Source: Stenomitos rutilans HA7619-LM2 (lineage in GTDB: Bacteria > Cyanobacteriota > Cyanobacteriia > Leptolyngbyales > Leptolyngbyaceae). From it: a DNA stretch of 64,000 nucleotides. Made by a program: the position numbers and the translations under genes. Within the stretch, counting starts at the first letter, position 1. Each line of letters opens with the position of its first letter. The notes below the pieces were generated by a model that was not told the DNA's origin, ran no database searches, and saw only the letters and a list, made by a program, of their open reading frames with translations. This document shows, in pieces, positions 1 to 64,000 of this stretch. The stretch covers positions 372,001 to 436,000 of the forward strand of contig JAHHIE010000001.1 of assembly GCA_019358945.1 (NCBI GenBank), read 5' to 3'.

Positions 1-346
1 GCACGCCAGAATCGAGACTCAATTGCTGGCAATTATGCGCTCTGGCGTAGTTAATGAGCCATTGAAAGAGTGCTTCGCCATAGCCATGAGAACGATCGCT
101 CGATCGCGTGACCAAATCATCGACGTATAAAAACTTGCCTGAGGCGAGGCATTCTGATAATCGAAACCCTGCAACGGCTTTAACCAGTTCTTGGTCATCG
201 AGATAGGCCAGTTGATAGCCGTTCTGCTGTTGTCGTTGCACCTGTTGGACGAACTTGGATGCCAAGAGATGAGGGCGTAGTTCGAGCATGATGGGGAAAC
301 AGCGATCGAACTCCCTCTCTGATACAGCAAGGGCAATATGGTACAT
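1..346 (-). CDS. GNAT-family N-acetyltransferase, partial (C-terminus off the left edge)
   Basis: 115 codons are visible from an ATG at 346, directly after the livM stop codon at 347-349, so the two genes are probably co-transcribed. The visible part has the GNAT order: an N-terminal beta/alpha region, then a beta strand reading YVDDLV, then the acetyl-CoA pyrophosphate loop region ending RSHGYGEAL (a variant of R/Q-x-x-G-x-G/A), followed by a helix and the next strand (QQLSLDSGV). The family transfers an acetyl group from acetyl-CoA to an amine. The substrate cannot be read from the sequence. The product is cytoplasmic, with no signal peptide or membrane segment. The end of the gene lies outside the window. 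Confidence 0.8.
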   Translation of the reverse strand, partial: MYHIALAVSEREFDRCFPIMLELRPHLLASKFVQQVQRQQQNGYQLAYLDDQELVKAVAGFRLSECLASGKFLYVDDLVTRSSDRSHGYGEALFQWLINYARAHNCQQLSLDSGV

Positions 347-1273
347 CTAGGCTCTCTGTCTGGGTTTGCGTGGTTTGAGCAGGTTAGGAGTGACCAGCCC
401 TTGTGGGAAGAAAACGGAACCGATCACAATCAGTAAGCCAAACAGAATCAGACGACCATCCCGGAGGAATTGCGCTATCCACGAGGGCAGTCCGGGTGTA
501 TCGGCAGCCGCACGGAGAATCTCTGGTAGCGCGGTGAAGATCATGCCGCCCACTACAGGCCCAACTACCGTTCTAGAGCCGCCAATCAGCACGAAGGTCA
601 GATAAATAATGCTGGCATCAAAGGTTCCTTGACGGGCATTCCAGGTGTTGAGGAAGTGAGCGCTAACTGCACCAACAATGCCTGCCAACATAGCACCTAG
701 CGCAAATGCCAGGACTTTGTAGTAGGTCGGATTAATGCCCATCGCATCGGCGGCGAGTTCATCTTCACGAATGGCGATGAAGGCCCGACCGATACGGATA
801 TTTTCAAGGCGATAAACAAACGCGATACTGATAGCCAGTAAGGGTAGGACAACCCACAGATAGTCGATCGCCGCATGAAACGGTTGTGGAATGCCGAAAA
901 TGCCGACTGCGCCACCTGTGATCTCCAGGTTGAGCGCGAGAATGCGAAGAATTTCGACGAAGGCAATGGTGGCGATCGCGAGATAGATACCCCGCAGCCG
1001 TAGTGCTGGAATGCCCACCAAAATCCCCAACAAGCCACAAACAAACCCAGCCACCAGCATCTCTAGCAGCAGGAGTGGAATGGGAAAAACTCCTTCGGGT
1101 TTGAAGACCTGCGTTGACAAAATCGCTGCGATGTAGCCCCCTAACGCATAAAAACCAGGACTTGCCAGTGATAGCTGTCCTGCCATGAGCGGTAGGTAAA
1201 GCGATAGCCCCAGCATGGCTCCCAAAAGCATGGAGACGATGAGGAAGCCATAGGTAGAGAGAAAATCAAACAT
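347..1273 (-). CDS. livM: Branched-chain amino-acid ABC transporter permease (LivM type)
   Basis: A 308-residue, very hydrophobic inner-membrane protein with about eight to nine membrane spans. It carries the cytoplasmic coupling motif of LivM/LivH permeases, AIREDELAADAMGIN, about residues 168-182, followed by YKVLAFALGAMLAGIVGA. This loop contacts the ATP-binding subunits. Family role: one of two permeases of a periplasmic-binding-protein-dependent uptake system for leucine, isoleucine and valine or related neutral amino acids. LivH, LivG, LivF and the binding protein are not in the window; the GNAT gene follows with no gap. Length is normal for the family. The related urea permease UrtC cannot be fully excluded, but that protein is usually longer. 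Confidence 0.88.
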   Translation of the reverse strand: MFDFLSTYGFLIVSMLLGAMLGLSLYLPLMAGQLSLASPGFYALGGYIAAILSTQVFKPEGVFPIPLLLLEMLVAGFVCGLLGILVGIPALRLRGIYLAIATIAFVEILRILALNLEITGGAVGIFGIPQPFHAAIDYLWVVLPLLAISIAFVYRLENIRIGRAFIAIREDELAADAMGINPTYYKVLAFALGAMLAGIVGAVSAHFLNTWNARQGTFDASIIYLTFVLIGGSRTVVGPVVGGMIFTALPEILRAAADTPGLPSWIAQFLRDGRLILFGLLIVIGSVFFPQGLVTPNLLKPRKPRQRA

Positions 1274-1452
1274 CGGAGCCGTGTGGAGTAGTTCGTTTTT
1301 AGCGTTCAGTCTGCTTTCTCTGCGCTCAAAACTGACGATCGCAGGGACACGATCGTGAGTATTCTACACTGCTTGCTTTCTTCTCTTGATGTGATGATTT
1401 GGTGGTGAATTAAAGGACGTAGAAGCGATGCGTTCATTGCTGTAAACGAGCG

Positions 1453-1493
1453 CATGCCCTCAAGCCATCTCTCTTCGTCAGCTTGAGGGCATG
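1453..1493 (-). terminator. Hairpin, candidate terminator for the 1513-1905 gene
   Basis: Perfect 13-bp inverted repeat, CATGCCCTCAAGC (1453-1465) and GCTTGAGGGCATG (1481-1493), with a 15-nt loop. It lies 20 bases past the stop codon of the minus-strand gene ending at 1513. There is no clear T-tract, so it may instead stabilise the transcript's 3' end. The rest of 1274-1512 shows nothing recognisable. Confidence 0.5.
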
Positions 1494-1512
1494 AAGACGG
1501 CGCTACAAAGAT

Positions 1513-1905
1513 TTAAGCAGCCCAATAGTTTTTCTTGATCCAGTCCTGCATTTCGGTTTCAGATTGTGTCACCAGCCGTTGCCCTGTTTTGGGGTAGTAA
1601 ACGCTCCAGTACGCGTGCCCTTTGCCGTCGGCGAGTTGCGTTACTTGAAGCTGGTACAGGCTAGGAACGGTATCTGAAAAATGATCCCACAGGTGTTGAA
1701 ACCACGCTTGCACAGGGTTAAAGGATGCGTGTTGTACCGCTTTGCGCTCTCCTATCAACTGCTCATATTCACGCTCTAGCAACGCGGTCAATTGCTCGTT
1801 GTGACCAGTTCTAGCGACCTCTAAACGATGGGTGAGTGAGGCGAGCATGCTGGAGAGATGTTTAAGTTTCAGGTCAGAATCGTTAATTAGTGTAGATGTA
1901 GTCAT
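1513..1905 (-). CDS. Conserved hypothetical protein, 130 residues
   Basis: No named domain is recognised. The protein is soluble, with a helical N-terminal half (residues 10-60, rich in Leu, Glu and Arg, probably a coiled coil) and a C-terminal half with aromatic residues. The second half reads like a small beta sheet: YQLQVTQLADGKGHAYWSVY, then PKTGQRLVTQSETEMQDWIKKNYW. Proteins of this size with a QDWIKKNYW-like ending are familiar in cyanobacteria, but I cannot name a function. The ATG at 1905 is the first start in the frame. It stands alone, with its own hairpin downstream and about 190 bases of AT-rich spacer upstream. Coding status is supported by composition and length. Confidence 0.7.
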   Translation of the reverse strand: MTTSTLINDSDLKLKHLSSMLASLTHRLEVARTGHNEQLTALLEREYEQLIGERKAVQHASFNPVQAWFQHLWDHFSDTVPSLYQLQVTQLADGKGHAYWSVYYPKTGQRLVTQSETEMQDWIKKNYWAA

Positions 1906-2099
1906 AGTCGGTCAGGAGTGCCTTATTCGTCCAATATCACTCTTACCAGTTTATCTTTCACCCATAGCATTTCGATAATTACAGTCAAATTTGATACAAA
2001 ATTAAATCGTTCTGTAAATTGGCTCTATGTGCATCCATTGCCAATTTATCCTTCACGGCAAAAAAGAATGCTGAATGGGAGGGTTGATATTGAGGTCTG

Positions 2100-2537
2100 A
2101 TGATGAACCGTAGAGACGCGGAGACGCGGAGTTTTGATGAGTTAACGCAGCAGACGATCGGAGCGTGTATTGAGGTGCATCGTCATCTAGGGCCAGGGCT
2201 ATTGGAGTCTGCCTACGAGCACTGCCTCTGCTATGAGCTATCGTTGGCTGGTCTGGAGTTTGAGCGCCAAAAGCCATTACCCATAGTCTATAAGGGTGTC
2301 CAGCTAGATTGTGGGTATCGTCTGGATGTAGTGGTGGAGGATAGGCTGATTCTGGAGCTAAAAGCGGTTGAGGTGCTTCTACCCGTTCACAGCGCACAAT
2401 TGCTAACCTATCTCAAACTCTCTTGCTTAACTGTGGGATTGCTAATTAATTTCAATGTCCCTGTTCTCAAGAGCGGTCTGAAGCGAATTGCCACCAACTT
2501 TCAAGAAACCTCTGCGTTCTCTGCGCCTCAGCGGTGA
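2100..2537 (+). CDS. GxxExxY protein (small PD-(D/E)XK-like family)
   Basis: 145 residues, with the family signature GPGLLESAYEHCL (residues 31-43) giving G-x-x-E-x-x-Y. A nuclease-like core follows: DCGYRLDVVVEDRLILELKA, with conserved Asp and E-x-K, then LLTYLKLSCLTVGLLINFN. Family knowledge: GxxExxY proteins resemble PD-(D/E)XK nucleases, and their cellular role is not established. Both ends of the gene lie inside an inverted repeat: the start codons spell NRRDAETR from a GACGCGGAGACGCGGAG run, and the last codons spell SAFSAPQR from its inverted copy. This suggests the gene moves, or once moved, as a short cassette. The ATG at 2100 or the next codon could be the start. Confidence 0.85.
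   Translation: MMNRRDAETRSFDELTQQTIGACIEVHRHLGPGLLESAYEHCLCYELSLAGLEFERQKPLPIVYKGVQLDCGYRLDVVVEDRLILELKAVEVLLPVHSAQLLTYLKLSCLTVGLLINFNVPVLKSGLKRIATNFQETSAFSAPQR
2105..2131 (+). repeat. Left inverted repeat of the GxxExxY cassette
   Basis: The stretch beginning GAACCGTAGAGACGCGGAG is matched in inverted orientation by 2510-2535. Each arm holds two imperfect copies of a GACGCGGA-like unit. The arm overlaps codons 2 to about 10 of the GxxExxY gene. Confidence 0.6.
2510..2535 (-). repeat. Right inverted repeat of the GxxExxY cassette
   Basis: CTCTGCGTTCTCTGCGCCTC and following bases are the inverted, imperfect partner of 2105-2131. It encodes the last residues of the GxxExxY protein. Confidence 0.6.
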
Positions 2538-2576
2538 GATGAAACCGCCGAGACGCTAAGTTCACTGAGAAAAGGG

Positions 2577-3782
2577 TTAGATGAGGAAGCGGACGAATTT
2601 GTTTTTGCCGAGTTGCAACACTTTGCCAACGAGATCATCGGGAACATTGAAGACACGATCGACCTCCTCAACCTTTTCCCCATCTAACCGCACGGCTCCC
2701 CCTTGAATTTGACGTCGTGCATCCGAACTGCTTTTGCATAAACCACTGGCACTGACAAGGAAGAACAGCTTGGCAGGAAATTGTACTGAAGACAGGGAGA
2801 ATTCAGGAACCGTATCTGCCTGAGTCGTATTGCCTTGCACGAGGGCGATCGCATCTTGTTGTGCCTGTTTCGCAGCGGCTTCACCGTGATAATGGGTAAC
2901 GACCGTCAGCGCCAGCAGCTTTTGCGCTTCGCGGGGATTCTCAGGGATATGGTTGATCGGCAAATTGGTGAGCAGTTCAAAGTAGGACTTAAGCAGCGTA
3001 TCGGATGTTTTCTCTAGCTTGGAGTACATAGTGAGCGCATCTTCTGACAAGGCCACATAGTTTCCCAGCGATTTCGACATCTTTTGAATGCCATCGGTAC
3101 CTAGCAAAATGGGGACGAGTAGCCCAAACTGGGGACGTAGCCCGAAGTGACGCTGCAAATCTCGACCGAGCGCAATGTTAAATTTTTGATCAGTGCCGCC
3201 AAGTTCAACATCGGCTTCGATGGCAACAGAGTCGTAGCCTTGCATGAGGGGATACAGGAATTCATGCAAATAGATGGGATCGCCCTTGTCATAGCGTTCT
3301 GAAAACCCCTCTTTTGCCAGCATTTGCCCAACCGTTGTGGTGGCGAGGAGCTGTAGAATTTTGCTGAGATTCAGGTTCGACAACCACTCTGAGTTGTAGC
3401 GAATTTCCAAACGTCCTGGTGTTTCAAAGTCTAAAATCGGACGAACTTGATTCAGATACGTCTGGGCATTGGCGCGCACCTCGTCTTCGGTTAACTGACG
3501 GCGGACTTCTGATTTGCCTGTGGGGTCGCCAATACGAGCGGTAAAGTCACCAATAATCAAAATAGCGGTATGTCCCGCATCCTGAAACGCTCGCAGCTTC
3601 CGCATCGGAATGCTATGCCCTAGATGAATGTCCGTCCCGGTCGGGTCAATGCCTAACTTGATACGAAGAGGGCGATCGCTCTGCGCTAACCGTTGCTCCA
3701 GATTCTCATCACCGCTGGTAGACTCGACCTGATCGGGAAAAATTTCGCTGATGCCACGTCGCAGCCAGGACAGATTAGACAT
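2577..3782 (-). CDS. tyrS: Tyrosyl-tRNA synthetase
   Basis: Attaches tyrosine to tRNA-Tyr using ATP in the cytoplasm. Class I synthetase features are clear: the HIGH motif appears as HLGHS (about residues 53-57 from the ATG at 3782), and the KMSKS motif is exact ([11 protein letters not shown], about residue 235). A C-terminal S4 RNA-binding domain follows ([20 protein letters not shown]). The open frame extends to a TTG at 3791, but the ATG at 3782 ([10 protein letters not shown]) fits bacterial homologues better. About 401 residues, the normal length of the TyrZ-like bacterial form. It is monocistronic in appearance: downstream is the GxxExxY cassette on the other strand, upstream a 290-base spacer before a divergent penicillin-binding protein gene. 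No T-box leader is seen. Confidence 0.95.
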
Positions 3783-4073
3783 TGTTATCAAAAAACACGG
3801 AAGGGTAACAGGGCACAGAGCCTCAAATGCTTGGTAAGGCTAACGCGCATTGGCACTTCCTTAATGAAGTTATCAACAAGCTGCCTGCCATTAATTTAAC
3901 GTGGTTTGTCATCCATCCCGTAGTTATGATGTTAACCTTGCTGCTAAAGCCGTGCGGATACCTCCGTTTCGGGCATGAATAGTATGATTGAGTACCTGTG
4001 ACGCGATCGCTGACTACCTAACACGATCGCTAAAGACTGCCCTGTTTCATCGTTGCAAGGATTTAAAGTCGTC

Positions 4074-5987
4074 GTGGCATCCAACACTCTTCAACAACGC
4101 AAACACCCTGGCGCACCAGACACGATTTATCAGATCGTTAAAACCGTTGGCAAGGTGACGGGTGGTATGGTACTTGGCGTCACGATGCTGACGAGTTCTG
4201 TCGTCGCTGGTGGGCTGGTGGGTCTAGCTATCAGCTTTCGTAACTTGCCAGATGTGCGCATTCTCCGTAGCTATGTGCCCAGCGAGACGACCCATATCTA
4301 CGATGTGAAGGGCCAGCTGCTGACCAGCATTCATGGCGAGGCAAACCGAGAAGTCGTGCCGCTAGACAAGATCTCGCCCAACCTCAAGCGGGCTGTGTTG
4401 GCGATCGAAGATAGCTACTTCTACTCTCATCATGGAGTAAACCCAGGTGCCGTCATGCGCGCCTTCTTAGCAAACTGGTCAACAGGGTCAACGGTTGAAG
4501 GCGGCTCGACCCTGACCATGCAGTTGGTCAAAAACCTGTTTCTCACACCGAAACGTGCCTTTAGCCGCAAAGTGGCAGAGTCTGTGCTGGCGCTCCGGTT
4601 GGAGCAAATCTTCTCCAAAACTCAGGTCTTTGAGATGTACCTGAACCAGGTCTACTGGGGACACAACACCTATGGCGCTGAAACGGCAGCTGAAAGCTAT
4701 TTTGGCAAATCTTCTGCAAACCTGACTCTGGCGGAATCTGCCATGATGGCAGGGCTGATTCAAGCTCCCGAAAGCCTTAGCCCTTTCATTGACTACAAGG
4801 CTGCGAAGCAACGGCAGCTAACTGTACTGCGTCGCATGAGAGATTTGCACTGGATTACGCCCCAAGAGGAAGTAGCTGCCCGGAAACAACCCATCAAACT
4901 GGGTAAAATCACGTCTTTTCAAGGTAGCACCATACCCTATGTCACCGAAGCAGCAGTGCAGGAGCTGACAAAGCGGTTTGGGAAAGATGCTGTCCTTAAG
5001 GGTGGGATGCGAGTACAAACCACAGTTGATACCAAGCTCCAGCGTGTTGCTGAAGATGTTGTCGCTCGTGGGCATGCAAATTTACTGAATCAGGGCGTCT
5101 ATGCTGACCAAATGGCTTTAGTAGCCGTCGATCCGCGCACCCATTTTGTGAAGGCGATGGTTGGTGGGGTGGATTATCGTAAGAGCCAATATAACCGAGC
5201 TATGCAATCTTTACGGCAGCCTGGTTCGGCATTTAAACCGTTTGTCTACTACACAGCGTTTGCCTCTGGTAAGTTCACGCCCGATTCAACGATTTCGGAT
5301 ACGCCTGTAAGCTATCCCGATGGTTACGAATACTACTCGCCGCAGAACTACGATCACACGTTCCGTGGCTCAATGCCTATCCGATCGGCCTTGGAACAAT
5401 CGCGCAACGTTCCAGCCGTTCGCATTGGGCAAGAAGTTGGGTTGAACAAGGTGATCGATGTCGTCCGAACGATCGGCATTCGCAGCCCGATCGAGCCTGT
5501 GGTTTCCTTGCCACTTGGTTCGGTTGATCTCACGCCGTTAGAAATGGCTGGAGCCTACGCTACCTTTGCTAGCAACGGTTGGTATTCGGAAACAACCCTG
5601 ATCGTGCAGGTTACAGACAGCACCGGCAATGTTTTGCTAGATAACACGCCGAAACCACAACTGGTACTCGATCCGTGGGCAACCGCTTCGCTGACCGACG
5701 TGCTACAGGGCGTCATCAACCGGGGAACGGCAGTGGCAGCAAGGCTTGATCGTCCCGCCGCTGGTAAGACGGGCACCACATCCTCGGAACGAGATATCTG
5801 GTTTGTGGGCTATGTGCCTCAACTATCAGCCGCCGTATGGGTCGGGAACGACGATTACCGTCCGCTAGGGCATGGCGCAACGGGTGGCGGGTACGTTGCA
5901 CCGATCTGGCGTGACTTTATGCAACAGGCACTGCAAGGTATACCTGTAGAAAATTTTCGATCGCCCTCAGAGTTTAGCCGACCCTAG
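4074..5987 (+). CDS. Class A penicillin-binding protein (PBP1A family)
   Basis: Bifunctional peptidoglycan synthase anchored in the inner membrane and acting in the periplasm. An N-terminal membrane anchor (VTGGMVLGVTMLTSSVVAGG) is followed by the GT51 glycosyltransferase domain with EDSYFYSHHGVNPGAVMRAF and GGSTLTMQLVKNLFL. The transpeptidase domain has the three penicillin-binding motifs: SAFK (in RQPGSAFKPFVYY), SRN (in EQSRNVPAVRIGQ) and KTG (in AGKTGTTSSERDIWFVGYVPQ). About 637 residues, normal for the cyanobacterial PBP1A group. I chose GTG at 4074 because AAGGA lies at 4057-4061; a TTG at 4053 is in frame but has no ribosome site. A hairpin follows the stop. Confidence 0.93.
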   Translation: MASNTLQQRKHPGAPDTIYQIVKTVGKVTGGMVLGVTMLTSSVVAGGLVGLAISFRNLPDVRILRSYVPSETTHIYDVKGQLLTSIHGEANREVVPLDKISPNLKRAVLAIEDSYFYSHHGVNPGAVMRAFLANWSTGSTVEGGSTLTMQLVKNLFLTPKRAFSRKVAESVLALRLEQIFSKTQVFEMYLNQVYWGHNTYGAETAAESYFGKSSANLTLAESAMMAGLIQAPESLSPFIDYKAAKQRQLTVLRRMRDLHWITPQEEVAARKQPIKLGKITSFQGSTIPYVTEAAVQELTKRFGKDAVLKGGMRVQTTVDTKLQRVAEDVVARGHANLLNQGVYADQMALVAVDPRTHFVKAMVGGVDYRKSQYNRAMQSLRQPGSAFKPFVYYTAFASGKFTPDSTISDTPVSYPDGYEYYSPQNYDHTFRGSMPIRSALEQSRNVPAVRIGQEVGLNKVIDVVRTIGIRSPIEPVVSLPLGSVDLTPLEMAGAYATFASNGWYSETTLIVQVTDSTGNVLLDNTPKPQLVLDPWATASLTDVLQGVINRGTAVAARLDRPAAGKTGTTSSERDIWFVGYVPQLSAAVWVGNDDYRPLGHGATGGGYVAPIWRDFMQQALQGIPVENFRSPSEFSRP

Positions 5988-6002
5988 AAAGCGATTAGTT
6001 TT

Positions 6003-6031
6003 TAGTTGTTAGAAGAATTGTCTAACAACTA
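6003..6031 (+). terminator. Hairpin after the PBP gene, made from inverted heptamer repeats
   Basis: TAGTTGTTAGA (6003-6013) and TCTAACAACTA (6021-6031) form a perfect 11-bp stem with a 7-base loop, 16 bases past the PBP stop codon. The arms are one copy each of the TAACAAC heptamer found elsewhere in the window. A T-rich but imperfect tail follows, so it is a possible terminator. Confidence 0.5.
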
Positions 6032-6075
6032 GAAACCTTTCTTGAATGCCCAAAGGGCTATACAACCAACAGCTA

Positions 6076-6399
6076 TCACGCCGTTCTCTCGACTTCAGCT
6101 TTCATTCGCTCTAGCGTGCGGTTCATTTGGTCAAACATTTGCTGGGGAGTCATACCAAACTGACCGAGCTGGGTGCGAAGCTGCTCCACAGTCATTTGGG
6201 CCATAAAATCTTCAGAGAGTTCAAAGCGCTTCATGAAGATACGGTAGCGCTCCATCATAGTTTCCATCTGTTCAATGAACAGCTTTTTACCTTCGCGATC
6301 GAACTTCCCATAATCAGCCCCAAGCACCATCAGCGATTGATAATCCTCAAAAAGCTGTTTGGCGTCTTGCTGGACAATTTCAGAATCAAAAAATCCCAT
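6076..6399 (-). CDS. DUF1825 family protein
   Basis: 107 residues, MGFFDSEIVQQDAKQLFEDY at the N-terminus, all-helical and soluble, rich in Met, Gln and acidic residues. This opening and the later MTVEQLRTQLGQFGMTPQQMFDQM segment are the hallmarks of DUF1825, a short family found almost only in cyanobacteria and plastid relatives. No biochemical function is established to my knowledge. It is convergent with the PBP gene (tail-to-tail, 89 bases apart). Upstream lies holA, in the same direction, but with 179 bases between them, so it probably has its own promoter. Start ATG at 6399 is the first in frame. Confidence 0.85.
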   Translation of the reverse strand: MGFFDSEIVQQDAKQLFEDYQSLMVLGADYGKFDREGKKLFIEQMETMMERYRIFMKRFELSEDFMAQMTVEQLRTQLGQFGMTPQQMFDQMNRTLERMKAEVERTA

Positions 6400-6577
6400 C
6401 GGTTTAAATCTTCGCTATTGATATGTGCCAAGGCAGACTGTGGTCGCGCTTGACACCATTATCTTAATTCAATGCCCGATCCGTTTAAATCAGCGATCGG
6501 TAGGGGTTTCACTACCTAAAAGAAGAGGGGCATTGTGTCTGGCACTGCACCAATCGCTCAAGCGTACCCGATCGCCA

Positions 6578-7558
6578 TTATCGGCATAGCTCACATAGCT
6601 CAATAATTTTAGTTTGCAATGTGATCAGATCATCGGCCCCTCGCTTCAAGCTGGCTTCTAGCTCTAGCAGCAACGGCAGGGTCTGCACCAGCGTTTGGGA
6701 GGACAGTGACTCTACCTCTTTCTGCAAAAAATAGAGGCGCTTGGGGTTGCGCAGTTCGGCGGCTTTGGCAATCTCTTGTTCGCTGCGTTCGCCTGCATCT
6801 CGCATCACTTTAATCCACAGCCAGGTGCGAAACTGTGTGACCAGGCTACTGACGATGCGTAGAGCGGGTTCATTTTGGCGCAACAAGTCCGCAACTAAGT
6901 CAAGCGCCTGGGATGTTTGTCCCTGGCGGATGGCAGCGGCTAGCTGGATGGTGCTTTGGCTGTTGGCGGTTACAAGTGTAGCGATCGCCACTTCATCTAG
7001 CGGTTGATGCGAGTCACCGACATACAGCCACAGTTTTTCTAGTTCGCTATGCAGTTGCCGCGTGTCGTTGCCTACCAAATCGGCTAGCAGTTCCGCACCG
7101 TGAGCAGTTAGCTTAACCCCAACAGCTTGCGCAATTTGCTTCACTTGCTTGACCAGCAAATCGGTTTTCCAAGTGGGAATGAGAGAAAATTCTTGAAGCG
7201 TGGCGTGCTTTTGGAGTAGTTTTGTAGACTTTAAGCGACTGTCTGGCTTGTTGCTGGTGGTCAATAGCAAAGTGGTGCTTGCGGGCAGCTCTGGTAATGT
7301 GCGTTCTAGCTCAGTCAAAATCGCTTCAGGACAGCGCTGACAGAGCGTGGTTTCGGCTAGCCAGATCAGACGATGAGCTGCGCCAAAGGGTGGAGTCATA
7401 GCTTGATTTAAGCCCTGCATGATAGCATCGGGCTGCTCAGCGGTGATTTTGTCGTAATTAAAGCTGCTCCAGACGGGATCAAGCAGTTGCCGATGGAGCG
7501 TGGTTGCTGCTTGGGCGATCGCAAAGCTATCTTCGCCCCAGTACAGGTAAATTGGCAT
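6578..7558 (-). CDS. holA: DNA polymerase III delta subunit
   Basis: Subunit of the clamp loader that opens the beta sliding clamp on DNA. The protein starts MPIYLYWGEDSFAIAQAA and has the usual HolA order. A degenerate AAA+ module comes first (no Walker A lysine motif, as expected for delta), then a helical region with LLADLVGNDTRQLHSELEKLWLY, a family hallmark. The C-terminal collar domain has KAAELRNPKRLYFLQKEVE and a final LLLLELEASLKRG segment. I chose the ATG at 7558 because GGGAGGT sits about 8 bases before it; the frame continues 15 codons upstream without support. About 326 residues, normal for the family. Single gene, cytoplasmic. Confidence 0.92.
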   Translation of the reverse strand: MPIYLYWGEDSFAIAQAATTLHRQLLDPVWSSFNYDKITAEQPDAIMQGLNQAMTPPFGAAHRLIWLAETTLCQRCPEAILTELERTLPELPASTTLLLTTSNKPDSRLKSTKLLQKHATLQEFSLIPTWKTDLLVKQVKQIAQAVGVKLTAHGAELLADLVGNDTRQLHSELEKLWLYVGDSHQPLDEVAIATLVTANSQSTIQLAAAIRQGQTSQALDLVADLLRQNEPALRIVSSLVTQFRTWLWIKVMRDAGERSEQEIAKAAELRNPKRLYFLQKEVESLSSQTLVQTLPLLLELEASLKRGADDLITLQTKIIELCELCR

Positions 7559-7795
7559 TTTGAATACCTCCCGTTCTCGCCCGTAATTGTATTGTCCTAG
7601 CAATCCTGCCCAATTGGCTTTAGATTATGGTGGGGATCAACTATTTTTGCACGCTGGTCTTTGACGGTTGGGTTGTGCAGGTGAGCATCGGTCAGTATCT
7701 ACGCATAGCGAGATGCATCAGCTCTCTAAAACACCCAGTCCTAGAGAAGCACCCAGTCATAGATATGATGAAATAATCTTGCGAGGCGATCGACA

Positions 7796-8581
7796 TTGGA
7801 CGAGAACTATCAGACTTATCTGAATCGGGCGATGCGTTTGATCCTACCGGAAACGTATCGCTCTCAGGTGCAGCATCTTCAGGAATCTCCCAAATTTCAA
7901 CACGACCCGGCAAGTGGTCGAAAAGCAGCTCCGTTTCCCGGCTATACGATCGTGACGCCGCCAGGAAGCGAGGACACAAAAAATGTGACTTTGCACGAGA
8001 GCCTGAACCAGTATCAGCAGCAACTTCTGCATAAGCTGGGCGGGGAGCTATTTGTGCCTGTGCCACCGGAAAGCTTTCACCTTACGGTGGCAGATTTAAT
8101 CTGGGATAGTGCCTTTCGTGATGCCAGTCAGGAGAACCCTGGGTTTGAAGAACAGCTTCAAACCCAGATTGCAACGATTTTCCGTCAATCTCATGCGATG
8201 GTTGAAGGGAAACCTCTACAGTTTCAAGCACTGGGGCTGATGGTCATGCCACGGGCGATCGCGGTGTGTCTAGCGCCGACCGATGAGCATTCTTACGATC
8301 GTGCGTTGAAACTCCGCCGCGCCATCTTTCAGAACTCAGATTTGATTGGGTTAGGCATTGAACAACAGTACTACTTTACGCCTCACATCACGTTGGGGTA
8401 TTTCGGCTCTATTCCTTCGTCTGAGCTACTTGCGGCTCTGAGCGACAGTTTTGTACAACTCAACCAGCAATGGCTGGAGCAGGAACCTCAAGCGTTTTGG
8501 GTCGATCGGGTTGAGTTACGCAAGTTTGATGACATGACCCGCTACTACCGCGAACCAGATTGGGCCATCTTCGAGTTCTAA
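7796..8581 (+). CDS. DUF1868 protein, 2H phosphoesterase-like
   Basis: 261 residues, cytoplasmic. Two H-x-T-type motifs are present at the right spacing for the 2H phosphoesterase fold: FHLTVADL (about residue 94) and FTPHITLGYF (about residue 199). The family groups 2'-5' RNA ligase-like and cyclic phosphodiesterase enzymes acting on 2',3'-cyclic phosphates. The N-terminal PFPGYTIVTPPG segment is typical of DUF1868. The substrate is unknown. The start is TTG at 7796 with GAGG about ten bases upstream; no ATG is suitably placed in this frame before residue 13. It is not visibly part of an operon: holA is divergent and an IS remnant follows. Confidence 0.82.
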   Translation: MDENYQTYLNRAMRLILPETYRSQVQHLQESPKFQHDPASGRKAAPFPGYTIVTPPGSEDTKNVTLHESLNQYQQQLLHKLGGELFVPVPPESFHLTVADLIWDSAFRDASQENPGFEEQLQTQIATIFRQSHAMVEGKPLQFQALGLMVMPRAIAVCLAPTDEHSYDRALKLRRAIFQNSDLIGLGIEQQYYFTPHITLGYFGSIPSSELLAALSDSFVQLNQQWLEQEPQAFWVDRVELRKFDDMTRYYREPDWAIFEF

Positions 8582-8685
8582 GATCGTTGCATTGTGAACG
8601 TATCTTTCAGCGCTCTGGTGGTTGAGCTAACCGCTACGAGGCTAATGGTTGAAGCGCCTGTAACCCTGATTGACTGCCAAATCTT

Positions 8686-9160
8686 TCAATAATCGCCTGC
8701 ACCGCCCTGCACTTTGAGGATATTGGTGGCGAGCAGATTCACGTCGCTATTGTCACAGGTTTCACTCCGATGCACCGTGTAGTCCATCCAATTCAGCCCA
8801 TGTTTGGTGCGATTGCGGGCGTCAACATCATACGGCGAGTCAATTAACTGATGATGGGGCGGGAGCTGCTTCACGCCATCAAAGCCTTCATCACGCAGCG
8901 ACCATCCCAACCCATCCTTCCAATCAATTCGACTCCGCATCGCTTCGGCTGCCTGTCGATCGCTCAGTCCTTCCATGAACTGCGTCACCCTCACCATCAC
9001 TAATGGTTCAGGCGAGTAAGCCGCTTGTCCGCTCGTGGCACAGAACAACTCGGCAACTTGTTCATCCTCGTAGACCACTCCTAACTCATCGCGCAGGTTC
9101 AGGTACACATTCCCTTTTGGAAAAGCTTGTCGGGCAATCCGAGCGGTCTTAGGATCGCGG
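8686..9160 (-). pseudogene. IS1182-type transposase remnant
   Basis: The frame reads KTARIARQAFPKGNVYLNLRD, DELGVVYEDEQVAELF and FMEGLSDRQAAEAMRSRIDW, which is the start of IS1182-family transposases. It then jumps from RDEGFDG to QLPPHHQLIDSPYDVDARNRTKHG, a segment that belongs far downstream in a full-length protein of that family. It ends shortly after SETCD. A large internal deletion and loss of the C-terminal catalytic part are therefore likely. The first residues continue upstream of the GTG at 9108, so the remnant extends to about 9160. No terminal repeats could be assigned. Not functional. Confidence 0.75.
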
Positions 9161-9657
9161 ATTGAATAACTTCGACAAGTGAGATGTTCTGTAGGGGGCG
9201 CACGACCGTACGCCCGTACCTCAAGATCACACTTTAATTAATTCTCGTTCCTTAGCAGGGATCTGTTCAAAGTTTTGGGGTGTAGAGTTATAGCTGTTCT
9301 CCCTGTCCAAACCCGGTGCGTCGCTCCACTGATCTTCCAATCGTGCCTTTTTTTCTTGAATTCGCCACCAGTATCCTCAAAGTGCAGAACGGAGTAGGCG
9401 ATTACGAAAAGATTTTTCATCCAATCATCTCTGCCTTCATACAGACTGCCGCGTAAAAAAAGATACCTCGCCTGGTAGGGAAATCTAAGAACGTTGTTTC
9501 TTATCATTAAAAGAGGCTCTAGTAAGCGGAAAGGAAATTACTAAGTGGTCCGACGCAATTAAACTGAACGTGCTACATGGGCTGACCGCTGACCGCTTTA
9601 AAAGTGCGTCCGTTTAATCGAGTTTTACATAGCATCTCAAATTTGAAGGAGTAACAA
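9161..9657. other. Spacer between the IS remnant and a small membrane ORF
   Basis: About 500 bases. At 9191-9219 there is a degenerate palindrome of the GTAGGGGC...GCCC(C)TAC type, related to the perfect one at 38917-38945. A minus-strand open frame of 89 codons (9238-9507) has no recognisable motif or ribosome site and is not called as a gene. The AT/GC mix and broken frames suggest decayed mobile DNA. Confidence 0.4.
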
Positions 9658-9855
9658 ATGCCAAGACTTGTTGGGAAGCAGTCTCATACGGGCGAAAACA
9701 TTACAGCGCTAATCACACTTGCTGCGGTCATTGGTGTTGCACTGGAATATATTGGCGTCATAAATGTAGTTCCTGGTTTTGGACGTGACGATCGCTACAG
9801 CCCACTACAAAGCCATGTCACTAGTGAACATGTAATAGCTCGGCATCAGCATTAA
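9658..9855 (+). CDS. Small membrane protein, 65 residues, unknown function
   Basis: Supported by a strong ribosome site, GAAGGAG at 9645-9651, seven bases before the ATG. It has one predicted membrane helix (ALITLAAVIGVALEYIGVINVV, about residues 18-39), a basic N-terminus and a soluble tail with several His residues (HVTSEHVIARHQH). The next gene, for a PRC-barrel protein, starts 74 bases later in the same direction, so both may share a transcript. I do not recognise the family; the ALEYIGVINVVPGFGRD segment is distinctive and could be used for a search. Confidence 0.6.
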   Translation: MPRLVGKQSHTGENITALITLAAVIGVALEYIGVINVVPGFGRDDRYSPLQSHVTSEHVIARHQH

Positions 9856-9928
9856 AAGAATGCGTTGAAGCAGAGCACACGGACACAAGATCTCATCGTT
9901 TTAGCAGGAGTCATGAGGGATAACAGCC

Positions 9929-11563
9929 ATGCGTAAAGGCAGTGATGTCATCGGTAAAGTCGTCGTTACTTACGACACAGGTTTAAGAATTGAACGCATC
10001 CAAGATTTAATTTTTGATCAGGAAAGTAATCAAATTTTGGGTTTCTTGGTGCAGGAGAAAGGTGTGTTTCGCGATGCCAGAGTGATTCTCTTAGAAGAGG
10101 TTATGGCGATCGGTGCCGATGCGGTTGTCGTTGCATCTCAAGCGTCGGTGATCAAGGCGCACAAGCATCCCGAAATCAAAGCCATTTTGCGTCATAACAA
10201 CGTCCTGAAAGGCACCAGAATTTTGACCACAGACGGGCTTAATCTGGGTACGTTAGTCGATCTATTTTTTGACAATCGCTCTGGTACGGTTGCAGGCTAC
10301 GAGTCCTCCGGTGGCTTGTTTTCAGATGTGTACTCTGGGCGATCGTTTGTGCCCGCTCCCAAAACATTAAAAATTGGACGCGATGTCGCCTTTGTACCAC
10401 CCGAAACCGCTGAGCTAATGCGTGAGCAAGTTGGTGGCATTAAAGGTGGCATTCAGGCGGCTGGTGGCAGACTGCAAGAAACAGCAGATACCGCAAGCCG
10501 TAGACTGCAAGCATCGGCAGATGCCGCGAACCGTCAATTGCAGGCATCGGCTGAGGTGGCTAACCTACGGCTCCAGGAAGCGGGACAGGCCGCTACCGAA
10601 GCACTACAGACTGCAAGCGAAGCCACAGCCGATCAACTGCAAGAGGTGGGCGGTAAGTTCCAGGACTTCGATCGCTCTGCCACAGCAACCTTCACCAATC
10701 AATTAGCTGACCCAACCGAGCAGCGGCTTTTTGTGATCGGTCGCCGCATAGAGCAAGACCTTTTTACCCAAGACAACACGATCCTGGCCCTGCAAGGTCA
10801 AGAAGTAGCGCCTGCTTTGGTTGAGCGTGCAGAGCAGTTGGGTATGCTGGATGCACTTTATGTTGCAACGGGCGGTAGTGTCACCGCACCATTAAGCCGC
10901 AACGTACAGCAAACGGCAGCAATGGCAAGCGATCGCATTCAGAATGCGACCCAAAGCGCGGCTGTAACGATTCGTCAATCTGCCAGTGAACTAGCGGCAC
11001 GCAGTACGGTTGACCAGGCAAAAGGCCGTCGAGCATCGCGCATGGTGCAAACAGCCGATGGCTTTATCATCGCGGCTCCTGGGCAAATCGTTACCGACTC
11101 CGTGATTGCTGATGCCAAACTGCATGGCAAAGAAGTCGCGTTGTTAAGTGCGGTTGGGTTAGCGCCAGCAGAAGCCATTCGCTCCAGTGCCGATGATGCC
11201 TGGTTGGAAGGCCGATCGCAACTCCACGATCGCACTGCTCTTGCCCAAGAAAACATAAGCAACTTCTGGCAAACGTTACAAGAAAAAGCGCAGGAACTCC
11301 AGGGCCGCAGTGCCCGTGCGATTAAGCAGCAACGCATTGAGCAAGCGCTCGGTCGCCCAGTCACGCGTGTCATCCTCGATCCGCAGGACAACGTGATTCT
11401 CAATGTGGGTGAACTGATTACCCATCGTGCCGTGCGCTTAGCAGACGAGGGCGGCGTTCTCAATGTGCTGCTTGGCTCTGTCTATACGAAGGAACCCACG
11501 ATCGACGATCGTGAAATTCGCGCCTCCGAGCATGGCACAGCCGCTCTGGAGTCGTACCATTAA
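9929..11563 (+). CDS. PRC-barrel protein with 11-residue helical repeats
   Basis: 544 residues, no signal peptide. Residues 1-75 and about 85-165 are PRC-barrel-like beta domains (GKVVVTYDTGLRIERIQDLIFD; GTRILTTDGLNLGTLVDLFFD). Residues 181-235 are five consecutive 11-residue repeats beginning RLQ/RLQ/QLQ/RLQ/ALQ, consensus xLQxxAxxAxx. They form an amphipathic helix like those of group 3 LEA or apolipoprotein-like proteins. A further Ala-rich helical stretch (about 325-370) and a C-terminal barrel-like unit (VTRVILDPQDNVILNVGELI) follow. Family knowledge: PRC barrels occur in the photosynthetic reaction centre H subunit and RimM and mediate protein or ligand contacts. The function here is unknown. 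The start has GAGGGAT nine bases upstream. A hairpin follows the stop. Confidence 0.82.
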   Translation: MRKGSDVIGKVVVTYDTGLRIERIQDLIFDQESNQILGFLVQEKGVFRDARVILLEEVMAIGADAVVVASQASVIKAHKHPEIKAILRHNNVLKGTRILTTDGLNLGTLVDLFFDNRSGTVAGYESSGGLFSDVYSGRSFVPAPKTLKIGRDVAFVPPETAELMREQVGGIKGGIQAAGGRLQETADTASRRLQASADAANRQLQASAEVANLRLQEAGQAATEALQTASEATADQLQEVGGKFQDFDRSATATFTNQLADPTEQRLFVIGRRIEQDLFTQDNTILALQGQEVAPALVERAEQLGMLDALYVATGGSVTAPLSRNVQQTAAMASDRIQNATQSAAVTIRQSASELAARSTVDQAKGRRASRMVQTADGFIIAAPGQIVTDSVIADAKLHGKEVALLSAVGLAPAEAIRSSADDAWLEGRSQLHDRTALAQENISNFWQTLQEKAQELQGRSARAIKQQRIEQALGRPVTRVILDPQDNVILNVGELITHRAVRLADEGGVLNVLLGSVYTKEPTIDDREIRASEHGTAALESYH

Positions 11564-11622
11564 CCGTCTTTGCAAGCGAACTAATTGTGACACTGCCAGC
11601 AAATAAAACATACTGAGAACAC

Positions 11623-11652
11623 CTCCCTGATTTCTGCCAGACTTTCAGGGAG
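11623..11652 (+). terminator. Hairpin after the PRC-barrel gene
   Basis: CTCCCTGA (11623-11630) pairs perfectly with TCAGGGAG (11645-11652) around a 14-base loop, 60 bases past the stop. No T-run follows, so termination is only a possibility. Confidence 0.4.
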
Positions 11653-11689
11653 ACCGCTTATATGCGCTCAGTAGCGAATTGAGAGATGG

Positions 11690-12349
11690 TTAAATACCCC
11701 ACAATCTTTGTCCTACAGTCTGTCTCAAAGCACGTAAGTAATTTACTTCAGAGTGAGATGCTCTGACTAAAGATGTTGCATTGATGTTAGTAACTTTAGG
11801 ATGATAGCCTTTAATCGGTTTAAGTCCACATGGACTCGACCTTACTAAAAACTCTCCACTTCGATAGAGGCTCATCAATGTCGGATCTAGAGAGTTATAG
11901 ACATTAACAACTTGTCCAACCAGGCTTGAAGTTGAACTTCCCCATTCTTTAGTCCTTCGAACAGCCCCACCAAGAAGAATCGTGTTGTTTAATAATTTCT
12001 TAGATGGCGACCAGTTTTTTAGCCCATAGTAAACAACCTGAACGCCGAGTGAGTAGCCAATTACTGACACAGATTTGTCTGGAAGGTTTTTAACTAATTG
12101 GTAGAAATGATCTCTACCGACGTTTTCAGCACGTTCCTTTACTCCGCTCCAATTGGCGCAAAGTTTGTCTGTTGAATCCCACCAAAGATAGTGGATTGAA
12201 CCCTTCCATCCTGTATCTCTTAAAAACCACTTCCAGTCACTTTGGGTACTTCAATCAAAGCTATATTCTGACCTGTATCCCCTAATAATTATAAGTCCTT
12301 CAGACCAGCCTTTGGATGGTTCAACTTCAACTAGAAAAGGATCTTGCAT
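11690..12349 (-). pseudogene. DUF726-like alpha/beta hydrolase gene with an in-frame stop
   Basis: A continuous frame from ATG at 12349 to the stop at 11690 (about 219 codons) is interrupted only by TGA at 12251-12253. Before the stop it reads GWSEGLIIIRGYRSEYSFD. After it come SDWKWFLRDTGWKGSIHYLWW and SVIGYSLGVQVVYYGLKNW (nucleophile elbow G-Y-S-L-G), then NNTILLGGAV and LVGQVVNVYNSLDPTLMSLYR. That order matches DUF726/TMCO4-type hydrolases, including the NVYNSLD segment after the elbow. No good start codon lies between the TGA and the elbow, so the gene is probably inactive. A sequencing error or readthrough are the alternatives. Downstream of it (by strand) is the PRC gene, convergent. 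Confidence 0.6.
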
Positions 12350-12408
12350 GAGAATGTTGTTTTAGAAGAAACGCTCTGCATATGTAGAATTCCCTCAAGC
12401 TGATTCGT

Positions 12409-13443
12409 TTAATCAGGGCAACTAATTTTTTGCAAAATACTGGGCGATCGCAGAGCTTCCAAATTTTCACACCCCGTACAAAACATGGCGGTTGTCATTT
12501 CAGCCATCAAAATCTCGACCAGTTCGTAAAGTGCCGCTTCTGATTCGTGGGCCGCTTGCAAAAACGGGAGTGCCATGCCAGCCAGATCTGCACCCAGCGC
12601 GATCGCTTTGGCGGCTTCCAGCCCATCGCGCAGTCCACCAGAAGCAATGAGGGGCATGTGCGGGGCGATCGCTCTTACTGCGGTCAGACATTCTGCCGTC
12701 GGTAGCCCCCATTCTGCAAAGGTTTTACCCAAGCGACGCTGCTGGTCATCCGTTGCACGTTCGCTTTCCACCAAGGCCCAGGACGTACCGCCTGCTCCTG
12801 CTACGTCGATCGCGGCAATGCCCGCTTCCATCAGCTTGATTGCCATTGCGGCTGAAATGCCGTTACCCACTTCTTTGGCAATCACGGGCACAGGCAATGT
12901 CTCACACAACACCGCAATTTTGTCTAACAAACCTTGAAAGTTGGTGTCGCCTCTGGTTTGAATGCATTCTTGCAGCGGATTTAGATGCAGAATGAGGGCA
13001 TCCGCTTCGAGATCATCGACCACACGGCGGCACTCATCCAGACCATAGCGGTAGTTCAACTGCACCGCCCCTAAATTTGCAAAGAGCGGAATATCACGAG
13101 CAACGGCGCGGACGGCAAACGTTGCAGCAACGTCTGGCTGCTCAACAGCAACCCGCTGAGAACCAACACCCATCGCTAACCGATAGTGTTGGGCAACGGC
13201 TGCCAATCTGTAATTGATGGCTTTGGCATGGTCTGTGCCTCCGGTCATAGAGGAGATCAAAAGCGGTGCGCCTAGCGTCTTACCAAGGAAGGTGGTCGTC
13301 AGAGTAATGTCATGGCGATCGATCTCTGGCAAACAGCAGTGGGTAAAGCGATAGCGCTCTAAGCCTGTTGTAATCTGGCGACACTGGACATTTTCATCCA
13401 GGCAAATGCGAAGGTGGTCAGCTTTACGAATCTGGGTTTCCAT
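12409..13443 (-). CDS. fni: Isopentenyl-diphosphate delta-isomerase, type 2 (FMN-dependent)
   Basis: Interconverts isopentenyl and dimethylallyl diphosphate, supplying precursors for carotenoids, chlorophyll phytyl chains and quinones. The 344-residue protein has the type 2 signatures: an N-terminal [29 protein letters not shown] (substrate and FMN contacts), [13 protein letters not shown], and a C-terminal FMN phosphate site [19 protein letters not shown]. It is a TIM-barrel flavoprotein of the cytoplasm needing reduced FMN and Mg2+. Cyanobacteria usually use this type rather than the unrelated Idi-1. The start is ATG at 13443. pyrR lies 111 bases upstream in the same direction, but nothing links the two pathways. 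Confidence 0.95.
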
Positions 13444-13554
13444 GAAGTGAGAGTGTGAGATGTGAGGTGTGAGCTATAAGCAAAGGCTAAAGCTGTTAAC
13501 GTCACTTTTAGCCTTCATCCTTTATCCTTAAGCCTTTCTTCTACACCCTAACCC

Positions 13555-14088
13555 CTACACCCTGATTAACTCCACTCCATCGTGTCCATCAATGTCTTGG
13601 AGATAAACCCTGACCTGTTCTTCTTTGGCTGTAGGGAGTTGCTTGCCGATGAAGTCGGGATGGATGGGCAGTTCACGATGCCCGCGATCGACCAGTACGA
13701 CCAGACGAATGACCTCTGGACGACCATAATCATTCACTGCGTTTAAGGCCGCTCGAATGGTGCGCCCTTTGAAAATGACATCATCTACCAGCACGACGGT
13801 TTTACCAGAAAGGTCGAAGGGAATATCGGTTTTGGCTGGAGTGCGAATGCCAATACTGTCCAAATCATCACGGTAGAAGGTGATGTCGATCGCCCCCAAT
13901 GGCACCACCACACCTTCTAGTGCCTCAATTTGACGGGCTAACACTTCTGCCAGGTTGACCCCTCGCGTATAGATACCCAGGAGCACGAGTTTAGAGAGAT
14001 CCGATCGTTCAACTACCTGCGATGCCAAGCGCGTCACGGTTCGACGGAGTTCTTCCGCTGAAAGAATTTCGACCACTTCTGGAGACAT
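13555..14088 (-). CDS. pyrR: PyrR, pyrimidine regulatory protein / uracil phosphoribosyltransferase
   Basis: 177 residues with a phosphoribosyltransferase fold. The PRPP-binding motif is [20 protein letters not shown] (about residues 95-114), and the N-terminal [19 protein letters not shown] and [16 protein letters not shown] segments are typical of PyrR. In Gram-positive bacteria PyrR binds pyr mRNA leaders in response to UMP and also makes UMP from uracil. In cyanobacteria its regulatory role is less clear. No PyrR-type attenuator could be identified near pyrE in this window. The start is ATG at 14088. The upstream spacer up to kaiC contains heptamer repeats and a hairpin. Confidence 0.93.
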
Positions 14089-14097
14089 AAGAGTTAA

Positions 14098-14339
14098 GAG
14101 TTTTGAGTTGAGAGTTTTGAGTGTCGAGTTAATTTTTAACCTGCTTGAATAGCAAATACGGCTTTGCTATAGCGATCCTATTTGCTTTGTGAGTATGATT
14201 CTGATTTAGCTTACTCCTTCGGAGAAGTAAGCTACAGCGGTCAGCTTTAAATCTGGGCTGACGACTGACTGGGGCAGACATAACATACTTTTCACGAATG
14301 ATTTAGAACTGCCCTATTCAAAACTCAAAATTCAAAACT
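14098..14339. repeat. AGTTTTG heptamers in inverted arrangement flanking the pyrR-kaiC spacer
   Basis: AGTTTTGAGTTGAGAGTTTTG-type copies at about 14098-14128 are mirrored by CAAAACT/CAAAATT/CAAAACT at 14319-14339. They belong to the short tandem heptanucleotide repeats common in cyanobacterial spacers. Confidence 0.55.
14207..14234 (-). terminator. Hairpin between kaiC and pyrR
   Basis: TAGCTTACT (14207-14215) pairs with AGTAAGCTA (14226-14234) around a CCTTCGGAGA centre that folds further. It lies 113 bases past the kaiC stop codon. No strong T-tract is present, so its function as a terminator is uncertain. Confidence 0.4.
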
Positions 14340-14346
14340 CTCCTCT

Positions 14347-15903
14347 CTATCCTTCATCTTTTGGCTGCACTGCTTTGACAATGCGTGACAGTTCGCTTTT
14401 CTCATCAATTGCAATGCGTGTGGGTGAGCCACTAATAATGCGCTCAAAGTTGCGGAAGGAGTCTTTAATTTCGGGGCCACGCTCGCTAATAGTGTATTCA
14501 CGAATGCCTTTGTCATGCCAGGAACCTCGCATCTTAAAGACATTGATTGCTCGTGCCATTTCACCTCTAATTTCAACGTATTGCAGCATCAAAATTGTGT
14601 CGGTGATGGTGGAGATATGGGAATCGGTGATGGAATGCGACCCCATAAATTGATCAGACGTATTGGTAAAGAAGCCCGTAATTTCTTCTTGTTTGGCAAA
14701 ACCAGTGACGCCAATCACAAACTGACGAAAGGCGTTATTGCTGACACCACGAGCCAGAGCTGAAAGAGAATCGATCGCAATTCGTGACGGTTTAAATTCA
14801 GCAATTTCGGTTTTAATAATCTGCAAATGATCTTCTAAGCCTGCTGATTCTGGGTAGGCGCAGATAATTCTCAGTACGCCTTTTTGCTCCAATTCTTCAA
14901 AGTCGATGCCCCAGGAATAGGCATTGCGAGATAACTGAGCGCGTGACTCTTCATAGGCAAACAAAATGGCACGATCGCCTCGTTGGCAAGCATCTTGCAA
15001 AAACTTGCTCACCATCATGGTTTTGCCGGTTCCAGTTGCCCCCGTTGCCAGAATAATGGAGTCTTTAAAGAAGCCGCCGCCGCACATTTCATCCAGCGTT
15101 TTGACTCCAGATGAAACGCGCACATTAGACGATCGCTGAGTTAAACGCATCGCTCCCAGTGGGAAGATATTGATGCCGTTATTGGTAATGGTGAAGGGAT
15201 ACTCCCCCTTCATGTGGGTAGTGCCACGTAGTTTGAGAATCTCGATCGTTCGCCGCCGTCGTTCCCCCTCCAATACGTTACGAATAATCACCACATTATC
15301 GGAGACAAATTCTTCGACGCCAAAACGAGCGACGGGGCCATATTCTTCCACACGCTCTGTGGTCATCAGCGTAGTTGCGCCCACTTGCTTGAGGCGAGCG
15401 ACCAACCGAAAAATTTCGCGTCGCACCACACCAGCGGAATCGTATTGTTGGAAAACGGCTGTTACAGAGTCGATCGACACCCGCTTCGCTTTGTATTTAC
15501 GAATCGCATACTGAATCCGCTCAATCAAAGCTGATAAATCAAAATTACCTGCTATATCTTGCCCCTCTGGATCGGGAGATGCATCTAAAATAAAAAGCTT
15601 GCCTTCATTAATAAATTTCTGTAGATCCCAACCAAAACTGAAGGCATTTTTGATGATATCAGCGGGAGATTCTTCAAACGTGACAAAAATACCTGATTCG
15701 TCGAAATCAACAATACTGTGGTACAGAAATTGAATGGCTAATAGTGTTTTGCCTGTGCCGGATGTCCCACTAATGAGGGTTGTACGACCTGTGGGTAATC
15801 CACCGTGGCTAATGTCGTCAAACCCTTCAATCATGGTGCGAATTTTTTGCACACCGGGGATGTTGTGTTCGCCGTTTGGTGAACTTTGGCTCAGTTGGTT
15901 CAT
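14347..15903 (-). CDS. kaiC: Circadian clock ATPase/autokinase KaiC
   Basis: Core oscillator: a double RecA-type ATPase that forms hexamers and cycles through phosphorylation under control of KaiA and KaiB. 518 residues. The CI domain has Walker A GTSGTGKT (46-53); the CII domain has [10 protein letters not shown]. The autophosphorylation pair is intact as Ser431 and Thr432 in DSHISTITDTI, counting back from the C-terminus. The C-terminal A-loop/tail that KaiA binds is present (SGSPTRIAIDEKSELSRIV). EE catalytic residues appear in both halves (VTFEES; FAYEES). All features indicate a working canonical KaiC. It is the last gene of kaiA-kaiB-kaiC, 99 bases after kaiB. Confidence 0.98.
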   Translation of the reverse strand: MNQLSQSSPNGEHNIPGVQKIRTMIEGFDDISHGGLPTGRTTLISGTSGTGKTLLAIQFLYHSIVDFDESGIFVTFEESPADIIKNAFSFGWDLQKFINEGKLFILDASPDPEGQDIAGNFDLSALIERIQYAIRKYKAKRVSIDSVTAVFQQYDSAGVVRREIFRLVARLKQVGATTLMTTERVEEYGPVARFGVEEFVSDNVVIIRNVLEGERRRRTIEILKLRGTTHMKGEYPFTITNNGINIFPLGAMRLTQRSSNVRVSSGVKTLDEMCGGGFFKDSIILATGATGTGKTMMVSKFLQDACQRGDRAILFAYEESRAQLSRNAYSWGIDFEELEQKGVLRIICAYPESAGLEDHLQIIKTEIAEFKPSRIAIDSLSALARGVSNNAFRQFVIGVTGFAKQEEITGFFTNTSDQFMGSHSITDSHISTITDTILMLQYVEIRGEMARAINVFKMRGSWHDKGIREYTISERGPEIKDSFRNFERIISGSPTRIAIDEKSELSRIVKAVQPKDEG

Positions 15904-16002
15904 AGGATATGATTAAGACAATCGATAAACTGGCTTGTTTGTCGTTGTGCCGTACCGTTTTGCTATTGGTAGCATACGCCCTATCGTGAACAGTTTGATC
16001 GG

Positions 16003-16323
16003 TTACTCTAGCAAGTCAAAAGCGTCATCTCGTAGCTCTTCGTAGAGGAGATCCAGCCCAATGAGCACTTTTTCACGATCAGACAAGTCACCAATAATCT
16101 TACGTACAGGCGGCGGCAAAATTTTAGACAGCGTTGGAGTTGCTAAGATTTTATCTTCCTCGGCAAGTTGAGGATTCTTCAAAACATCAATCACTTTCAG
16201 CGCGTAAACACCTTGAAAGTCTTTTTCAAGAATGTCATTTAAGACTTTCAGCGCGCGAATTGAGCTTGGTGTATTTCCAGCAACGTAGAGCTTGAGGATG
16301 TAGGTTTTTTTAAGGGAGCTCAT
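16003..16323 (-). CDS. kaiB: Circadian clock protein KaiB
   Basis: Thioredoxin-like fold-switching protein that binds the CI ring of KaiC, sequesters KaiA and also recruits the kinases SasA and CikA. The sequence is canonical: [17 protein letters not shown] at the start, then [40 protein letters not shown] and [14 protein letters not shown]. The frame opens six codons earlier at 16341 (MLVEPS), but the ATG at 16323 (MSSLKKTY) gives 106 residues, closest to the usual 102-residue protein. It sits between kaiA (84 bases from the longer start) and kaiC, so the three genes probably form one transcript or two. Confidence 0.97.
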
Positions 16324-16425
16324 AGAAGGTTCAACAAGCATAAAAGCCAGGGCTGATGCCTCATTATTTTAGTGCGATCGTTTCCTAAAGAGACAGAGGT
16401 TGCAATACCGTTTCACGGATCAAGC

Positions 16426-17376
16426 TCACGCTTCTCTTGGTACAGAACGTCGATACATCTCGCATAGATGAGCGATCGTGTCAATCAGCGTCAGGCGATA
16501 ATCTAGTAAAATGTCATCGCTACGGCCCTCCAATTTTAGCTGTTTCGCAAACTCATCCATCAAATCCATGTGGATTTCTACCACTTGCGACGTCGCAACA
16601 TCGGCAAAGAAGGCAGAATTGACAAACTCATCAATGCGCTGATTGAGCGTGTCGTCTTCTCCAAAGTAATGTAAAACAATCTCTCGATATTCACTGCGGA
16701 GTTGCGCTAAGGCTTCTTGCTGCTGTGTTGCGGACAAATAGCGGAAGAAATTGCGTGGATTGCGCTTGTAATAAACGCCGAGATAACCCAGTCGTTCTTT
16801 GAGCTTTTCTGATAATCGCCGCTGTTGCAACATAAGGAAGTTTTGAGCACTGAGATCTGTCGCCAGATCAACCGTTGAAAGTGTGTTGCTTAAGCGACAC
16901 GTTGGCGAAAGGTGAAGGAATTGATCGATCGCCCGTTCAATGTCATCGTTAACGGCTTCAAATTGATTCGGTGTAATCCACACTTCTGCTGTGTGATAGG
17001 CAAAGGCAAGCCCAAGGTAATCGACTGCTTTACTGACCCGCGTTGGCTCTATAGCAGCAGGAGAGGTGCTTGATTGGCTATTCTCAACGGTGGCTAATGG
17101 CTCTTCACTCACCACAACTGCTGGAAGCAGCGTTGCCTGACCGTGTAGCTGATGCGCAAGCTGAGGTAAGGTTGGGCTGCTACGTAGAACCAGGCAATCA
17201 AGGCTGTGCTTTTCTTGCTCCACAAAGGTGAAGAACTCATCGCTCGATTGCAGCAGTGTGATGAGATGTCGATCGCGGTCTAGCCAGGGTAAGAGTGCCT
17301 GAGTCAGCGGTTCAGACTCGAGGAAAATACCGATCGAGAGCTTAGAACGTTGCAAGTTAGGCGAAGGATGGTTCAA
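16426..17376 (-). CDS. kaiA: Circadian clock protein KaiA
   Basis: Stimulates KaiC autophosphorylation by pulling on its C-terminal tail. 316 residues, full length. There is an N-terminal pseudo-receiver domain (about 1-150: LSIGIFLESEPLTQALLPWL, lacking the phospho-acceptor pattern), a linker, and a C-terminal four-helix dimerisation/KaiC-binding domain (LSEKLKERLGYLGVYYKRNP, FFRYLSATQQQEAL, MDLMDEFAKQLKLEGRSDDIL). It is about 30 residues longer than the Synechococcus elongatus protein; part of the excess is a Ser/Pro-rich insertion near residue 100 (SQSSTSPAAIEPTR). Many filamentous cyanobacteria have a shortened KaiA, so the full pseudo-receiver is informative. Confidence 0.97.
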   Translation of the reverse strand: MNHPSPNLQRSKLSIGIFLESEPLTQALLPWLDRDRHLITLLQSSDEFFTFVEQEKHSLDCLVLRSSPTLPQLAHQLHGQATLLPAVVVSEEPLATVENSQSSTSPAAIEPTRVSKAVDYLGLAFAYHTAEVWITPNQFEAVNDDIERAIDQFLHLSPTCRLSNTLSTVDLATDLSAQNFLMLQQRRLSEKLKERLGYLGVYYKRNPRNFFRYLSATQQQEALAQLRSEYREIVLHYFGEDDTLNQRIDEFVNSAFFADVATSQVVEIHMDLMDEFAKQLKLEGRSDDILLDYRLTLIDTIAHLCEMYRRSVPREA

Positions 17377-17475
17377 AACGATCTAAAACCTGGACACTGA
17401 TTAAAACAGCCTTTGTTGCTCCTAGACCTCAAGCGTCTACTGCAAATGGCTCGAAAAGCTTTAATTTTTATTAAG

Positions 17476-17505
17476 ATTCTAGCACTCAATTAATTATAGT
17501 TACAA
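17476..17505 (-). promoter_or_regulatory. Candidate promoter of kaiA
   Basis: On the minus strand TTGTAA (17505-17500) and TAGAAT (17481-17476) are separated by 18 bases, about 100 bases before the kaiA start. This resembles a sigma-70-type -35/-10 pair. It is read by eye only, in an AT-rich stretch where chance matches are likely. The rest of the 446-base divergent spacer 17377-17822 has no other clear element. Confidence 0.3.
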
Positions 17506-17822
17506 ACTAGCCGGACTCTGAGCATACTAGCCTGCTACAGGGGCATAATCGAGTGGTATTGCTCATCTATTGACCGAAATCGTTTACGTCTTCTTTTTAC
17601 TCGTTGTGATTTCAGTCCTCGTTGTGACTTCAGCCACCTAAACATACCTAAGCATAAAAACCTCAGTACAAAAGTCTTTGTGTGCATGTGCTGATGGTGT
17701 CAGTGTCTCTAACTTTGATTGCGCCTGCTGGTTGTTGAAGTTTTGCTAAACCGTTGCCCGGTACAATTGCCCCGTTTTAGCGTTGCCTGCTTCGTGTCCC
17801 TGTTCTCTCAGGCAATCGTTTT

Positions 17823-20800
17823 ATGGTCTCAAGCCTCCCTCGTCTTCAGTCCTTTCTTGAGTCTGCACCCTACTGTTTGGCAAGCGCACGGCTGACGGAA
17901 GCGCTTGCCATTTTAGGACAACGAACGACTGGTAAGGCTGCTCTTGCAGAGGTGCACGATCGACTGATATTGGTCAATGAACAGCACCACGCGATCGGCT
18001 GGGTGAGTGCGCAGCGCCTACTCCACCATCTCATTGTTGCAGGAATGCCAGGTCAACAACCGAGCGCTCAGAACGACCATTCAGAGTTTACAGGCGATGT
18101 GCTGCTGTTAGACATCACCCCGTCGATCGTCGAGCCGTTGTTGGTTGTCACCACTGATTTAGCAATCGATACCTTCTTACCGCAGTTCCAGTGTCAACCC
18201 CATGCTTGCTACGCGCTGGCGAATGCTGACGGTTGTTTTTTAGGGCTATTGGATAGTTCCCGACTGCTGTATTTTTTGACAACTCAGTCAACCCTGCTGT
18301 CAGCCCCTGTTACTCCTACTCCAGAAACAGCCCCGCCACCGTTCTGTTTGCTACCAGCAGCCCCTCTGCTGCACGAGCTTCTGGAGCATCTACCGTTACC
18401 TGTGATGTTGCAAACCCGAAACGGTCAGGTGCTAACGCAGAATTCGATTTGGCGTTCTCAAATTAGTGAACTTCTTGATCCCACCTGTCTACGTCAGGAA
18501 GTGGCTACGTTGTTAGAAATGCCGTTGGCCGAGCCGTCAATGGTGGGGGCTCAATCAACTGCTCGGCGGTTATGGTCATCCCCGGAGTCTTCTACCAGCC
18601 CATCACAAGATGACGCTTGGCTATCGGGATCGCACCCTTCACATCTGGGCTCGAAGGCGCACGCTAAAATCGGCAACGTGGAAATCCCCCCTACAGTCGA
18701 TAATCTGTTAGAGGATAACCTTAGAGCGTTGTCGCCGTTGGAAGGCAGTTCATGTCAACTGGGATCAAAACCAGGCACTTGTATTTGCGTATGCCCCCTC
18801 AAAGATGGGCAGGAGCAGATCTTACAATTTGTCCGTATTCCATTGACTAAGCTGACATCGCAGGCAGCTTTGGAATTGGGCGATCGGACGCAAACGGTAG
18901 CAACTGCTGTCAAAACGCAATTTATCCAGGAATCAGCTTCCCCTTCACAGTTGTTTCGACTGGCAGCTTTGCTGTCTACGCTGCATGACAATAGGCCCAC
19001 TGCTCAAGCGTCGCAGAATTTTTATCAAGTGGCTTCTGAGCGGTCTGAACACGATCGCTCACTCGGCAGTCATCTCGCGGAGTCTGCCCCTGATGACCCA
19101 GCTTTAGCTTCTGATGAACTTTGGTTGATTTTGGCGCAAGATGTCACTGAGCAGCAGCAGCTTGCTAGAGAGCTGACCGCTAAAAATGCTGATTTAGTTC
19201 AGCTCAATCGGCTCAAAGACGAATTTCTGGCTTGTATTAGTCACGAACTGCGCACTCCTCTGACGGCTGTTTTAGGGCTGTCTAGTTTACTAAAAGATCA
19301 GACGTTGGGTGCTTTAAACCAGCGTCAGGTTCACTACGCACAGCTCATCTACCAGAGTGGTCGCCACTTGATGGCTGTAGTGAACGACATTCTAGATTTG
19401 ACCCGTATAGAAACTGGACAACTAGAGTTAGTGCTAGAGCCAGTCGATCTGGAAACGGTTTGTCAACGCGCGTTTGCACAGGCACGGCAGCAGCAACTGC
19501 AAGAGAGTCAACCTGAATCTGAATCACAGCCTCACCAGCCAACCTTCTCGCTGACGTTAGAACCTGGTTTGGGGCTGCTACTAGCCGATGAGCAGCGCCT
19601 GCGCCAGATGTTGGTTCACCTGATCTCGAATGCACTCAAATTTACCGAACCTAACGACCCGATCGGTCTAAAGGTCGGTTATTGGGGTGGCTGGATTGCT
19701 TTCACTGTCTGGGATACAGGGGCTGGTATTCCGGCTGAAAAGCAGCATTTGATTTTTCAGAAATTTCAGCAGCTAGAGAACCCGCTGACGCGACGGTTTG
19801 AAGGTACAGGTTTGGGATTAGTGCTAACGCAACGTCTGGCGCGGTTACATGGTGGTGATGTGACATTTATTTCTAAAGAGGGAGAGGGCAGCCAGTTTAC
19901 CATTCTGTTGCCGCCTAAGCTGCCAGAGGCGCAGGGTACATCAAAGGGGTGCGCTGAGATGCTTTCACATGTAGACACGGTGAGAAGCGAAGCCGCACGT
20001 ACTACTCAGAGTCGATCGCAGCCTTCGATCAGCAGTGGTACGCCGACCTTATCAGGCAGTGGCTATGCACTGGACGTTTCTGCTTCTCAGCGAAGTCAGT
20101 TGGTGCTCATTGTGGAAGCCGTTCCTCAAGGTGTTGAGTTGCTCTCGGACGAGTTGACAGGGTTAGGGTATCGCGTTGTCATTGCTCGCTCAGGCACTGA
20201 GGCCTTAGAAAAGGCGCGTCGCTTGCAGCCATGTATTATCTTTCTGAATCCGGTGCTACCGTTGCTCTCCGGGTGGGATGTGTTGACCCTGCTCAAGTCA
20301 AGTTTGGATACGCAACAGATCCCAGTGGTCATGATGGCTACTAAGGTTGATGAAGAGCAGGCACAGCAACGACAGGCCGATCACTTGCTGAGTCTGCCAA
20401 TTCAACCCAAACGGCTCCAAAAATGCCTCCAGCAATTAGTGGTCGATCGCCAGAACGCGGCACACAGCCCTCGTTCTGCTATCCTGACCGTTTTACGGCT
20501 TAGCCCTGGCGTCTGGGCAAGTCCACATCAGCCCATTCCTTCAACTGCTCTGGATGCTCTCTTGCACTCATGCCAGCATCGCATCCTAGAGGCTGACGAC
20601 CTGGAGCAGGCAGAACTGCTAGCGCGGGTGTGGAAACCAAACGTTGTCTTGCTGGACGGCGTTTTAGCCGATGCCACTTCCTATTTCCGACTGTACTGTC
20701 AACATATCTTTCTTGCCTCGTTGCCGCTTGTTACGATCGACCAGGCAACTTCCCAGGCGGCAAACCAGGCGAAGGGCCTACTCGTCTTTCCCTGTCTCTC

Positions 20801-21362
20801 TGCCTCTAGCGCGCTGCCGACGATCGAGCCGAAGATGGAGATCGCCACCCTTCTACAAGTGATCCAAATCGCGGCTGGGTATGCGTGGCGGCCTTTAGTG
20901 CTGGCGTTGGATGCCCTTACGCTGCCGATGTCGCTAGAAACTCCAACGTCGCCAGATGCGGCCACCCGCTTTTTGGATAGCTTTCCTATGGAAACAGAGT
21001 GGTTGCAAGCGCTCATCCAATATCTGCACACCGCTGATTTGCGCGGCTCGATTGGCCGCTGCTGGCAGGAGGTATTTCAGCAGCTAGAATCTCATAGCGT
21101 GGATGTGCTGTTGCTCTGTTGGACAGATGCGATCGCGCAGTCATTCACCATCCCCATGCTGATTTCACTGCAAAGCCTACATAAGCGGCCACCAATCCTG
21201 GTTTTAGATCATCGCCAGCATTACAGAACCTCTGACACAGAGCCGATCGCCCCTTTGCCAGACGCGCTCCAGCAGATCGCCACAAACATTTTGCCCGCAC
21301 CTCTACCGATGACAGAACTGCTACATCAAATTCATCTAGCAATGAACGTGAGCAAACGGTAG
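17823..21362 (+). CDS. Hybrid sensor histidine kinase with degenerate receivers, divergent from kaiA
   Basis: 1179 residues, no membrane span. Order: two CBS-like units (about 8-165), a PAS-like segment (about 180-225), a long low-complexity linker, and the kinase core. In the core, the phosphoacceptor is His474 in CISHELRTPL, followed by the N box LISNALKF, VWDTGAGIP and GTGLGLVL. A receiver domain follows from about residue 757 but lacks its key residues: the acidic pair is LIVEAV, the phosphoacceptor position is Asn809 (FLNPVLP) and the conserved Lys is replaced (LSLPIQPK). A second receiver-like unit keeps Asp945 (VVLLDGVL), and a third (about 1060-1179) has no Asp. A working kinase ending in a pseudo-receiver recalls CikA. 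With kaiA next door, a clock input or output role is an inference, not shown. Confidence 0.85.
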   Translation: MVSSLPRLQSFLESAPYCLASARLTEALAILGQRTTGKAALAEVHDRLILVNEQHHAIGWVSAQRLLHHLIVAGMPGQQPSAQNDHSEFTGDVLLLDITPSIVEPLLVVTTDLAIDTFLPQFQCQPHACYALANADGCFLGLLDSSRLLYFLTTQSTLLSAPVTPTPETAPPPFCLLPAAPLLHELLEHLPLPVMLQTRNGQVLTQNSIWRSQISELLDPTCLRQEVATLLEMPLAEPSMVGAQSTARRLWSSPESSTSPSQDDAWLSGSHPSHLGSKAHAKIGNVEIPPTVDNLLEDNLRALSPLEGSSCQLGSKPGTCICVCPLKDGQEQILQFVRIPLTKLTSQAALELGDRTQTVATAVKTQFIQESASPSQLFRLAALLSTLHDNRPTAQASQNFYQVASERSEHDRSLGSHLAESAPDDPALASDELWLILAQDVTEQQQLARELTAKNADLVQLNRLKDEFLACISHELRTPLTAVLGLSSLLKDQTLGALNQRQVHYAQLIYQSGRHLMAVVNDILDLTRIETGQLELVLEPVDLETVCQRAFAQARQQQLQESQPESESQPHQPTFSLTLEPGLGLLLADEQRLRQMLVHLISNALKFTEPNDPIGLKVGYWGGWIAFTVWDTGAGIPAEKQHLIFQKFQQLENPLTRRFEGTGLGLVLTQRLARLHGGDVTFISKEGEGSQFTILLPPKLPEAQGTSKGCAEMLSHVDTVRSEAARTTQSRSQPSISSGTPTLSGSGYALDVSASQRSQLVLIVEAVPQGVELLSDELTGLGYRVVIARSGTEALEKARRLQPCIIFLNPVLPLLSGWDVLTLLKSSLDTQQIPVVMMATKVDEEQAQQRQADHLLSLPIQPKRLQKCLQQLVVDRQNAAHSPRSAILTVLRLSPGVWASPHQPIPSTALDALLHSCQHRILEADDLEQAELLARVWKPNVVLLDGVLADATSYFRLYCQHIFLASLPLVTIDQATSQAANQAKGLLVFPCLSASSALPTIEPKMEIATLLQVIQIAAGYAWRPLVLALDALTLPMSLETPTSPDAATRFLDSFPMETEWLQALIQYLHTADLRGSIGRCWQEVFQQLESHSVDVLLLCWTDAIAQSFTIPMLISLQSLHKRPPILVLDHRQHYRTSDTEPIAPLPDALQQIATNILPAPLPMTELLHQIHLAMNVSKR

Positions 21363-21604
21363 GTACGGTCTACACCGTTGATACAGGGGCTGTCATCAAT
21401 GACTCATGCACATGACTTTTGGCAAGGGTTCCAGCCCCTAGCCTCATGTGTGACGACGGGTGCAGTAAGGCTGATACTTCAAAGTTTCTGAACTTAATTG
21501 ATGACGGACTCTAAAACACGAGAGCACTTACAGCCACCCTCATACGAGTCAACCACAGATTGTAGAGTGGCATTGTCTACGACTGTCGCAAAGCGGCGTT
21601 TTGA

Positions 21605-21631
21605 AGTATTGTGGGCACTGTTCACAATACT
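21605..21631 (-). terminator. Hairpin after the small secreted protein gene
   Basis: AGTATTGTG (21605-21613) and CACAATACT (21623-21631) form a perfect 9-bp stem with a 9-base loop, 32 bases past the stop of the minus-strand gene at 21664. The remaining 21363-21663 spacer shows no gene. Confidence 0.45.
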
Positions 21632-21663
21632 GAGAATTGCTGTAAAACGGCTTGCAGTGGTGC

Positions 21664-21969
21664 TTACTTGTTGCTCGCTTCAGATTTTCCAACGATGAAT
21701 CCAGCAATATAATCAGCACTGCTGAGCGCTTGAGACTCAGAATCTGGCTTGTCAGACTCCGTTTCCCCAGAATCCTCATCGACAGGCTTTGACAGATAGG
21801 GGTTGTCAAACCTACAGTTCGCGCTATCTACGGCGCACGCCTTACCAGCCGCACGGCCTTCGTTCCACGCTCCGCTCCGAACATCATCGTCTGCCCTCGC
21901 TTGCAGTGCAGGAGCAGTAATTGAGGCAAAAACAACGGAAGCAACGATCGCGCTATAGAGGATTTTCAT
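21664..21969 (-). CDS. Small secreted protein, unknown function
   Basis: 101 residues with a clear Sec signal peptide: MKILYSAIVASVVFASITAP, cleavage likely after ALQARA (A-x-A) near residue 26. The mature part is about 75 residues and acidic (DDDVRSG, DEDSGETESDKPDSES). It has two Cys in CAVDSANCRF that could form a disulfide, and a C-terminal ALSSADYIAGFIVGKSEASN. I do not recognise the family. It is alone between the hybrid kinase (convergent) and a 380-base spacer. Start ATG at 21969; the reading frame and signal peptide make it a convincing gene. Confidence 0.7.
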   Translation of the reverse strand: MKILYSAIVASVVFASITAPALQARADDDVRSGAWNEGRAAGKACAVDSANCRFDNPYLSKPVDEDSGETESDKPDSESQALSSADYIAGFIVGKSEASNK

Positions 21970-22349
21970 AGTTGATCAGATGAAGACTCATCTAATCTTT
22001 ACCCAAAGCTGTAAAGAGATCAGTGAAAATACTATAAATCTTTTGTAAAGCCTCTGTGTTTATACTGATTATGCTATCAATCCCTAGCCACCATCGCCGC
22101 GCAGCCTTCTCTGTCGAAGCTAGAAGTAGCGAGCAAAGTAAAAGCCAAAGCCTGCATGAAGCGACGGCTTGAAGCTAAAAAAACACTACTTCCTCTTAAG
22201 AAGATGTCTGAGAGATCCTTTTGTGTCAAGCTAAGCGTCTCGAAAGAGAGGGAGGCTTCTGAGCTAAACGCGCAAAGCATACATCCTTCGTTGCGCTCTG
22301 CGCTACTCAAGACGACAAATTAGCTTGTTGGCAATCGCCAAAACTTTCT
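21970..22349. other. Spacer without a recognised gene
   Basis: 380 bases. Short plus-strand frames at 22071-22172 and 22154-22324 (33 and 56 codons) have no ribosome site and no familiar motif, and a 77-codon minus frame at 22077-22310 is equally unsupported. Nothing else is seen. Confidence 0.4.
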
Positions 22350-23096
22350 TCAGACGCCTTGCGTAACCTTTCTTTTTTCAGCTACCCTCTTGCCGGAAAA
22401 CAGCGATCGCCCAGTTAGCAGCACAAGTTCTTTGTTAAGCCCTTGCAAAATGACCAACCAACCAGCACCTTGAACGATGACCAAAACTACGATCCATCCG
22501 GTTTTTTGTGAAAACTCGTTGGTCTTTGGAGTAGAAGCAGTAAGCGTTGGCTTGAAAGCTGTTGAAACGATAGCCGTTGAGTCTGTCTTCGGTGATGGTG
22601 ATGCAGATCGCTCTGGCTGTATCGCCCATAATCGCGGTGACTGTGATGAGGGCACCTGACCTGATCGCGCAATCTCGGCGTTGAGCTTGGCCCAACTGCT
22701 GGCTTCTACCACTCCGTCAGCCAAAAGCCCATGCGCAGATTGAAATTGCATCACTGCTGCTTGAGTCTTGAAGCCAAAATCGCCATCGATCAAAGATACC
22801 GCATATCCTAGACGAGCTAGGCGGGCTTGCAAGCGAGCAACCTCTGCCCCTCTACTACCTCGCCTTAGCACGGTAGAAGGGTTCGCTTCGCGCGATCGCG
22901 CTGACCATTCCACAGTGGCAGGGGCATCAGGTGCAGTGGGTTTAATGGCTTCGTCATGTACCTGCGGCCGTGCGAGCACATGCAAAACTGGTATAGCATC
23001 CGGTTGAGATGCTTCGGCCAGCTCTTGGGTCGGCTGGGCTAAGGTGGGGGGACAGCCGACACAGGTGACTAAGAACAAAGATGCGGGAATAACCAT
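22350..23096 (-). CDS. Peptidoglycan-binding domain protein with a C-terminal membrane helix
   Basis: 248 residues. The N-terminus is hydrophobic (MVIPASLFLVTCVGC...), a signal peptide and possibly a lipoprotein signal, with VGC as the candidate lipobox. A single PG_binding_1 domain lies about residues 78-130: LRRGSRGAEVARLQARLARLGY, then DGDFGFKTQAAVMQFQSAHGL and DGVVEASSWAKL. A Ser/Thr/Pro linker and a hydrophobic helix (GWIVVLVIVQGAGWLVIL, about 200-217) follow, with a basic tail. The protein probably tethers to the cell wall, with both ends near the membrane. No catalytic domain is attached. A 454-base spacer lies upstream. Confidence 0.78.
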   Translation of the reverse strand: MVIPASLFLVTCVGCPPTLAQPTQELAEASQPDAIPVLHVLARPQVHDEAIKPTAPDAPATVEWSARSREANPSTVLRRGSRGAEVARLQARLARLGYAVSLIDGDFGFKTQAAVMQFQSAHGLLADGVVEASSWAKLNAEIARSGQVPSSQSPRLWAIQPERSASPSPKTDSTAIVSTAFKPTLTASTPKTNEFSQKTGWIVVLVIVQGAGWLVILQGLNKELVLLTGRSLFSGKRVAEKRKVTQGV

Positions 23097-23550
23097 AGGG
23101 GTGGAGGGGCGTCTATTGACAATATATGAGTAACTAAAGAGCCGTTGCTGGTCGATCCACCCTTAGTGCTGGTGGTAACAAACGAGCGCTGTAGATCCCC
23201 TTAAAATTACTTGGCTTAACACGTTGAAAAAGCTGCCAAACCAGCGATCGCAGAACCTAACACTCTCGTTGCATACCTAAATGAGAGCCTACCTTAAAGT
23301 TTTTGGAATAGTAGAAAAATTTTTGAAAGCATATAAAACCTTCATACCCTTCAGGCGCATGGAGAAAAGCATCGTCAGGTTCGTGATCGAGCCAAACCTC
23401 TCGCTTTGACCCACGAACACCAGCCCTTCTAAGCTACTAGACCCCAAAAAAAACCGTTGAACATCTCTCGCTGTTAGCGTAGCGTTCAACGGGTTTCCGA
23501 CGCTTAGAGGTTTACCACAGATACACGCAACTGTGAGTCGTAACCTGTCG
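23097..23550. other. Spacer between the PG-binding gene and the peroxiredoxin gene
   Basis: 454 bases. It contains a GTTAGCGTAGCGTTCAACGG stretch near 23473-23492, a kind of phrase often seen in dispersed cyanobacterial repeats. A 66-codon minus frame over 23289-23489 reads through that repeat and is not called. No gene is supported. Confidence 0.35.
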
Positions 23551-24285
23551 TTATGCTGCCTGGAAATACGCCTCTAATGCTTCTGACCCGCCAATCAGTT
23601 TGCCATCGATAAAGACTTGAGGCACCGTCGTCGCGCTAGCAATAGCCAGCAAAGAGCGTGTTGTGAAATCTTCGCCCATTACCAACTCTTCGTAGTCCAA
23701 CCCGTGGTCTTTGAGCATAGTCTTGGCCTTGGCGCAAAACGGGCAGCCCACTTTGGTAAAGATCGAAACGCACTTAGGTTTAGCCGCCTCAGGATTGATG
23801 TAGCGAAGCATCGTATCAGCGTCCGACACTTTGAACGGATCACCAGGTTCCTCTGGCTCGATAAACATTTTATCGATGGTGCCATCCTTCACCAGCATGG
23901 AATAGCGCCACGATCGCTTCCCAAAGCCCAGGTCTGTTTTGTCTACCAACAAGCCCATGCCATCGGTGAACTCGCCATTACCATCTGGGATCAACTTAAT
24001 GTTGTCTGCTTCCTGATCTTTTGCCCATTCGTTCATCACAAACGTATCGTTTACAGACAGGCAAAGAATGTCATCGACACCGTTTTCCTTAAAGGCTTTT
24101 GCCAAAGCGTTATAGCCAGGAAGATGGGTAGAAGAACAGGTCGGCGTAAACGCTCCTGGCAACGAAAAGACGATGACCGTTTTGCCAGCAAATAGCTCGT
24201 CAGTGGTGATATTTACCCACTCATTGTTCTGGCGTGTCCGAAACGTGGCAATGGGAACTTTTTGGCCTTCTCGATTGGGCAGCAT
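23551..24285 (-). CDS. Peroxiredoxin-glutaredoxin fusion (hybrid Prx5)
   Basis: Reduces hydrogen peroxide and alkyl hydroperoxides using glutathione through its own glutaredoxin domain. From the ATG at 24285 ([11 protein letters not shown]) the protein has 244 residues. The Prx5-type domain carries peroxidatic Cys50 in [17 protein letters not shown], and a C-terminal glutaredoxin domain has the C-P-F-C active site ([18 protein letters not shown]) and the glutathione-binding [14 protein letters not shown]. The frame is open for 28 more codons upstream, without a likely start. The fusion is a known arrangement in cyanobacteria and some pathogens. Cytoplasmic, single gene, divergent from uvrB. 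Confidence 0.93.
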
Positions 24286-24533
24286 ACGGTTAGCTCTCTT
24301 AATGAATAAACGTGGTCGTTTAACAACATGCAAATGCAGCCGTCTTATCAACACACTACACCCCATCACTGATTTAAGAGTGCCATGTCATAGACCTGAT
24401 AAAACGTACTCGTTATGAGTATGATGTATCACGCCAGAGGCGTGGGTGGATGACCGTCCGGCAACTTACTGCAAAATTCGTCATCATAGAGAAGAATCTG
24501 CCCCCTTCTCTTCAGTTGATGGTAGCGAACCGT

Positions 24534-26585
24534 ATGGCACAATTTCAGATTCAGGCCCCCTTTGAGCCGACTGGCGACCAACCCAATGCCATTCAAGGTC
24601 TGATTCGTAGTATTCAGGCAGGCAACCGTTTTCAAACGCTACGCGGTGCAACGGGTACAGGCAAAACGTACACAATGGCGCGTGTGATTGAGCAACTTGG
24701 TAGACCTGCCTTAGTGCTGGCTCATAATAAAACGCTAGCCGCCCAACTTTGCAACGAACTGCGCGAGTTCTTCCCCGACAATGCGGTGGAATATTTCATC
24801 AGCTATTACGACTACTACCAGCCTGAAGCGTATATCCCGGTTACGGATACTTATATTGAAAAGACAGCCTCGATTAACGAAGAAATCGATATGCTGCGTC
24901 ACTCGGCCACGCGATCGCTCTTTGAACGGCGTGATGTAATCGTCGTCGCCTCCATTAGCTGCATCTATGGTTTGGGGATTCCCTCAGAGTACCTGAAAGC
25001 TTCGATTCCTTTGCGTGTTGGTACTGAGATGAACCCGCGCCAGATTATCCGAGATCTCGTCTCTGTGCAGTATACGCGCAATGATTTGGATTTGGGACGG
25101 GGCAAATTTCGGGTCAAAGGCGATGTGCTAGAGATTGGGCCCGCTTACGAAGATCGCATCATTCGTGTGGAGTTTTTTGGTGACGAAATCGATGCTATTC
25201 GCTATATCGACCCAGTCACGGGCGGCACGCTGCAAAGTATGGAAGGGGTGAACATTTACCCTGCCCGACATTTCGTCACACCCGAAGAGCGCTTGAAGGT
25301 TGCGTGTGAAGCGATCGAGCAAGAACTCAAAGACCGTTTGTCAGAACTCGAAAAAGACGGCAAGTTGCTAGAAGCCCAGCGGCTAGAACAGCGCACCCGT
25401 TATGACTTGGAAGTGCTGCGCGAAGTTGGCTTTTGTAACGGGGTAGAAAACTACTCGCGCCATCTAGCTGGACGCGAAGCAGGTTCTCCCTCCGAATGCC
25501 TGCTCGACTACTTTCCCAAAGACTGGCTGTTGGTCATTGACGAATCGCACGTTTCCATTCCCCAACTGCGCGGCATGTACAACGGTGACCAAGCGCGCAA
25601 GAAAGTATTGATCGAACACGGTTTCCGCTTACCCAGCGCGGCAGACAATCGCCCCCTTAAAGCGGAAGAGTTTTGGGAGAAAGTGAACCAGTGTGTGTTT
25701 GTCTCTGCAACTCCGGGCGAATGGGAGCTAGACCAGTCGGGTGGCAAGTTTGAGAGCGAAACAGACGCAGGCAAAAGGGGCTATATCCGAGGTACAGGGC
25801 ATGTCGTAGAGCAAATCATCCGACCCACAGGTATCCTCGACCCCGAAATCTTTGTTCGCCCAACGACAGGACAGGTGGATGATCTGCTGCACGAAATTAA
25901 GGAACGAATCCCCTTGCAGGAGCGCGTGCTGGTGACAACGCTAACGAAGCGGATGGCCGAAGACCTAACCGAGTATTTCCAGGAACGCGGCGTAAGAGTG
26001 CGCTATCTGCATTCGGAAATTAATTCGATCGAGCGTATCGAAATCCTCCAAGACCTCCGCAACGGTGAGTTTGATGTGCTGATTGGGGTGAACCTGCTGC
26101 GAGAGGGGTTGGACTTGCCCGAAGTCTCGCTGGTTGCCATTTTGGATGCAGACAAGGAAGGGTTCTTGCGAGCAGAGCGATCGCTCATCCAGACGATCGG
26201 ACGTGCCGCCCGCCATGTCAAAGGTCAAGCCATCCTGTACGGGGACAACCTGACCGACAGCATGGAAAAAGCCATCAGTGAAACCGAACGCCGCCGTGCA
26301 ATTCAAATGGCATACAACGAGGAACACGGCATTACACCAATCTCGATTATCAAGCGCACGAACAACTCAATCTTGACCTTTTTGGATGTGTCTCGTCGCC
26401 TTAACGCACAAGAGCTACAAGAAGTCTACGAACACTCGCAGGATCTGCCCCTCGAAAACATCCCCAATTTGATTGCACAACTCGAAACGCAGATGAAAGA
26501 AGCCGCGAAAAAAATGGAGTTTGAAGAAGCCGCAAAGTACCGCGATCGCATCAAACATCTACGCGACAAGTTGCTCGGTCGGTAA
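24534..26585 (+). CDS. uvrB: Excinuclease ABC subunit B
   Basis: DNA damage-recognition helicase of nucleotide excision repair; takes over the lesion from UvrA and recruits UvrC. Walker A is [15 protein letters not shown]. The beta-hairpin region is [16 protein letters not shown]. The DEAD-like box is [14 protein letters not shown]. Helicase motif VI is [12 protein letters not shown], and a C-terminal UVR domain ([21 protein letters not shown]) contacts UvrC. I chose ATG at 24534 ([20 protein letters not shown]); another ATG at 24519 and a start at 24450 are in frame. About 683 residues, normal. The gene is single and cytoplasmic. Confidence 0.97.
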
Positions 26586-26710
26586 AGATGGTTAGCGATC
26601 GCCCTGTCCCGATCTACTCGTGAAACCGTTTGCTGAGATCGGCGGAGAAGGCGATCGCCCTTACCCCAACCGCGATCGCGCTGTCACCTCACCCCATCAC
26701 AAATGTGGCG
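26586..26710. repeat. Cluster of HIP1-type octamers
   Basis: Four GCGATCGC-type sites (in AGCGATCGCC, GGCGATCGCC, CGCGATCGCG and GGCGATCGCT) fall within about 125 bases between uvrB and the TIR-WD40 gene. HIP1 is dispersed through cyanobacterial genomes; four this close together is denser than elsewhere in the window. Confidence 0.6.
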
Positions 26711-29419
26711 ATCGCTCTCTTTCACATCAGGATTGTAGGTCAAATACCCTCGCACCCAGTTGCAACCCCGCGCAACAAGCTGATCAGAGTTTAGCGTTTC
26801 AGCATTCCAGAGTTTGACGGTTTTATCTGCGCTGGCAGAGGCGAGCAGCTTTCCATCTGGACTAAAACTGATACTATTAACAGTCCGAGCATGCCCTTTA
26901 AGAGTTGTAACTTCCTGCCCGTGCAACCTCCAAAGTTTGATGGTTGCATCATCACTCGCAGAAGCAATTGTTTTACCATCAGGACTGAATGTGACTGCCG
27001 TAACTGGAGCGTTGTGTCCCCTAAAAATTTTAAGTAGTTGGCCATTCAAATCCCAAAGTTTAACTGTTCTGTCATCAGTAGCTACAGCAATTGATTTTCC
27101 ATCAGGATTGAAGCTAACGCTTCGAACGTAATTGGCATTCTTAATTGTTTTAAATATTTGACCATTGAGATCCCAGATCTTTATTGTCCCATCCCATCCA
27201 CCAGAAGCAAGTTTTTGTCCATCAGGGCTAAAACTAACGCTACTGACTCCACCATCACTACCTCCTGCGAATGTTTTAATCACTTGTCCGCTGATGCTCC
27301 AGAGCTTTACTGTATCATCCCAACTAGCAGAGGCAAGTATTTTCCCATCAGGGCTGAAACTCACACTACTGATGTTCTCCTCAGTACTACCTCTCAAAGT
27401 CTTAAGCTCTTGACCGCCCATACTCCAAAGCTTTACTGTATGGTCCGAACTGCCAGAAGCGAGTATTTTCCCATCAGGACTAAAACTAACACTATTGACA
27501 AAACTGCCATGACCTTTCAGAGTTACAGGTTTCTGTTCGTCCAAACTCCAAAGTTTAACAGTTTTGTCGTTACTAACAGAAGCGATGGTTTTACCATTAG
27601 GGCTAAATTCTACACTCTTAACTGGATCAGTATGCCCTTGAAATGTTGTGATTTCCTGTCCGTCAAGACTCCAAAGTTTGACAGTTTTGTCATTGCTAGC
27701 GGAAGCAATGGTTTGACCATCAGGACTGAAGCGAATGCTATTAATTAATTCACTATGCCCCTTAAAGGTTTTGAGCTTTTGACCGCTCAAACTCCAAAGC
27801 GTTACTGTTCTATCCCATCCACCAGAGGCAAAAGTTTTTCCGTCAGGACTAAAACTGATACTTAGAATTAAGCCGCCATCGACTTTAACGGTTGTAAGCT
27901 CTTGACCTTTGAGATTCCAAATTGAAATGTTTAAATCAGCGCTAGTAGAAGCAATAGTTTTACCGTCAGGGCTAAAAATTACGTTGTTAATCCAAGTGGA
28001 CTTCTTAATAGTTCTAATCACCTGACCATCTAAGCTCCAGAGCTTAATAGTGTTATCAGTACTAGCGGAAGCAATGGTTTGACCATCCGGGCTGAAGCTA
28101 ACATCCAAAATCTCACCATTATGTCCTTTTATAGTCTTGAGTTCCTGACCACCTAAGTTCCAAAGTTTGATCGTCTTGTCATAGCTAGCAGAAATAATAG
28201 TTTTACCATCTGGACTAAAGCGGACACTTGAAACCCACTCACTATGTCCTTTAAGCGTTTCTAATTGCTTACCGTTCACATCCCATAGTTGAATTGTATT
28301 GCCACTGGCAGAAGCAAGGATCTTGCCATTTGGACTAAAACTGACACTGTGGAAATCATCGCTTAGACCTTTGAGGGTGATCAGTTTCTGTCCTTCTAAG
28401 TTCCATAGTTTGACCGTGTGGTCACGACTAGCTGTAGCAATGGTCTTACCGTCTGGGCTAAAGCTTACACTTCTGACGAAATCAGTGTGTCCATGCAATC
28501 GGTTACGTTCTCTCACACCGTAAACTGCTTGTCGTAAAATTGCTGCTACTTGCTCTTGGGTATCACTATTCGCCCATGTCACTGTTTTAAGACGATCGGC
28601 AGCTTTCAACGCCACCACTAGAGCATCAAATGACTGATCGGCATTAAACAAAGCATCTGAAGAAGTGCTGAGGGCGTTGATTTCGTTGATCTTTGCGTCT
28701 CGGTATTGGCTAAAAGCGAAGAGTCCCAGTCCGGTGGCAGCGGCTAAACCACCCACAGCAGCGACCAGCGCGATCGTCGTAGCTCGTCGTAGTTTCTTTT
28801 CACGCTGAAGCTCTGTTATTTGTAGATCGCTCTCTGCCTTTCGACTCTCATTGATGTACTCGCGTTGCAGTTCGGTCGATCGCGGTTCTTTCTCGGCATT
28901 TTGCGTCAGCCATTGAATCACTGCTTCCAGTTCACTGCCCCGCAGCAGCAAATCAGGGTTGCGGGTCTTGTTGTCCCACTCGATCGCCTTCACTAAAATG
29001 CGTGTGTGCTGCTGTACGTGCGCTAAATCGGTGTCGATCGCCTGTAGCAGCAGTTGAAAGGCACCGTCAAAGTCATCGGTTTCGCGGAAGAATAACCAGT
29101 TGTGTCGTCTGAGCGCATCGTGAGCCTGTTTTGTGTCGAAGTCATCGCGTCTGACGACAGGTACTAATCGCTTATGCTGCAAAACAGCATGATCTACCTC
29201 CTGATTGCAAACCTTTGAAGCTACCGAATCGGGACTGATTACAAAAATGAACGTATCGGTGGCTTCGATGCCTCGTTCGATTTCTTGCCACCAGTCGGCG
29301 GTGAGGGGGATGCCTTCCCAGTCCACCCAGGTATCGCGATCGTGTGCTTTCAAAGCCTCATGGAGCGTCTGCACAAACGCCTTGTCTTTACGTGAGTAAG
29401 AAATAAAAACGTCTGTCAT
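26684..29419 (-). CDS. TIR domain - WD40 repeat protein
   Basis: From the ATG at 29419 (MTDVFISYSRKDKAFV) about 911 residues. An N-terminal TIR-type domain (about 1-130) keeps the strand DVFISYSRKDK, WWQEIERGIEATDTFIFVIS with the Glu at the position of the NAD-cleaving Glu of catalytic TIRs, and SKVCNQEVDHAV. A helical linker with one membrane segment (ALVAAVGGLAAATGLGLFAF, about residue 215) follows, then 14 WD40 repeats (about 300-890), each with SFSPDGKxIASxSxDxTVKLW. That equals two seven-bladed propellers. Such architectures occur in multicellular cyanobacteria; signalling or defence roles are proposed for relatives. No known defence partner lies beside it. A start at 29488 is open but less likely. 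Confidence 0.9.
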   Translation of the reverse strand: MTDVFISYSRKDKAFVQTLHEALKAHDRDTWVDWEGIPLTADWWQEIERGIEATDTFIFVISPDSVASKVCNQEVDHAVLQHKRLVPVVRRDDFDTKQAHDALRRHNWLFFRETDDFDGAFQLLLQAIDTDLAHVQQHTRILVKAIEWDNKTRNPDLLLRGSELEAVIQWLTQNAEKEPRSTELQREYINESRKAESDLQITELQREKKLRRATTIALVAAVGGLAAATGLGLFAFSQYRDAKINEINALSTSSDALFNADQSFDALVVALKAADRLKTVTWANSDTQEQVAAILRQAVYGVRERNRLHGHTDFVRSVSFSPDGKTIATASRDHTVKLWNLEGQKLITLKGLSDDFHSVSFSPNGKILASASGNTIQLWDVNGKQLETLKGHSEWVSSVRFSPDGKTIISASYDKTIKLWNLGGQELKTIKGHNGEILDVSFSPDGQTIASASTDNTIKLWSLDGQVIRTIKKSTWINNVIFSPDGKTIASTSADLNISIWNLKGQELTTVKVDGGLILSISFSPDGKTFASGGWDRTVTLWSLSGQKLKTFKGHSELINSIRFSPDGQTIASASNDKTVKLWSLDGQEITTFQGHTDPVKSVEFSPNGKTIASVSNDKTVKLWSLDEQKPVTLKGHGSFVNSVSFSPDGKILASGSSDHTVKLWSMGGQELKTLRGSTEENISSVSFSPDGKILASASWDDTVKLWSISGQVIKTFAGGSDGGVSSVSFSPDGQKLASGGWDGTIKIWDLNGQIFKTIKNANYVRSVSFNPDGKSIAVATDDRTVKLWDLNGQLLKIFRGHNAPVTAVTFSPDGKTIASASDDATIKLWRLHGQEVTTLKGHARTVNSISFSPDGKLLASASADKTVKLWNAETLNSDQLVARGCNWVRGYLTYNPDVKESDRHICDGVR

Positions 29420-29524
29420 ACCGCCCCATTGGATATCGCAATGCTTACTTAGGCTACCCGCATTTATACGACGACTCAGAGAAAACAACGAATCTTTTCC
29501 AGGTTTGGTTTTCCGCTAAAGACA

Positions 29525-29557
29525 AGACCTCCGAGGTTTTCAAAACCTCGGAGGTCT
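29525..29557. repeat. Perfect 33-bp palindrome
   Basis: AGACCTCCGAGGTTTT, one central C, then its exact inverse AAAACCTCGGAGGTCT. It lies between gatC (stop at 29594, minus strand) and the TIR-WD40 start. It would form a strong 16-bp hairpin in the gatC transcript and may act as a terminator or be an interspersed repeat. Confidence 0.8.
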
Positions 29558-29593
29558 ACCCTGATATCAATAACATCGCCTCAAAAACTAGGC

Positions 29594-29884
29594 CTAGTCT
29601 GCGTTGACAATTTTGGGGACTTTGAAGAAATCGCCATCCCGATCGGGAGCCGATTCCAGCATGGCTTCTCGTTCTGGGTGGAGTTGTAGAACGTCTTGGC
29701 GCACGACATTGCTCACATCGATCGCTCGTGTCGTTGGCTCCACTCCAGCAACATCCAGTTCATTCAATTGCTCAAAATAGCCCAGGATATCACCCAGTTG
29801 TGTAGTCAACAGGGTTTCTTCATCTATGGTCAATTCGAGACGAGCAAGATGAGCGACTTTACGGACTTGTTCACGATCAAGCAT
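29594..29884 (-). CDS. gatC: Asp/Glu-tRNA amidotransferase subunit C
   Basis: 96 residues, small helical subunit that stabilises GatA-GatB, the enzyme converting Glu-tRNA-Gln to Gln-tRNA-Gln (and Asp-tRNA-Asn in some species). Signature REQVRKVAHLARLELTIDEE at the start, then LGDILGYFEQLNELD, VEPTTRAI and the C-terminal PDRDGDFFKVPKIV. gatA and gatB are not adjacent, which is usual in cyanobacteria. The start is ATG at 29884; the upstream spacer holds two TTAGTTG heptamers. Cytoplasmic. Confidence 0.95.
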   Translation of the reverse strand: MLDREQVRKVAHLARLELTIDEETLLTTQLGDILGYFEQLNELDVAGVEPTTRAIDVSNVVRQDVLQLHPEREAMLESAPDRDGDFFKVPKIVNAD

Positions 29885-29900
29885 GGATAGTTGTTGGCAA

Positions 29901-29917
29901 TTAGTTGTTAGTTGTTA
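29901..29917. repeat. TTAGTTG heptamer repeat
   Basis: Two tandem copies of TTAGTTG plus a partial third, upstream of gatC. The unit is the reverse complement and rotation of the TAACAAC unit at 42533-42560. Confidence 0.6.
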
Positions 29918-30040
29918 GTGATCAGCTCTAGCTAACAGAAGCGATTAAACAGGTTTAAGCACTGACAGTTAAATGGACAAATACCCAAAGCACCATTGTT
30001 GTTGGCTTGTTCTTTCTAACTACTAAAAACCAACAACTGC

Positions 30041-30562
30041 TTAAAAGTAGACATCAATCTGCGATCGACCCGTAGTTTTCAACCAGTTCTGCGCCTCAAT
30101 GTAGTTATTAGGCGCAACGCGAATGGCGCGTTTCCAGTATTCGGCGGCTTGCTGGTAGAACGATTCTGCTTCGTCATCATTACCTGCTTCTTTAGCCATT
30201 TCACCTTTATAGTGAAAAATAACCGCCACGTTGTTTAACGCCTGAGGCAGTCTAGGATTCAGTTCTAGCGCCTGATGGTAGTGCTCTAAGGCACGATCGT
30301 GGTCGCCATTGCTGGCATAGATGAGACCCATGTTGTAAAGGATATAGCTGCGATCGTAATCGTCATCCTCTAGCTTGAGCGCTTCATTGTAGTTATCGAG
30401 CGCTTCAGCATACTCTCCATCACCCTGTGCAGACATGCCGTCGCGGTAGTAGGCAAATGCTTCTTTCTCTTTCTTGGTAGCAGGCAAAAGCTTCAGAATG
30501 ATGTCTGCCATTACGGTAAAGCTTTTGTCAATGAAGTTGTCGTTGCGTTGGGATCTTGGCAT
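30041..30562 (-). CDS. ycf3: Photosystem I assembly protein Ycf3
   Basis: Chaperone for assembly of the photosystem I core at the thylakoid membrane. The ATG at 30562 gives 173 residues, the usual size: [20 protein letters not shown] and [21 protein letters not shown], then three TPR repeats ([46 protein letters not shown], and [17 protein letters not shown]). The frame is open for 21 codons upstream but the protein family starts at this Met. Single gene, downstream of an empty 566-base spacer. Confident on N-terminal and TPR match. Confidence 0.96.
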
Positions 30563-31128
30563 AGCCTGCAAAGTAGGTATGAAAAGAGCAGAGTGGTCAG
30601 AAAAGCAGAGCTTAACGACGTTCACTTAGTCTAGCGCCCCTTGGGAACCACTGATTAAAAGATCTATAGCAAAATCTTTGTTAGCGATCGTAGGAACAAC
30701 TGGCGCAACAGCAGTATTACTGAAATCTTTATGTGATGGCAGTCACTCAAACGGGTGAATCCAGTCAGTTTAAAACGCCCAAGCTGTCACACCTTGGGAA
30801 GACGATGTTCACAAGGCAGACCGCTTTTTATCACCCCTGAAAGCAAACAAGTCACGCATAGTGAACTCAGGGCATCTACTTAAAGTTTGGATTTTCGATG
30901 TTGCGGAATACCCGTGCAAAACGATCTATTCAGTAGAGCTACTGAGGTGCGATTGTCGCATCAAAGCAATGGCTCTAAAGGCTAAGCAGAATACATCTGC
31001 GTGATCACACTGGATGTCTTTCACGACACGTCGTTGACTCATCCCACTCATGCAAAAGCCAGGGCTTCGGCTGCCACACCATGCCCTGGCTGACTCCACC
31101 GTTTTAGTTATTGAGGAGCTAACATCTC
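30563..31128. other. 566-base spacer, possible structured RNA, no gene seen
   Basis: Several short inverted repeats are visible in 30740-30880, for example CCCAAG (30779-30784) with CTTGGG (30793-30798) and GGGTGA with TCACCC further on. I do not recognise tmRNA, RNase P RNA, SRP RNA, 6S RNA or any riboswitch. It lies between the divergent ycf3 and PAS genes, so promoters of both should be here. Confidence 0.3.
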
Positions 31129-31779
31129 ATGGTAAACAAAAAGGCTCAGATCGCAGACTGGCAAGCTCCATTTTTCGATCGGTCAGCCACACCAACGGGC
31201 CTTACATCCCATTCCTTCCTGAACAGGCGAGATTATGCCGATGCGGATATTATTCGTCTGGCGGCCTTCATCCGCGATAACCCAAACCCTATCCTGGCGT
31301 TTAATCCAGATGGAGACGTGATCAAGACGAATCCTGCTGCTGTACGCTTACTCAAACGGTTGCATGTAGAACCAGGGGCAATTTTGCCAGCAGAGCATCC
31401 GCACATTGTGGCGGCTTGTTTGACTGGGCAACAAAAGGAGCACACGATCGAGGTCATGGTAAATAACCACATGCTGTCGCTGACCTATCATTCACTATCG
31501 GCCTTTAAGCTGGTGTATCTGTATGTGATTGAACTGACCGACTATCGGCAAGCAGAGGCCGAACTGCTGCGCATCGCCTCAAAAACGGTTGACATGGCTA
31601 AACAAGCGATCTTACAACTGCAAGCGTTTCGTGAGGCGTTGCCGCAACCGACCGGGTTGATCAGTGCAACTCCTCATGCAGAGATGATCAACCTGCATAC
31701 GACTCTTGCCGAGATGTTTGTTTCAATGGATGGCTGTGTATTTGCCTCAGCATCGGGAGCAAACCCGTATACTAGGTAA
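31129..31779 (+). CDS. PAS-like domain protein, unknown function
   Basis: 216 residues, soluble. A PAS-like core lies about residues 40-140: IRLAAFIRDNPNPILAFNPDGDVIKTNPAAVRLLKRL, then HTIEVMVNNHMLSLTYHSL and VYLYVIELTDYRQAEAEL, the usual order of PAS beta strands and the exit helix. After the exit helix (RIASKTVDMAKQAILQLQAFR) there is no kinase, cyclase or other output domain; the protein ends about 50 residues later. It could be a stand-alone sensor or a trimmed part of a larger kinase. The start has GAGGAG at about 31111, some 12 bases upstream. Confidence 0.65.
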   Translation: MVNKKAQIADWQAPFFDRSATPTGLTSHSFLNRRDYADADIIRLAAFIRDNPNPILAFNPDGDVIKTNPAAVRLLKRLHVEPGAILPAEHPHIVAACLTGQQKEHTIEVMVNNHMLSLTYHSLSAFKLVYLYVIELTDYRQAEAELLRIASKTVDMAKQAILQLQAFREALPQPTGLISATPHAEMINLHTTLAEMFVSMDGCVFASASGANPYTR

Positions 31780-31907
31780 AGGCCCCTTCAAAGCTGATTG
31801 ACTGACAAAAGTTTTGCAAAGCTGCTTGCTCCGTTATCTATCCGCCCGTGATTCAAAATCCGGGCTAACGGTGTGACACTCATTAAAACGGGTTGAAAGC
31901 TCCTGGC

Positions 31908-31947
31908 AGTCCTCTACTCTTCGGGAAGGCAACGCCTACAGAGGACT
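31908..31947. repeat. Inverted repeat in a longer folded stretch
   Basis: AGTCCTCT (31908-31915) and AGAGGACT (31940-31947) are perfect inverses. They sit inside a second pair, GGGCTAAC (31863-31870) with GTTAGCCC (31954-31961), so the 31859-31980 stretch could fold into a nested stem. It is between the convergent PAS and pyrE genes and may be a shared terminator or interspersed repeat. Confidence 0.5.
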
Positions 31948-32010
31948 TCGTTCTGTTAGCCCGCACTTCTAGTGCAGGTCAGGTCAGGCGGTTGCTAAAA
32001 GCTTTGTCAG

Positions 32011-32658
32011 TCAACCAGCGGTTGAAGTTTCTTCCGTCTCATGCCGCAGTGCCGTTGATCGCTGTTGAATTTCTGGGATCGCAAAAACCGCCTGGAAGGG
32101 CAAGCCATGTTGCTCATAGAGTGCGGCTCCACCTTGCAGGCGATCGACCAGTGAAATGACTCCATTGACGTGATAGCCTGCCTGCTGCAGCCGTTCCACC
32201 GCTTTGAGCGCAGATTGCCCCGTCGTCACCACATCTTCTAGCACGGTCACAGAACTCCCTTCAGGCAAATCAGGCCCTTCGATGTAAGCGCGAGTGCCAT
32301 GTCCTTTAGCTTCTTTACGAATGATGAGAGCAGGGAGCGAAAGCCCCTCATACGCTGCAACGACACTCACCGCCGTTACGATCGGATCGGCTCCCAGCGT
32401 CAGCCCAGCGACCGCTTGCGTGCCTTCCGGCAATAGAGGCAGCACCAGACGACCTACTGCCAGACCGCCTTGCGGATGAAGTGTGACCTGCTTGCCATTG
32501 ATGTAGTAGGATGCACGTTGCCCTGATGTGAGTAGAAAATCACCTTCCTGGTAAGCAACCTGACAGAATAGATCTAAAAGTTGCTGACGCAAGGTAAGTA
32601 AATCAACCGTCGCAATTGACTGTGATCCATTGGTCAGCGATCGAGTATTTTTAGTCAT
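32011..32658 (-). CDS. pyrE: Orotate phosphoribosyltransferase
   Basis: Converts orotate and PRPP to OMP in pyrimidine synthesis. 215 residues. The phosphoribosyltransferase core includes LTSGQRASYYINGKQVTLHP at the substrate side, LTLGADPIVTAVS, IRKEAKGHGTRAYIEGP (the flexible loop) and the PRPP motif VTVLEDVVTTGQSALKAVERL. The usual second residue of that motif is present as ED. Length matches the bacterial enzyme. Start ATG at 32658. pyrR is 18 kb away. Cytoplasmic dimer in the family. Confidence 0.95.
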   Translation of the reverse strand: MTKNTRSLTNGSQSIATVDLLTLRQQLLDLFCQVAYQEGDFLLTSGQRASYYINGKQVTLHPQGGLAVGRLVLPLLPEGTQAVAGLTLGADPIVTAVSVVAAYEGLSLPALIIRKEAKGHGTRAYIEGPDLPEGSSVTVLEDVVTTGQSALKAVERLQQAGYHVNGVISLVDRLQGGAALYEQHGLPFQAVFAIPEIQQRSTALRHETEETSTAG

Positions 32659-32883
32659 AGATTCGCGTAAACTCAGTAAAATTAGTGCAGGCTAGGAAAG
32701 TGCAGACCAAGCGATGAATTGGGTAAACTGCAATCAACGGATGAGCAAGTGGCTAACAATAAGTGGCTGTGAAAGCTTTTAAGCTTAAACGCTTTGAGCA
32801 AAAACCGCGAAACGATTGACCTGATCTTGCATCTTAGTCCTAAACACAAACGTTCACAGTTCAAAACATTGAGGAGTGATTTT

Positions 32884-33375
32884 ATGGGCATTGGCTATAA
32901 GAGCGCGACCGTTGGACTTGCAGTCATTGTATTCTCTACCATCGCTGCTTCAGCTGCGATCGCCCAAGACACCTTTGACAATCCTACAACTGGGGTGCCT
33001 AACAATATTCCCGATCAGCTAGATCAAGTGCAGTACTCGAACGATCGTGACTTTTTTAGTAATCGCTCGATTCCGAGACAGGTGAGCTACATTTTTGGAC
33101 CTGGCATTCTGGTGCGCAACTCGTTTCCGGACAACGAAATTGCCCGTGATGGTAAAGCAATTTTTGAGTTCTATCAGGATTTGTTGTCTCGCCAAATGGC
33201 AAGCCGCTCAGTCATCCGCACGCCTGACCTACCGACCCAATTTAATCAGTCGATTCGGGAAATCTCTTTCGAGGCTGAGCGTCCGCTGACCACCACTCTG
33301 CCACCTGTAGAATCTACCCCTCCCACCCCTACCACGCCGTTGCAGACAAAGCCACGCGTACCAGCTCTTTGGTAA
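32884..33375 (+). CDS. Secreted protein, unknown function
   Basis: 163 residues. The ATG at 32884 has GAGGAG at 32871, about eight bases upstream, which decides the start; the frame is open for 30 codons before it without support. A Sec signal peptide (MGIGYKSATVGLAVIVFSTI, cleavage near SAAIA-QDT) is followed by a mature region with FFSNRSIPRQVSYIFGPGIL, DNEIARDGKAIFEFYQDLLS and a Pro/Thr-rich tail (VESTPPTPTTPLQ). No domain is recognised. The gene is divergent from pyrE. I expect an exported cyanobacterial hypothetical. Confidence 0.68.
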   Translation: MGIGYKSATVGLAVIVFSTIAASAAIAQDTFDNPTTGVPNNIPDQLDQVQYSNDRDFFSNRSIPRQVSYIFGPGILVRNSFPDNEIARDGKAIFEFYQDLLSRQMASRSVIRTPDLPTQFNQSIREISFEAERPLTTTLPPVESTPPTPTTPLQTKPRVPALW

Positions 33376-33422
33376 GCTCACTCTTTGGGAGCATGGACGG
33401 TATTGTGCCGTTGCAGGGTAAT

Positions 33423-33494
33423 CCAGGGTGCAGGGGTCGAACCTGCCTGAGGCGAATTATGAGTTCGCTGCCTAAACCGCTCGGCCAACCCTGG
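33423..33494 (-). tRNA. tRNA with anticodon CAU (Met elongator or Ile2)
   Basis: 72 nt. Acceptor arms CCAGGGT and ACCCTGG pair fully, the anticodon stem is GCGAA/TTCGC with loop CTCATAA (anticodon CAT), and the T arm is GCAGG-TTCGACC-CCTGC. The discriminator base is A. The normal C1-G72 pair argues against an initiator tRNA, where position 1 is unpaired. CAU may be read as Met, or as Ile after lysidine modification; the acceptor sequence does not settle this by eye. Confidence 0.88.
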
Positions 33495-33723
33495 GTTGCC
33501 ATTATTGTATCCCGATTTTTGGTTCCCGCTTTTTTGACTTAGCTTCTAGTCAGAAAAGGTTTGTGTAAGACGTTAGAGACAATCGATCTTTGCGACGACT
33601 AAAATGTTTATGCTGCACTGCCAGCATCTGTGTCTAAAATTGGAGCGATCGCATTCATTTTGGAGCAGTGCGATCGCTTCGCAGTCGATCGGCTGCCCTT
33701 TTGTCTCCTGCTAACGACTCCCC

Positions 33724-34386
33724 ATGAAACTGAACTCCACCATAGCGCTAACCCTACTTTTGCTGGTGTCAATGCTTGTAGCTGGTCTGGTCAGCGCGTC
33801 CTGGGGATCTTCGCTCGGTCGAGAAGCACTAAAAGGGATTACACAACCAGATACCCGTCCTACAAATAGTAAGGTAGGTGGTCAGGCAGGTAGCACGCGG
33901 CGAGAAGAACTTGCCGTCTTGCCAGAAGATGACATCATTGCCAACGTTAAAACTCGGATGAATGGTGGCGCGGTTAAAGATGCCAATCCTAGCTCATCTG
34001 TTAGCTCTAAAGCGGTTTCCCAGAATGAAATCGCGAAGACGCAACTGCCGATGACGGCAACGAGTCAGGATGTGGTGCTAGAGATTAAGTCGGTACGTAA
34101 GCAAAGTGAGTCTTTGGTGTTGGCGGTTAGCCTGCGGAATAACGGTAAGCAGCCCGTCCGCTTTGTCTACGATGCGCTAACTGTGTCAGATGAGCAGGGG
34201 CGATCCCTCAAAGCAAGTACAGATGGATTGCCTGTCGAGTTGCCAGCTTCTAGCAGCGCCTTTCCTGGTACCATTAGCATTCCGGCAAACCTTCTGGATG
34301 GGGTTCAAAAAATTTCGCTTTCTCTGCCTGATTACCCAGACAAGCGGCTACAGCTACAGGTGTCGAATATTCCCCTTGTCCAGTAG
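33724..34386 (+). CDS. Exported or membrane-anchored hypothetical protein
   Basis: 220 residues. The N-terminus is a signal peptide or anchor: MKLNSTIALTLLLLVSMLVA, then GLVSASWGSS. The C-terminal part (about 105-218) reads like a beta-sandwich of the DUF4352 type: DVVLEIKSVRKQSESLVLAV, SLRNNGKQPVRFVYDALTVSDEQG and GTISIPANLLDGVQKISLSLP. The middle (35-100) is low-complexity. The likely location is the periplasm or outer face of a membrane. The CorC-like gene begins 42 bases after the stop in the same direction, so they may be one operon. The domain call is by pattern only. Confidence 0.65.
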   Translation: MKLNSTIALTLLLLVSMLVAGLVSASWGSSLGREALKGITQPDTRPTNSKVGGQAGSTRREELAVLPEDDIIANVKTRMNGGAVKDANPSSSVSSKAVSQNEIAKTQLPMTATSQDVVLEIKSVRKQSESLVLAVSLRNNGKQPVRFVYDALTVSDEQGRSLKASTDGLPVELPASSSAFPGTISIPANLLDGVQKISLSLPDYPDKRLQLQVSNIPLVQ

Positions 34387-34427
34387 AGGATTCTCGCTTC
34401 ACTCTTCTACAGGAGAGCCTTTCGATC

Positions 34428-35939
34428 GTGCTGTACATGACAGGCTGGTTGCCGCTTTGCTTGGTTTTGCCTCTGGGTTTGATCGACCAATCCACCGCTT
34501 CTCTTTCAGGATCGGCCATCTTGTCACGCCTCCTATCGGTTTTGCTGCTGATTGCGATCAATGCGTTTTTTGTTGCCGCTGAGTTTTCGATGGTGTCGGT
34601 GCGGCGATCGCGCATTAATCAGCTAGTGGACGCTGGGGACGTGCAGGCTCGCACAGTGCAAAACCTCCAGCAGGGTATTGAGCGGCTCTTGTCTACCACT
34701 CAACTCGGCATTACGCTCTCTAGCTTGGCGCTCGGTTGGATTGGCGAAAGTGCGATGGCAGGTTTGGTCGCTTACTGGCTCAACCAGCTACCACTACCCA
34801 CAGCGTATCGGCAGGTGTTGACCCATTCTGTGGCAATCCCCACCACCTTTTTGCTGATTGCCTATCTGCAAATTGTGCTGGGCGAACTTTGCCCGAAATC
34901 GGTTGCCTTGCTTTATGCCGAACAACTCGCTCGCTTTTTGGCGGCACCCAGTTTGGCGATCGCCCGGTTCTTTCACCCCTTTATCTGGATTCTGAACCAA
35001 TCGACTCGACTGCTGCTGCGTTTAGGCGGCATTCAATACACTGGGCAGGGGTGGTCAAATCAAGTCACACCCGAAGAACTACAGCTCATCATTGCAACGT
35101 CCAGCGAATCTACCGGGTTGGAGGCTGAAGAACGTCAGTTGCTTAGCAACATTTTTGAATTTGGCGATGTGTCTGCGGGGGAAGTGATGGTGCCGCGCAC
35201 CAGTATGGCGGCGATTCCTTGCGATGCCACCTTTAAGCTGCTGTTAGAAGAAGTAGCCCAGTCTGGACATTCGCGCTACCCCGTAGTTGGTGAATCGCTG
35301 GACGATGTGCGCGGTCTCATTCATTTTCGAGAGTTGGCCGAGCCATTAGCACAAGAACCTGTTGACTTGTCCCGCCCGATTCAAGCTTGGCTGCGCCCCG
35401 CACGGTTTGTACCGGAATATATGCTGTTGAGTGAACTGCTTCCCCTGATGCAGCGATCGCGTCAGAGCATGGTGATGGTGGTGGATGAGTATGGTGGCAC
35501 GGCAGGTCTGGTGACGATCGAAGATTTGATTGCCGAAATTTTGGGCAACACGGTGGAGCCTGCCAACGACCAGGTGATTAGCATTCAAATCTTGAACGAG
35601 CAAACGTTTCTTGTGCAAGCGCAAATGGATCTTGAGGAAGTGAACGAGACACTCAATCTGAATTTGCCGCTAACGGATGACTATCAAACGCTGGGCGGGT
35701 TTGTCCTGTTCCAGTTACAAAAAATTCCTTCACCTGGAGAAACTTTACGCTACGGCGAGTTTGAATTTACCATCATTTCTGCGGAGGGGCCTCGGTTGCA
35801 CCAAATTCAAATTCATCGGCTGGATGCATCTGAGACAAATCTAGATGATTTTGCGGTGTCTGCCACAGAAGACGATGCCAACACCAATGTCGCTCCACTC
35901 GATCGCTCCACAGATCTAGATAGCTCTCCTTTTCTATAA
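34428..35939 (+). CDS. CNNM/CorC-type membrane protein (DUF21-CBS-CorC_HlyC), 'hemolysin family'
   Basis: 503 residues with the three-part order of this family. The DUF21 membrane domain (about 25-210) includes LLIAINAFFVAAEFSMVSVR, LGITLSSLALGWIGE and VLGELCPKSVALLYAE. Two CBS repeats (about 225-345) include GEVMVPRTSMAAIPCDATF and MVMVVDEYGGTAGLVTIEDL. The C-terminal CorC_HlyC domain (about 375-460) contains TDDYQTLGGFVLFQL. Homologues are linked to Mg2+ or Co2+ transport or efflux; the hemolysin name is historical. Location: inner membrane. It follows the exported hypothetical gene closely. The start at 34428 is GTG or the first ATG just after; the precise codon is not certain. Confidence 0.92.
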   Translation: MLYMTGWLPLCLVLPLGLIDQSTASLSGSAILSRLLSVLLLIAINAFFVAAEFSMVSVRRSRINQLVDAGDVQARTVQNLQQGIERLLSTTQLGITLSSLALGWIGESAMAGLVAYWLNQLPLPTAYRQVLTHSVAIPTTFLLIAYLQIVLGELCPKSVALLYAEQLARFLAAPSLAIARFFHPFIWILNQSTRLLLRLGGIQYTGQGWSNQVTPEELQLIIATSSESTGLEAEERQLLSNIFEFGDVSAGEVMVPRTSMAAIPCDATFKLLLEEVAQSGHSRYPVVGESLDDVRGLIHFRELAEPLAQEPVDLSRPIQAWLRPARFVPEYMLLSELLPLMQRSRQSMVMVVDEYGGTAGLVTIEDLIAEILGNTVEPANDQVISIQILNEQTFLVQAQMDLEEVNETLNLNLPLTDDYQTLGGFVLFQLQKIPSPGETLRYGEFEFTIISAEGPRLHQIQIHRLDASETNLDDFAVSATEDDANTNVAPLDRSTDLDSSPFL

Positions 35940-35965
35940 CGTCCGCTCGCGTGAAGTTGCGTGGG

Positions 35966-37198
35966 CTAGCTGCGAGGGAAGGCATACCAATCGCGTCCAT
36001 TCCCCAGCGCAAACTGAAGCGAATGGCTGAGCGTTTTGCTGCATTGAGTCACAAAAATGATTACAGACAGAAACGCTAAAGCGCTAGCTAAGCCAAAAAC
36101 TCCTCGGTAGCCAATCGATTCAGCTAGAAACCCCAACGCTGGCCCTGCGATCGCAATGCCCAAGTCAAACCCGGCAACGCAAAGCGAAAAAACTCGCCCA
36201 CGTTCATGCGCTTCAGAACGATCGGCCAGTAGCGCAATCATCAACGGCAAGAAAATGCCTATGCCGCTCCCTTCGAGCAAACCTGCTAGCAGAAACGCAC
36301 TGGCACTTTGAGCAGACCACAACAGTAGCATCGTAAGAGCATAAAGTAGCAGCCCCAGCGTAATAAACCGCCCACGACCATAGCGGTCAGATGCACGTCC
36401 AGTTAACAGACGCACACTAAAACTAGCCAGGGCTGCTGCCGTGTAGAACAGCCCTGCATTAAGGCTCACGCCCGCTTCTTGAATAAACAATGGCACGAAG
36501 GTACTCAGTACCCCAAACGCCAGCCCGACTAGCAGCAGCGCTAAGGCTGGAGTCCGCAGCCGTGGGCTGAACACTAATTGCCAAAATGATGTACGGTCAG
36601 CTTCTGTGGTCGGCTCCATGGCCGGAGTCGGTGTTCGCAGCCCAAGCCCACTCACGAGCCCTACGATTCCCAACCCGGCTGACAGCAAAAATAAGGGTGT
36701 GTAGCCTGCCCATGCTTGCAAAAACCCTCCAATTGCCGGACCGATCGCCACCCCAATCGGATTGACTAAACTCATGTAGCCAATCACTTCTCCCCGATTG
36801 GCAGGCGGTGACAAATCAACAGTCAGCGTACTGTAGGCCGTTGTAAAGGCGGCAATGCTAAGCCCATGAAAAGCGCGCACCGCAATGAGCAGGGGAATAG
36901 ATTGGGTAAGCAAATAACCAATGGGTGCGATCGCCGCCGCCGTCAGCCCAATGAGCAGCACCAATCGCCGACCCCGATGATCAGCCAAGTGCCCGACCCA
37001 CGGACGAAACAACAACAACCCCACCGCAAATGCACCCATCACGATGCCAATCTGATACGTAGCACCGCCAATGTCTCGAATGTAGAGTGGCAAGGTTGGC
37101 AGCAACGTGGCAAGGCTTGCCCAAAACAGCAAGCCAACAGCAAACAGGAGCAACAGATTTTGGCGGGTTGCTGGTTCAAAGATGCTGAAAATTTTCAA
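35966..37198 (-). CDS. Major facilitator superfamily transporter
   Basis: 410 residues and 12 predicted membrane helices. The A motif between helices 2 and 3 is GHLADHRGRRLVLLIG, and a second similar one occurs in the C-terminal half (GRASDRYGRGRFITLG). The pattern GEVIGYMSLVNPIGVAIGPAIGGF is typical of drug-efflux-type carriers. Substrate cannot be inferred; antiporters of this shape often export lipophilic compounds. Convergent with the CNNM-like gene (27 bases between stops). The ATG at 37198 opens MKIFSIFEPATRQNLLLLF. Single gene with a spacer of about 300 bases upstream. Confidence 0.9.
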   Translation of the reverse strand: MKIFSIFEPATRQNLLLLFAVGLLFWASLATLLPTLPLYIRDIGGATYQIGIVMGAFAVGLLLFRPWVGHLADHRGRRLVLLIGLTAAAIAPIGYLLTQSIPLLIAVRAFHGLSIAAFTTAYSTLTVDLSPPANRGEVIGYMSLVNPIGVAIGPAIGGFLQAWAGYTPLFLLSAGLGIVGLVSGLGLRTPTPAMEPTTEADRTSFWQLVFSPRLRTPALALLLVGLAFGVLSTFVPLFIQEAGVSLNAGLFYTAAALASFSVRLLTGRASDRYGRGRFITLGLLLYALTMLLLWSAQSASAFLLAGLLEGSGIGIFLPLMIALLADRSEAHERGRVFSLCVAGFDLGIAIAGPALGFLAESIGYRGVFGLASALAFLSVIIFVTQCSKTLSHSLQFALGNGRDWYAFPRS

Positions 37199-37420
37199 GA
37201 ATGCCTTCCTCTAGCAAACAAATTCTTACCGACTCTGAGGGCCGACAGTTGCACTAACAGGTTTCGTTACATAACCGAAAGGATAGTTGGCAACGAGTGG
37301 AGCGGCCACAAAAGTTAGCTGCCCAAGCAGGCCCTTCTCTTATGATGAAGAGTTTCTGCTCAGATGGCTACGACACAATCGTCTTATGAGTACGATCGCC
37401 ATCCACAGTTGGTAAAACGT

Positions 37421-37449
37421 AAAAAAAACAGAGCCGCTTTAAGGCTCTG
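37421..37449 (-). terminator. Rho-independent terminator of the 65-residue gene
   Basis: On the minus strand CAGAGCC (37449-37443) and GGCTCTG (37435-37429) form a 7-bp GC-rich stem with loop TTAAAGC, followed by eight T residues (37428-37421). It lies 53 bases past the stop of the minus-strand gene 37502-37699. It is the clearest terminator in the window. The rest of 37199-37501 holds no gene. Confidence 0.88.
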
Positions 37450-37501
37450 ATCGGCAATAGCATTTTAATGATGGACTTCAGGCGATCGAGCTGTGAGCCA
37501 C

Positions 37502-37699
37502 TTAAAGTGCCTGACGGGAAACCAATTTTTCAAAATTTGCCTGAGTCTGATGCAGCATTTGTTCACGGCTGTCACCAGTTTTCGTCAAAGTTGGCACTAA
37601 ATTGCGGGCTTGAAGCGCCATATGAAGCTGAAGGTGAGCAACATACTCGCTGAAATCTTCCCGGCAACCATTTGAAGACTGAGGTAAAGGCGAATTCAA
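37502..37699 (-). CDS. Small soluble protein, 65 residues, unknown function
   Basis: A TTG start at 37699 preceded by GAAGGAG about eight bases upstream, and a classic terminator 53 bases after the stop, make this a convincing transcription unit despite its size. The sequence is helical, rich in Gln and Leu: EDFSEYVAHLQLHMALQARN, TKTGDSREQMLHQTQANFEK. It has no Cys, no signal peptide and no membrane segment. I do not recognise the family. The spacer 37700-37969 before it, AT-rich, may carry its promoter. It lies next to the tRNA-Val fragment. Confidence 0.7.
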   Translation of the reverse strand: MNSPLPQSSNGCREDFSEYVAHLQLHMALQARNLVPTLTKTGDSREQMLHQTQANFEKLVSRQAL

Positions 37700-37969
37700 G
37701 ACGTTCTCCTTCTCGACACTGGATCGTAAACCAACGTTACGAACGTAACATGCAAGCTTTTTTTGCTCCTAACTTTGCAACGAAGATTAACGGTTAGCGC
37801 ATGGAATAGTTGAGAAGCGTAACAGTTTTTGCTTGTCACGTCGATGATTGCTCATGCGATCGCACATTGCAACAGCTTTCTAGCCTCTAAAGTCTTTGTT
37901 TTTAATTGATTGGATGTAACCTATGCTTCATCCAAAGCACGACTTGTGTTACAGTTTCGTACCGTGTCT

Positions 37970-38010
37970 GGACGCATAGCTCAGTTGGTTAGAGCACCAC
38001 GTCGACATTG
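37970..38010 (+). pseudogene. 5' fragment of a tRNA-Val(GAC) gene
   Basis: GGACGCATAGCTCAGTTGG followed by TTAGAGCACCACGTCGACAT reproduces the acceptor 5' strand, the D arm and the anticodon loop (GAC) of a bacterial tRNA-Val. The 3' side of the anticodon stem is already wrong, U33 is C, and no T arm or 3' acceptor strand occurs in the next several hundred bases. The gene is therefore truncated. No group I intron features were seen. Confidence 0.72.
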
Positions 38011-38526
38011 TTGTACCAACCTCACGATACCCACGATATATGACTCTATAGCTTCCCTATCTACTTACGTGTGCAGAAATGTATGTGGAAGGTAAGTAGA
38101 GACGCGCAAGATTGAGCTTCAAAACCGGAATGGACCCTGCTGCATGATGAGTCAACCACTTTCAGCGATAAGGGCACTACTGTTTGCTGGAGTCACTTAG
38201 CTCCGAACCTATAATAACCGCATCAGTTGCCTGAGACGTTCTGGTAAGTGGCTAGTAGATGAGAACTACCTGCCAAGTAATCCCTACCGCAACCTTAAGA
38301 ACTGTCCAGTAGAGCGTGTTCGCATTAAACCCTTCACTGCTGATTAAGTAACCCTTATCCGGACTGCGCTGTACGACGCTATGCAACCGAAATGACAGCA
38401 GGCCATGAGTGGTGGTGCTGGTGGCATGTTTGCCATCAAAGCAGAAGTCCTTCATCAAGATGGGCCTTCCTCAGTCCAGTTTGACGCCTTTTGCGACATC
38501 TTGGCACCTGTACTACTGGGCTTTTG
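38011..38526. other. Spacer with a possible gene remnant before the IS5 element
   Basis: Mostly frameless. A plus-strand frame from about 38406 reads MSGGAGGMFAIKAEVLHQDG and ends inside the IS terminal repeat. Its pattern recalls the Q-M-S-G-x-G-G-M segment of Cys/Met-metabolism PLP-dependent enzymes, with YDAMQPK before an upstream stop. This match is weak. If right, the IS inserted into an already decayed gene. Confidence 0.25.
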
Positions 38527-38877
38527 GAGGATGTCTTAGAAGTCAGCTTGGCAGTAAAAAAGCTCTCTGGTGTACGCTGCAAAGACTACGTCCAGCACCG
38601 AGAGAGCCACATGAGTAAAGCATATCCCAGCAATCTGACTCCAGCCAATTTGACTTGCTCAATGACTTGCTGCCAACCCCGAAACCGGGTGGTCGTCCCC
38701 GTACTGTCGCTCTGTGGGCTGTGCTCAATGCCATTTTCTACTTGCTGTGTGAAGGGTGTTGCTGGCGGACATTGCCAGGAGACTTTCCCGCTTGGCAGAC
38801 CGTCTATACCTATTTCCGCAACTGGCGCAAGGACGGTACCTGGATCAAGATCCATGACCACTTGCGGGAGTGGGTGA

Positions 38878-38977
38878 TACCGAGTTAAAGAATGACGGCT
38901 ACAGATCAATCGGTGGGTAGGGGCAAGGCATTGCCTTGCCCCTACAGGATGTGTCGCATTTTCAATTCAAATTGGTA
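38878..38977. mobile_element. 100-bp MITE-like element inside the transposase gene
   Basis: Starts TACCGAGTTAAAGAATG and ends CATTTTCAATTCAAATTGGTA, imperfect inverted repeats with the outer TACC/GGTA exact. TGA occurs on both sides (38875-38877 and 38978-38980), a 3-bp target duplication. Removing the element and one TGA restores the transposase codons GAG TGG GTG AGA GTG. The centre is a perfect palindrome. It encodes nothing. Confidence 0.78.
38917..38945. repeat. Perfect 29-bp palindrome within the MITE-like element
   Basis: GTAGGGGCAAGGCA, a central T, then TGCCTTGCCCCTAC: 14-bp arms that match exactly. A degenerate relative is at 9191-9219. Confidence 0.85.
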
Positions 38978-39659
38978 TGAGAGTGGAGCAGGCGCGTCAA
39001 CCGAGTCCCTCGGAAGCCATCATCGACAGTCAAAGTGTGAAAAGTGCTGCGATGGTCAGTGCGTCTGTCGGATGGGACAGTGGCAAATTGCTCAAGGGAC
39101 GGAAACGGTTTTTGAGCGTCGATACGTTGGGTTTGGTGCTGCGGGTCTTAGTGACTGCTGCCAACGTCGGTGAGCGCGAAGGCAGCAAACAGGTGCTCAA
39201 ACGGGTCAAAAAGATGGACAAAGCGGTGTCTTGTCTGCAGACGAGCTGGGTTGATGCTGGCTTTGACGGCGCACCGTTGATGCAATGGGTGATGGACGTT
39301 TGCCGTTGGATCGTGCAAGTGGTACTGCGACCGGAGCAGACGAAGGGCTTCGTGTTACTCAAAAAGCGTTGGGTCGTGGAGCGCACGTTTGGTTGGTTAA
39401 TGGGATCACGGCGCTTAGTCAGAGACTATGAATTATTGCCGGAAACCTCGAAGACCTTGATCGACCTCGCGATGATCCGGCTCATGGTAAGGCGACTGGC
39501 ATAAAATTTGACCCCGCAAAACTTTTAAGACATCCTCTTAAGTAGGTAGCCACAATTAATTGTAAAGAGGGGTTTGGGCGCTTCGCCTCCAACAGCATCT
39601 TCAACTTAATTACGTTCAGTTACTTAGAGAACAAATTTCATTTTCCCTCGCCTTTCTCT

Positions 39660-40544
39660 ATGCCTAAACAACGTCTCGATACCTTGCTTGTCGAACTTGA
39701 CCTTTGCGACACTCGTCAGCAGGCGCAAAGGTTGATTCAGGCTGGAGAGGTGATGGTGAATCAGAAGGTGGTGGATAAGCCAGGAACGGAAATTGATTTG
39801 CAGGCAAAGATTCAGGTGAAGCAACGATCGCCCTACGTTTCTAGAGGGGGTGAGAAACTGGCAAAGGCGATCGCGCATTTCGCCATTTCTGTAGTCGATC
39901 GCATCTGTTTGGATGGTGGTATTTCGACGGGTGGTTTTACGGATTGCTTGTTGCAAGCAGGGGCAAAGCACGTTTACGGAGTGGATGTGGGCTACGGACA
40001 GGTTGCCTGGAGTTTGCGACAAGATCCGCGAGTCACGCTGAGAGAACGCACCAATTTACGTTATCTTGCACCCACAGATCTATATGGTGGCGATCGCTTT
40101 GCCGATTTAGGCGTGGTCGATGTTTCGTTTATCTCATTAACAAAGGTAGTGTCTGCATTATGGCAACTGCTTCAGTCACCGCGTGAGGTAGTGCTGCTAG
40201 TCAAACCTCAGTTTGAAGTGGGACGCGCTTTGGTAGGCAAAAACGGCGTGGTGCGCGATGCCCAGGATCAGGCGATGGCAATTCTAGAGGTTTTGCAAGC
40301 AGCGCAGGCATTGGGCTGGCACTATCACGGTGTTACCTGGTCGCCCTTACTAGGGCCTGCTGGCAATGTTGAGTACTTACTGTGGCTCAAGGACGTTGAG
40401 CCTTCATCTCCGTCTGAACTGGAAAGACAGCATCGTTCTGATTTGACGATCGCCTCTCAATACGTTCAAAACCATGTGATTGCTCCCAATTTAAGCAGCT
40501 TGAAGCAGTTAGCGCTGACGGCACAGCAGACTTTAAACCGTTGA
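39660..40544 (+). CDS. tlyA: TlyA-family RNA methyltransferase / 'hemolysin A'
   Basis: 294 residues. An N-terminal S4 RNA-binding domain (MPKQRLDTLLVELDLCDTRQ, QRLIQAGEVMVNQKVVDKPG) is followed by a Rossmann methyltransferase domain of the FtsJ type: RGGEKLAKAI, LDGGISTGGFTDCLLQAGA (SAM loop; the usual DVGAS is GGIS), YGVDVGYGQVAW and LVKPQFEVGR. TlyA methylates 2'-O positions of 16S and 23S rRNA in actinobacteria; cyanobacterial targets are not known to me. The ATG at 39660 is the first start. Cytoplasmic. Located immediately after the IS element, intact, same strand. Confidence 0.9.
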   Translation: MPKQRLDTLLVELDLCDTRQQAQRLIQAGEVMVNQKVVDKPGTEIDLQAKIQVKQRSPYVSRGGEKLAKAIAHFAISVVDRICLDGGISTGGFTDCLLQAGAKHVYGVDVGYGQVAWSLRQDPRVTLRERTNLRYLAPTDLYGGDRFADLGVVDVSFISLTKVVSALWQLLQSPREVVLLVKPQFEVGRALVGKNGVVRDAQDQAMAILEVLQAAQALGWHYHGVTWSPLLGPAGNVEYLLWLKDVEPSSPSELERQHRSDLTIASQYVQNHVIAPNLSSLKQLALTAQQTLNR

Positions 40545-40587
40545 ATATTGCTTGAGTAATTAACAAGATGAAATCTTTCCACTGGCG

Positions 40588-41109
40588 CTATTCATGACTA
40601 CTAAAAAACTGCTGGACAGTTTTTGCCAACGAGAAATGGGCAGCCAAGGCGACAAACAATAAGTTGACAGAAATAGTTGCAAGAGCATCAATCACTAATC
40701 CAGCATGAGTTGGATAAAAGCGATTCATCGGAAAGTCTTTATAATATGACTTTGGATACAGTTTTGGTAAATCATGGCTACCGTGAAGTATAAAGTGATA
40801 GACCATTCTTGAACTATCACTGCTAAGTAGAATCGCTACAAATCCAGCCCAAAAGAGGATACCGATCCACCTTCCATATTTTTTTCTTCGCTGTAATCCC
40901 CATAAGCCAATGGCTGCTAACGTTAAGTAACCGCCAGTAATCATAAGTTCAAACATCCTTTGAGTTGAATCGTTTGAGCAAGTCTCAGATTCAGAGCTTG
41001 GACAAACCTGGAATGAATTGCTCACTGCTCTTAGGCCAAGGAAAAGCATGAGAAGTAGTAAACCTTGCGTTATCCAGATGCTTGCAGGACGACCAATTTT
41101 GCTGCTCAT
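40588..41109 (-). CDS. Membrane protein, unknown function
   Basis: About 173 residues from the ATG at 41109 (MSSKIGRPASIWITQGLLLL); an earlier start at 41136 is open. Four predicted membrane helices: ITQGLLLLMLFLGLRAV, LMITGGYLTLAAIGLWGL, WIGILFWAGFVAILLSS, and ALATISVNLLFVALAAHF. A soluble loop between the third and fourth has aromatic residues (KLYPKSYYKDFPMNRFYP). No family is recognised. It is convergent with tlyA and in the same direction as the ABC export genes; the ABC ATPase gene ends 39 bases downstream of the other side (41175), so it could be part of that unit, but there is no evidence. Confidence 0.65.
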   Translation of the reverse strand: MSSKIGRPASIWITQGLLLLMLFLGLRAVSNSFQVCPSSESETCSNDSTQRMFELMITGGYLTLAAIGLWGLQRRKKYGRWIGILFWAGFVAILLSSDSSRMVYHFILHGSHDLPKLYPKSYYKDFPMNRFYPTHAGLVIDALATISVNLLFVALAAHFSLAKTVQQFFSSHE

Positions 41110-41174
41110 TACTATAGTTTGTGGACTGTGCCTCACATTAGCTTAAATTACAGGCCGCCCAATCACTGCGTTTC

Positions 41175-41846
41175 TCAGGAGACAATCAAACCATCCTTCA
41201 CGTGAATCGTGCGGCTCGTTTGCGCAGCAATGTCTGGTTCGTGGGTCACGATGACGATCGTAATCCCCTGTCGGTTCAAATCAGTCATCAAGTCCATCAC
41301 TTCTTGAGACGTTCTACTGTCGAGCGCTCCGGTCGGTTCGTCTGCCAGCACCAATGCAGGGCGGTTCACCAGAGCACGGGCGATCGCGACCCGCTGTTGC
41401 TGCCCACCTGATAGCTGATTGGGACGGTTCGACAGTCGTTCTGCCAGCCCCACTCTGGTTAGCGCTTCCATTGCCCGTTTTTGGCGTTGCGGCTTTGAGA
41501 CGCTAGCATAAACCATTGGCAGCATCACATTGTCCAGCGCAGTCGATCGCGGCAGCAGGTTAAATTGCTGAAACACAAAGCCAATCCGCTGATTGCGAAT
41601 AAACGCCAGTTCATCGTTATTCAACGTCGTCAGGTTACGACCTTCCAGCACATAGTGCCCACCGCTGGGTCGATCGAGGCACCCGATGATATTCATCAAG
41701 GTAGATTTACCGGAACCAGAGACCCCCATGATGGCGACATATTCTCCTTCCTCGATCGTTAGATCAATGCCCTTGAGTACAGGCACATCAATATCACCTA
41801 ATCGATAGGTTTTGGTGATATTTTCCATCCAGATCATCGTTGCCAT
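41175..41846 (-). CDS. MacB-type ABC transporter ATP-binding protein
   Basis: 223 residues. Walker [11 protein letters not shown]-loop [11 protein letters not shown], signature [15 protein letters not shown], Walker [14 protein letters not shown] and switch His in VIVTHEPDI: all intact. The LolD/MacB subgroup is indicated by [22 protein letters not shown] and the [10 protein letters not shown] sequence. It should pair with the permease at 42565-43830 and the adaptor at 43861-45342 to form a tripartite pump with an outer-membrane TolC-like channel encoded elsewhere. Cytoplasmic side of the membrane. Downstream of a small membrane ORF in the same direction. Confidence 0.92.
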
Positions 41847-41886
41847 AGAGAAGGAGATGGGTGAGGAGTGAGGGGTAAGGAGTGAA

Positions 41887-41914
41887 AGTTTTGAGTTTTG
41901 AGTTTTGAGTTTTG
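41887..41914. repeat. AGTTTTG heptamer, four tandem copies
   Basis: Four exact copies of AGTTTTG in tandem upstream of the ABC ATPase gene. Same unit as in the pyrR-kaiC spacer. Confidence 0.8.
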
Positions 41915-42020
41915 AGTTCTTAGTTAACTTTGAGCATTACAGGCTAAGTTGAGCAGCTTGCAACCCAAGCTAAAGTTGTATGAGAATTCTTATGTTTAGA
42001 CCATATATGTAGCGCAACTC

Positions 42021-42386
42021 TCATTCCATCTGATTAGAAGCTGTCCATTTTGTAAACGCTGCCGCACAAACTAAAATGAAGAACATCAATGCACTTCCAA
42101 CAAAGGCTAAGCTTAGTGAAGTGAGATTCCAATCATACCTAGAGAGACCAACAAGCCTACTGTATAACCAAACGCTAGAAGCTATAAGAACAAGGACATT
42201 CCAATTCCCCTCCGGAGCCTTTTGAAATGTATATGCAGCTAATTCTAGAACTGACCAATCAGCTCTATCCAATGTTCTTATCGTCTGCCTCATTAGATTG
42301 ACTACAGAAAAGAAGCTGATTGCTACAACAACAAGCAGCGTTAGTGAGGACCAATTCAATAATCTGTTAACAAAAGCATCTAGCAT
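42021..42386 (-). CDS. Small membrane protein between the ABC permease and ATPase genes
   Basis: 121 residues with three hydrophobic stretches (LTLLVVVAISFFSVVNLM, NVLVLIASSVWLYSRLVGL, SLAFVGSALMFFILVCAAAF). No family is recognised. It interrupts the otherwise contiguous MacA-MacB-type gene order, with about 175-180 bases of spacer on both sides. Start ATG at 42386. Whether it belongs to the pump is unknown; the spacers contain heptamer repeats, suggesting insertion or rearrangement in the operon. Confidence 0.6.
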   Translation of the reverse strand: MLDAFVNRLLNWSSLTLLVVVAISFFSVVNLMRQTIRTLDRADWSVLELAAYTFQKAPEGNWNVLVLIASSVWLYSRLVGLSRYDWNLTSLSLAFVGSALMFFILVCAAAFTKWTASNQME

Positions 42387-42532
42387 GTGTAGGTTCTCTT
42401 ACATCAATGAGTAGTTTATACAGTTCTAAAGTACCCCTTACAGTGATGCTCACCACTATTAACGCATCAGCTACCAGGATTGATGGGTTACGCTACGCTA
42501 ACACATCCTACTAGAGACTGACTCCTAACTTC

Positions 42533-42560
42533 TAACAACTAACAACTAACAACTAATAAC
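42533..42560. repeat. TAACAAC heptamer, three copies plus a variant
   Basis: TAACAAC occurs three times in tandem, followed by TAATAAC, just after the permease stop codon. Related copies occur at 6003-6031 and 29901-29917. Confidence 0.8.
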
Positions 42561-42564
42561 TTCT

Positions 42565-43830
42565 TCACTCACTTCTTAATGCCGCGATCGGGTCAAGCTG
42601 TGCGGCATTGCGAGCAGGAATTACGCCTGCTACAAGCCCAATGACGAAGGAAAGTCCAAAGCCTGCGACGATCGACCAGACGGAGATAACAAAAGGAAAT
42701 TTGAACAGTGTGGCAGCAAGCAAGGCAATGCCAATACCTAAGCCAATACCAAGCGCGCCGCCTGCGATCGACACCATCACCGCTTCGGTCAAAAACTGGT
42801 TCAGGATCGCGCTATTGGTCGCTCCGACAGCTTTGCGAACGCCAATTTCACGGGTGCGCTCCACGACCGAAACGAGCATGATGTTGGCAATGCCAATGCC
42901 GCCGACGACGAGCGAAATGCCCGCGATCGCGCTCACCATCACGGTAAATAGCCCCACAATATTGCTGAAGGCATTAATGATATCGGCCTGATTGGTAATG
43001 CGAAAATCGTCTGGCTCTGGCGGATAGATGTTGTGCCGAATTCGTAGCAAGTTAGTGACTTGAAATTGCGCGGCATCGAGCGTTGCAGCATCTTTCGCCT
43101 GCACCCAAAAGCCACTGACGGCCGTACCGTTGAGTGAGTTATTGCCAACAATACGAGCCGACATATTAGTCAGGGGAATATAGATGCGATCGTCCTGGTC
43201 TTGTCCGCCAACCGATCCCTTCGTTTCCATCACTCCAATGACATTGTAAAGCTCGCTTTGAACGCGGATTTGGGTACCGATCGCCTTGCCACGGGCACCA
43301 AAAAGTTCGTCTCGAATGGTACTGCCGATCACAGCAACCGGCCTGTCACTATCCAGATCTTCTTGACTAAAAAACTGTCCCTCTTGCGGGTGGATATTCT
43401 TCACATCGGGATAGCTTAAATCTGTGCCCAAGAGCGTTGTAGAGTCGTTTTGTCCTTCATATACGACCTGTACACCACGCTGTAAGTAGGCCGTCACACC
43501 CTGCGCGGCGGGCGCTTGTTTGGCGATCGCCTTCGCATCCTCCCAAGTGACGGTCGAAGCGGTACCCGTTCCCTGGCTGATGCCACCCGTGCGTGCCACG
43601 CCCGTTAGGACAAGAATCACATTCGTACCCAGCGCTTGAATCTGCTGTTCCGTTGCCTTTTGCACCCCTTGTCCAACAGACGTAACCGTAATGACAGAGG
43701 CAATCCCAATAATTACGCCTAGCATAGTTAGCCCGGTGCGAAGCCGATTACTCCACAATGCCTCCAGCGACATCGTGAGGACTTCCAGCAGGGAAACACT
43801 AGTGGGGTGAATGCGCGTAAGCTGTGCCAT
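42565..43830 (-). CDS. MacB-type ABC transporter permease
   Basis: 421 residues. It has the MacB layout: one N-terminal membrane helix (LRTGLTMLGVIIGIASVITV), a large periplasmic domain (about 70-290), then three C-terminal helices containing LVVGGIGIANIMLVSVVERTREIGVRKAVGA, the FtsX-like conserved stretch. MacB transporters use mechanotransmission to push substrates through a TolC channel rather than moving them across the inner membrane. The adaptor gene ends 31 bases upstream, so the two are co-transcribed. The ATPase is a separate gene, as in many cyanobacteria. Confidence 0.92.
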   Translation of the reverse strand: MAQLTRIHPTSVSLLEVLTMSLEALWSNRLRTGLTMLGVIIGIASVITVTSVGQGVQKATEQQIQALGTNVILVLTGVARTGGISQGTGTASTVTWEDAKAIAKQAPAAQGVTAYLQRGVQVVYEGQNDSTTLLGTDLSYPDVKNIHPQEGQFFSQEDLDSDRPVAVIGSTIRDELFGARGKAIGTQIRVQSELYNVIGVMETKGSVGGQDQDDRIYIPLTNMSARIVGNNSLNGTAVSGFWVQAKDAATLDAAQFQVTNLLRIRHNIYPPEPDDFRITNQADIINAFSNIVGLFTVMVSAIAGISLVVGGIGIANIMLVSVVERTREIGVRKAVGATNSAILNQFLTEAVMVSIAGGALGIGLGIGIALLAATLFKFPFVISVWSIVAGFGLSFVIGLVAGVIPARNAAQLDPIAALRSE

Positions 43831-43860
43831 AAAACCTCCTAAAGTGGATGTGTACGCCTC

Positions 43861-45342
43861 TTAAGGAGGGCCACCAGGGGGACGGGGACCACCGCCACCG
43901 CCACCACCACTACCACCGCTACGACCGCCGCCACCGCCATTGCCGCCGCGTCCACCACCCATCCCTGGGAAGAGAGAGGGCGTTCTCGACTGGGGGCGAT
44001 CGCCCTGTGGGAAACTCGTCAACACCCGTTCTCCTTCTTGCAGCCCAGAAAGCACGACCGTTTTGCCATCATCCGTCGATATGCCCGTTGTAATGGGGCG
44101 AAACTCAGGACGACGGCTTCCCTTTTGACCGCCAATTACCTGTACGCCACTCACCCCGTCTTGACGCACGATCGCTACCGTAGGGACGACCAGCACATTG
44201 TTTAAAGTGCCAACGTCGAAGTTGACGCTAGCATTCATCCCAGAGCGCAGAAGGTTTGCAAGATCAGAGACAGACGATTTTACTTCAAAGCTAGTGACGT
44301 TTTGCGTCACGGTTGACTGTGCTGCGACTTGAAGCACCTTGCCATCAAAGGTCTTACCGGGATAAGCATCCACTGTGATTTTGACAGGCTGACCGACTTT
44401 AATTTGGGCGATGTTTGTTTCAGCTACGTTTGCTGAAATCTGGTTGGTTGAAGCCAGGGCCAAAATCGAAGCGGAGGCTGAAGACGCAGAACTACCCGCT
44501 GTTGAAGGCGTAACGAAGGCACCCGGATCAGCATATTTCTTAGTGACAATGCCACCAAAAGGCGCGCGAATAACCGTGTCGTTTAGGTCTGCTTGAATGG
44601 TTTCCAGCGCCCCCTGCGCACTCAAGACCTGTGCACGCGCGGTTGCTACATCTTCTGGTCGAGACCCCACCTTTTGTAAATCTAACGCCTGCTGCGATTT
44701 TCGCACCACTGCTGCGGTTTGATCACGACTCGCACGAGAGGTGATGAGATCTCGCTGTGCCAGCGCCCCATCCCTGAATAGCTGCTGGTTTTGCTCAAAC
44801 GTCGATTCTGCCGATGCCAGCGCCGCTCGGTCATTTGCCAGTTGTGCAGCAGCTTGGGCAACATCTTGAGGACGATTACCTGCAACAGTCTTATCAAGGT
44901 TGGCCTGTGCCTGTGCCAATTGCCCTCTAGCTTGCGTGTATTGACCTTGCAAGTTAGAAGCGTCCATATAGGCGAGAATCTGCCCTTCTTCCACTCGATC
45001 GCCCTCTTTGACCAGCAGTTGCTTCAAAATACCAGACGACTTGGGACTCACATTCGCCGATCGCTCAGGCAGCACGGAGCCATTAGCTGAAATCGTTACT
45101 GGTAGAGTTTGACGCTCTACCAATGCGCTTTGCACCTGGCGTCTCATCTCTCGTCGCTGTGCCGCTGTCATTTGATTAAAGACAACAAACCCGCCGCCTA
45201 AAATCAGAGCCAAAACCAACAGCCCTGCCGCCCATTTCGGTATTCCACGTTTGACCAGATTCTTCACCAGCTTGCTCTCCCCATCTAGCCGTTGTGCACG
45301 CTGCTCAAAACTAAAGATGCTTAAGTCAATCACTCCAATCAA
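43861..45342 (-). CDS. Periplasmic adaptor (MacA/HlyD family) with glycine-rich tail
   Basis: 493 residues. N-terminal membrane anchor (AAGLLVLALILGGGFVVF), then a lipoyl-like half (GSVLPERSANVSPKSSGIL, VKEGDRVEEGQILAYMD), a long helical hairpin (about 135-235), the second lipoyl half (DTVIRAPFGGIVTKKYADPG), a beta-barrel domain and a membrane-proximal domain. The C-terminal 35-40 residues are almost only Gly, Arg, Ser and Pro (GMGGGRGGNGGGGGRSGG...), an extension not typical for MacA. The adaptor links the permease to an outer-membrane channel. Start ATG at 45342; a later internal start would also leave the anchor intact. Confidence 0.88.
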   Translation of the reverse strand: MIGVIDLSIFSFEQRAQRLDGESKLVKNLVKRGIPKWAAGLLVLALILGGGFVVFNQMTAAQRREMRRQVQSALVERQTLPVTISANGSVLPERSANVSPKSSGILKQLLVKEGDRVEEGQILAYMDASNLQGQYTQARGQLAQAQANLDKTVAGNRPQDVAQAAAQLANDRAALASAESTFEQNQQLFRDGALAQRDLITSRASRDQTAAVVRKSQQALDLQKVGSRPEDVATARAQVLSAQGALETIQADLNDTVIRAPFGGIVTKKYADPGAFVTPSTAGSSASSASASILALASTNQISANVAETNIAQIKVGQPVKITVDAYPGKTFDGKVLQVAAQSTVTQNVTSFEVKSSVSDLANLLRSGMNASVNFDVGTLNNVLVVPTVAIVRQDGVSGVQVIGGQKGSRRPEFRPITTGISTDDGKTVVLSGLQEGERVLTSFPQGDRPQSRTPSLFPGMGGGRGGNGGGGGRSGGSGGGGGGGPRPPGGPP

Positions 45343-45915
45343 TCGACGCGCGATCGACGCTTCAGCAACAATCTGTACCTTTCTTAGACTGTATTACCGA
45401 ATGCAAGGTTCAACCAGCGACTTTAATCCAGATTTAGAACGCTCACTTAAGGACTGCCAGACATCCCACAACCCCTACTTAAGTCCTATGCTGCAAACGG
45501 AGATGCCTTGAACCGACACCTGCATATGAGCAACCTCATGACAGAGCCATACTCCATCAAGAGACCAACAGCATGTGTTACCTACAGCCCTCTCACCACT
45601 AGCCACAGACAGAGACCTAAAGCCTAAGACATTTCTGTCACAGGGTCACAGGGCTTAAACGCGCTGTTTCCACAAGGTGGATGGGCCTCTACCTGTAGGC
45701 GACACACAAGATAGATACGGGCTGAAGGCGATCTCTGTACACAGTCGATCGACCCGTGTAACCAGTTCCGGAGTGGATAGTAGCAGGCACAGAAAAGCGA
45801 GATAGGCTGCCAGCTATTGCAAGCAGCTAACCAGATATGAGATAGCCAGAGAGCTTTGATGAAGAGAAATACCTATAAAGGTCTCCCGTACCGTTTAGCT
45901 AAAAGCTTAGCTGGA
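45343..45915. other. Spacer without a recognised gene
   Basis: 573 bases upstream of the adaptor gene. A plus-strand frame (45251-45511) overlaps the adaptor's start and has no support. No repeats, tRNA or terminator of note; a promoter for the export operon is expected here. Confidence 0.4.
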
Positions 45916-46740
45916 TTACACGCGCTCGTTGAGCAAGGCAGAAAACCGCTCGTCTTCCCGAAGGGCATCAAAGTCGGAGTTGGTTCGAGCAATTTCACGA
46001 TACTCGTCTGGGTTTAGCGCAACGGCAAGCTGCAAATTTTCAAGCGCCAGATCAAGGTTGCCTTGGAGTGCATAGCAGCAGGCTTTGTTGTAAAGAGTAT
46101 GAGGACTGTTGGGGCACAGTTCCAGGGCCTTGTCGTAGCTTCTGAGTGCTGCCTCTAAATGCCCTAAATGGTAAAGAGCATTCCCTCGGTTCGTCCAGGC
46201 TTCTTCAAAATCAGGTCTAAACTCTAGCGCCTTGTCATAACTGGCGACAACTTTTTCAATGTGATCGAGTTTTCGTAACGCCAAGGCACGGTTATACCAA
46301 GCCCAGTAGTAGTCTGGCTTGAATTCAATGGCGCGATCGTAGCTCAGAACAGCATCATCATACCGCCCCAGATTGCGTAGTGAAATGCCCCGGTTATACC
46401 AGGCCCAGTAGTAGCTTGGTCTGAATCTGATCGCTCGGTCGTAGCTGTCGATCGCCTCACTGTATCGCTGCAAGTCGTCTAAAGCGCTGCCTCGGTTATT
46501 CCAGGCTTCTGGAAAACCCGGTTCATAGTCCAGCGCTTGGTCATAGCTCGCGATTGCGCTTTCATAGCGTCCCAGATGATATAGAGCGTTGCCCCGGTTA
46601 TACCAAGCATCGGGGTTATCGGGCTGGAGTTGTAGCGCGCGATCGTAGCTGGCAACAGCAGCGCCAAAATCCTTCTGTTTATTTAGATAAAGCCCTTTCT
46701 GGAAAAAGAAGGCAGCTTCCACATCCTGAACGTGGCTCAT
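45916..46740 (-). CDS. Tetratricopeptide repeat protein
   Basis: 274 residues consisting of seven TPR units of 34 residues, each ending with a Pro (AxASYDRALQLQP, AIASYDQALDYEP, AIDSYDRAIRFRP and so on), with the WYNRG/WNNRG pattern of helix A. The C-terminal cap is DEYREIARTNSDFDALREDE, a form found in many cyanobacterial TPR proteins. It is a protein-binding scaffold; the partner is unknown. No signal peptide. The start is ATG at 46740 (MSHVQDVEAAFFFQ). The gene is single with spacers on both sides. Confidence 0.9.
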   Translation of the reverse strand: MSHVQDVEAAFFFQKGLYLNKQKDFGAAVASYDRALQLQPDNPDAWYNRGNALYHLGRYESAIASYDQALDYEPGFPEAWNNRGSALDDLQRYSEAIDSYDRAIRFRPSYYWAWYNRGISLRNLGRYDDAVLSYDRAIEFKPDYYWAWYNRALALRKLDHIEKVVASYDKALEFRPDFEEAWTNRGNALYHLGHLEAALRSYDKALELCPNSPHTLYNKACCYALQGNLDLALENLQLAVALNPDEYREIARTNSDFDALREDERFSALLNERV

Positions 46741-47369
46741 AAGTCCAGTATCTCAATGATTTCCTGTGCTCAATATGCCCAAGAGAGAGAGCAGAGAAAC
46801 AGGGGCATGAACTATTACGCCAAATTGGTTAAACGCCTAGAAAACCGACCTTAAGCGCTGGTTGCTCAAACTGAAGTCGGTAGACAGCTACATCCAACTT
46901 CAGCCACCCTGTCCTGTGCTTACAAGACAATACACCCTCAAGCCACCCCAATACACTACTGTACCTGGACACGATCATGATTCTCATGCTGTTCAGTACA
47001 CCTTTTTAGCACCTTGGCGTCCTTTTAAGGCGATTTTCCGGGAGGCACTCGTACTTCTGGGAATACTGACAGTGGCGATCGTCGAAGGTTTTACGGCTGG
47101 CTCATTGATAGGTTAGCCTTTAGCAAAAGCAAAAAGCTCTTTTTTTGTGAAGATACGATAGAGACTCAGGCGATAAAACGAACCTGCGTCTATGATGACG
47201 GAGACCTGATTTCGACCTGAGCACTACGGAACTAACTGCAGGAGACTGACGCAAAACAAGCCATGAGACTGTTCAGTTTGATGCCCCTTGTGCTTGGCAA
47301 AAGCAAGTGACAAGAGCGGCAAATGCTATGAGCGGCAAGCGATGAGAGCAATTTTTCTTACCCGGATAC
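46741..47369. other. Spacer before the exopolysaccharide locus, with one weak ORF
   Basis: 629 bases. A plus-strand frame at 46862-47116 (TTG start, 84 codons) ends in a hydrophobic helix (REALVLLGILTVAIVEGFTA). It has no ribosome site I can see, so it is not called as a gene. The rest, 47117-47369, is a probable promoter region for the export gene at 47370. Confidence 0.35.
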
Positions 47370-48869
47370 ATGAGAAGCATGGGACATACAGTTCCTTATA
47401 AGATAGTTCCTTATAAGCAATGCAACCGCTTACTTCCGTCGATGGCTGGCTTAGTCCTGCTGTCATTGATGCTGATTGTGGCTCCTTACACCGCAACCGC
47501 ACAAGTGAATAGTAGTCCAGCGACTGCTTCAGGCAACTCGAATACCGACGCTGTTGAGTTCAATGATGCTTACACTCTCGCACCGGGCGATCGAGTTCGC
47601 ATCGATGTCTTCAAAGTGACTCAGTACAGCGGCGAAAATCAGGTTCTTGTGGATGGTACCTTGAACCTTCCTCAAGTAGGGTATGTATCCGTTCAAGGCA
47701 TGACCTTGAAAGAGGCCGCAGAAGCAATCTCAGCAAAGTATGCTAGCGTCCTCAGGTACCCGTTTGTCACGGTTAATCTCCTCACCTCAGCGGCAGTCAA
47801 AGTTGGCATTGCTGGTGAAGTCAATCGTCCCGGTTCGTACACCATTCCACCCGGAGAGGGTGGTTCGCAGTTACCAACTGTAACGCGTGCCATTCAACTA
47901 GCAGGTGGCATCACCCAGATAGCTGATCTGCGTAAAGTAGAAGTGCGCCGACTGTTGCGCTCAGGAACCAACCGGGTGATTCAAGTTAACCTGTGGGATT
48001 TTCTTCAAACAGGCAACCTCCGTCGCGATATTACCCTCCGCAGCGGTGACAGCATTTATATTCCGACTGTAACGCAGACCAATCTGGCAGAATCTGTTCA
48101 ACTGTCAGCCGCGAGTTTTGCCGCTGATAAGAGTGTTCCGCTCAATATTGCGATCGTTGGAGAAGTCTATCGCCCTGGTCCATACACCGTAACGGCCTCC
48201 GCCAAAACTGGTGCCGCTGGTGAAACTGGTCAGACAGGCGGTGGTGGTAGTGAACGCCCCCCAACTATTACACGCGCCATTCAGGTAGCGGGTGGTATCA
48301 AACCCCAGGCAGATGTTCGTCGTATTCAGGTACGTCGCCTTGCCCGTAATGGGGTCGAACAAATCATCAGCATCAATCTTTGGCAGCTTTTGCAGTCGGG
48401 TGATCTTAACCAAGATCTGATCTTGCAAGACCGAGATACAGTTGTCATTCCAACAGCCACAGCACTCTCCGCCGCAGAATCAACCCAAATTGCTGCTGCC
48501 AGCTTTTCGCCCGACAGTATCCGCGTCAATGTGGTAGGTGAAGTCAAACAGCCAGGCGTGGTCAAGGTGCCCCCAAATACGCCGCTTAATCAAGCTTTAC
48601 TTGCGGCAGGGGGCTTTAATATTCGTGCCAAACAGAAAAGCGTTGAGTTAGTGCGGCTCAATACAGATGGCACTGTAACTCGGCGAACGATCGCTATAGA
48701 TTTTGCTCGTGGGTTAGACGAGCAGGGAAACCCCGCACTCCGCAACGATGACATTGTAGTCGTCAACCGTTCTGCACTTACAGTCTTCTCTGACAACTTA
48801 GGCTCTGTGTTAAACCCTGTGAATGGCTTTCTTTCTGTATTCAGCATCTTTAGAATTTTTACTCAATAG
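47370..48869 (+). CDS. Polysaccharide export protein (Wza-like, SLBB domains)
   Basis: 499 residues. Signal peptide ends near YTATAQ-VNSS (about residue 47). A poly-export domain (YTLAPGDRVRIDVFKVTQYS, LPQVGYVSVQGMTLKEAAEAI) is followed by three SLBB-type units, each with GEVxxPGxxxVxxxxxPTxTRAIQxAGG (about 155, 255 and 390). It should form the outer-membrane or periplasmic conduit for exopolysaccharide. The last residues (FLSVFSIFRIF) are hydrophobic. The signal peptide contains a small tandem duplication, VPYKIVPYK, from a doubled AGTTCCTTATAAG stretch. Located 134 bases before the BY-kinase, so the pair probably works together as in Wza-Wzc systems. Confidence 0.9.
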   Translation: MRSMGHTVPYKIVPYKQCNRLLPSMAGLVLLSLMLIVAPYTATAQVNSSPATASGNSNTDAVEFNDAYTLAPGDRVRIDVFKVTQYSGENQVLVDGTLNLPQVGYVSVQGMTLKEAAEAISAKYASVLRYPFVTVNLLTSAAVKVGIAGEVNRPGSYTIPPGEGGSQLPTVTRAIQLAGGITQIADLRKVEVRRLLRSGTNRVIQVNLWDFLQTGNLRRDITLRSGDSIYIPTVTQTNLAESVQLSAASFAADKSVPLNIAIVGEVYRPGPYTVTASAKTGAAGETGQTGGGGSERPPTITRAIQVAGGIKPQADVRRIQVRRLARNGVEQIISINLWQLLQSGDLNQDLILQDRDTVVIPTATALSAAESTQIAAASFSPDSIRVNVVGEVKQPGVVKVPPNTPLNQALLAAGGFNIRAKQKSVELVRLNTDGTVTRRTIAIDFARGLDEQGNPALRNDDIVVVNRSALTVFSDNLGSVLNPVNGFLSVFSIFRIFTQ

Positions 48870-49003
48870 AGTTGCGAAGGAGTCAAACTGTATCGTATTC
48901 GAATCAAAGTTGCCTTTCAGTGTGAGATAGTCGCATCCAGATTATCATCTAGCAAGCAATAAATACTTGCGGGCCCCAGTCAGTACGTGTAGAGATCATC
49001 AAA

Positions 49004-51286
49004 ATGGAGAATGAACGAACCTCTCAACCATTGGCAACCTCAGAGAATGGTAGACGCTTTCAGTGGTTGCCGTTAGCCAATTCAGCCCAAACGGATGATG
49101 TGGACGAAGGCGGCTTGAACCTGGGGCAAGTGGTCGCGACTCTGCGCCGCAGAATTTTCATCATTGCTGGAGTTACAACCGTTGTTACGTCACTCGCTTT
49201 ACTGAAAGCTTTGACCAGCAAGCCACTTTATCAGTCCAGCTTCGAGATTTTAACCAAGCCTGTAACCGTTGAAAACCAGGTAATTTCGTCCGTTCCTCAA
49301 AGCTTGAGTAAAGAACAACAACAGCAACAATCGGCTGAAGCAAAAGGGATCGATGAAACAAAATTAAAGTTGCTAAAAAGTCCGATCATTTTATCGTCGA
49401 TCGCCAAGCAGCTTCAGCTTAAGTATCCAGACATTGATGCGGACTCTTTAGCCGCAGGGCTGGTCGTTACAGGAACCACCACTAGCGAAATTCTAAGTGT
49501 GAGTTATCAAGATGGAAATCCTGATAAAGTCAAGGCAATCTTGTCTTTAGTGTCAGATGCCTATTTGAGATACAGCCTGGAAGAACGCCTGGCAGATGTT
49601 CGGCAAGGGATTGATTTTGTCAACGCTCAGCTTCCTCAACTTCAAAAACGCGTTGAAGCCATTCAAGATCAACTTCAGGGCTTCCGTCAGCAGTACAATC
49701 TCATCGATCCGGAGTCCAAGGGAAAACAGCTTACAGAACAAACAACGACTATCAGCCAGCAGTGGCTCGACACGCAGGTCAAATTAAACGAAGCGCGTGC
49801 GCTTTACCTGAACCTGAGCTTAGCTTTAGAACAGCAAACAGATGATTCTGCGGCTTCCACGGCCCTGAGTGACAATGCCCGCTATCAAAAATTGCTAAAC
49901 CAAATTTTAGAAGTAGAAAGCCAGCGAGCAGCTGAATCGTCTTTGTACTTAGACAAAAGCCCAAACGTTCAAGTGCTGCAAACTCAAGAAAAAAACCTCC
50001 TTCCCCTATTGCAACGAGAAGGGCGGCGGGTACAGGAAGAAGTAGCGAGCAAAATTCGAGACTTAGAAGCTCGAAGCCGAATTTTAGCTCAAACTTCAAC
50101 CGGGCTAAATCAGCAAGTGAAACAGCTATCAGCGATTTCCCGTCAGTACGTGGATATTCAACGGGAACTTACGATCGCGACTGAAAACCTGAATCAGTTT
50201 TTGACCAAGCGAGAAGCACTCCGCATTGATGCTGGGCAGCGAAAGACCCCCTGGCAACTCCTGACACCACCTACAGAACCGATTCCGTCTTCAGCCAATG
50301 TGAAGCGTACTGCTTTATTAGGAGCAATTCTAGGGCTTCTGGTAGGAATTGGCATCGCCTTGCTTCTAGACAAACTCAGCAATGTACTCCATACGTCAGA
50401 GGACGTTAAAACAACAACGAAGTTACCCATCTTGGGCGTCATTCCGTTCAATCCAGAGTTGGCTGCTTTAGAGACCTTGATTCCTTTGGATAAAGTTAGT
50501 TCTCTAACTGATATGGCTGGTCTAGTGCATCAAATGCGGCAACGCTTAGGTTTCAACAGCAGCAAAAGCCCACGTTACTATTCCGCCTCGCCCTTTCAAG
50601 AAGCGTTTCGATCGCTCTACGCCAATATTCTTCTGCTCAATCCTGATGAACGCATTCGCTCACTCGTCGTTAGTTCTGCTACACCTGGCGAAGGTAAGTC
50701 CACTACAGCAATTTATCTCGCACAAGCCGCTGCTGCTTTGGGTCAGAGGGTACTGCTAGTAGATGCTGACTTGCGTTTGCCTCAACTGCATAGCCGTCTA
50801 GACCTAGAAAATGGTGCTGGACTTAGCACAGTCATTGCCTCAGACCTGGATTTTGAGCGCGTTGTGCAGAAATCGCTTCTAGATAGCAATCTTTCTGTCT
50901 TAACCTCTGGTCAAGTGCCTCCAGATCCTACAAAACTGCTCTCGTCCAAAAAAATGCAGGGATTAATAGATCAATTTAACGCAGCCTATGACCTAGTCAT
51001 TTATGACATGCCTCCTATTTTAGGATTGGCAGATGTCAAGTTGCTAGCACTCCGAACCGATGGCATTGTGATGGTTGTTGGTTTAGATAAAGCAAAGGCA
51101 TCAGTAGTAACGCAGGCCTTAGAAACACTCAAACCAACCTCTATCCAGATCCTTGGAGTTGTGGCTAATGGGTCGAAAGAATTGATTCCAACCATGTACA
51201 ACTCCTATCATCGCTATGGCTCTTCAGAGGCCATGAAGCGGGCTGATGAAGTCACCGAGACAGCGGTAAAGTCAGCAGGGGATTAA
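49004..51286 (+). CDS. Wzz-type chain-length regulator fused to a BY-kinase (Wzc-like)
   Basis: 760 residues. N-terminal Wzz domain with membrane helix 1 (RRRIFIIAGVTTVVTSLALL), coiled-coil region (about 190-400), membrane helix 2 (TALLGAILGLLVGIGIALLL), then the tyrosine kinase domain. There, Walker A is SATPGEGKSTTA (about 558-569), Walker A' is VLLVDADLRLPQL and Walker B is LVIYDMPPILGL. The C-terminus has only a short tyrosine cluster (MYNSYHRYG), fewer than the six or so in E. coli Wzc. BY-kinases control polymer length and export by cycling phosphorylation. The partner is the Wza-like gene upstream. A good start is ATG at 49004. Confidence 0.92.
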   Translation: MENERTSQPLATSENGRRFQWLPLANSAQTDDVDEGGLNLGQVVATLRRRIFIIAGVTTVVTSLALLKALTSKPLYQSSFEILTKPVTVENQVISSVPQSLSKEQQQQQSAEAKGIDETKLKLLKSPIILSSIAKQLQLKYPDIDADSLAAGLVVTGTTTSEILSVSYQDGNPDKVKAILSLVSDAYLRYSLEERLADVRQGIDFVNAQLPQLQKRVEAIQDQLQGFRQQYNLIDPESKGKQLTEQTTTISQQWLDTQVKLNEARALYLNLSLALEQQTDDSAASTALSDNARYQKLLNQILEVESQRAAESSLYLDKSPNVQVLQTQEKNLLPLLQREGRRVQEEVASKIRDLEARSRILAQTSTGLNQQVKQLSAISRQYVDIQRELTIATENLNQFLTKREALRIDAGQRKTPWQLLTPPTEPIPSSANVKRTALLGAILGLLVGIGIALLLDKLSNVLHTSEDVKTTTKLPILGVIPFNPELAALETLIPLDKVSSLTDMAGLVHQMRQRLGFNSSKSPRYYSASPFQEAFRSLYANILLLNPDERIRSLVVSSATPGEGKSTTAIYLAQAAAALGQRVLLVDADLRLPQLHSRLDLENGAGLSTVIASDLDFERVVQKSLLDSNLSVLTSGQVPPDPTKLLSSKKMQGLIDQFNAAYDLVIYDMPPILGLADVKLLALRTDGIVMVVGLDKAKASVVTQALETLKPTSIQILGVVANGSKELIPTMYNSYHRYGSSEAMKRADEVTETAVKSAGD

Positions 51287-51380
51287 AGCCCAGTAACCAC
51301 AAGGATAAAGACTTCTAGAATCTTTGTTTAAAGAATATATGGACGTAAAAAGCGTGAAAGAGTAACGAAACGTTTCTGCT

Positions 51381-52085
51381 ATGAAAGTACTGATACTTTT
51401 GACATTAATTGGAGTAATTTGGCTCATCAGTTCGCGCCGTTATAGACATCGTTTTCTGAGACCGATCGCGATTCTAATCGTGATTTATTTGGGAGTAACC
51501 TCCCCTCTCGGTATATCGTTAGTAACTCAGGGTTTAACTGCGTCTTTACCGCCTGACTCAGGAGAGCCTGTGGATTCAATTGTTGTTTTAGGTCGTGGTG
51601 ACGGCGTTCGTAACCGCCGGGTTGAAATTGCTGAACAGCTCTGGCGTGAAAAGCGGTCTCCTAAAATTTTTGCCAGCGGTATGTTAGATGCCGAATTTAT
51701 AATTGAACAACTGAAAAACAACGGTATTGCCACTCAAGCGCTCAACGGCGAGCGGTGCTCTCAAACAACTGAAGAGAATGCCTTATTTACAGCCGCTGTA
51801 CTACGTCCTCAAAACATACAAAAGATTTTGCTTATTACTGATCCACCGCACATGTTGCGATCGGTACTCTCGTTTCGGGCCTCTGGATTCACCGTCATTC
51901 CTCACACAAGTCCCTTGCCTTCTTATTGGGAGCCTGAACGTAGTGTTCCAGTGCTATTGCGAGAGTATACGGGTCTAGTTTCCTATGCTATTACTAATCG
52001 GTTTCGGCAGCGAAGTCCGTCTGAGCTAGAACATCCTCCCATTGATGTCATGATGAAACTGAAGACTTGGAACTGTAAGCTATAA
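51381..52085 (+). CDS. YdcF/DUF218-family membrane protein
   Basis: 234 residues. Two hydrophobic segments open the protein (MKVLILLTLIGVIWLISS and FLRPIAILIVIYLGVTSPLG), followed by the DUF218 domain with VDSIVVLGRGDGVRNRRVEI, KIFASGMLDAEFI, CSQTTEENALFTAAVL and ILLITDPPHMLRSVLSFRASG. Members such as ElyC and YdcF are connected to envelope polysaccharide metabolism, though the exact reaction is not known. Its place behind the BY-kinase (95 bases) supports a role in the polysaccharide locus. Start ATG at 51381. Confidence 0.85.
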   Translation: MKVLILLTLIGVIWLISSRRYRHRFLRPIAILIVIYLGVTSPLGISLVTQGLTASLPPDSGEPVDSIVVLGRGDGVRNRRVEIAEQLWREKRSPKIFASGMLDAEFIIEQLKNNGIATQALNGERCSQTTEENALFTAAVLRPQNIQKILLITDPPHMLRSVLSFRASGFTVIPHTSPLPSYWEPERSVPVLLREYTGLVSYAITNRFRQRSPSELEHPPIDVMMKLKTWNCKL

Positions 52086-52374
52086 ATGCTTGGGGAAACA
52101 CAGCTAAATCTTTTAAGTAGGAAGGCACCACTATTTTATGATGGTAAAGCCTTCTGGCATCCCCAAAAAAGCGGTAGCATTGCCCATGCAGATGTAAACC
52201 CTTTGGCATGGCTGCGCTAGGGGTTTTATGCTTCACCCCGACCTACGTCCATTTTAGATATTACACATACCTACTTAGAGAACAATTGGAGAAATATGTG
52301 CATTTCCCAAAATTTCACGTAAACTTTACGCAACAGAATGAGTTCAATTTACTTAGTACAGCTTGGCAATACAC

Positions 52375-54126
52375 ATGAGTGACTCTCCAGCCTTTTCTAA
52401 TACGTCTTATCAAATTGAGAGGGAACTCGGTCATAATCGTGCCGGCGGTCGAGTGACCTATTTGGCAAAAGATACGCGCACTCAGAAGAACGTTGTCATC
52501 AAACAGTTTCAGTTTGCAAAAACAGGGGCGAGTTGGGCAGAATACGATGCGTACGATCGCGAAATTCAATTCTTAAAGCAACTTGATCATCCGGGCATTC
52601 CTCACTACATCGATTCATTCCAAACTCCCAATGGCTTTTGCATGGTGCAAGAGTACAAACATGCCACGTCTTTATCAGAGAACCGTAGCTTTAACCCAGA
52701 AGATATTCGACGTATCGCGATCGCAGCGCTAGAAATCCTGGTTTACCTTCAGAATCGGATCCCTGCTGTCATTCACCGCGATATTAAACCCGAAAACATT
52801 CTTCTCGACGCAAACGGCGCTGTTTATTTAGTCGATTTCGGCTTTGCGCGCGTCGGTGGGGAAGATGTTGGTGTAAGCAGTGTGGTCAAAGGAACGCTAG
52901 GATTCATGCCACCAGAGCAACTGTTTAATCGGCAACTGACAGAAGCCTCAGATCTCTATGGGTTAGGTATGACATTGATTTGTCTGCTGACTGGTACAAA
53001 ATCTGACCGCATTGGAGATCTCGTTGATATTAGCTATCGTGTTAGCTTCAAGCACCTAGTGCCATCGCTCAACCTAAAGTGGGTAAACTGGCTAGAGAAA
53101 ATGGTAGAACCGCGTTTGAAAGAGCGCTTCCCCAATGCGCTAGCGGCATTAGCAGCTACGCCTACATCCCCTCTACGGCCTCCCGATGCTCAGTTTAGTC
53201 AAGCAACCTTAAAGTTTCATGCTGCTTGTCCAGGCGATCGTCTGACTCAAGTGGTCATGCTTACTAACCCTATCCCAGAAACCCTTTTAGAAGGAAAATG
53301 GGAGATCGCACCGCATCCGCATGATCCTCCCACCGCTCACTACTGTTGGCTTTCCGTTACCCCTGACGCCTTCGCAGACAATCAGGTAGAATGCCAGGTA
53401 ACGGTAGATACTCGCAAGCTCATGGCAGGAAAAACCTATCACCGTAAGCTGCTGCTGCATACCAACACCCTCGCAAAGACCTATTCGCTCAATCTTCAAA
53501 TTCAGACAGCAGCAGCGCCTGCGAAATTTTCCCATCTACCCAAAGGTCTTTTGCTGCTCCTAGGGGCGGCTACTCTTATCGTGAATTGGTTGGTGGCTTC
53601 AGTTGTTCTGAGTATGGGTACAGTTGAGAAGTCAGTTTCTATGGCTGGCTTTGGGGCTGTTGTCGGTACCGCGATCGGTCTCGAATTTGCAGCCTGGTTA
53701 ATGCGATCGGCAGGGGGGCGTACTGGCTCTACAACTTGCACGCTGGCTGCACTAGGAGTAGGAGCTGTGGCTCTGATAGAGGCACTTGCCAGTGATCTCA
53801 CAGCAGCAGGGGCTGTCGTAATTTTAAGTGCAGGGGCAGGGGCCATGAATGGCGCTGTCACTGGAGTGATGGCTGGTATGACAGTAGAAAAGCTAATGGT
53901 CGGCGACAACCCCAAAGCCATTGCTATCACAACGGTTTTGCTTATTGCAACGGTAGGCTCCAGCATCGGTCTAGGCTTCGCGATCGGGTTTATGAACTTA
54001 GCCATACTCACGGTACTGCTCAGCAGCAGCCTTGCTCTAGGCACTTTAGTAAGTCACCTTTACTTAAAACGAGCCAATATGCTCTTCTCTCACCGAAAGA
54101 CGGAACGCTACTTAATTAAGCCTTGA
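52375..54126 (+). CDS. Serine/threonine protein kinase with C-terminal membrane region
   Basis: 583 residues from the ATG at 52375; a start at 52363 is also open. Eukaryotic-type kinase domain (about 10-265): Gly-rich loop as GHNRAGGRVTYLAKD, Lys43 in VVIKQF, catalytic Asp136 in VIHRDIKPEN, DFG Asp154 in LVDFGFAR and the APE-equivalent MPPEQL. The next part (about 285-375) looks like a beta-sandwich (LKFHAACPGDRLTQVVMLTN). The C-terminal third has several hydrophobic glycine-rich helices (GLLLLLGAATLIVNWLVASV; AIAITTVLLIATVGSSIGLG). It may sense the membrane or link signalling to polysaccharide export. Independent of the Wza-Wzc operon by about 290 bases. Confidence 0.88.
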   Translation: MSDSPAFSNTSYQIERELGHNRAGGRVTYLAKDTRTQKNVVIKQFQFAKTGASWAEYDAYDREIQFLKQLDHPGIPHYIDSFQTPNGFCMVQEYKHATSLSENRSFNPEDIRRIAIAALEILVYLQNRIPAVIHRDIKPENILLDANGAVYLVDFGFARVGGEDVGVSSVVKGTLGFMPPEQLFNRQLTEASDLYGLGMTLICLLTGTKSDRIGDLVDISYRVSFKHLVPSLNLKWVNWLEKMVEPRLKERFPNALAALAATPTSPLRPPDAQFSQATLKFHAACPGDRLTQVVMLTNPIPETLLEGKWEIAPHPHDPPTAHYCWLSVTPDAFADNQVECQVTVDTRKLMAGKTYHRKLLLHTNTLAKTYSLNLQIQTAAAPAKFSHLPKGLLLLLGAATLIVNWLVASVVLSMGTVEKSVSMAGFGAVVGTAIGLEFAAWLMRSAGGRTGSTTCTLAALGVGAVALIEALASDLTAAGAVVILSAGAGAMNGAVTGVMAGMTVEKLMVGDNPKAIAITTVLLIATVGSSIGLGFAIGFMNLAILTVLLSSSLALGTLVSHLYLKRANMLFSHRKTERYLIKP

Positions 54127-54243
54127 ATAATTACCAGGCAGTTTGGCTTTATCTCCAGCTTCGCTCTTCATAGCTCTGAGGTGAAAAAGAGCTGAATGGC
54201 AGTCAGTCGTACACGAAGAGGCCTCACTATTTTGATGCTTAGC

Positions 54244-55236
54244 TTAATTGACCAGGCTACTGACAGAACTTTCAGTATGAATGCGGAAAATAGCTTCACC
54301 CAATAGTGTCGCCACTGACAAAACTTTCAGTTGAGGAAAGTGCTTTTCCACTGGAATCGGAATTGTGTTCGTTACAATTACCTCTTCCAATCCACTGGCT
54401 AGTACCCGTTGAATCGCGGGGGGTGAAAAGAGTGCATGGGTTGCGCAGGCGTAGATTCGGCTCGCCCCTTCCCGTTGGAGTATCTTTGCTGCTTCGCTAA
54501 TAGTACCAGCAGTGTCGATCATATCATCGACAAGAATGGAAGTCTTGCCTTGTACATCTCCAATCACATTCATGACTTCTGCTTGGTTGTGTCCCTGGCG
54601 TCGTTTATCCACGATCGCCAATGGTGCATCATTGAGCCGTTTAGCAAACGCGCGGGCACGAGCAACTCCACCAATATCGGGGGAAACTACCACAACATCA
54701 CAGAGTTGCTTCTTCTGGATATAATCGACCAAAGTAGGGCCACCGTGCAGATGGTCTAACGAAATATCAAAAAAGCCCTGTACCTGAGCTGAATGCAGAT
54801 CTAGAGCGAGGACGCGATCGGCTCCAGCCTGTGTGATCAAGTTGGCAACTAGTTTCGCAGTAATAGATTCTCGACCGGCGGTTTTGCGATCAGCTCTAGC
54901 ATAGCCGTAGTAAGGAATAACGAGTGTAATCTGGCGGGCTGATGCTCGACGACAGGCATCGGTCAGAACCATCAACTCCATTAAATGATCATTCACAGGT
55001 CTACAAGTGGGTTGGATCAGGAAAATATCGCACCCACGGATTGATTCCTGAACCTGCACATAAATCTCACCATCAGCAAATCGTTTACAAACAACCGGAG
55101 TAAGGTCAACTCCCAAGGATTGTGCAATTTCCTGAGCCAGTGGAGGATTGGCGGTACCAGCAATGAGGCGGAGGCGTTGGGGGTATGTCACCTTTGCAGG
55201 TTCGACAGGTAAGAGAACGGGCGCACATGGAAGCAT
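54244..55236 (-). CDS. prs: Ribose-phosphate pyrophosphokinase (PRPP synthetase)
   Basis: Makes PRPP from ribose 5-phosphate and ATP for nucleotide, His, Trp and NAD synthesis. 330 residues, class I: RFADGEIYVQVQESIRG, the ATP/metal loop in DLHSAQVQGFFDI, VVVSPDIGGVARARAFAKRL, and the PRPP motif SILVDDMIDTAGTISEAA. About 15 residues precede the conserved LRLIAGTANPPLAQEIAQ, a normal cyanobacterial extension. It sits alone on the minus strand inside the polysaccharide region. Cytoplasmic. Confidence 0.96.
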   Translation of the reverse strand: MLPCAPVLLPVEPAKVTYPQRLRLIAGTANPPLAQEIAQSLGVDLTPVVCKRFADGEIYVQVQESIRGCDIFLIQPTCRPVNDHLMELMVLTDACRRASARQITLVIPYYGYARADRKTAGRESITAKLVANLITQAGADRVLALDLHSAQVQGFFDISLDHLHGGPTLVDYIQKKQLCDVVVVSPDIGGVARARAFAKRLNDAPLAIVDKRRQGHNQAEVMNVIGDVQGKTSILVDDMIDTAGTISEAAKILQREGASRIYACATHALFSPPAIQRVLASGLEEVIVTNTIPIPVEKHFPQLKVLSVATLLGEAIFRIHTESSVSSLVN

Positions 55237-55874
55237 AGGTCAAACCTTCACGGAATACTCTAAGATCATTTGCTTGCAATGAAGCTGTGCATTCACAAGC
55301 TTGTGTTGGCTCGTTTGCACAACAATCGCACGCTTCAGCGCTTGAGGCAAAAATGTGAGAACAAAATCCCAGTAGGCATCCCTAAGCAAGATTAGAATTA
55401 ACTTCAAACACGTAGAAGCTATCCCGCTACTCCTAGTTTGCAATTTGCTGCAGGTTCAATTCCATTTTTCAATAGACTTCCGCTGACCAGTATCACTACT
55501 TTGAAGCTGAGCCGGGAGAAATACAAGCAAAATTATTATTCTTTGCATCAGCTTTATTCAGCTTGCACGCAATTTAAACTGCCAGTTATGCTTACTTGCA
55601 CGGACCGTATGGTGAGCCGAGCTGCGTCACCCAGCTTTAAATTCAGTTGATAGAATATAAAAAAACAGTAAAGATGAGACTAGAGAGGTTTAAATAGTTT
55701 TTCGCCTTGCTGTAGAAAGTAGTGGTCTGCGCGAAACTTGGTAGTGGTTTACGGGAGACAGCAGTTTGTTAGCTATCGCTAGCTACAGGCTGTGTCAGGT
55801 AGGAGGTTCGCGGCATAGAGCCAAAGAGCTTTATTGTTATATGTCTCTAAGTTGTATATCTCTAAAGAAGCTTA
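55237..55874. other. 638-base spacer between prs and the GMC gene
   Basis: No gene supported. A 70-codon plus frame (55438-55650) and a 67-codon minus frame (55240-55443) lack ribosome sites or familiar motifs. It should contain the promoters for prs (leftward) and the sugar operon (rightward). Confidence 0.4.
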
Positions 55875-57512
55875 ATGATTATTGACGCTCGATCATTATC
55901 TCCAGGTGAGATCCTTGAAACCCACGTTTGTATCGTCGGAGCTGGTCCCGCAGGTATAACGTTGGCGCGCGAGTTTGCCAATCAAAATTTTCAGGTGTGT
56001 TTGGTAGAAAGCGGTGGCTTTGAGTTCGATCAAGATACACAATCGCTTTGTGATGGGGTTGTTGTTGGCGATCCGTATCCAGAAATTTCTGAGACTCGTC
56101 GCCGCCAATTTGGCGGCACCTCACACTGCTGGGAAGGACCAAACGGTTACAATCAATCAGGTTTTCGCTGCTTACCTCTAGATGATATCGATTTTGAGCA
56201 GCGTGATTGGCTTCCCTATAGTGGGTGGCCTTTTACTAAAGCTGAGCTCAATCCGTTCTACGAGCGAGCACATCAGGTTTGCCAAATTGGACCGTTCGCT
56301 TACAGCACGGATGCTTGGGAAGTAGACCGTGCTGTACCACTTCCTTTCAAAAGCGATCGGGTCACTACAACCATGAGTCAGTATGGGCTGAGAGACCCAT
56401 TCACTCACGAATATCCAGAAGAGATTAAGCGCACTTCGAATATCACCACCATCGTTTATGCCAATGTGGTTGAGATTGAGGCTGACAATACTACGCAAGC
56501 AATCACGCGTCTACGGATTGCCAACCTACAAAATCGGCAGTTCTGGCTAACTGCAAAAATCTTTATCTTATCGGCTGGAGGCATGGAGAACGCACGCTTA
56601 CTGCTTCTATCGAACCAGCAGCAACCAGCGGGTTTAGGCAATCAAAACGATTTGGTCGGTCGCTTTTTTATGGATCGCCCTATCCTGAGCCTGGAGCTAG
56701 TGCCTTTTAGCCCTAGACTGCTTGATCAGACAGCTCTCTATGACATCTATCCCGTAAATGGTGTGCCCGTGATGGCAAGAGTGAAGCTGAGCGAAGCTGT
56801 GATGCGCCAAGAGCGTCTAATGAATAACGGGGCACAGATATTTCCTAGACCGTTAAAGCATCAACGCGAAGCGATTAATGCACTGAAGTCATTAGTGCTA
56901 TCTATCCAGCAGAGGCGACTGACTACAGATGCATCCAAGCAATTCCAAATGGCGGTGCGTGGTAGTGACTATATCCTTGCAGCAGCATTTTGGGCTGCGA
57001 TTAGACGATTGCCAGCGTTCCGACGTGGTGATTGGTCATATCTTCCTTTAGAAAAACGGCGGTTTTCAAAGTTTGAAATTTTCTATCAACTTGAGCAAGC
57101 ACCTGATCCTAATAACCGCGTTACGCTAAGCCAAGAGCGCGACTGCCTTGGTCAACAGAAAACCGAAATTCATTGGCAACTCAACCCGATCGATGTGAAG
57201 CACGCTGCGCGAGTTCAAGAAATTTGGGCAGAGGAACTTGCTCATGCCGGATTTGGTACATTGGAGTTTGCTCGAAAGAAAGAAGACCTAAAATTTGAAA
57301 AAACTGCAATGCATCATCACATGGGCGCAACCCGAATGCATGGTGATCCAAAGCAGGGGGTTGTTGATGCGAATTGTAAGGTGCACAGCCTCGAAAATTT
57401 ATTTGTAGCGGGTTGCTCTGTCTTTCCAACCTCTGGCTATGCCAATCCAACGCTCACAATTATTGCCCTTTCTTTGAGATTGGCTGATCACATCAAAACA
57501 CTGATGCAATGA
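55875..57512 (+). CDS. GMC-family oxidoreductase
   Basis: 545 residues, FAD-dependent. The N-terminal dinucleotide motif is VCIVGAGPAGITLAREFA (about residues 16-33), followed by LVESGGFEFD. A substrate region includes GGTSHCWEGPNGYN and LSAGGMENARLLLLSN (GMC-type strand). The C-terminal GMC_oxred_C domain has HHHMGATRMHGDPKQGVVDANC and NLFVAGCSVFPTSGYANPTL, with the catalytic-type His in MHHHMG. GMC enzymes oxidise alcohols or sugars. In this locus it may modify a sugar or lipid intermediate; this is inference. Start ATG at 55875. The next gene starts 57 bases downstream, so they are co-transcribed. Confidence 0.88.
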   Translation: MIIDARSLSPGEILETHVCIVGAGPAGITLAREFANQNFQVCLVESGGFEFDQDTQSLCDGVVVGDPYPEISETRRRQFGGTSHCWEGPNGYNQSGFRCLPLDDIDFEQRDWLPYSGWPFTKAELNPFYERAHQVCQIGPFAYSTDAWEVDRAVPLPFKSDRVTTTMSQYGLRDPFTHEYPEEIKRTSNITTIVYANVVEIEADNTTQAITRLRIANLQNRQFWLTAKIFILSAGGMENARLLLLSNQQQPAGLGNQNDLVGRFFMDRPILSLELVPFSPRLLDQTALYDIYPVNGVPVMARVKLSEAVMRQERLMNNGAQIFPRPLKHQREAINALKSLVLSIQQRRLTTDASKQFQMAVRGSDYILAAAFWAAIRRLPAFRRGDWSYLPLEKRRFSKFEIFYQLEQAPDPNNRVTLSQERDCLGQQKTEIHWQLNPIDVKHAARVQEIWAEELAHAGFGTLEFARKKEDLKFEKTAMHHHMGATRMHGDPKQGVVDANCKVHSLENLFVAGCSVFPTSGYANPTLTIIALSLRLADHIKTLMQ

Positions 57513-57568
57513 GCAATCAACTTGACGCGCATGCTTTTGTAGATGCCAACTTTCATGACTAAGATGAA

Positions 57569-58672
57569 ATGATGAGAATTGGAGTTGTGGGAGCGAGTGG
57601 GTTTGTTGGTAATCGAGCAGTCGAGTTGTTTCATGCAGAAGAGACAATCACAGTTCGCCCAATTGTTCACTCTGCTGCTAGCGTTCAACGCTTAACACAC
57701 AAAGCAGACTATCGCATTGCCAATTCGTTTGATCAAGCTTCGCTAGAAGCTGCCTTTGAAGGATGCGATGTCGTCATTCATTCGATCTTAGGTAGTGCTG
57801 GGCTCATTCGTGGCAGCATTACGCCCACTTATAAAGCTGCTCAAAAGGTTGGAGTGCGTCGCGTCATCTATTTAAGTTCGATGATTGTTCACACGTCTGC
57901 TCCAGTTCCTGGTACAACTGAGTCTACTCCACTGATTGAGAAACAACCGTTTCTAACCCACACTGCTAAAATTTATGCCGAGCGAAAACTGCTGCAATTA
58001 CGGCAAAGCGGATCAGTTGAGGTTGTCATTTTTAGACCAGGCATTGTGTTTGGACCCCGCTCACGTTGGATCACGGAACTGGCTGACCAGCTTGTTCATG
58101 GCACTGCTTACTTTATCAATGGAGGTCAAGGTATTTGTAACACAGTATATGTAGACAATTTAGTTCATGCTATGCGCTTAGCTTTGACACAACCAAATGC
58201 AGACGGCGAAGCCTTCTTTGTTGGCGATCGAGAATTGATAACATGGTTCAATTTTTATCACCCCTTCGCTGAATATTTGGGAATAAACCCAGATCAGATC
58301 CCTCTCGTTGACGTGCCCCAATTTACCCACAGCTGGAAGCAGCAGGCTTTAGGATCGGTATGGAACTCGACTGTTATACAAAAGCTGATTGCTTCTATTC
58401 CAAATGACTTTAAACAAGTAGCAAAGCATACACTTTCTAAAAAAGAGCCGCGTTCAGGTGAATTAACGGAATCAGCAGCTTCCAATTTTGAACGACAACC
58501 TGTAGTGAATGAAATGATGGCAATTCTACAGCAGTCACAATACAAGCTGCCGTTTACGAAAGCAGAAGAAATTCTAGGTTATGAACCACTTGTTTCTTTT
58601 CACGAAGGCTGCCAACGATCGATTGAATGGCTGGCTAGCCGCAATTTTATTCACTCACCCGTAAAAAATTAA
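57569..58672 (+). CDS. NAD-dependent epimerase/dehydratase family protein
   Basis: 367 residues, extended short-chain dehydrogenase fold. The coenzyme motif is VVGASGFVGNRAVELF (G-x-S-G-F-x-G). YAERK at about residue 138 (TAKIYAERKLLQL) is the Y-x-x-x-K catalytic pair, with the Ser in YLSSMIVHTS. A second, substrate-binding half follows. Two Met codons lie at the start. Close homologues probably act on sugar nucleotides or polyketide-like substrates; the pairing with a GMC oxidoreductase suggests two-step oxidation or epimerisation. Product not assignable. Followed by an empty 398-base spacer (58673-59070). Confidence 0.82.
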   Translation: MMRIGVVGASGFVGNRAVELFHAEETITVRPIVHSAASVQRLTHKADYRIANSFDQASLEAAFEGCDVVIHSILGSAGLIRGSITPTYKAAQKVGVRRVIYLSSMIVHTSAPVPGTTESTPLIEKQPFLTHTAKIYAERKLLQLRQSGSVEVVIFRPGIVFGPRSRWITELADQLVHGTAYFINGGQGICNTVYVDNLVHAMRLALTQPNADGEAFFVGDRELITWFNFYHPFAEYLGINPDQIPLVDVPQFTHSWKQQALGSVWNSTVIQKLIASIPNDFKQVAKHTLSKKEPRSGELTESAASNFERQPVVNEMMAILQQSQYKLPFTKAEEILGYEPLVSFHEGCQRSIEWLASRNFIHSPVKN

Positions 58673-59070
58673 TGCTTAGTTAACTCATGTATGAATAACG
58701 AACTCTATTAAGTGCTTAACCCTACGAGGTCATTTTAATCAACGTACCTTCAGCTCAATGCTCTTAAAATAAGGCACTAGTAGCTTGAAAGTCTAATTAA
58801 ATTTAAACAGCACTGGCAAGAAGGATTTAACCATTCTGGCATTAAACATCCTGTCGTAAGAGAAATATCAAGATCTCAACAAGTGTGGGCTGTAGAATCG
58901 ACGAGCTTAAACAAGTGTGATACGTTTTAGATATAAGTTGTAAATATTCATTGCTATCTAATTGTAAAGCCTATTACTCCGCTACCTATGGCTTCAGTGC
59001 CTCAGTTTGGTTCAGTTGGAACTATGCGGCAGTAATTGTAAAGTCGTTAATCCGTCAGGTGAAATGAAGT
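58673..59070. other. Spacer within the sugar cluster
   Basis: 398 bases, AT-rich, with stop codons in all frames at short intervals. Nothing recognised. A promoter for the following genes may be present. Confidence 0.4.
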
Positions 59071-59946
59071 ATGGGACAGTTTAATCATTTTTTTCTAACC
59101 AAATTCAACGTGAGAAGCTTTCCAGAGCTTAGACCTGGTTGCGATCCTGCTTGGCTCGAAAACAGGTTCAGATTGTTCGACCAGTTCTGTTACCCGTCTG
59201 TCTATAATCAAACGAATCAAGACTTTAAATGGTTGGTTTTCTTTGATGCTGATACACCTGAAGCATTTAAACAAAAGATTTCGGATTATGCTGAAAAATG
59301 GCAGAATTTTGTGCCTTTATATTTAGACTTTCCGCTTCCTTACGGTCAGTTTCCAGATCGAGCCAGAGACATTGTCCGTGCGGTTGTCACAGATGATTGT
59401 AAGTACCTCATCACAACCTGGCTGGATAATGACGACGCAATTGCTAAAGATTACGTTCAAATGATTCAAGAGAACTTCAACCAACAAGAATGCGAAACTG
59501 TGAACTTCATGTTTGGCTACCAATTGTGTAATGGCAAAGCCTATTTTGACTTTGAGGTTGCTAGCCATTTTATTAGCCTTATTGAACGGTACAATCCTGA
59601 TTCATTTAATACTTGCCTTTGCAGACCGCATAAGGAGCTTTATGAAGTTTGTCAATCTGCCAAAAAGATTTTGTGTAAGCCAGCCTGGGTCGAGGTGGTT
59701 CACGACTCAAACTACATGAATGTTCATCGAAGGGGCTTTAGGGTGCCAGCAGGAGAAATATTGGATGCGTTTTCAATCAAAACTGATATTCCACACGAAG
59801 AAGAATCTAAGTTCCCCTTTTTTGTTGAGCAAGCAAATACGCTTCTATTCTTCCCTTACTACTTTCTTAGAAGAGTTTTTCTGAGAATCAAATACTACCA
59901 GTTTAATGAATTAAATATCAGTCATTTTCAACTAAAGAACTATTAG
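59071..59946 (+). CDS. Putative rhamnosyltransferase-type glycosyltransferase (Rhamno_transf)
   Basis: 291 residues. The start NHFFLTKFNVRSF, then ENRFRLFDQFCYPSVYNQTN and FKWLVFFDADTPEAFKQKI match the Rhamno_transf family (glycosyltransferase A fold). A DxD-like motif, WLDNDDAI, follows about residue 115. The family is found in cell-surface polysaccharide loci; donor sugar not certain. The C-terminal end is hydrophobic and basic (LLFFPYYFLRRVFLRIKYYQ), a possible membrane association. Start ATG at 59071. The epimerase gene starts 37 bases after its stop: operon. Confidence 0.78.
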   Translation: MGQFNHFFLTKFNVRSFPELRPGCDPAWLENRFRLFDQFCYPSVYNQTNQDFKWLVFFDADTPEAFKQKISDYAEKWQNFVPLYLDFPLPYGQFPDRARDIVRAVVTDDCKYLITTWLDNDDAIAKDYVQMIQENFNQQECETVNFMFGYQLCNGKAYFDFEVASHFISLIERYNPDSFNTCLCRPHKELYEVCQSAKKILCKPAWVEVVHDSNYMNVHRRGFRVPAGEILDAFSIKTDIPHEEESKFPFFVEQANTLLFFPYYFLRRVFLRIKYYQFNELNISHFQLKNY

Positions 59947-59983
59947 CTAGGTTAAGGTACAGTTTGGTAGGAGTGAAAATTTT

Positions 59984-61111
59984 ATGAAGGTTCTAATTAC
60001 TGGCGGTGCTGGCTTTATTGGCAAGTGGTTAATAGAAAAGCTGCCACCTGATGCAGAAATCATTGTAGTTGATCTGCTGGACAGGCAGGTTCATCGGAAA
60101 TTGCATGGCTTTGCACCTGAAATCAAAGAACGGGCAAAGTGCATTCAGGCAGATGTCCAAGACATAGAAGCATACAAAGCAACTATTGAGGGAACAGATG
60201 TTGTTATCCATCTGGCATCCCAAACGGGCACTGGACAATCAATGTATGAGATCAGTCGCTATGTGCAGCACAATGCCAATGGTACCGCTAAGCTGTTAGA
60301 ACTCATTTCATCGTTAGAGCAGAAGCCACGCCGTATTATTCTTTCCTCCAGTCGTGCAGTTTACGGAGATGGCGCTTATACGGATGGCGAAGCAATTCAC
60401 TATCCTAAGGGGCGCTGCCTAGAAGACCTACAACAAGGAATTTGGGAGGTCTGTAGCAGTAGCGGTGAACTTTTGACTGCAGTACCTATGCAAGAAACCC
60501 ACCTCACGAAGCCTACTTCTGTGTATGGATTAACCAAACTCTGGCAAGAGCAGTTGTTGCAAAGCTACTGTGAAAGCCAAAATATCGATTTAGTTACATT
60601 GCGCTTTCAAAATGTTTACGGACCGAAGCAAGAGCTGGGTAACCCTTACACGGGTATTATCGGTATCTTTACTAATGCGATCGCTCAGGGTAATTCCCTA
60701 GAAATCTTTGAAGATGGGTTGATGACCCGCGATTTTGTCTTTGTGGGGGATGTGGCTGAGGCTGTAATTAAATGTGCAATTTGTGAGAAACCGTTAAACA
60801 CAGTGATTAACATTGGTATGGGTCAAGCTGTAACGCTACTGGATGTGGTTCAAGCAATCTCAGAAATTGTTGGTAAACCTGCACAATATACTGTTTCGGG
60901 ACGCTTTAGAGTAGGAGATATCCGTCATGCAGTGGCAGATATGAGCCACTACAAAACCGTCTTTGGGCCGTGGATACCCACCTCGCTTAAGGATGGGTTA
61001 ATCCAATATCTAGACTGGTATCTGGGGCAGGAACCACTCAGTCAGTCGGCTCTTCAAGCATCCTTTAAAGAGATGGAACAGACTGGTCTATTGCTAACCA
61101 AACAGAAATAA
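59984..61111 (+). CDS. NAD-dependent epimerase/dehydratase (sugar nucleotide)
   Basis: 375 residues. The Rossmann motif is VLITGGAGFIGKWLIEKL (G-G-x-G-F-I-G). The catalytic Ser is in ILSSSRAVYGDG and the Tyr-Lys pair in SVYGLTKLWQEQLL. A substrate loop reads RFQNVYGPKQELGNPYTGII. It belongs to the GalE/UDP-glucose 4-epimerase-like branch of extended SDRs and should act on a nucleotide sugar supplying the neighbouring glycosyltransferases. The exact sugar is not readable. Start ATG at 59984; the next gene begins 10 bases after the stop. Confidence 0.88.
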   Translation: MKVLITGGAGFIGKWLIEKLPPDAEIIVVDLLDRQVHRKLHGFAPEIKERAKCIQADVQDIEAYKATIEGTDVVIHLASQTGTGQSMYEISRYVQHNANGTAKLLELISSLEQKPRRIILSSSRAVYGDGAYTDGEAIHYPKGRCLEDLQQGIWEVCSSSGELLTAVPMQETHLTKPTSVYGLTKLWQEQLLQSYCESQNIDLVTLRFQNVYGPKQELGNPYTGIIGIFTNAIAQGNSLEIFEDGLMTRDFVFVGDVAEAVIKCAICEKPLNTVINIGMGQAVTLLDVVQAISEIVGKPAQYTVSGRFRVGDIRHAVADMSHYKTVFGPWIPTSLKDGLIQYLDWYLGQEPLSQSALQASFKEMEQTGLLLTKQK

Positions 61112-61121
61112 GCATCAGGCA

Positions 61122-62372
61122 ATGAGCGGAGTCAACGTTTTACACCTGAGTACGTCCGATGTTGATAATGGGGGAGCACGTGCTGCCCATCGATTGCATC
61201 TAGGATTGCAGGCCATAGGGTGCACCTCTCAAATGATTGTGAGGGCAAAATTTGGGGCCGACAACACGGTTACAGCAGAGCGATCAGTTCTGACTAAATT
61301 GGGCCCACCTGCCTCTGGTTTACCGTTGAAGCTGTATCCAAAGTGTGACTCTGGCATGTTTTCGTCTCAGTGGTTGCCTGATGTACTTGCTTCTAGAGCC
61401 GCTCAAATCAAGCCAGATATTATCAACCTTCACTGGATTTGTAACGGATATCTGCAAATTGAAACGATCCCTAGATTGAAACAGCCACTAGTCTGGACGT
61501 TGCATGATATGTGGCCCTTTACTGGTGGGTGTGACTATGTTCGGGAATGTGAGAATTACAAAAAGGCTTGTGGAGCCTGTCCGCAGTTGCATAGCAATCT
61601 CTCTTGGGATCTCTCTCGCTGGGTTTGGCAGCGAAAAGCAAAAGCTTGGAAACATACTGACCTGACTCTTGTTGCGACGTCTTCCTGGATGGCTGATTGC
61701 GCACGCGCTAGCTCACTATTCCAAGATCGACGAGTTGAGTTAATTCCTTTGGGGTTGGATACTGAAAGATATAAGCCAATCAATCAAAAGGTTGCTCGTG
61801 ATTTGTTAGATTTGCCTCAAGATAAGCAACTAGTGCTTTTTGGTGCAATTAATGCAACGTCTGACCCTAGAAAAGGATTTCAGCTTTTGCGACCCACACT
61901 TCAGAAAATTAGCAGCCGTGGATGGGGAGAGCAGATCGAGCTGATTGTTTTTGGTTCCTCTAGACCCGAAAATTCGATTGATCTGGGGTTCAAGACCCAC
62001 TACTTAGGGCATGTGCGTGACGATCTTGTCCTTGCACTGATTTATTCATCTGCTGATGTTATGGTAGTGCCGTCTACCCAAGAGGCGTTTGGACAAACGG
62101 CCTCAGAATCTATGTCCTGCGGGACCCCAGTTGTTGCTTTCAATGCTACAGGGTTGAAAGATATTGTTGATCACCAGCAAAACGGCTACTTAGCAACTCC
62201 ATTTGAAATCGAAGATTTGGAGAAAGGGATTATTTGGGTATTGGAAGACAAAGAGCGGCACCACGAACTCAAAGTTCAGGCTCGAAAGAAGAGCTTACGA
62301 GAATTTTCGTCTCAAGTGCAGGCTAGCCGCTATTTATCACTATACAAGGACGTTTTAAGAGGATTTGAGTGA
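61122..62372 (+). CDS. Glycosyltransferase family 4 protein
   Basis: 416 residues, GT-B fold. The N-terminal domain reads VLHLSTSDVDNGGARAAHRL (a common start for GT4 proteins of this group), and PLVWTLHDMWPFTGGCDYVREC is also characteristic. The C-terminal donor-binding domain has LVLFGAINATSDPRKGFQLL, then VVPSTQEAFGQTASESMSCG (the E-x7-E motif) and TPVVAFNATGLKDIV. It transfers a sugar from a nucleotide donor in the cytoplasm, at the membrane face. Start ATG at 61122, ten bases past the epimerase stop. It ends 119 bases before the ABC exporter. Confidence 0.9.
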   Translation: MSGVNVLHLSTSDVDNGGARAAHRLHLGLQAIGCTSQMIVRAKFGADNTVTAERSVLTKLGPPASGLPLKLYPKCDSGMFSSQWLPDVLASRAAQIKPDIINLHWICNGYLQIETIPRLKQPLVWTLHDMWPFTGGCDYVRECENYKKACGACPQLHSNLSWDLSRWVWQRKAKAWKHTDLTLVATSSWMADCARASSLFQDRRVELIPLGLDTERYKPINQKVARDLLDLPQDKQLVLFGAINATSDPRKGFQLLRPTLQKISSRGWGEQIELIVFGSSRPENSIDLGFKTHYLGHVRDDLVLALIYSSADVMVVPSTQEAFGQTASESMSCGTPVVAFNATGLKDIVDHQQNGYLATPFEIEDLEKGIIWVLEDKERHHELKVQARKKSLREFSSQVQASRYLSLYKDVLRGFE

Positions 62373-62491
62373 GTTATTCTTGTGTCATCCTTCACATGAT
62401 GATGAGCCACAAACGAGGCTTAAGTTTGATTTGAGCATGCTTATTTGAGGATGGCACTTCTTTACAGCGCGTAGATAGGAGTTAATAATTC

Positions 62492-64000
62492 ATGAAATAT
62501 CTAGCGAAGTTTTTATACGTTATTTCTGTTCGGCAAACTGAACTGACTCTAATTATATTTCTTTTTCTTACGATTTCTTTACTAGATGCTGTAGGTATTG
62601 GATTGGTGGGCCCATTTATTGGCTTGGCAGTCAACCCAGGGCTGATTCAGAAGAATGATATACTATCAAGCCTTTACAAGTATATAGGCTTTCAAGATAC
62701 AAATAAATTCATTGCATTACTAGGTTTAATAATCATCGTAACTTTTTATCTTAAATCATTCTTCTACTACCAAATTCAGAACTATGTTTATAAGTTTTGT
62801 TACGCTCGGCAGGTTAAATTGCGCCTCAGATTGATGGACGCTTATCTCTCTGCTCCTTATACGTTTCATTTGAGAACTAACTCCGCTCATATTCTTCAAA
62901 ATATTGGTGGCGAATCTGCAAACTTTATTTATTCAATTGCGATCCCACTCTTAAACTCAGTTGCTAATGGCTTTGTTCTTCTAGTTCTTCTGTTGCTACT
63001 AGCTAAGACAGATTTTGTAGCAACGGTGAGTGTCTTAGGTCTTCTCCTGGTTGCTATTGTTCCTTTTCACTACTTTAGGCACAGTGTAGCTCGTTGGGGA
63101 AAAGAAGGGCTTGAAGCTAACACAGAAACGGTACGGATTACCAATCATGCCATTGGTGGATTGAAGGAAACCAAAGTGATTGGATGTGAGGAATTCTTTA
63201 AAGCTCAACTCAACGGCCAAACCAACAAATATGCAAAAGCTGCGAGCCGTTTCCATGTTTTCCAGTTACTGCCGCGCATCGTAGTAGAGACTCTTTTGAT
63301 TACGTTTGTTGTAGGGTTCGTATCCTTATCTTTGGCTTTTGAACAGCGTGCAGAAAGCCTAGTTTCTGTATTAGGTATTTTTGCGATAGCGTCAATTCGT
63401 CTAATGCCATCTGCCAGCCAACTTATAGCTTCTATGGGCTTGCTCCGTAATAATGAACCTACTCTTGACAGGCTCTATTTGGATCTTAAAGAGTTAGAGG
63501 TCTCAGAAGCTAGATGTCTTGCGGAAAAAACTCGTGGAGCAGCTTTAGAGAGTTTTAATCAGGAGAATTCTGGTCATTTGAAAAGTCTCAAAACAGAGAC
63601 TCTCATGTTTAGAAATAGAATAACTCTTGATAGAATCAGCTATTGCTATCCCGCCGCCGCTTCAAATGCTCTCAAAGAGGTTTCATTAACAATTCACAAA
63701 GGTGAGTCGATCGCTTTGATCGGTAAGTCAGGCGCTGGGAAAACTAGTTTGGTAGATGTTCTTCTGGGGCTGTTGATTCCGCAGTCGGGTGATATTCAGG
63801 TTGATGGTTTCTCTATATATGAGAGGTTGCGTTCTTGGCAAAATTTAATTGGTTATATTCCACAATCTATTTTTCTAATCGACGACACGATTGCAGGGAA
63901 TATAGCTTTTGGGGTTCCATACAATCAAATTGATCAGCGAAAGCTAGATAATGCAATTCGTCTCGCTCAACTTTCAGAACTGGTGGCGCAACTGCCAGAA
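62492..64000 (+). CDS. ABC exporter (PglK/MsbA-like), partial at the right edge
   Basis: 503 codons visible from the ATG at 62492, with AGGAG at 62478. The first 320 residues contain about six membrane helices (LTLIIFLFLTISLLDAVGIG; FIALLGLIIIVTFYLKSFFY; LNSVANGFVLLVLLLLL). The ATPase domain begins near residue 375, with Walker A GKSGAGKTSLVDVLLG and the Q-loop GYIPQSIFLIDDTIAGNI. The window stops before the LSGGQ signature. Half-transporters of this shape flip lipid-linked oligosaccharides or lipids; in this locus a lipid-linked glycan is plausible. The coding is more AT-rich than the clock and tyrS regions. Confidence 0.88.
   Translation, partial: MKYLAKFLYVISVRQTELTLIIFLFLTISLLDAVGIGLVGPFIGLAVNPGLIQKNDILSSLYKYIGFQDTNKFIALLGLIIIVTFYLKSFFYYQIQNYVYKFCYARQVKLRLRLMDAYLSAPYTFHLRTNSAHILQNIGGESANFIYSIAIPLLNSVANGFVLLVLLLLLAKTDFVATVSVLGLLLVAIVPFHYFRHSVARWGKEGLEANTETVRITNHAIGGLKETKVIGCEEFFKAQLNGQTNKYAKAASRFHVFQLLPRIVVETLLITFVVGFVSLSLAFEQRAESLVSVLGIFAIASIRLMPSASQLIASMGLLRNNEPTLDRLYLDLKELEVSEARCLAEKTRGAALESFNQENSGHLKSLKTETLMFRNRITLDRISYCYPAAASNALKEVSLTIHKGESIALIGKSGAGKTSLVDVLLGLLIPQSGDIQVDGFSIYERLRSWQNLIGYIPQSIFLIDDTIAGNIAFGVPYNQIDQRKLDNAIRLAQLSELVAQLPE

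Follow-up and report, generated by a model that had tools for sequence, protein, structure and literature searches.

Organization of the locus

The window, the whole 64,000-nucleotide stretch of Stenomitos rutilans DNA analysed here, carries the kai genes on its minus strand. kaiC (14347..15903) and kaiB (16003..16341) score above the cut-offs of TIGR02655 and TIGR02654, respectively, and kaiA (16426..17376), with a TTG start, encodes the two-domain form (PF07688, 2.5e-62; PF21714, 1.1e-35). Facing kaiA across a divergent spacer of 446 bases (17377..17822) lies a plus-strand gene (17823..21362), an ATG-started open reading frame of 1179 residues whose product consists of a CBS pair, a PAS-like domain, a HisKA/HATPase core and three tandem receiver-like units (pseudo-receivers). 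The open reading frames and the Pfam and NCBIfam calls of the kai genes agree with the initial annotation, made from the sequence alone, which had described this spacer as shared with kaiABC. The spacer holds a conserved block (17485-17507) and a GCATAAT at 17543. No Rfam match was found between positions 11000 and 27000, and a plasmid collection returned 2708 matching records, none covering more than 80% of the query or reaching 60% identity.

The N-terminal CBS pair (17844..18287, plus strand; residues 8-155) forms a Bateman module of two CBS motifs. By itself the window protein gives no Pfam CBS match, but of 52 family members scanned at E up to 1, 47 match PF00571 (best 1.3e-8). An AlphaFold2 model built for residues 1-460 resembles solved CBS pairs in Foldseek (4noc, E 2.4e-6). 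The CBS-like part first proposed is thereby borne out. The PAS-like domain (18357..19157, plus strand; residues 179-445), with its long low-confidence insertion, stands only in part: we read strands at 194-206, 311-341 and 433-440 of the AlphaFold2 model as PAS-like, but sequence support is weak: at E up to 1, Pfam matches PAS_4 in 7 of 52 members, with a best value of 0.012.

The kinase core combines a HisKA (DHp) domain (19215..19418, plus strand; residues 465-532; PF00512, 2.7e-18), with the phosphoacceptor His474 (19242-19244, plus strand), and a HATPase_c ATP-binding domain (19587..19916, plus strand; residues 589-698; PF02518, 5e-26), the pair of domains that belongs to a hybrid histidine kinase. 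Both exceed the Pfam cut-offs, as does Response_reg at residues 761-868. In a motif census the ATP site was intact (N-box N603, G1 D631, G2 G661-G665), and with H474 and the G1- and G2-box glycines all present the core does look active, as had been claimed. The phosphoacceptor His is invariant in all 161 family proteins with 600 or more residues, a set in which some genomes are represented twice.

Three tandem receiver-like units

Pseudo-receiver 1 (20091..20462, plus strand; residues 757-880; PF00072, 2.2e-10) matches receivers with VIA-align Z-scores of about 19-21 and, as first noticed, has lost all three key positions: the acid pair reads E765-A766, N809 (20247-20249, plus strand) occupies the phosphoacceptor site and L858 the Lys site. 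The phosphorylatable receiver of a hybrid histidine kinase, with acid pair, Asp and Lys, is therefore absent. This loss of chemistry is a trait of the family, since Asp at 809 occurs in 4 of 161 proteins, Lys at 858 in 8, an acid at 766 in 1, and all three key residues together in none. Modelling of residues 745-1179 gave, at a mean pLDDT of 83.3, two further (beta-alpha)5-like units, corresponding to the two additional receiver-like units of the initial annotation. Pseudo-receiver 2 (20472..20885, plus strand; residues 884-1021), delimited from the AlphaFold2 model, bears a signature around LEADDLEQAxLLARVWKPxVVLLD; its Asp at 945 is kept in 117 of 161 proteins, the acid pair and Lys being absent. 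Pseudo-receiver 3 (20892..21356, plus strand; residues 1024-1178) was delimited likewise. Profile comparison with hhalign relates pseudo-receiver 1 to pseudo-receivers 2 and 3 at probabilities of 94.6 and 92.3; in fold searches of the receiver part, the matches were taken up by pseudo-receiver 1.

Conservation of pseudo-receiver 1 is concentrated on helices 2 and 3 (0.91 and 0.93, against 0.52 for helix 1 and 0.45 for helix 4). In a comparison receiver with the usual residues, from 16 relatives, the helices score 0.63, 0.69, 0.68 and 0.76. The face that CikA offers to KaiB is given as alpha1-beta2-alpha2 (PMC12632262); the conserved face of pseudo-receiver 1 overlaps it partially, with helix 3 in and helix 1 out. 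Pseudo-receiver 3 shows a weak profile similarity to the N-terminal pseudo-receiver of KaiA, at hhalign probabilities of 51 and 74 depending on direction and a score of 34.2, where 60 column shuffles reach at most 22.8. Pseudo-receiver 1 likewise exceeds its 60 shuffles against this domain (19.4 vs 15.6), and these profiles do not establish pseudo-receiver 3 as closer kin of the KaiA N-domain than other receivers.

Conserved pairing with kaiABC

With the pseudo-receiver 2 profile (A4), members were found in 86 of 146 genomes of the class and in 21 of the 34 families sampled. All 86 member-bearing genomes possess kaiA, which is the member's divergent neighbour in 79, and at 70 of 80 named loci kaiA, kaiB and kaiC all diverge from the gene, so that the linkage extends well beyond close relatives. 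None of the 18 kaiA-less genomes of the sample has a member at threshold (Fisher p 1.9e-8 for co-occurrence, the genomes not being independent). Of the seven members that do not adjoin kaiA, two are affected by a contig end or by fragmentation of the assembly, and one genome outside the sample (G032, 85% complete) has a member and no kaiA match. We regard the genomic association with kaiABC as solid.

Such a pairing could also result if the protein were an ordinary hybrid kinase responding to something else, such as light, redox or the carbon state of the cell. It would then be co-expressed with kaiABC through the shared divergent promoter region and leave the oscillator untouched. The conserved block and a CATAAT box do recur together in 21 of 159 spacers (duplicates included), compared with 0.06 in mononucleotide shuffles, and the gene stands away from kai in two f3 genomes (G036 and G060) and at 3 of the 80 named loci, where kai is missing although more than 7 kb of upstream sequence is present. 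However, the block is found only within and near the window's own family, whereas the gene order holds across 21 families, and not one member without kaiA occurs in the 146 genomes; we judge co-expression alone unlikely, though it deserves serious consideration.

At threshold, 42 of the 128 kaiA-bearing genomes lack a member, and the clock can therefore run without this protein. No member was detected at E<=0.01 in two apparent relatives of Synechococcus elongatus, G045 and G064. The KaiA of G045 is close to S. elongatus structures; G064 is grouped with this genome solely through its genus code. Most knowledge of the cyanobacterial clock comes from S. elongatus, and absence from its relatives may explain why work on the clock has overlooked the gene.

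Loss of the ATP site with retention of the histidine

Among 85 proteins read, one per genome, 21 have damaged ATP-binding motifs, and all 21 keep the phosphoacceptor His; this fraction is not a prevalence, as diverged members were fetched deliberately, 65 of the 85 genomes belong to the 146-genome sample, and about 22 of the 86 sample members are not among the proteins read at full length. The N-box Asn or the G1 Asp is lost in 20, while in the remaining, borderline protein (L258) the damage is confined to part of the G2 box. A single altered G2-box Gly, as seen in L264 and six f23 proteins, was scored as no damage. Eighteen of the 21 still adjoin kaiA, the exceptions being L244, L245 and L254, the last of which (from G106) is a marginal member (3.1e-12 with the profile) outside the 86. 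One damaged member adjoins a kaiABC cluster of the Thermosynechococcus type.

In the damaged proteins, Glu follows the His in 18 of 21, and Thr, Asn or Ser at H+4 and Pro at H+5 are found in all; in kinases of this class, HExxT/N is the motif for phosphatase activity. Sixteen columns are invariant in this set, three in the H-box, two in the rest of the DHp domain, four in the ATP domain and seven in pseudo-receiver 2, and none of the four in the ATP domain is a scored catalytic residue. Over whole domains, identity of the damaged members to the consensus is 43% for the DHp domain and 35% for the ATP domain, a modest contrast. Parsimony gives five changes for the loss of the ATP site; the number of losses is nevertheless unsure, because well-supported branches force only one and several long branches meet.

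Every scored ATP-site motif is kept in 57 of the 85 proteins, the window protein included, so that acting as a kinase may be both the original and the commonest function. The initial designation as a kinase may be too narrow for the family, in which ATP motifs were lost beside kaiA in several lineages. The same 57 proteins would suit an input regulator that, by way of a response regulator of its own, sets the expression of kaiABC and does not contact Kai proteins; divergent gene pairs are often co-regulated. Against this stands the persistence of ATP-damaged members beside kaiA, and we consider such a regulator improbable.

Comparison with CikA, SasA and other signalling proteins

Like CikA, which is tied to the Kai clock and whose pseudo-receiver binds fold-switched KaiB, the window protein is a HisKA kinase with a C-terminal pseudo-receiver that lacks the Asp, here as three units in tandem. 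CikA is described as having a GAF domain and one pseudo-receiver (PMC12691664, PMC12632262); the window protein differs by its CBS pair, its PAS-like domain, its three pseudo-receivers and the position of its gene beside kaiA. Pfam finds no GAF domain before the kinase or elsewhere in the window protein, and none among the listed 25 of 26 Pfam families matched in 52 members, in agreement with the initial view that CBS and PAS parts replace the GAF domain of CikA; by architecture, therefore, the protein is not CikA. Could it nevertheless be CikA in diverged form, standing in where the usual CikA is missing? The two share the plan of sensor, kinase and pseudo-receiver, and no CikA was identified in the window genome: a GAF search gave 102 matches, 20 kinase regions were scanned, one GAF kinase open reading frame (L188) ends without a receiver, NCBIfam at E<=1e-60 gave none of 8 of these regions the name CikA, and a PDB search with one of them (L192) brought no identification. 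Besides the differing domains, however, pseudo-receiver 1 fits receivers of the PleD/DivK type (1e-10) far better than 2j48 (8.5e-4), the CikA pseudo-receiver, and we hold this replacement very unlikely. The 2j48 match is row 60 of 143, and the CikA pseudo-receiver is absent among the best 50 VIA-align matches listed, which excludes nothing.

SasA, another clock-linked HisKA kinase, has a KaiB-like N-terminal domain, which is absent from the window protein. The SasA model NF006800 gives 117.5 bits over profile positions 129-376 only, against a cut-off of 342, whereas a separate SasA of the window genome (C116:19778-21034) reaches 540.5 bits. Across the kinase and the first receiver, the highest NCBIfam score is that of the model for the cyanobacterial hybrid kinase HrmK (NF038297), at 286.8 bits against an equivalog cut-off of 725. 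In Caulobacter, DivL is a kinase-like protein without normal kinase chemistry in which the His is not kept, in contrast to the window protein. ShkA, also of Caulobacter, is a kinase whose pseudo-receiver gates the DHp domain (PMC12632262), and may be compared with the window protein in plan.

A proposed role at the clock locus

Neighbouring genes sometimes stay together for no evident reason, but inertia unconnected with clock function is highly improbable here, as the two genes remain paired in 21 of 34 sampled families and usually also after loss of the kinase motifs. The reading we tentatively favour, at a confidence somewhat short of even, is that of a clock-locus signalling protein of many cyanobacterial families that works in a CikA-like manner and is not CikA. 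The N-terminal CBS pair and PAS-like domain would sense the state of the cell, with adenylates as the most plausible CBS ligand, and this sensor part would control a dimeric DHp/ATPase core. The target of this core would be a distinct response regulator, RpaA of the clock output being the likeliest candidate, and the core may serve chiefly as a phosphatase or phosphohistidine relay, not only as a kinase. CikA itself is presented as a phosphatase acting on RpaA in PMC13421787. None of the three C-terminal receivers would accept phosphate as usual; the first two may rather be protein-binding modules, for which Kai proteins are the first candidates.

A more specific and more doubtful version envisions, for many cyanobacteria, a further clock-output or clock-input protein of the kai locus whose essential task is not kinase activity. 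The pseudo-receivers would dock on the oscillator, and the DHp His would strip phosphate from RpaA or relay the phosphate of another kinase; the protein would be absent from S. elongatus, and lineages like Thermosynechococcus would thus be free to lose the ATP site while retaining the protein.

The large sensor protein may belong to the bacterial clock as a part so far overlooked. If it is clock-active, the standard model lacks a conserved component present in filamentous and in many unicellular cyanobacteria. Clocks of Nostocales have a truncated KaiA (PMC8113500), and the protein might suggest a route of metabolic input to such clocks. A family that keeps the His and usually its genomic place while losing the ATP site in some lineages would also offer a natural experiment on phosphatase or relay function versus kinase function. 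In the literature searched, with subscription journals mostly outside the search, we found no functional description of the gene, consistent with the initial suggestion that it may be unrecognised. The Anabaena gene beside kaiA is all2883. In PMC2633013, all2883 appears a single time, among the predicted CRP targets listed.

Domain architecture of the kaiA-divergent kinase

The large open reading frame that the initial annotation set divergently from kaiA is real. It runs over 17823-21362 on the forward strand from an ATG start and encodes a 1179-residue hybrid histidine kinase, separated by a 446-base spacer from kaiA (16426-17376), which lies on the reverse strand with kaiB (16003-16341) and kaiC (14347-15903). 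Pfam places HisKA (residues 465-532), HATPase_c (589-698) and Response_reg (761-868) over their cut-offs. With all kinase motifs complete, the core does look active, as annotated, and the receiver behind it has indeed lost its key residues, E765-A766, N809 and L858 replacing the acid pair, Asp and Lys.

The model of residues 745-1179 (mean pLDDT 83.3) predicts three (beta-alpha)5-like units in tandem, consistent with the two further receiver-like units proposed earlier. Pseudo-receiver 1 in its model aligns structurally with receivers at Z scores of 19-21, and profile comparison ties pseudo-receivers 2 and 3 to it (probability 94.6 and 92.3). Pseudo-receiver 2 has Pro-Cys at the Lys position, lacks the acid pair and carries Asp at the phosphorylation site in 117 of 161 family proteins. 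The score of pseudo-receiver 3 (20892-21356) against the N-terminal pseudo-receiver of KaiA is 34.2, versus 19.4 and 16.2 for pseudo-receivers 1 and 2, which weakly suggests, at the sequence level, that it is the nearest of the three to KaiA.

The window protein alone gives neither a CBS nor a PAS match in Pfam. Among 52 scanned family members (E up to 1), CBS was matched in 47 (best 1.3e-8) and PAS_4, weakly, in seven (best 0.012). In an AlphaFold2 model of residues 1-460 built with 52 sequences (mean pLDDT 71.9), the CBS region lies mostly above 90, and the best Foldseek match is the CBS pair 4noc (2.4e-6). The annotated CBS-like part is thus well founded; of the PAS-like part, what stands is a predicted strand set, broken by an insertion of low confidence, while the profile match stays weak.

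A conserved face on pseudo-receiver 1

Across 86 clusters, helices 2 and 3 of pseudo-receiver 1 are nearly fixed (conservation 0.91 and 0.93), and helices 1, 4 and 5 are free (0.52, 0.45 and 0.35). The control was a receiver of another hybrid kinase, with the usual residues, encoded at L277 (G000:C41:35500-38800), together with its counterparts in 15 further genomes of the window's family; over these 16, helices 2, 3, 1, 4 and 5 gave 0.63, 0.69, 0.68, 0.76 and 0.44. The faces that receivers usually employ for docking and dimerization are therefore those relaxed here, and the helix 2-3 face is held. According to PMC12632262, the CikA pseudo-receiver contacts KaiB through its alpha1-beta2-alpha2 surface. 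By analogy, the partial overlap of the held face with this surface is suggestive.

Linkage to kaiABC across cyanobacteria

Since histidine kinases are common, the whole protein found matches in 58 of 58 genomes, and the C-terminal part was therefore used as the probe. Profile A1 (pseudo-receivers 1-2) at E < 1e-40 identified the gene in 67 of the 146 genomes sampled from the class, 62 of them with it as divergent neighbour of kaiA; allowing weaker best matches raised the linked genomes to 68. Profile A4 (pseudo-receiver 2, diverged members included; E <= 2.4e-19, next match 3e-12) found members in 86 of the 146 genomes, spread over 21 of the 34 families sampled. All 86 have kaiA, and 79 keep the divergent pair, the profile matches lying 2.2-3.9 kb apart, so that the neighbourhood proved widely conserved. 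The unlinked members are those of G036, G060, G042, G138, G150, G043, where the gene lies at the edge of a contig, and G061, whose assembly is fragmented. At the A4 threshold, no member was found in the 18 kaiA-less genomes or in 42 of the 128 kaiA-bearing ones.

The named loci are the best-scoring 80 of 308 relatives and are therefore tilted to close kin. Among these 80, kaiA, kaiB and kaiC are all divergent from the gene in 70; two show kaiA only (contig ends), one kaiC only, four end less than 1.5 kb upstream, and three (L127, L133 and L136, from Tychonema and Microcoleus) have more than 7 kb upstream and no kai. The pair is broken in a few lineages: in these three and in G036 and G060 the gene is present away from kai.

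At L074 (118-2102) and its copy L085, from uncultured cyanobacterium PMM_0083, the gene adjoins kaiC directly, and neither kaiA nor kaiB is matched in between. The corresponding genome (G032, 85% complete) has no kaiA match and has KaiB-domain matches elsewhere; the arrangement reflects a clean deletion of kaiAB or else an assembly error. The divergent spacer of the window holds an AT-rich block (17485-17507) followed by CATAAT near 17543 (17485-17549 overall). Of 159 spacers, counted with duplicates, 21 contain both elements, versus 0.06 in mononucleotide shuffles. All 21 come from the family of the window or close to it, and both elements are kept at L074.

In eight genomes (G069, G111, G119, G127, G134, G146, G152 and G158) the KaiA frame is short (129-202 aa), which suggests loss of the KaiA N-terminal domain; the neighbouring gene stays long (1071-1167 aa).

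Decay of the ATP site beside kaiA

The gene opposite kaiA was read in 20 genomes, most without a close copy there; in four it proved to be a diverged homologue whose ATP site is damaged, and in the remainder something else. Further diverged members were then fetched on purpose. All 161 family proteins with a length of 600 aa or more have the phosphoacceptor His; the N-box Asn or G1 Asp is gone in 20 of them, and one more has an altered G2 box only. At one protein per genome the damaged proteins make up 21 of 85, in groups f4, f13, f26 and f28. Eighteen of them are neighbours of kaiA, the exceptions being L244, L245 and the marginal member L254. In these groups the kinase decays yet usually stays in place beside kaiA. 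Parsimony counts five independent losses and well-supported branches at least one, the number being unsure.

The damaged proteins keep His (21/21), H+1 Glu (18/21), H+4 Thr/Asn/Ser (21/21) and H+5 Pro (21/21). Measured against the intact-member consensus, their mean identity reaches 62% in the H-box core and falls to 25% for the N-box and 27% for G1-G2; over whole domains the values are 43% for the DHp and 35% for the ATP domain. Of the receivers, the core of pseudo-receiver 2 is best preserved (57%, against 72% in intact members); pseudo-receiver 1 has eroded (27%), and little is left of pseudo-receiver 3, with 2% of its positions occupied. Sixteen columns are invariant: three in the H-box, two in the rest of the DHp, four in the ATP domain and seven in pseudo-receiver 2.

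G063 carries a damaged protein beside kaiA, and its KaiA C-terminal domain matches chain 5jwr_E, presumably from Thermosynechococcus elongatus, almost letter for letter. In G045, where the A4 search found no family member, KaiA is close to structures that we take to be from S. elongatus.

Proposed mode of action and relation to known kinases

We envision a CikA-like mode, in which the sensor part and putative Kai-docking pseudo-receivers would gate the DHp. The gated DHp would act on a separate regulator, with RpaA as first candidate, and phosphatase or relay action would be the function under strongest constraint. CikA itself is a phosphatase opposing SasA on RpaA, according to PMC13421787. 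As annotated, the sensor parts differ from those of CikA: the protein has no GAF domain, an architecture that rejects its identification as CikA. It is not SasA, as the KaiB-like domain is absent and the SasA of this genome is encoded elsewhere, and HrmK is dismissed by score (286.8 against a 725-bit cut-off).

A full-text literature search returned no description of the gene, including in passages of PMC9374696, PMC12632262, PMC12691664, PMC12265555, PMC2633013, PMC13421787, PMC11372060 and PMC8113500; the locus may be familiar, through annotation, to clock researchers working on filamentous strains. Elsewhere in the window, a 934-aa reading frame on the reverse strand (26684-29488) appears by eye to combine a TIR-type N terminus with WD40-like repeats.
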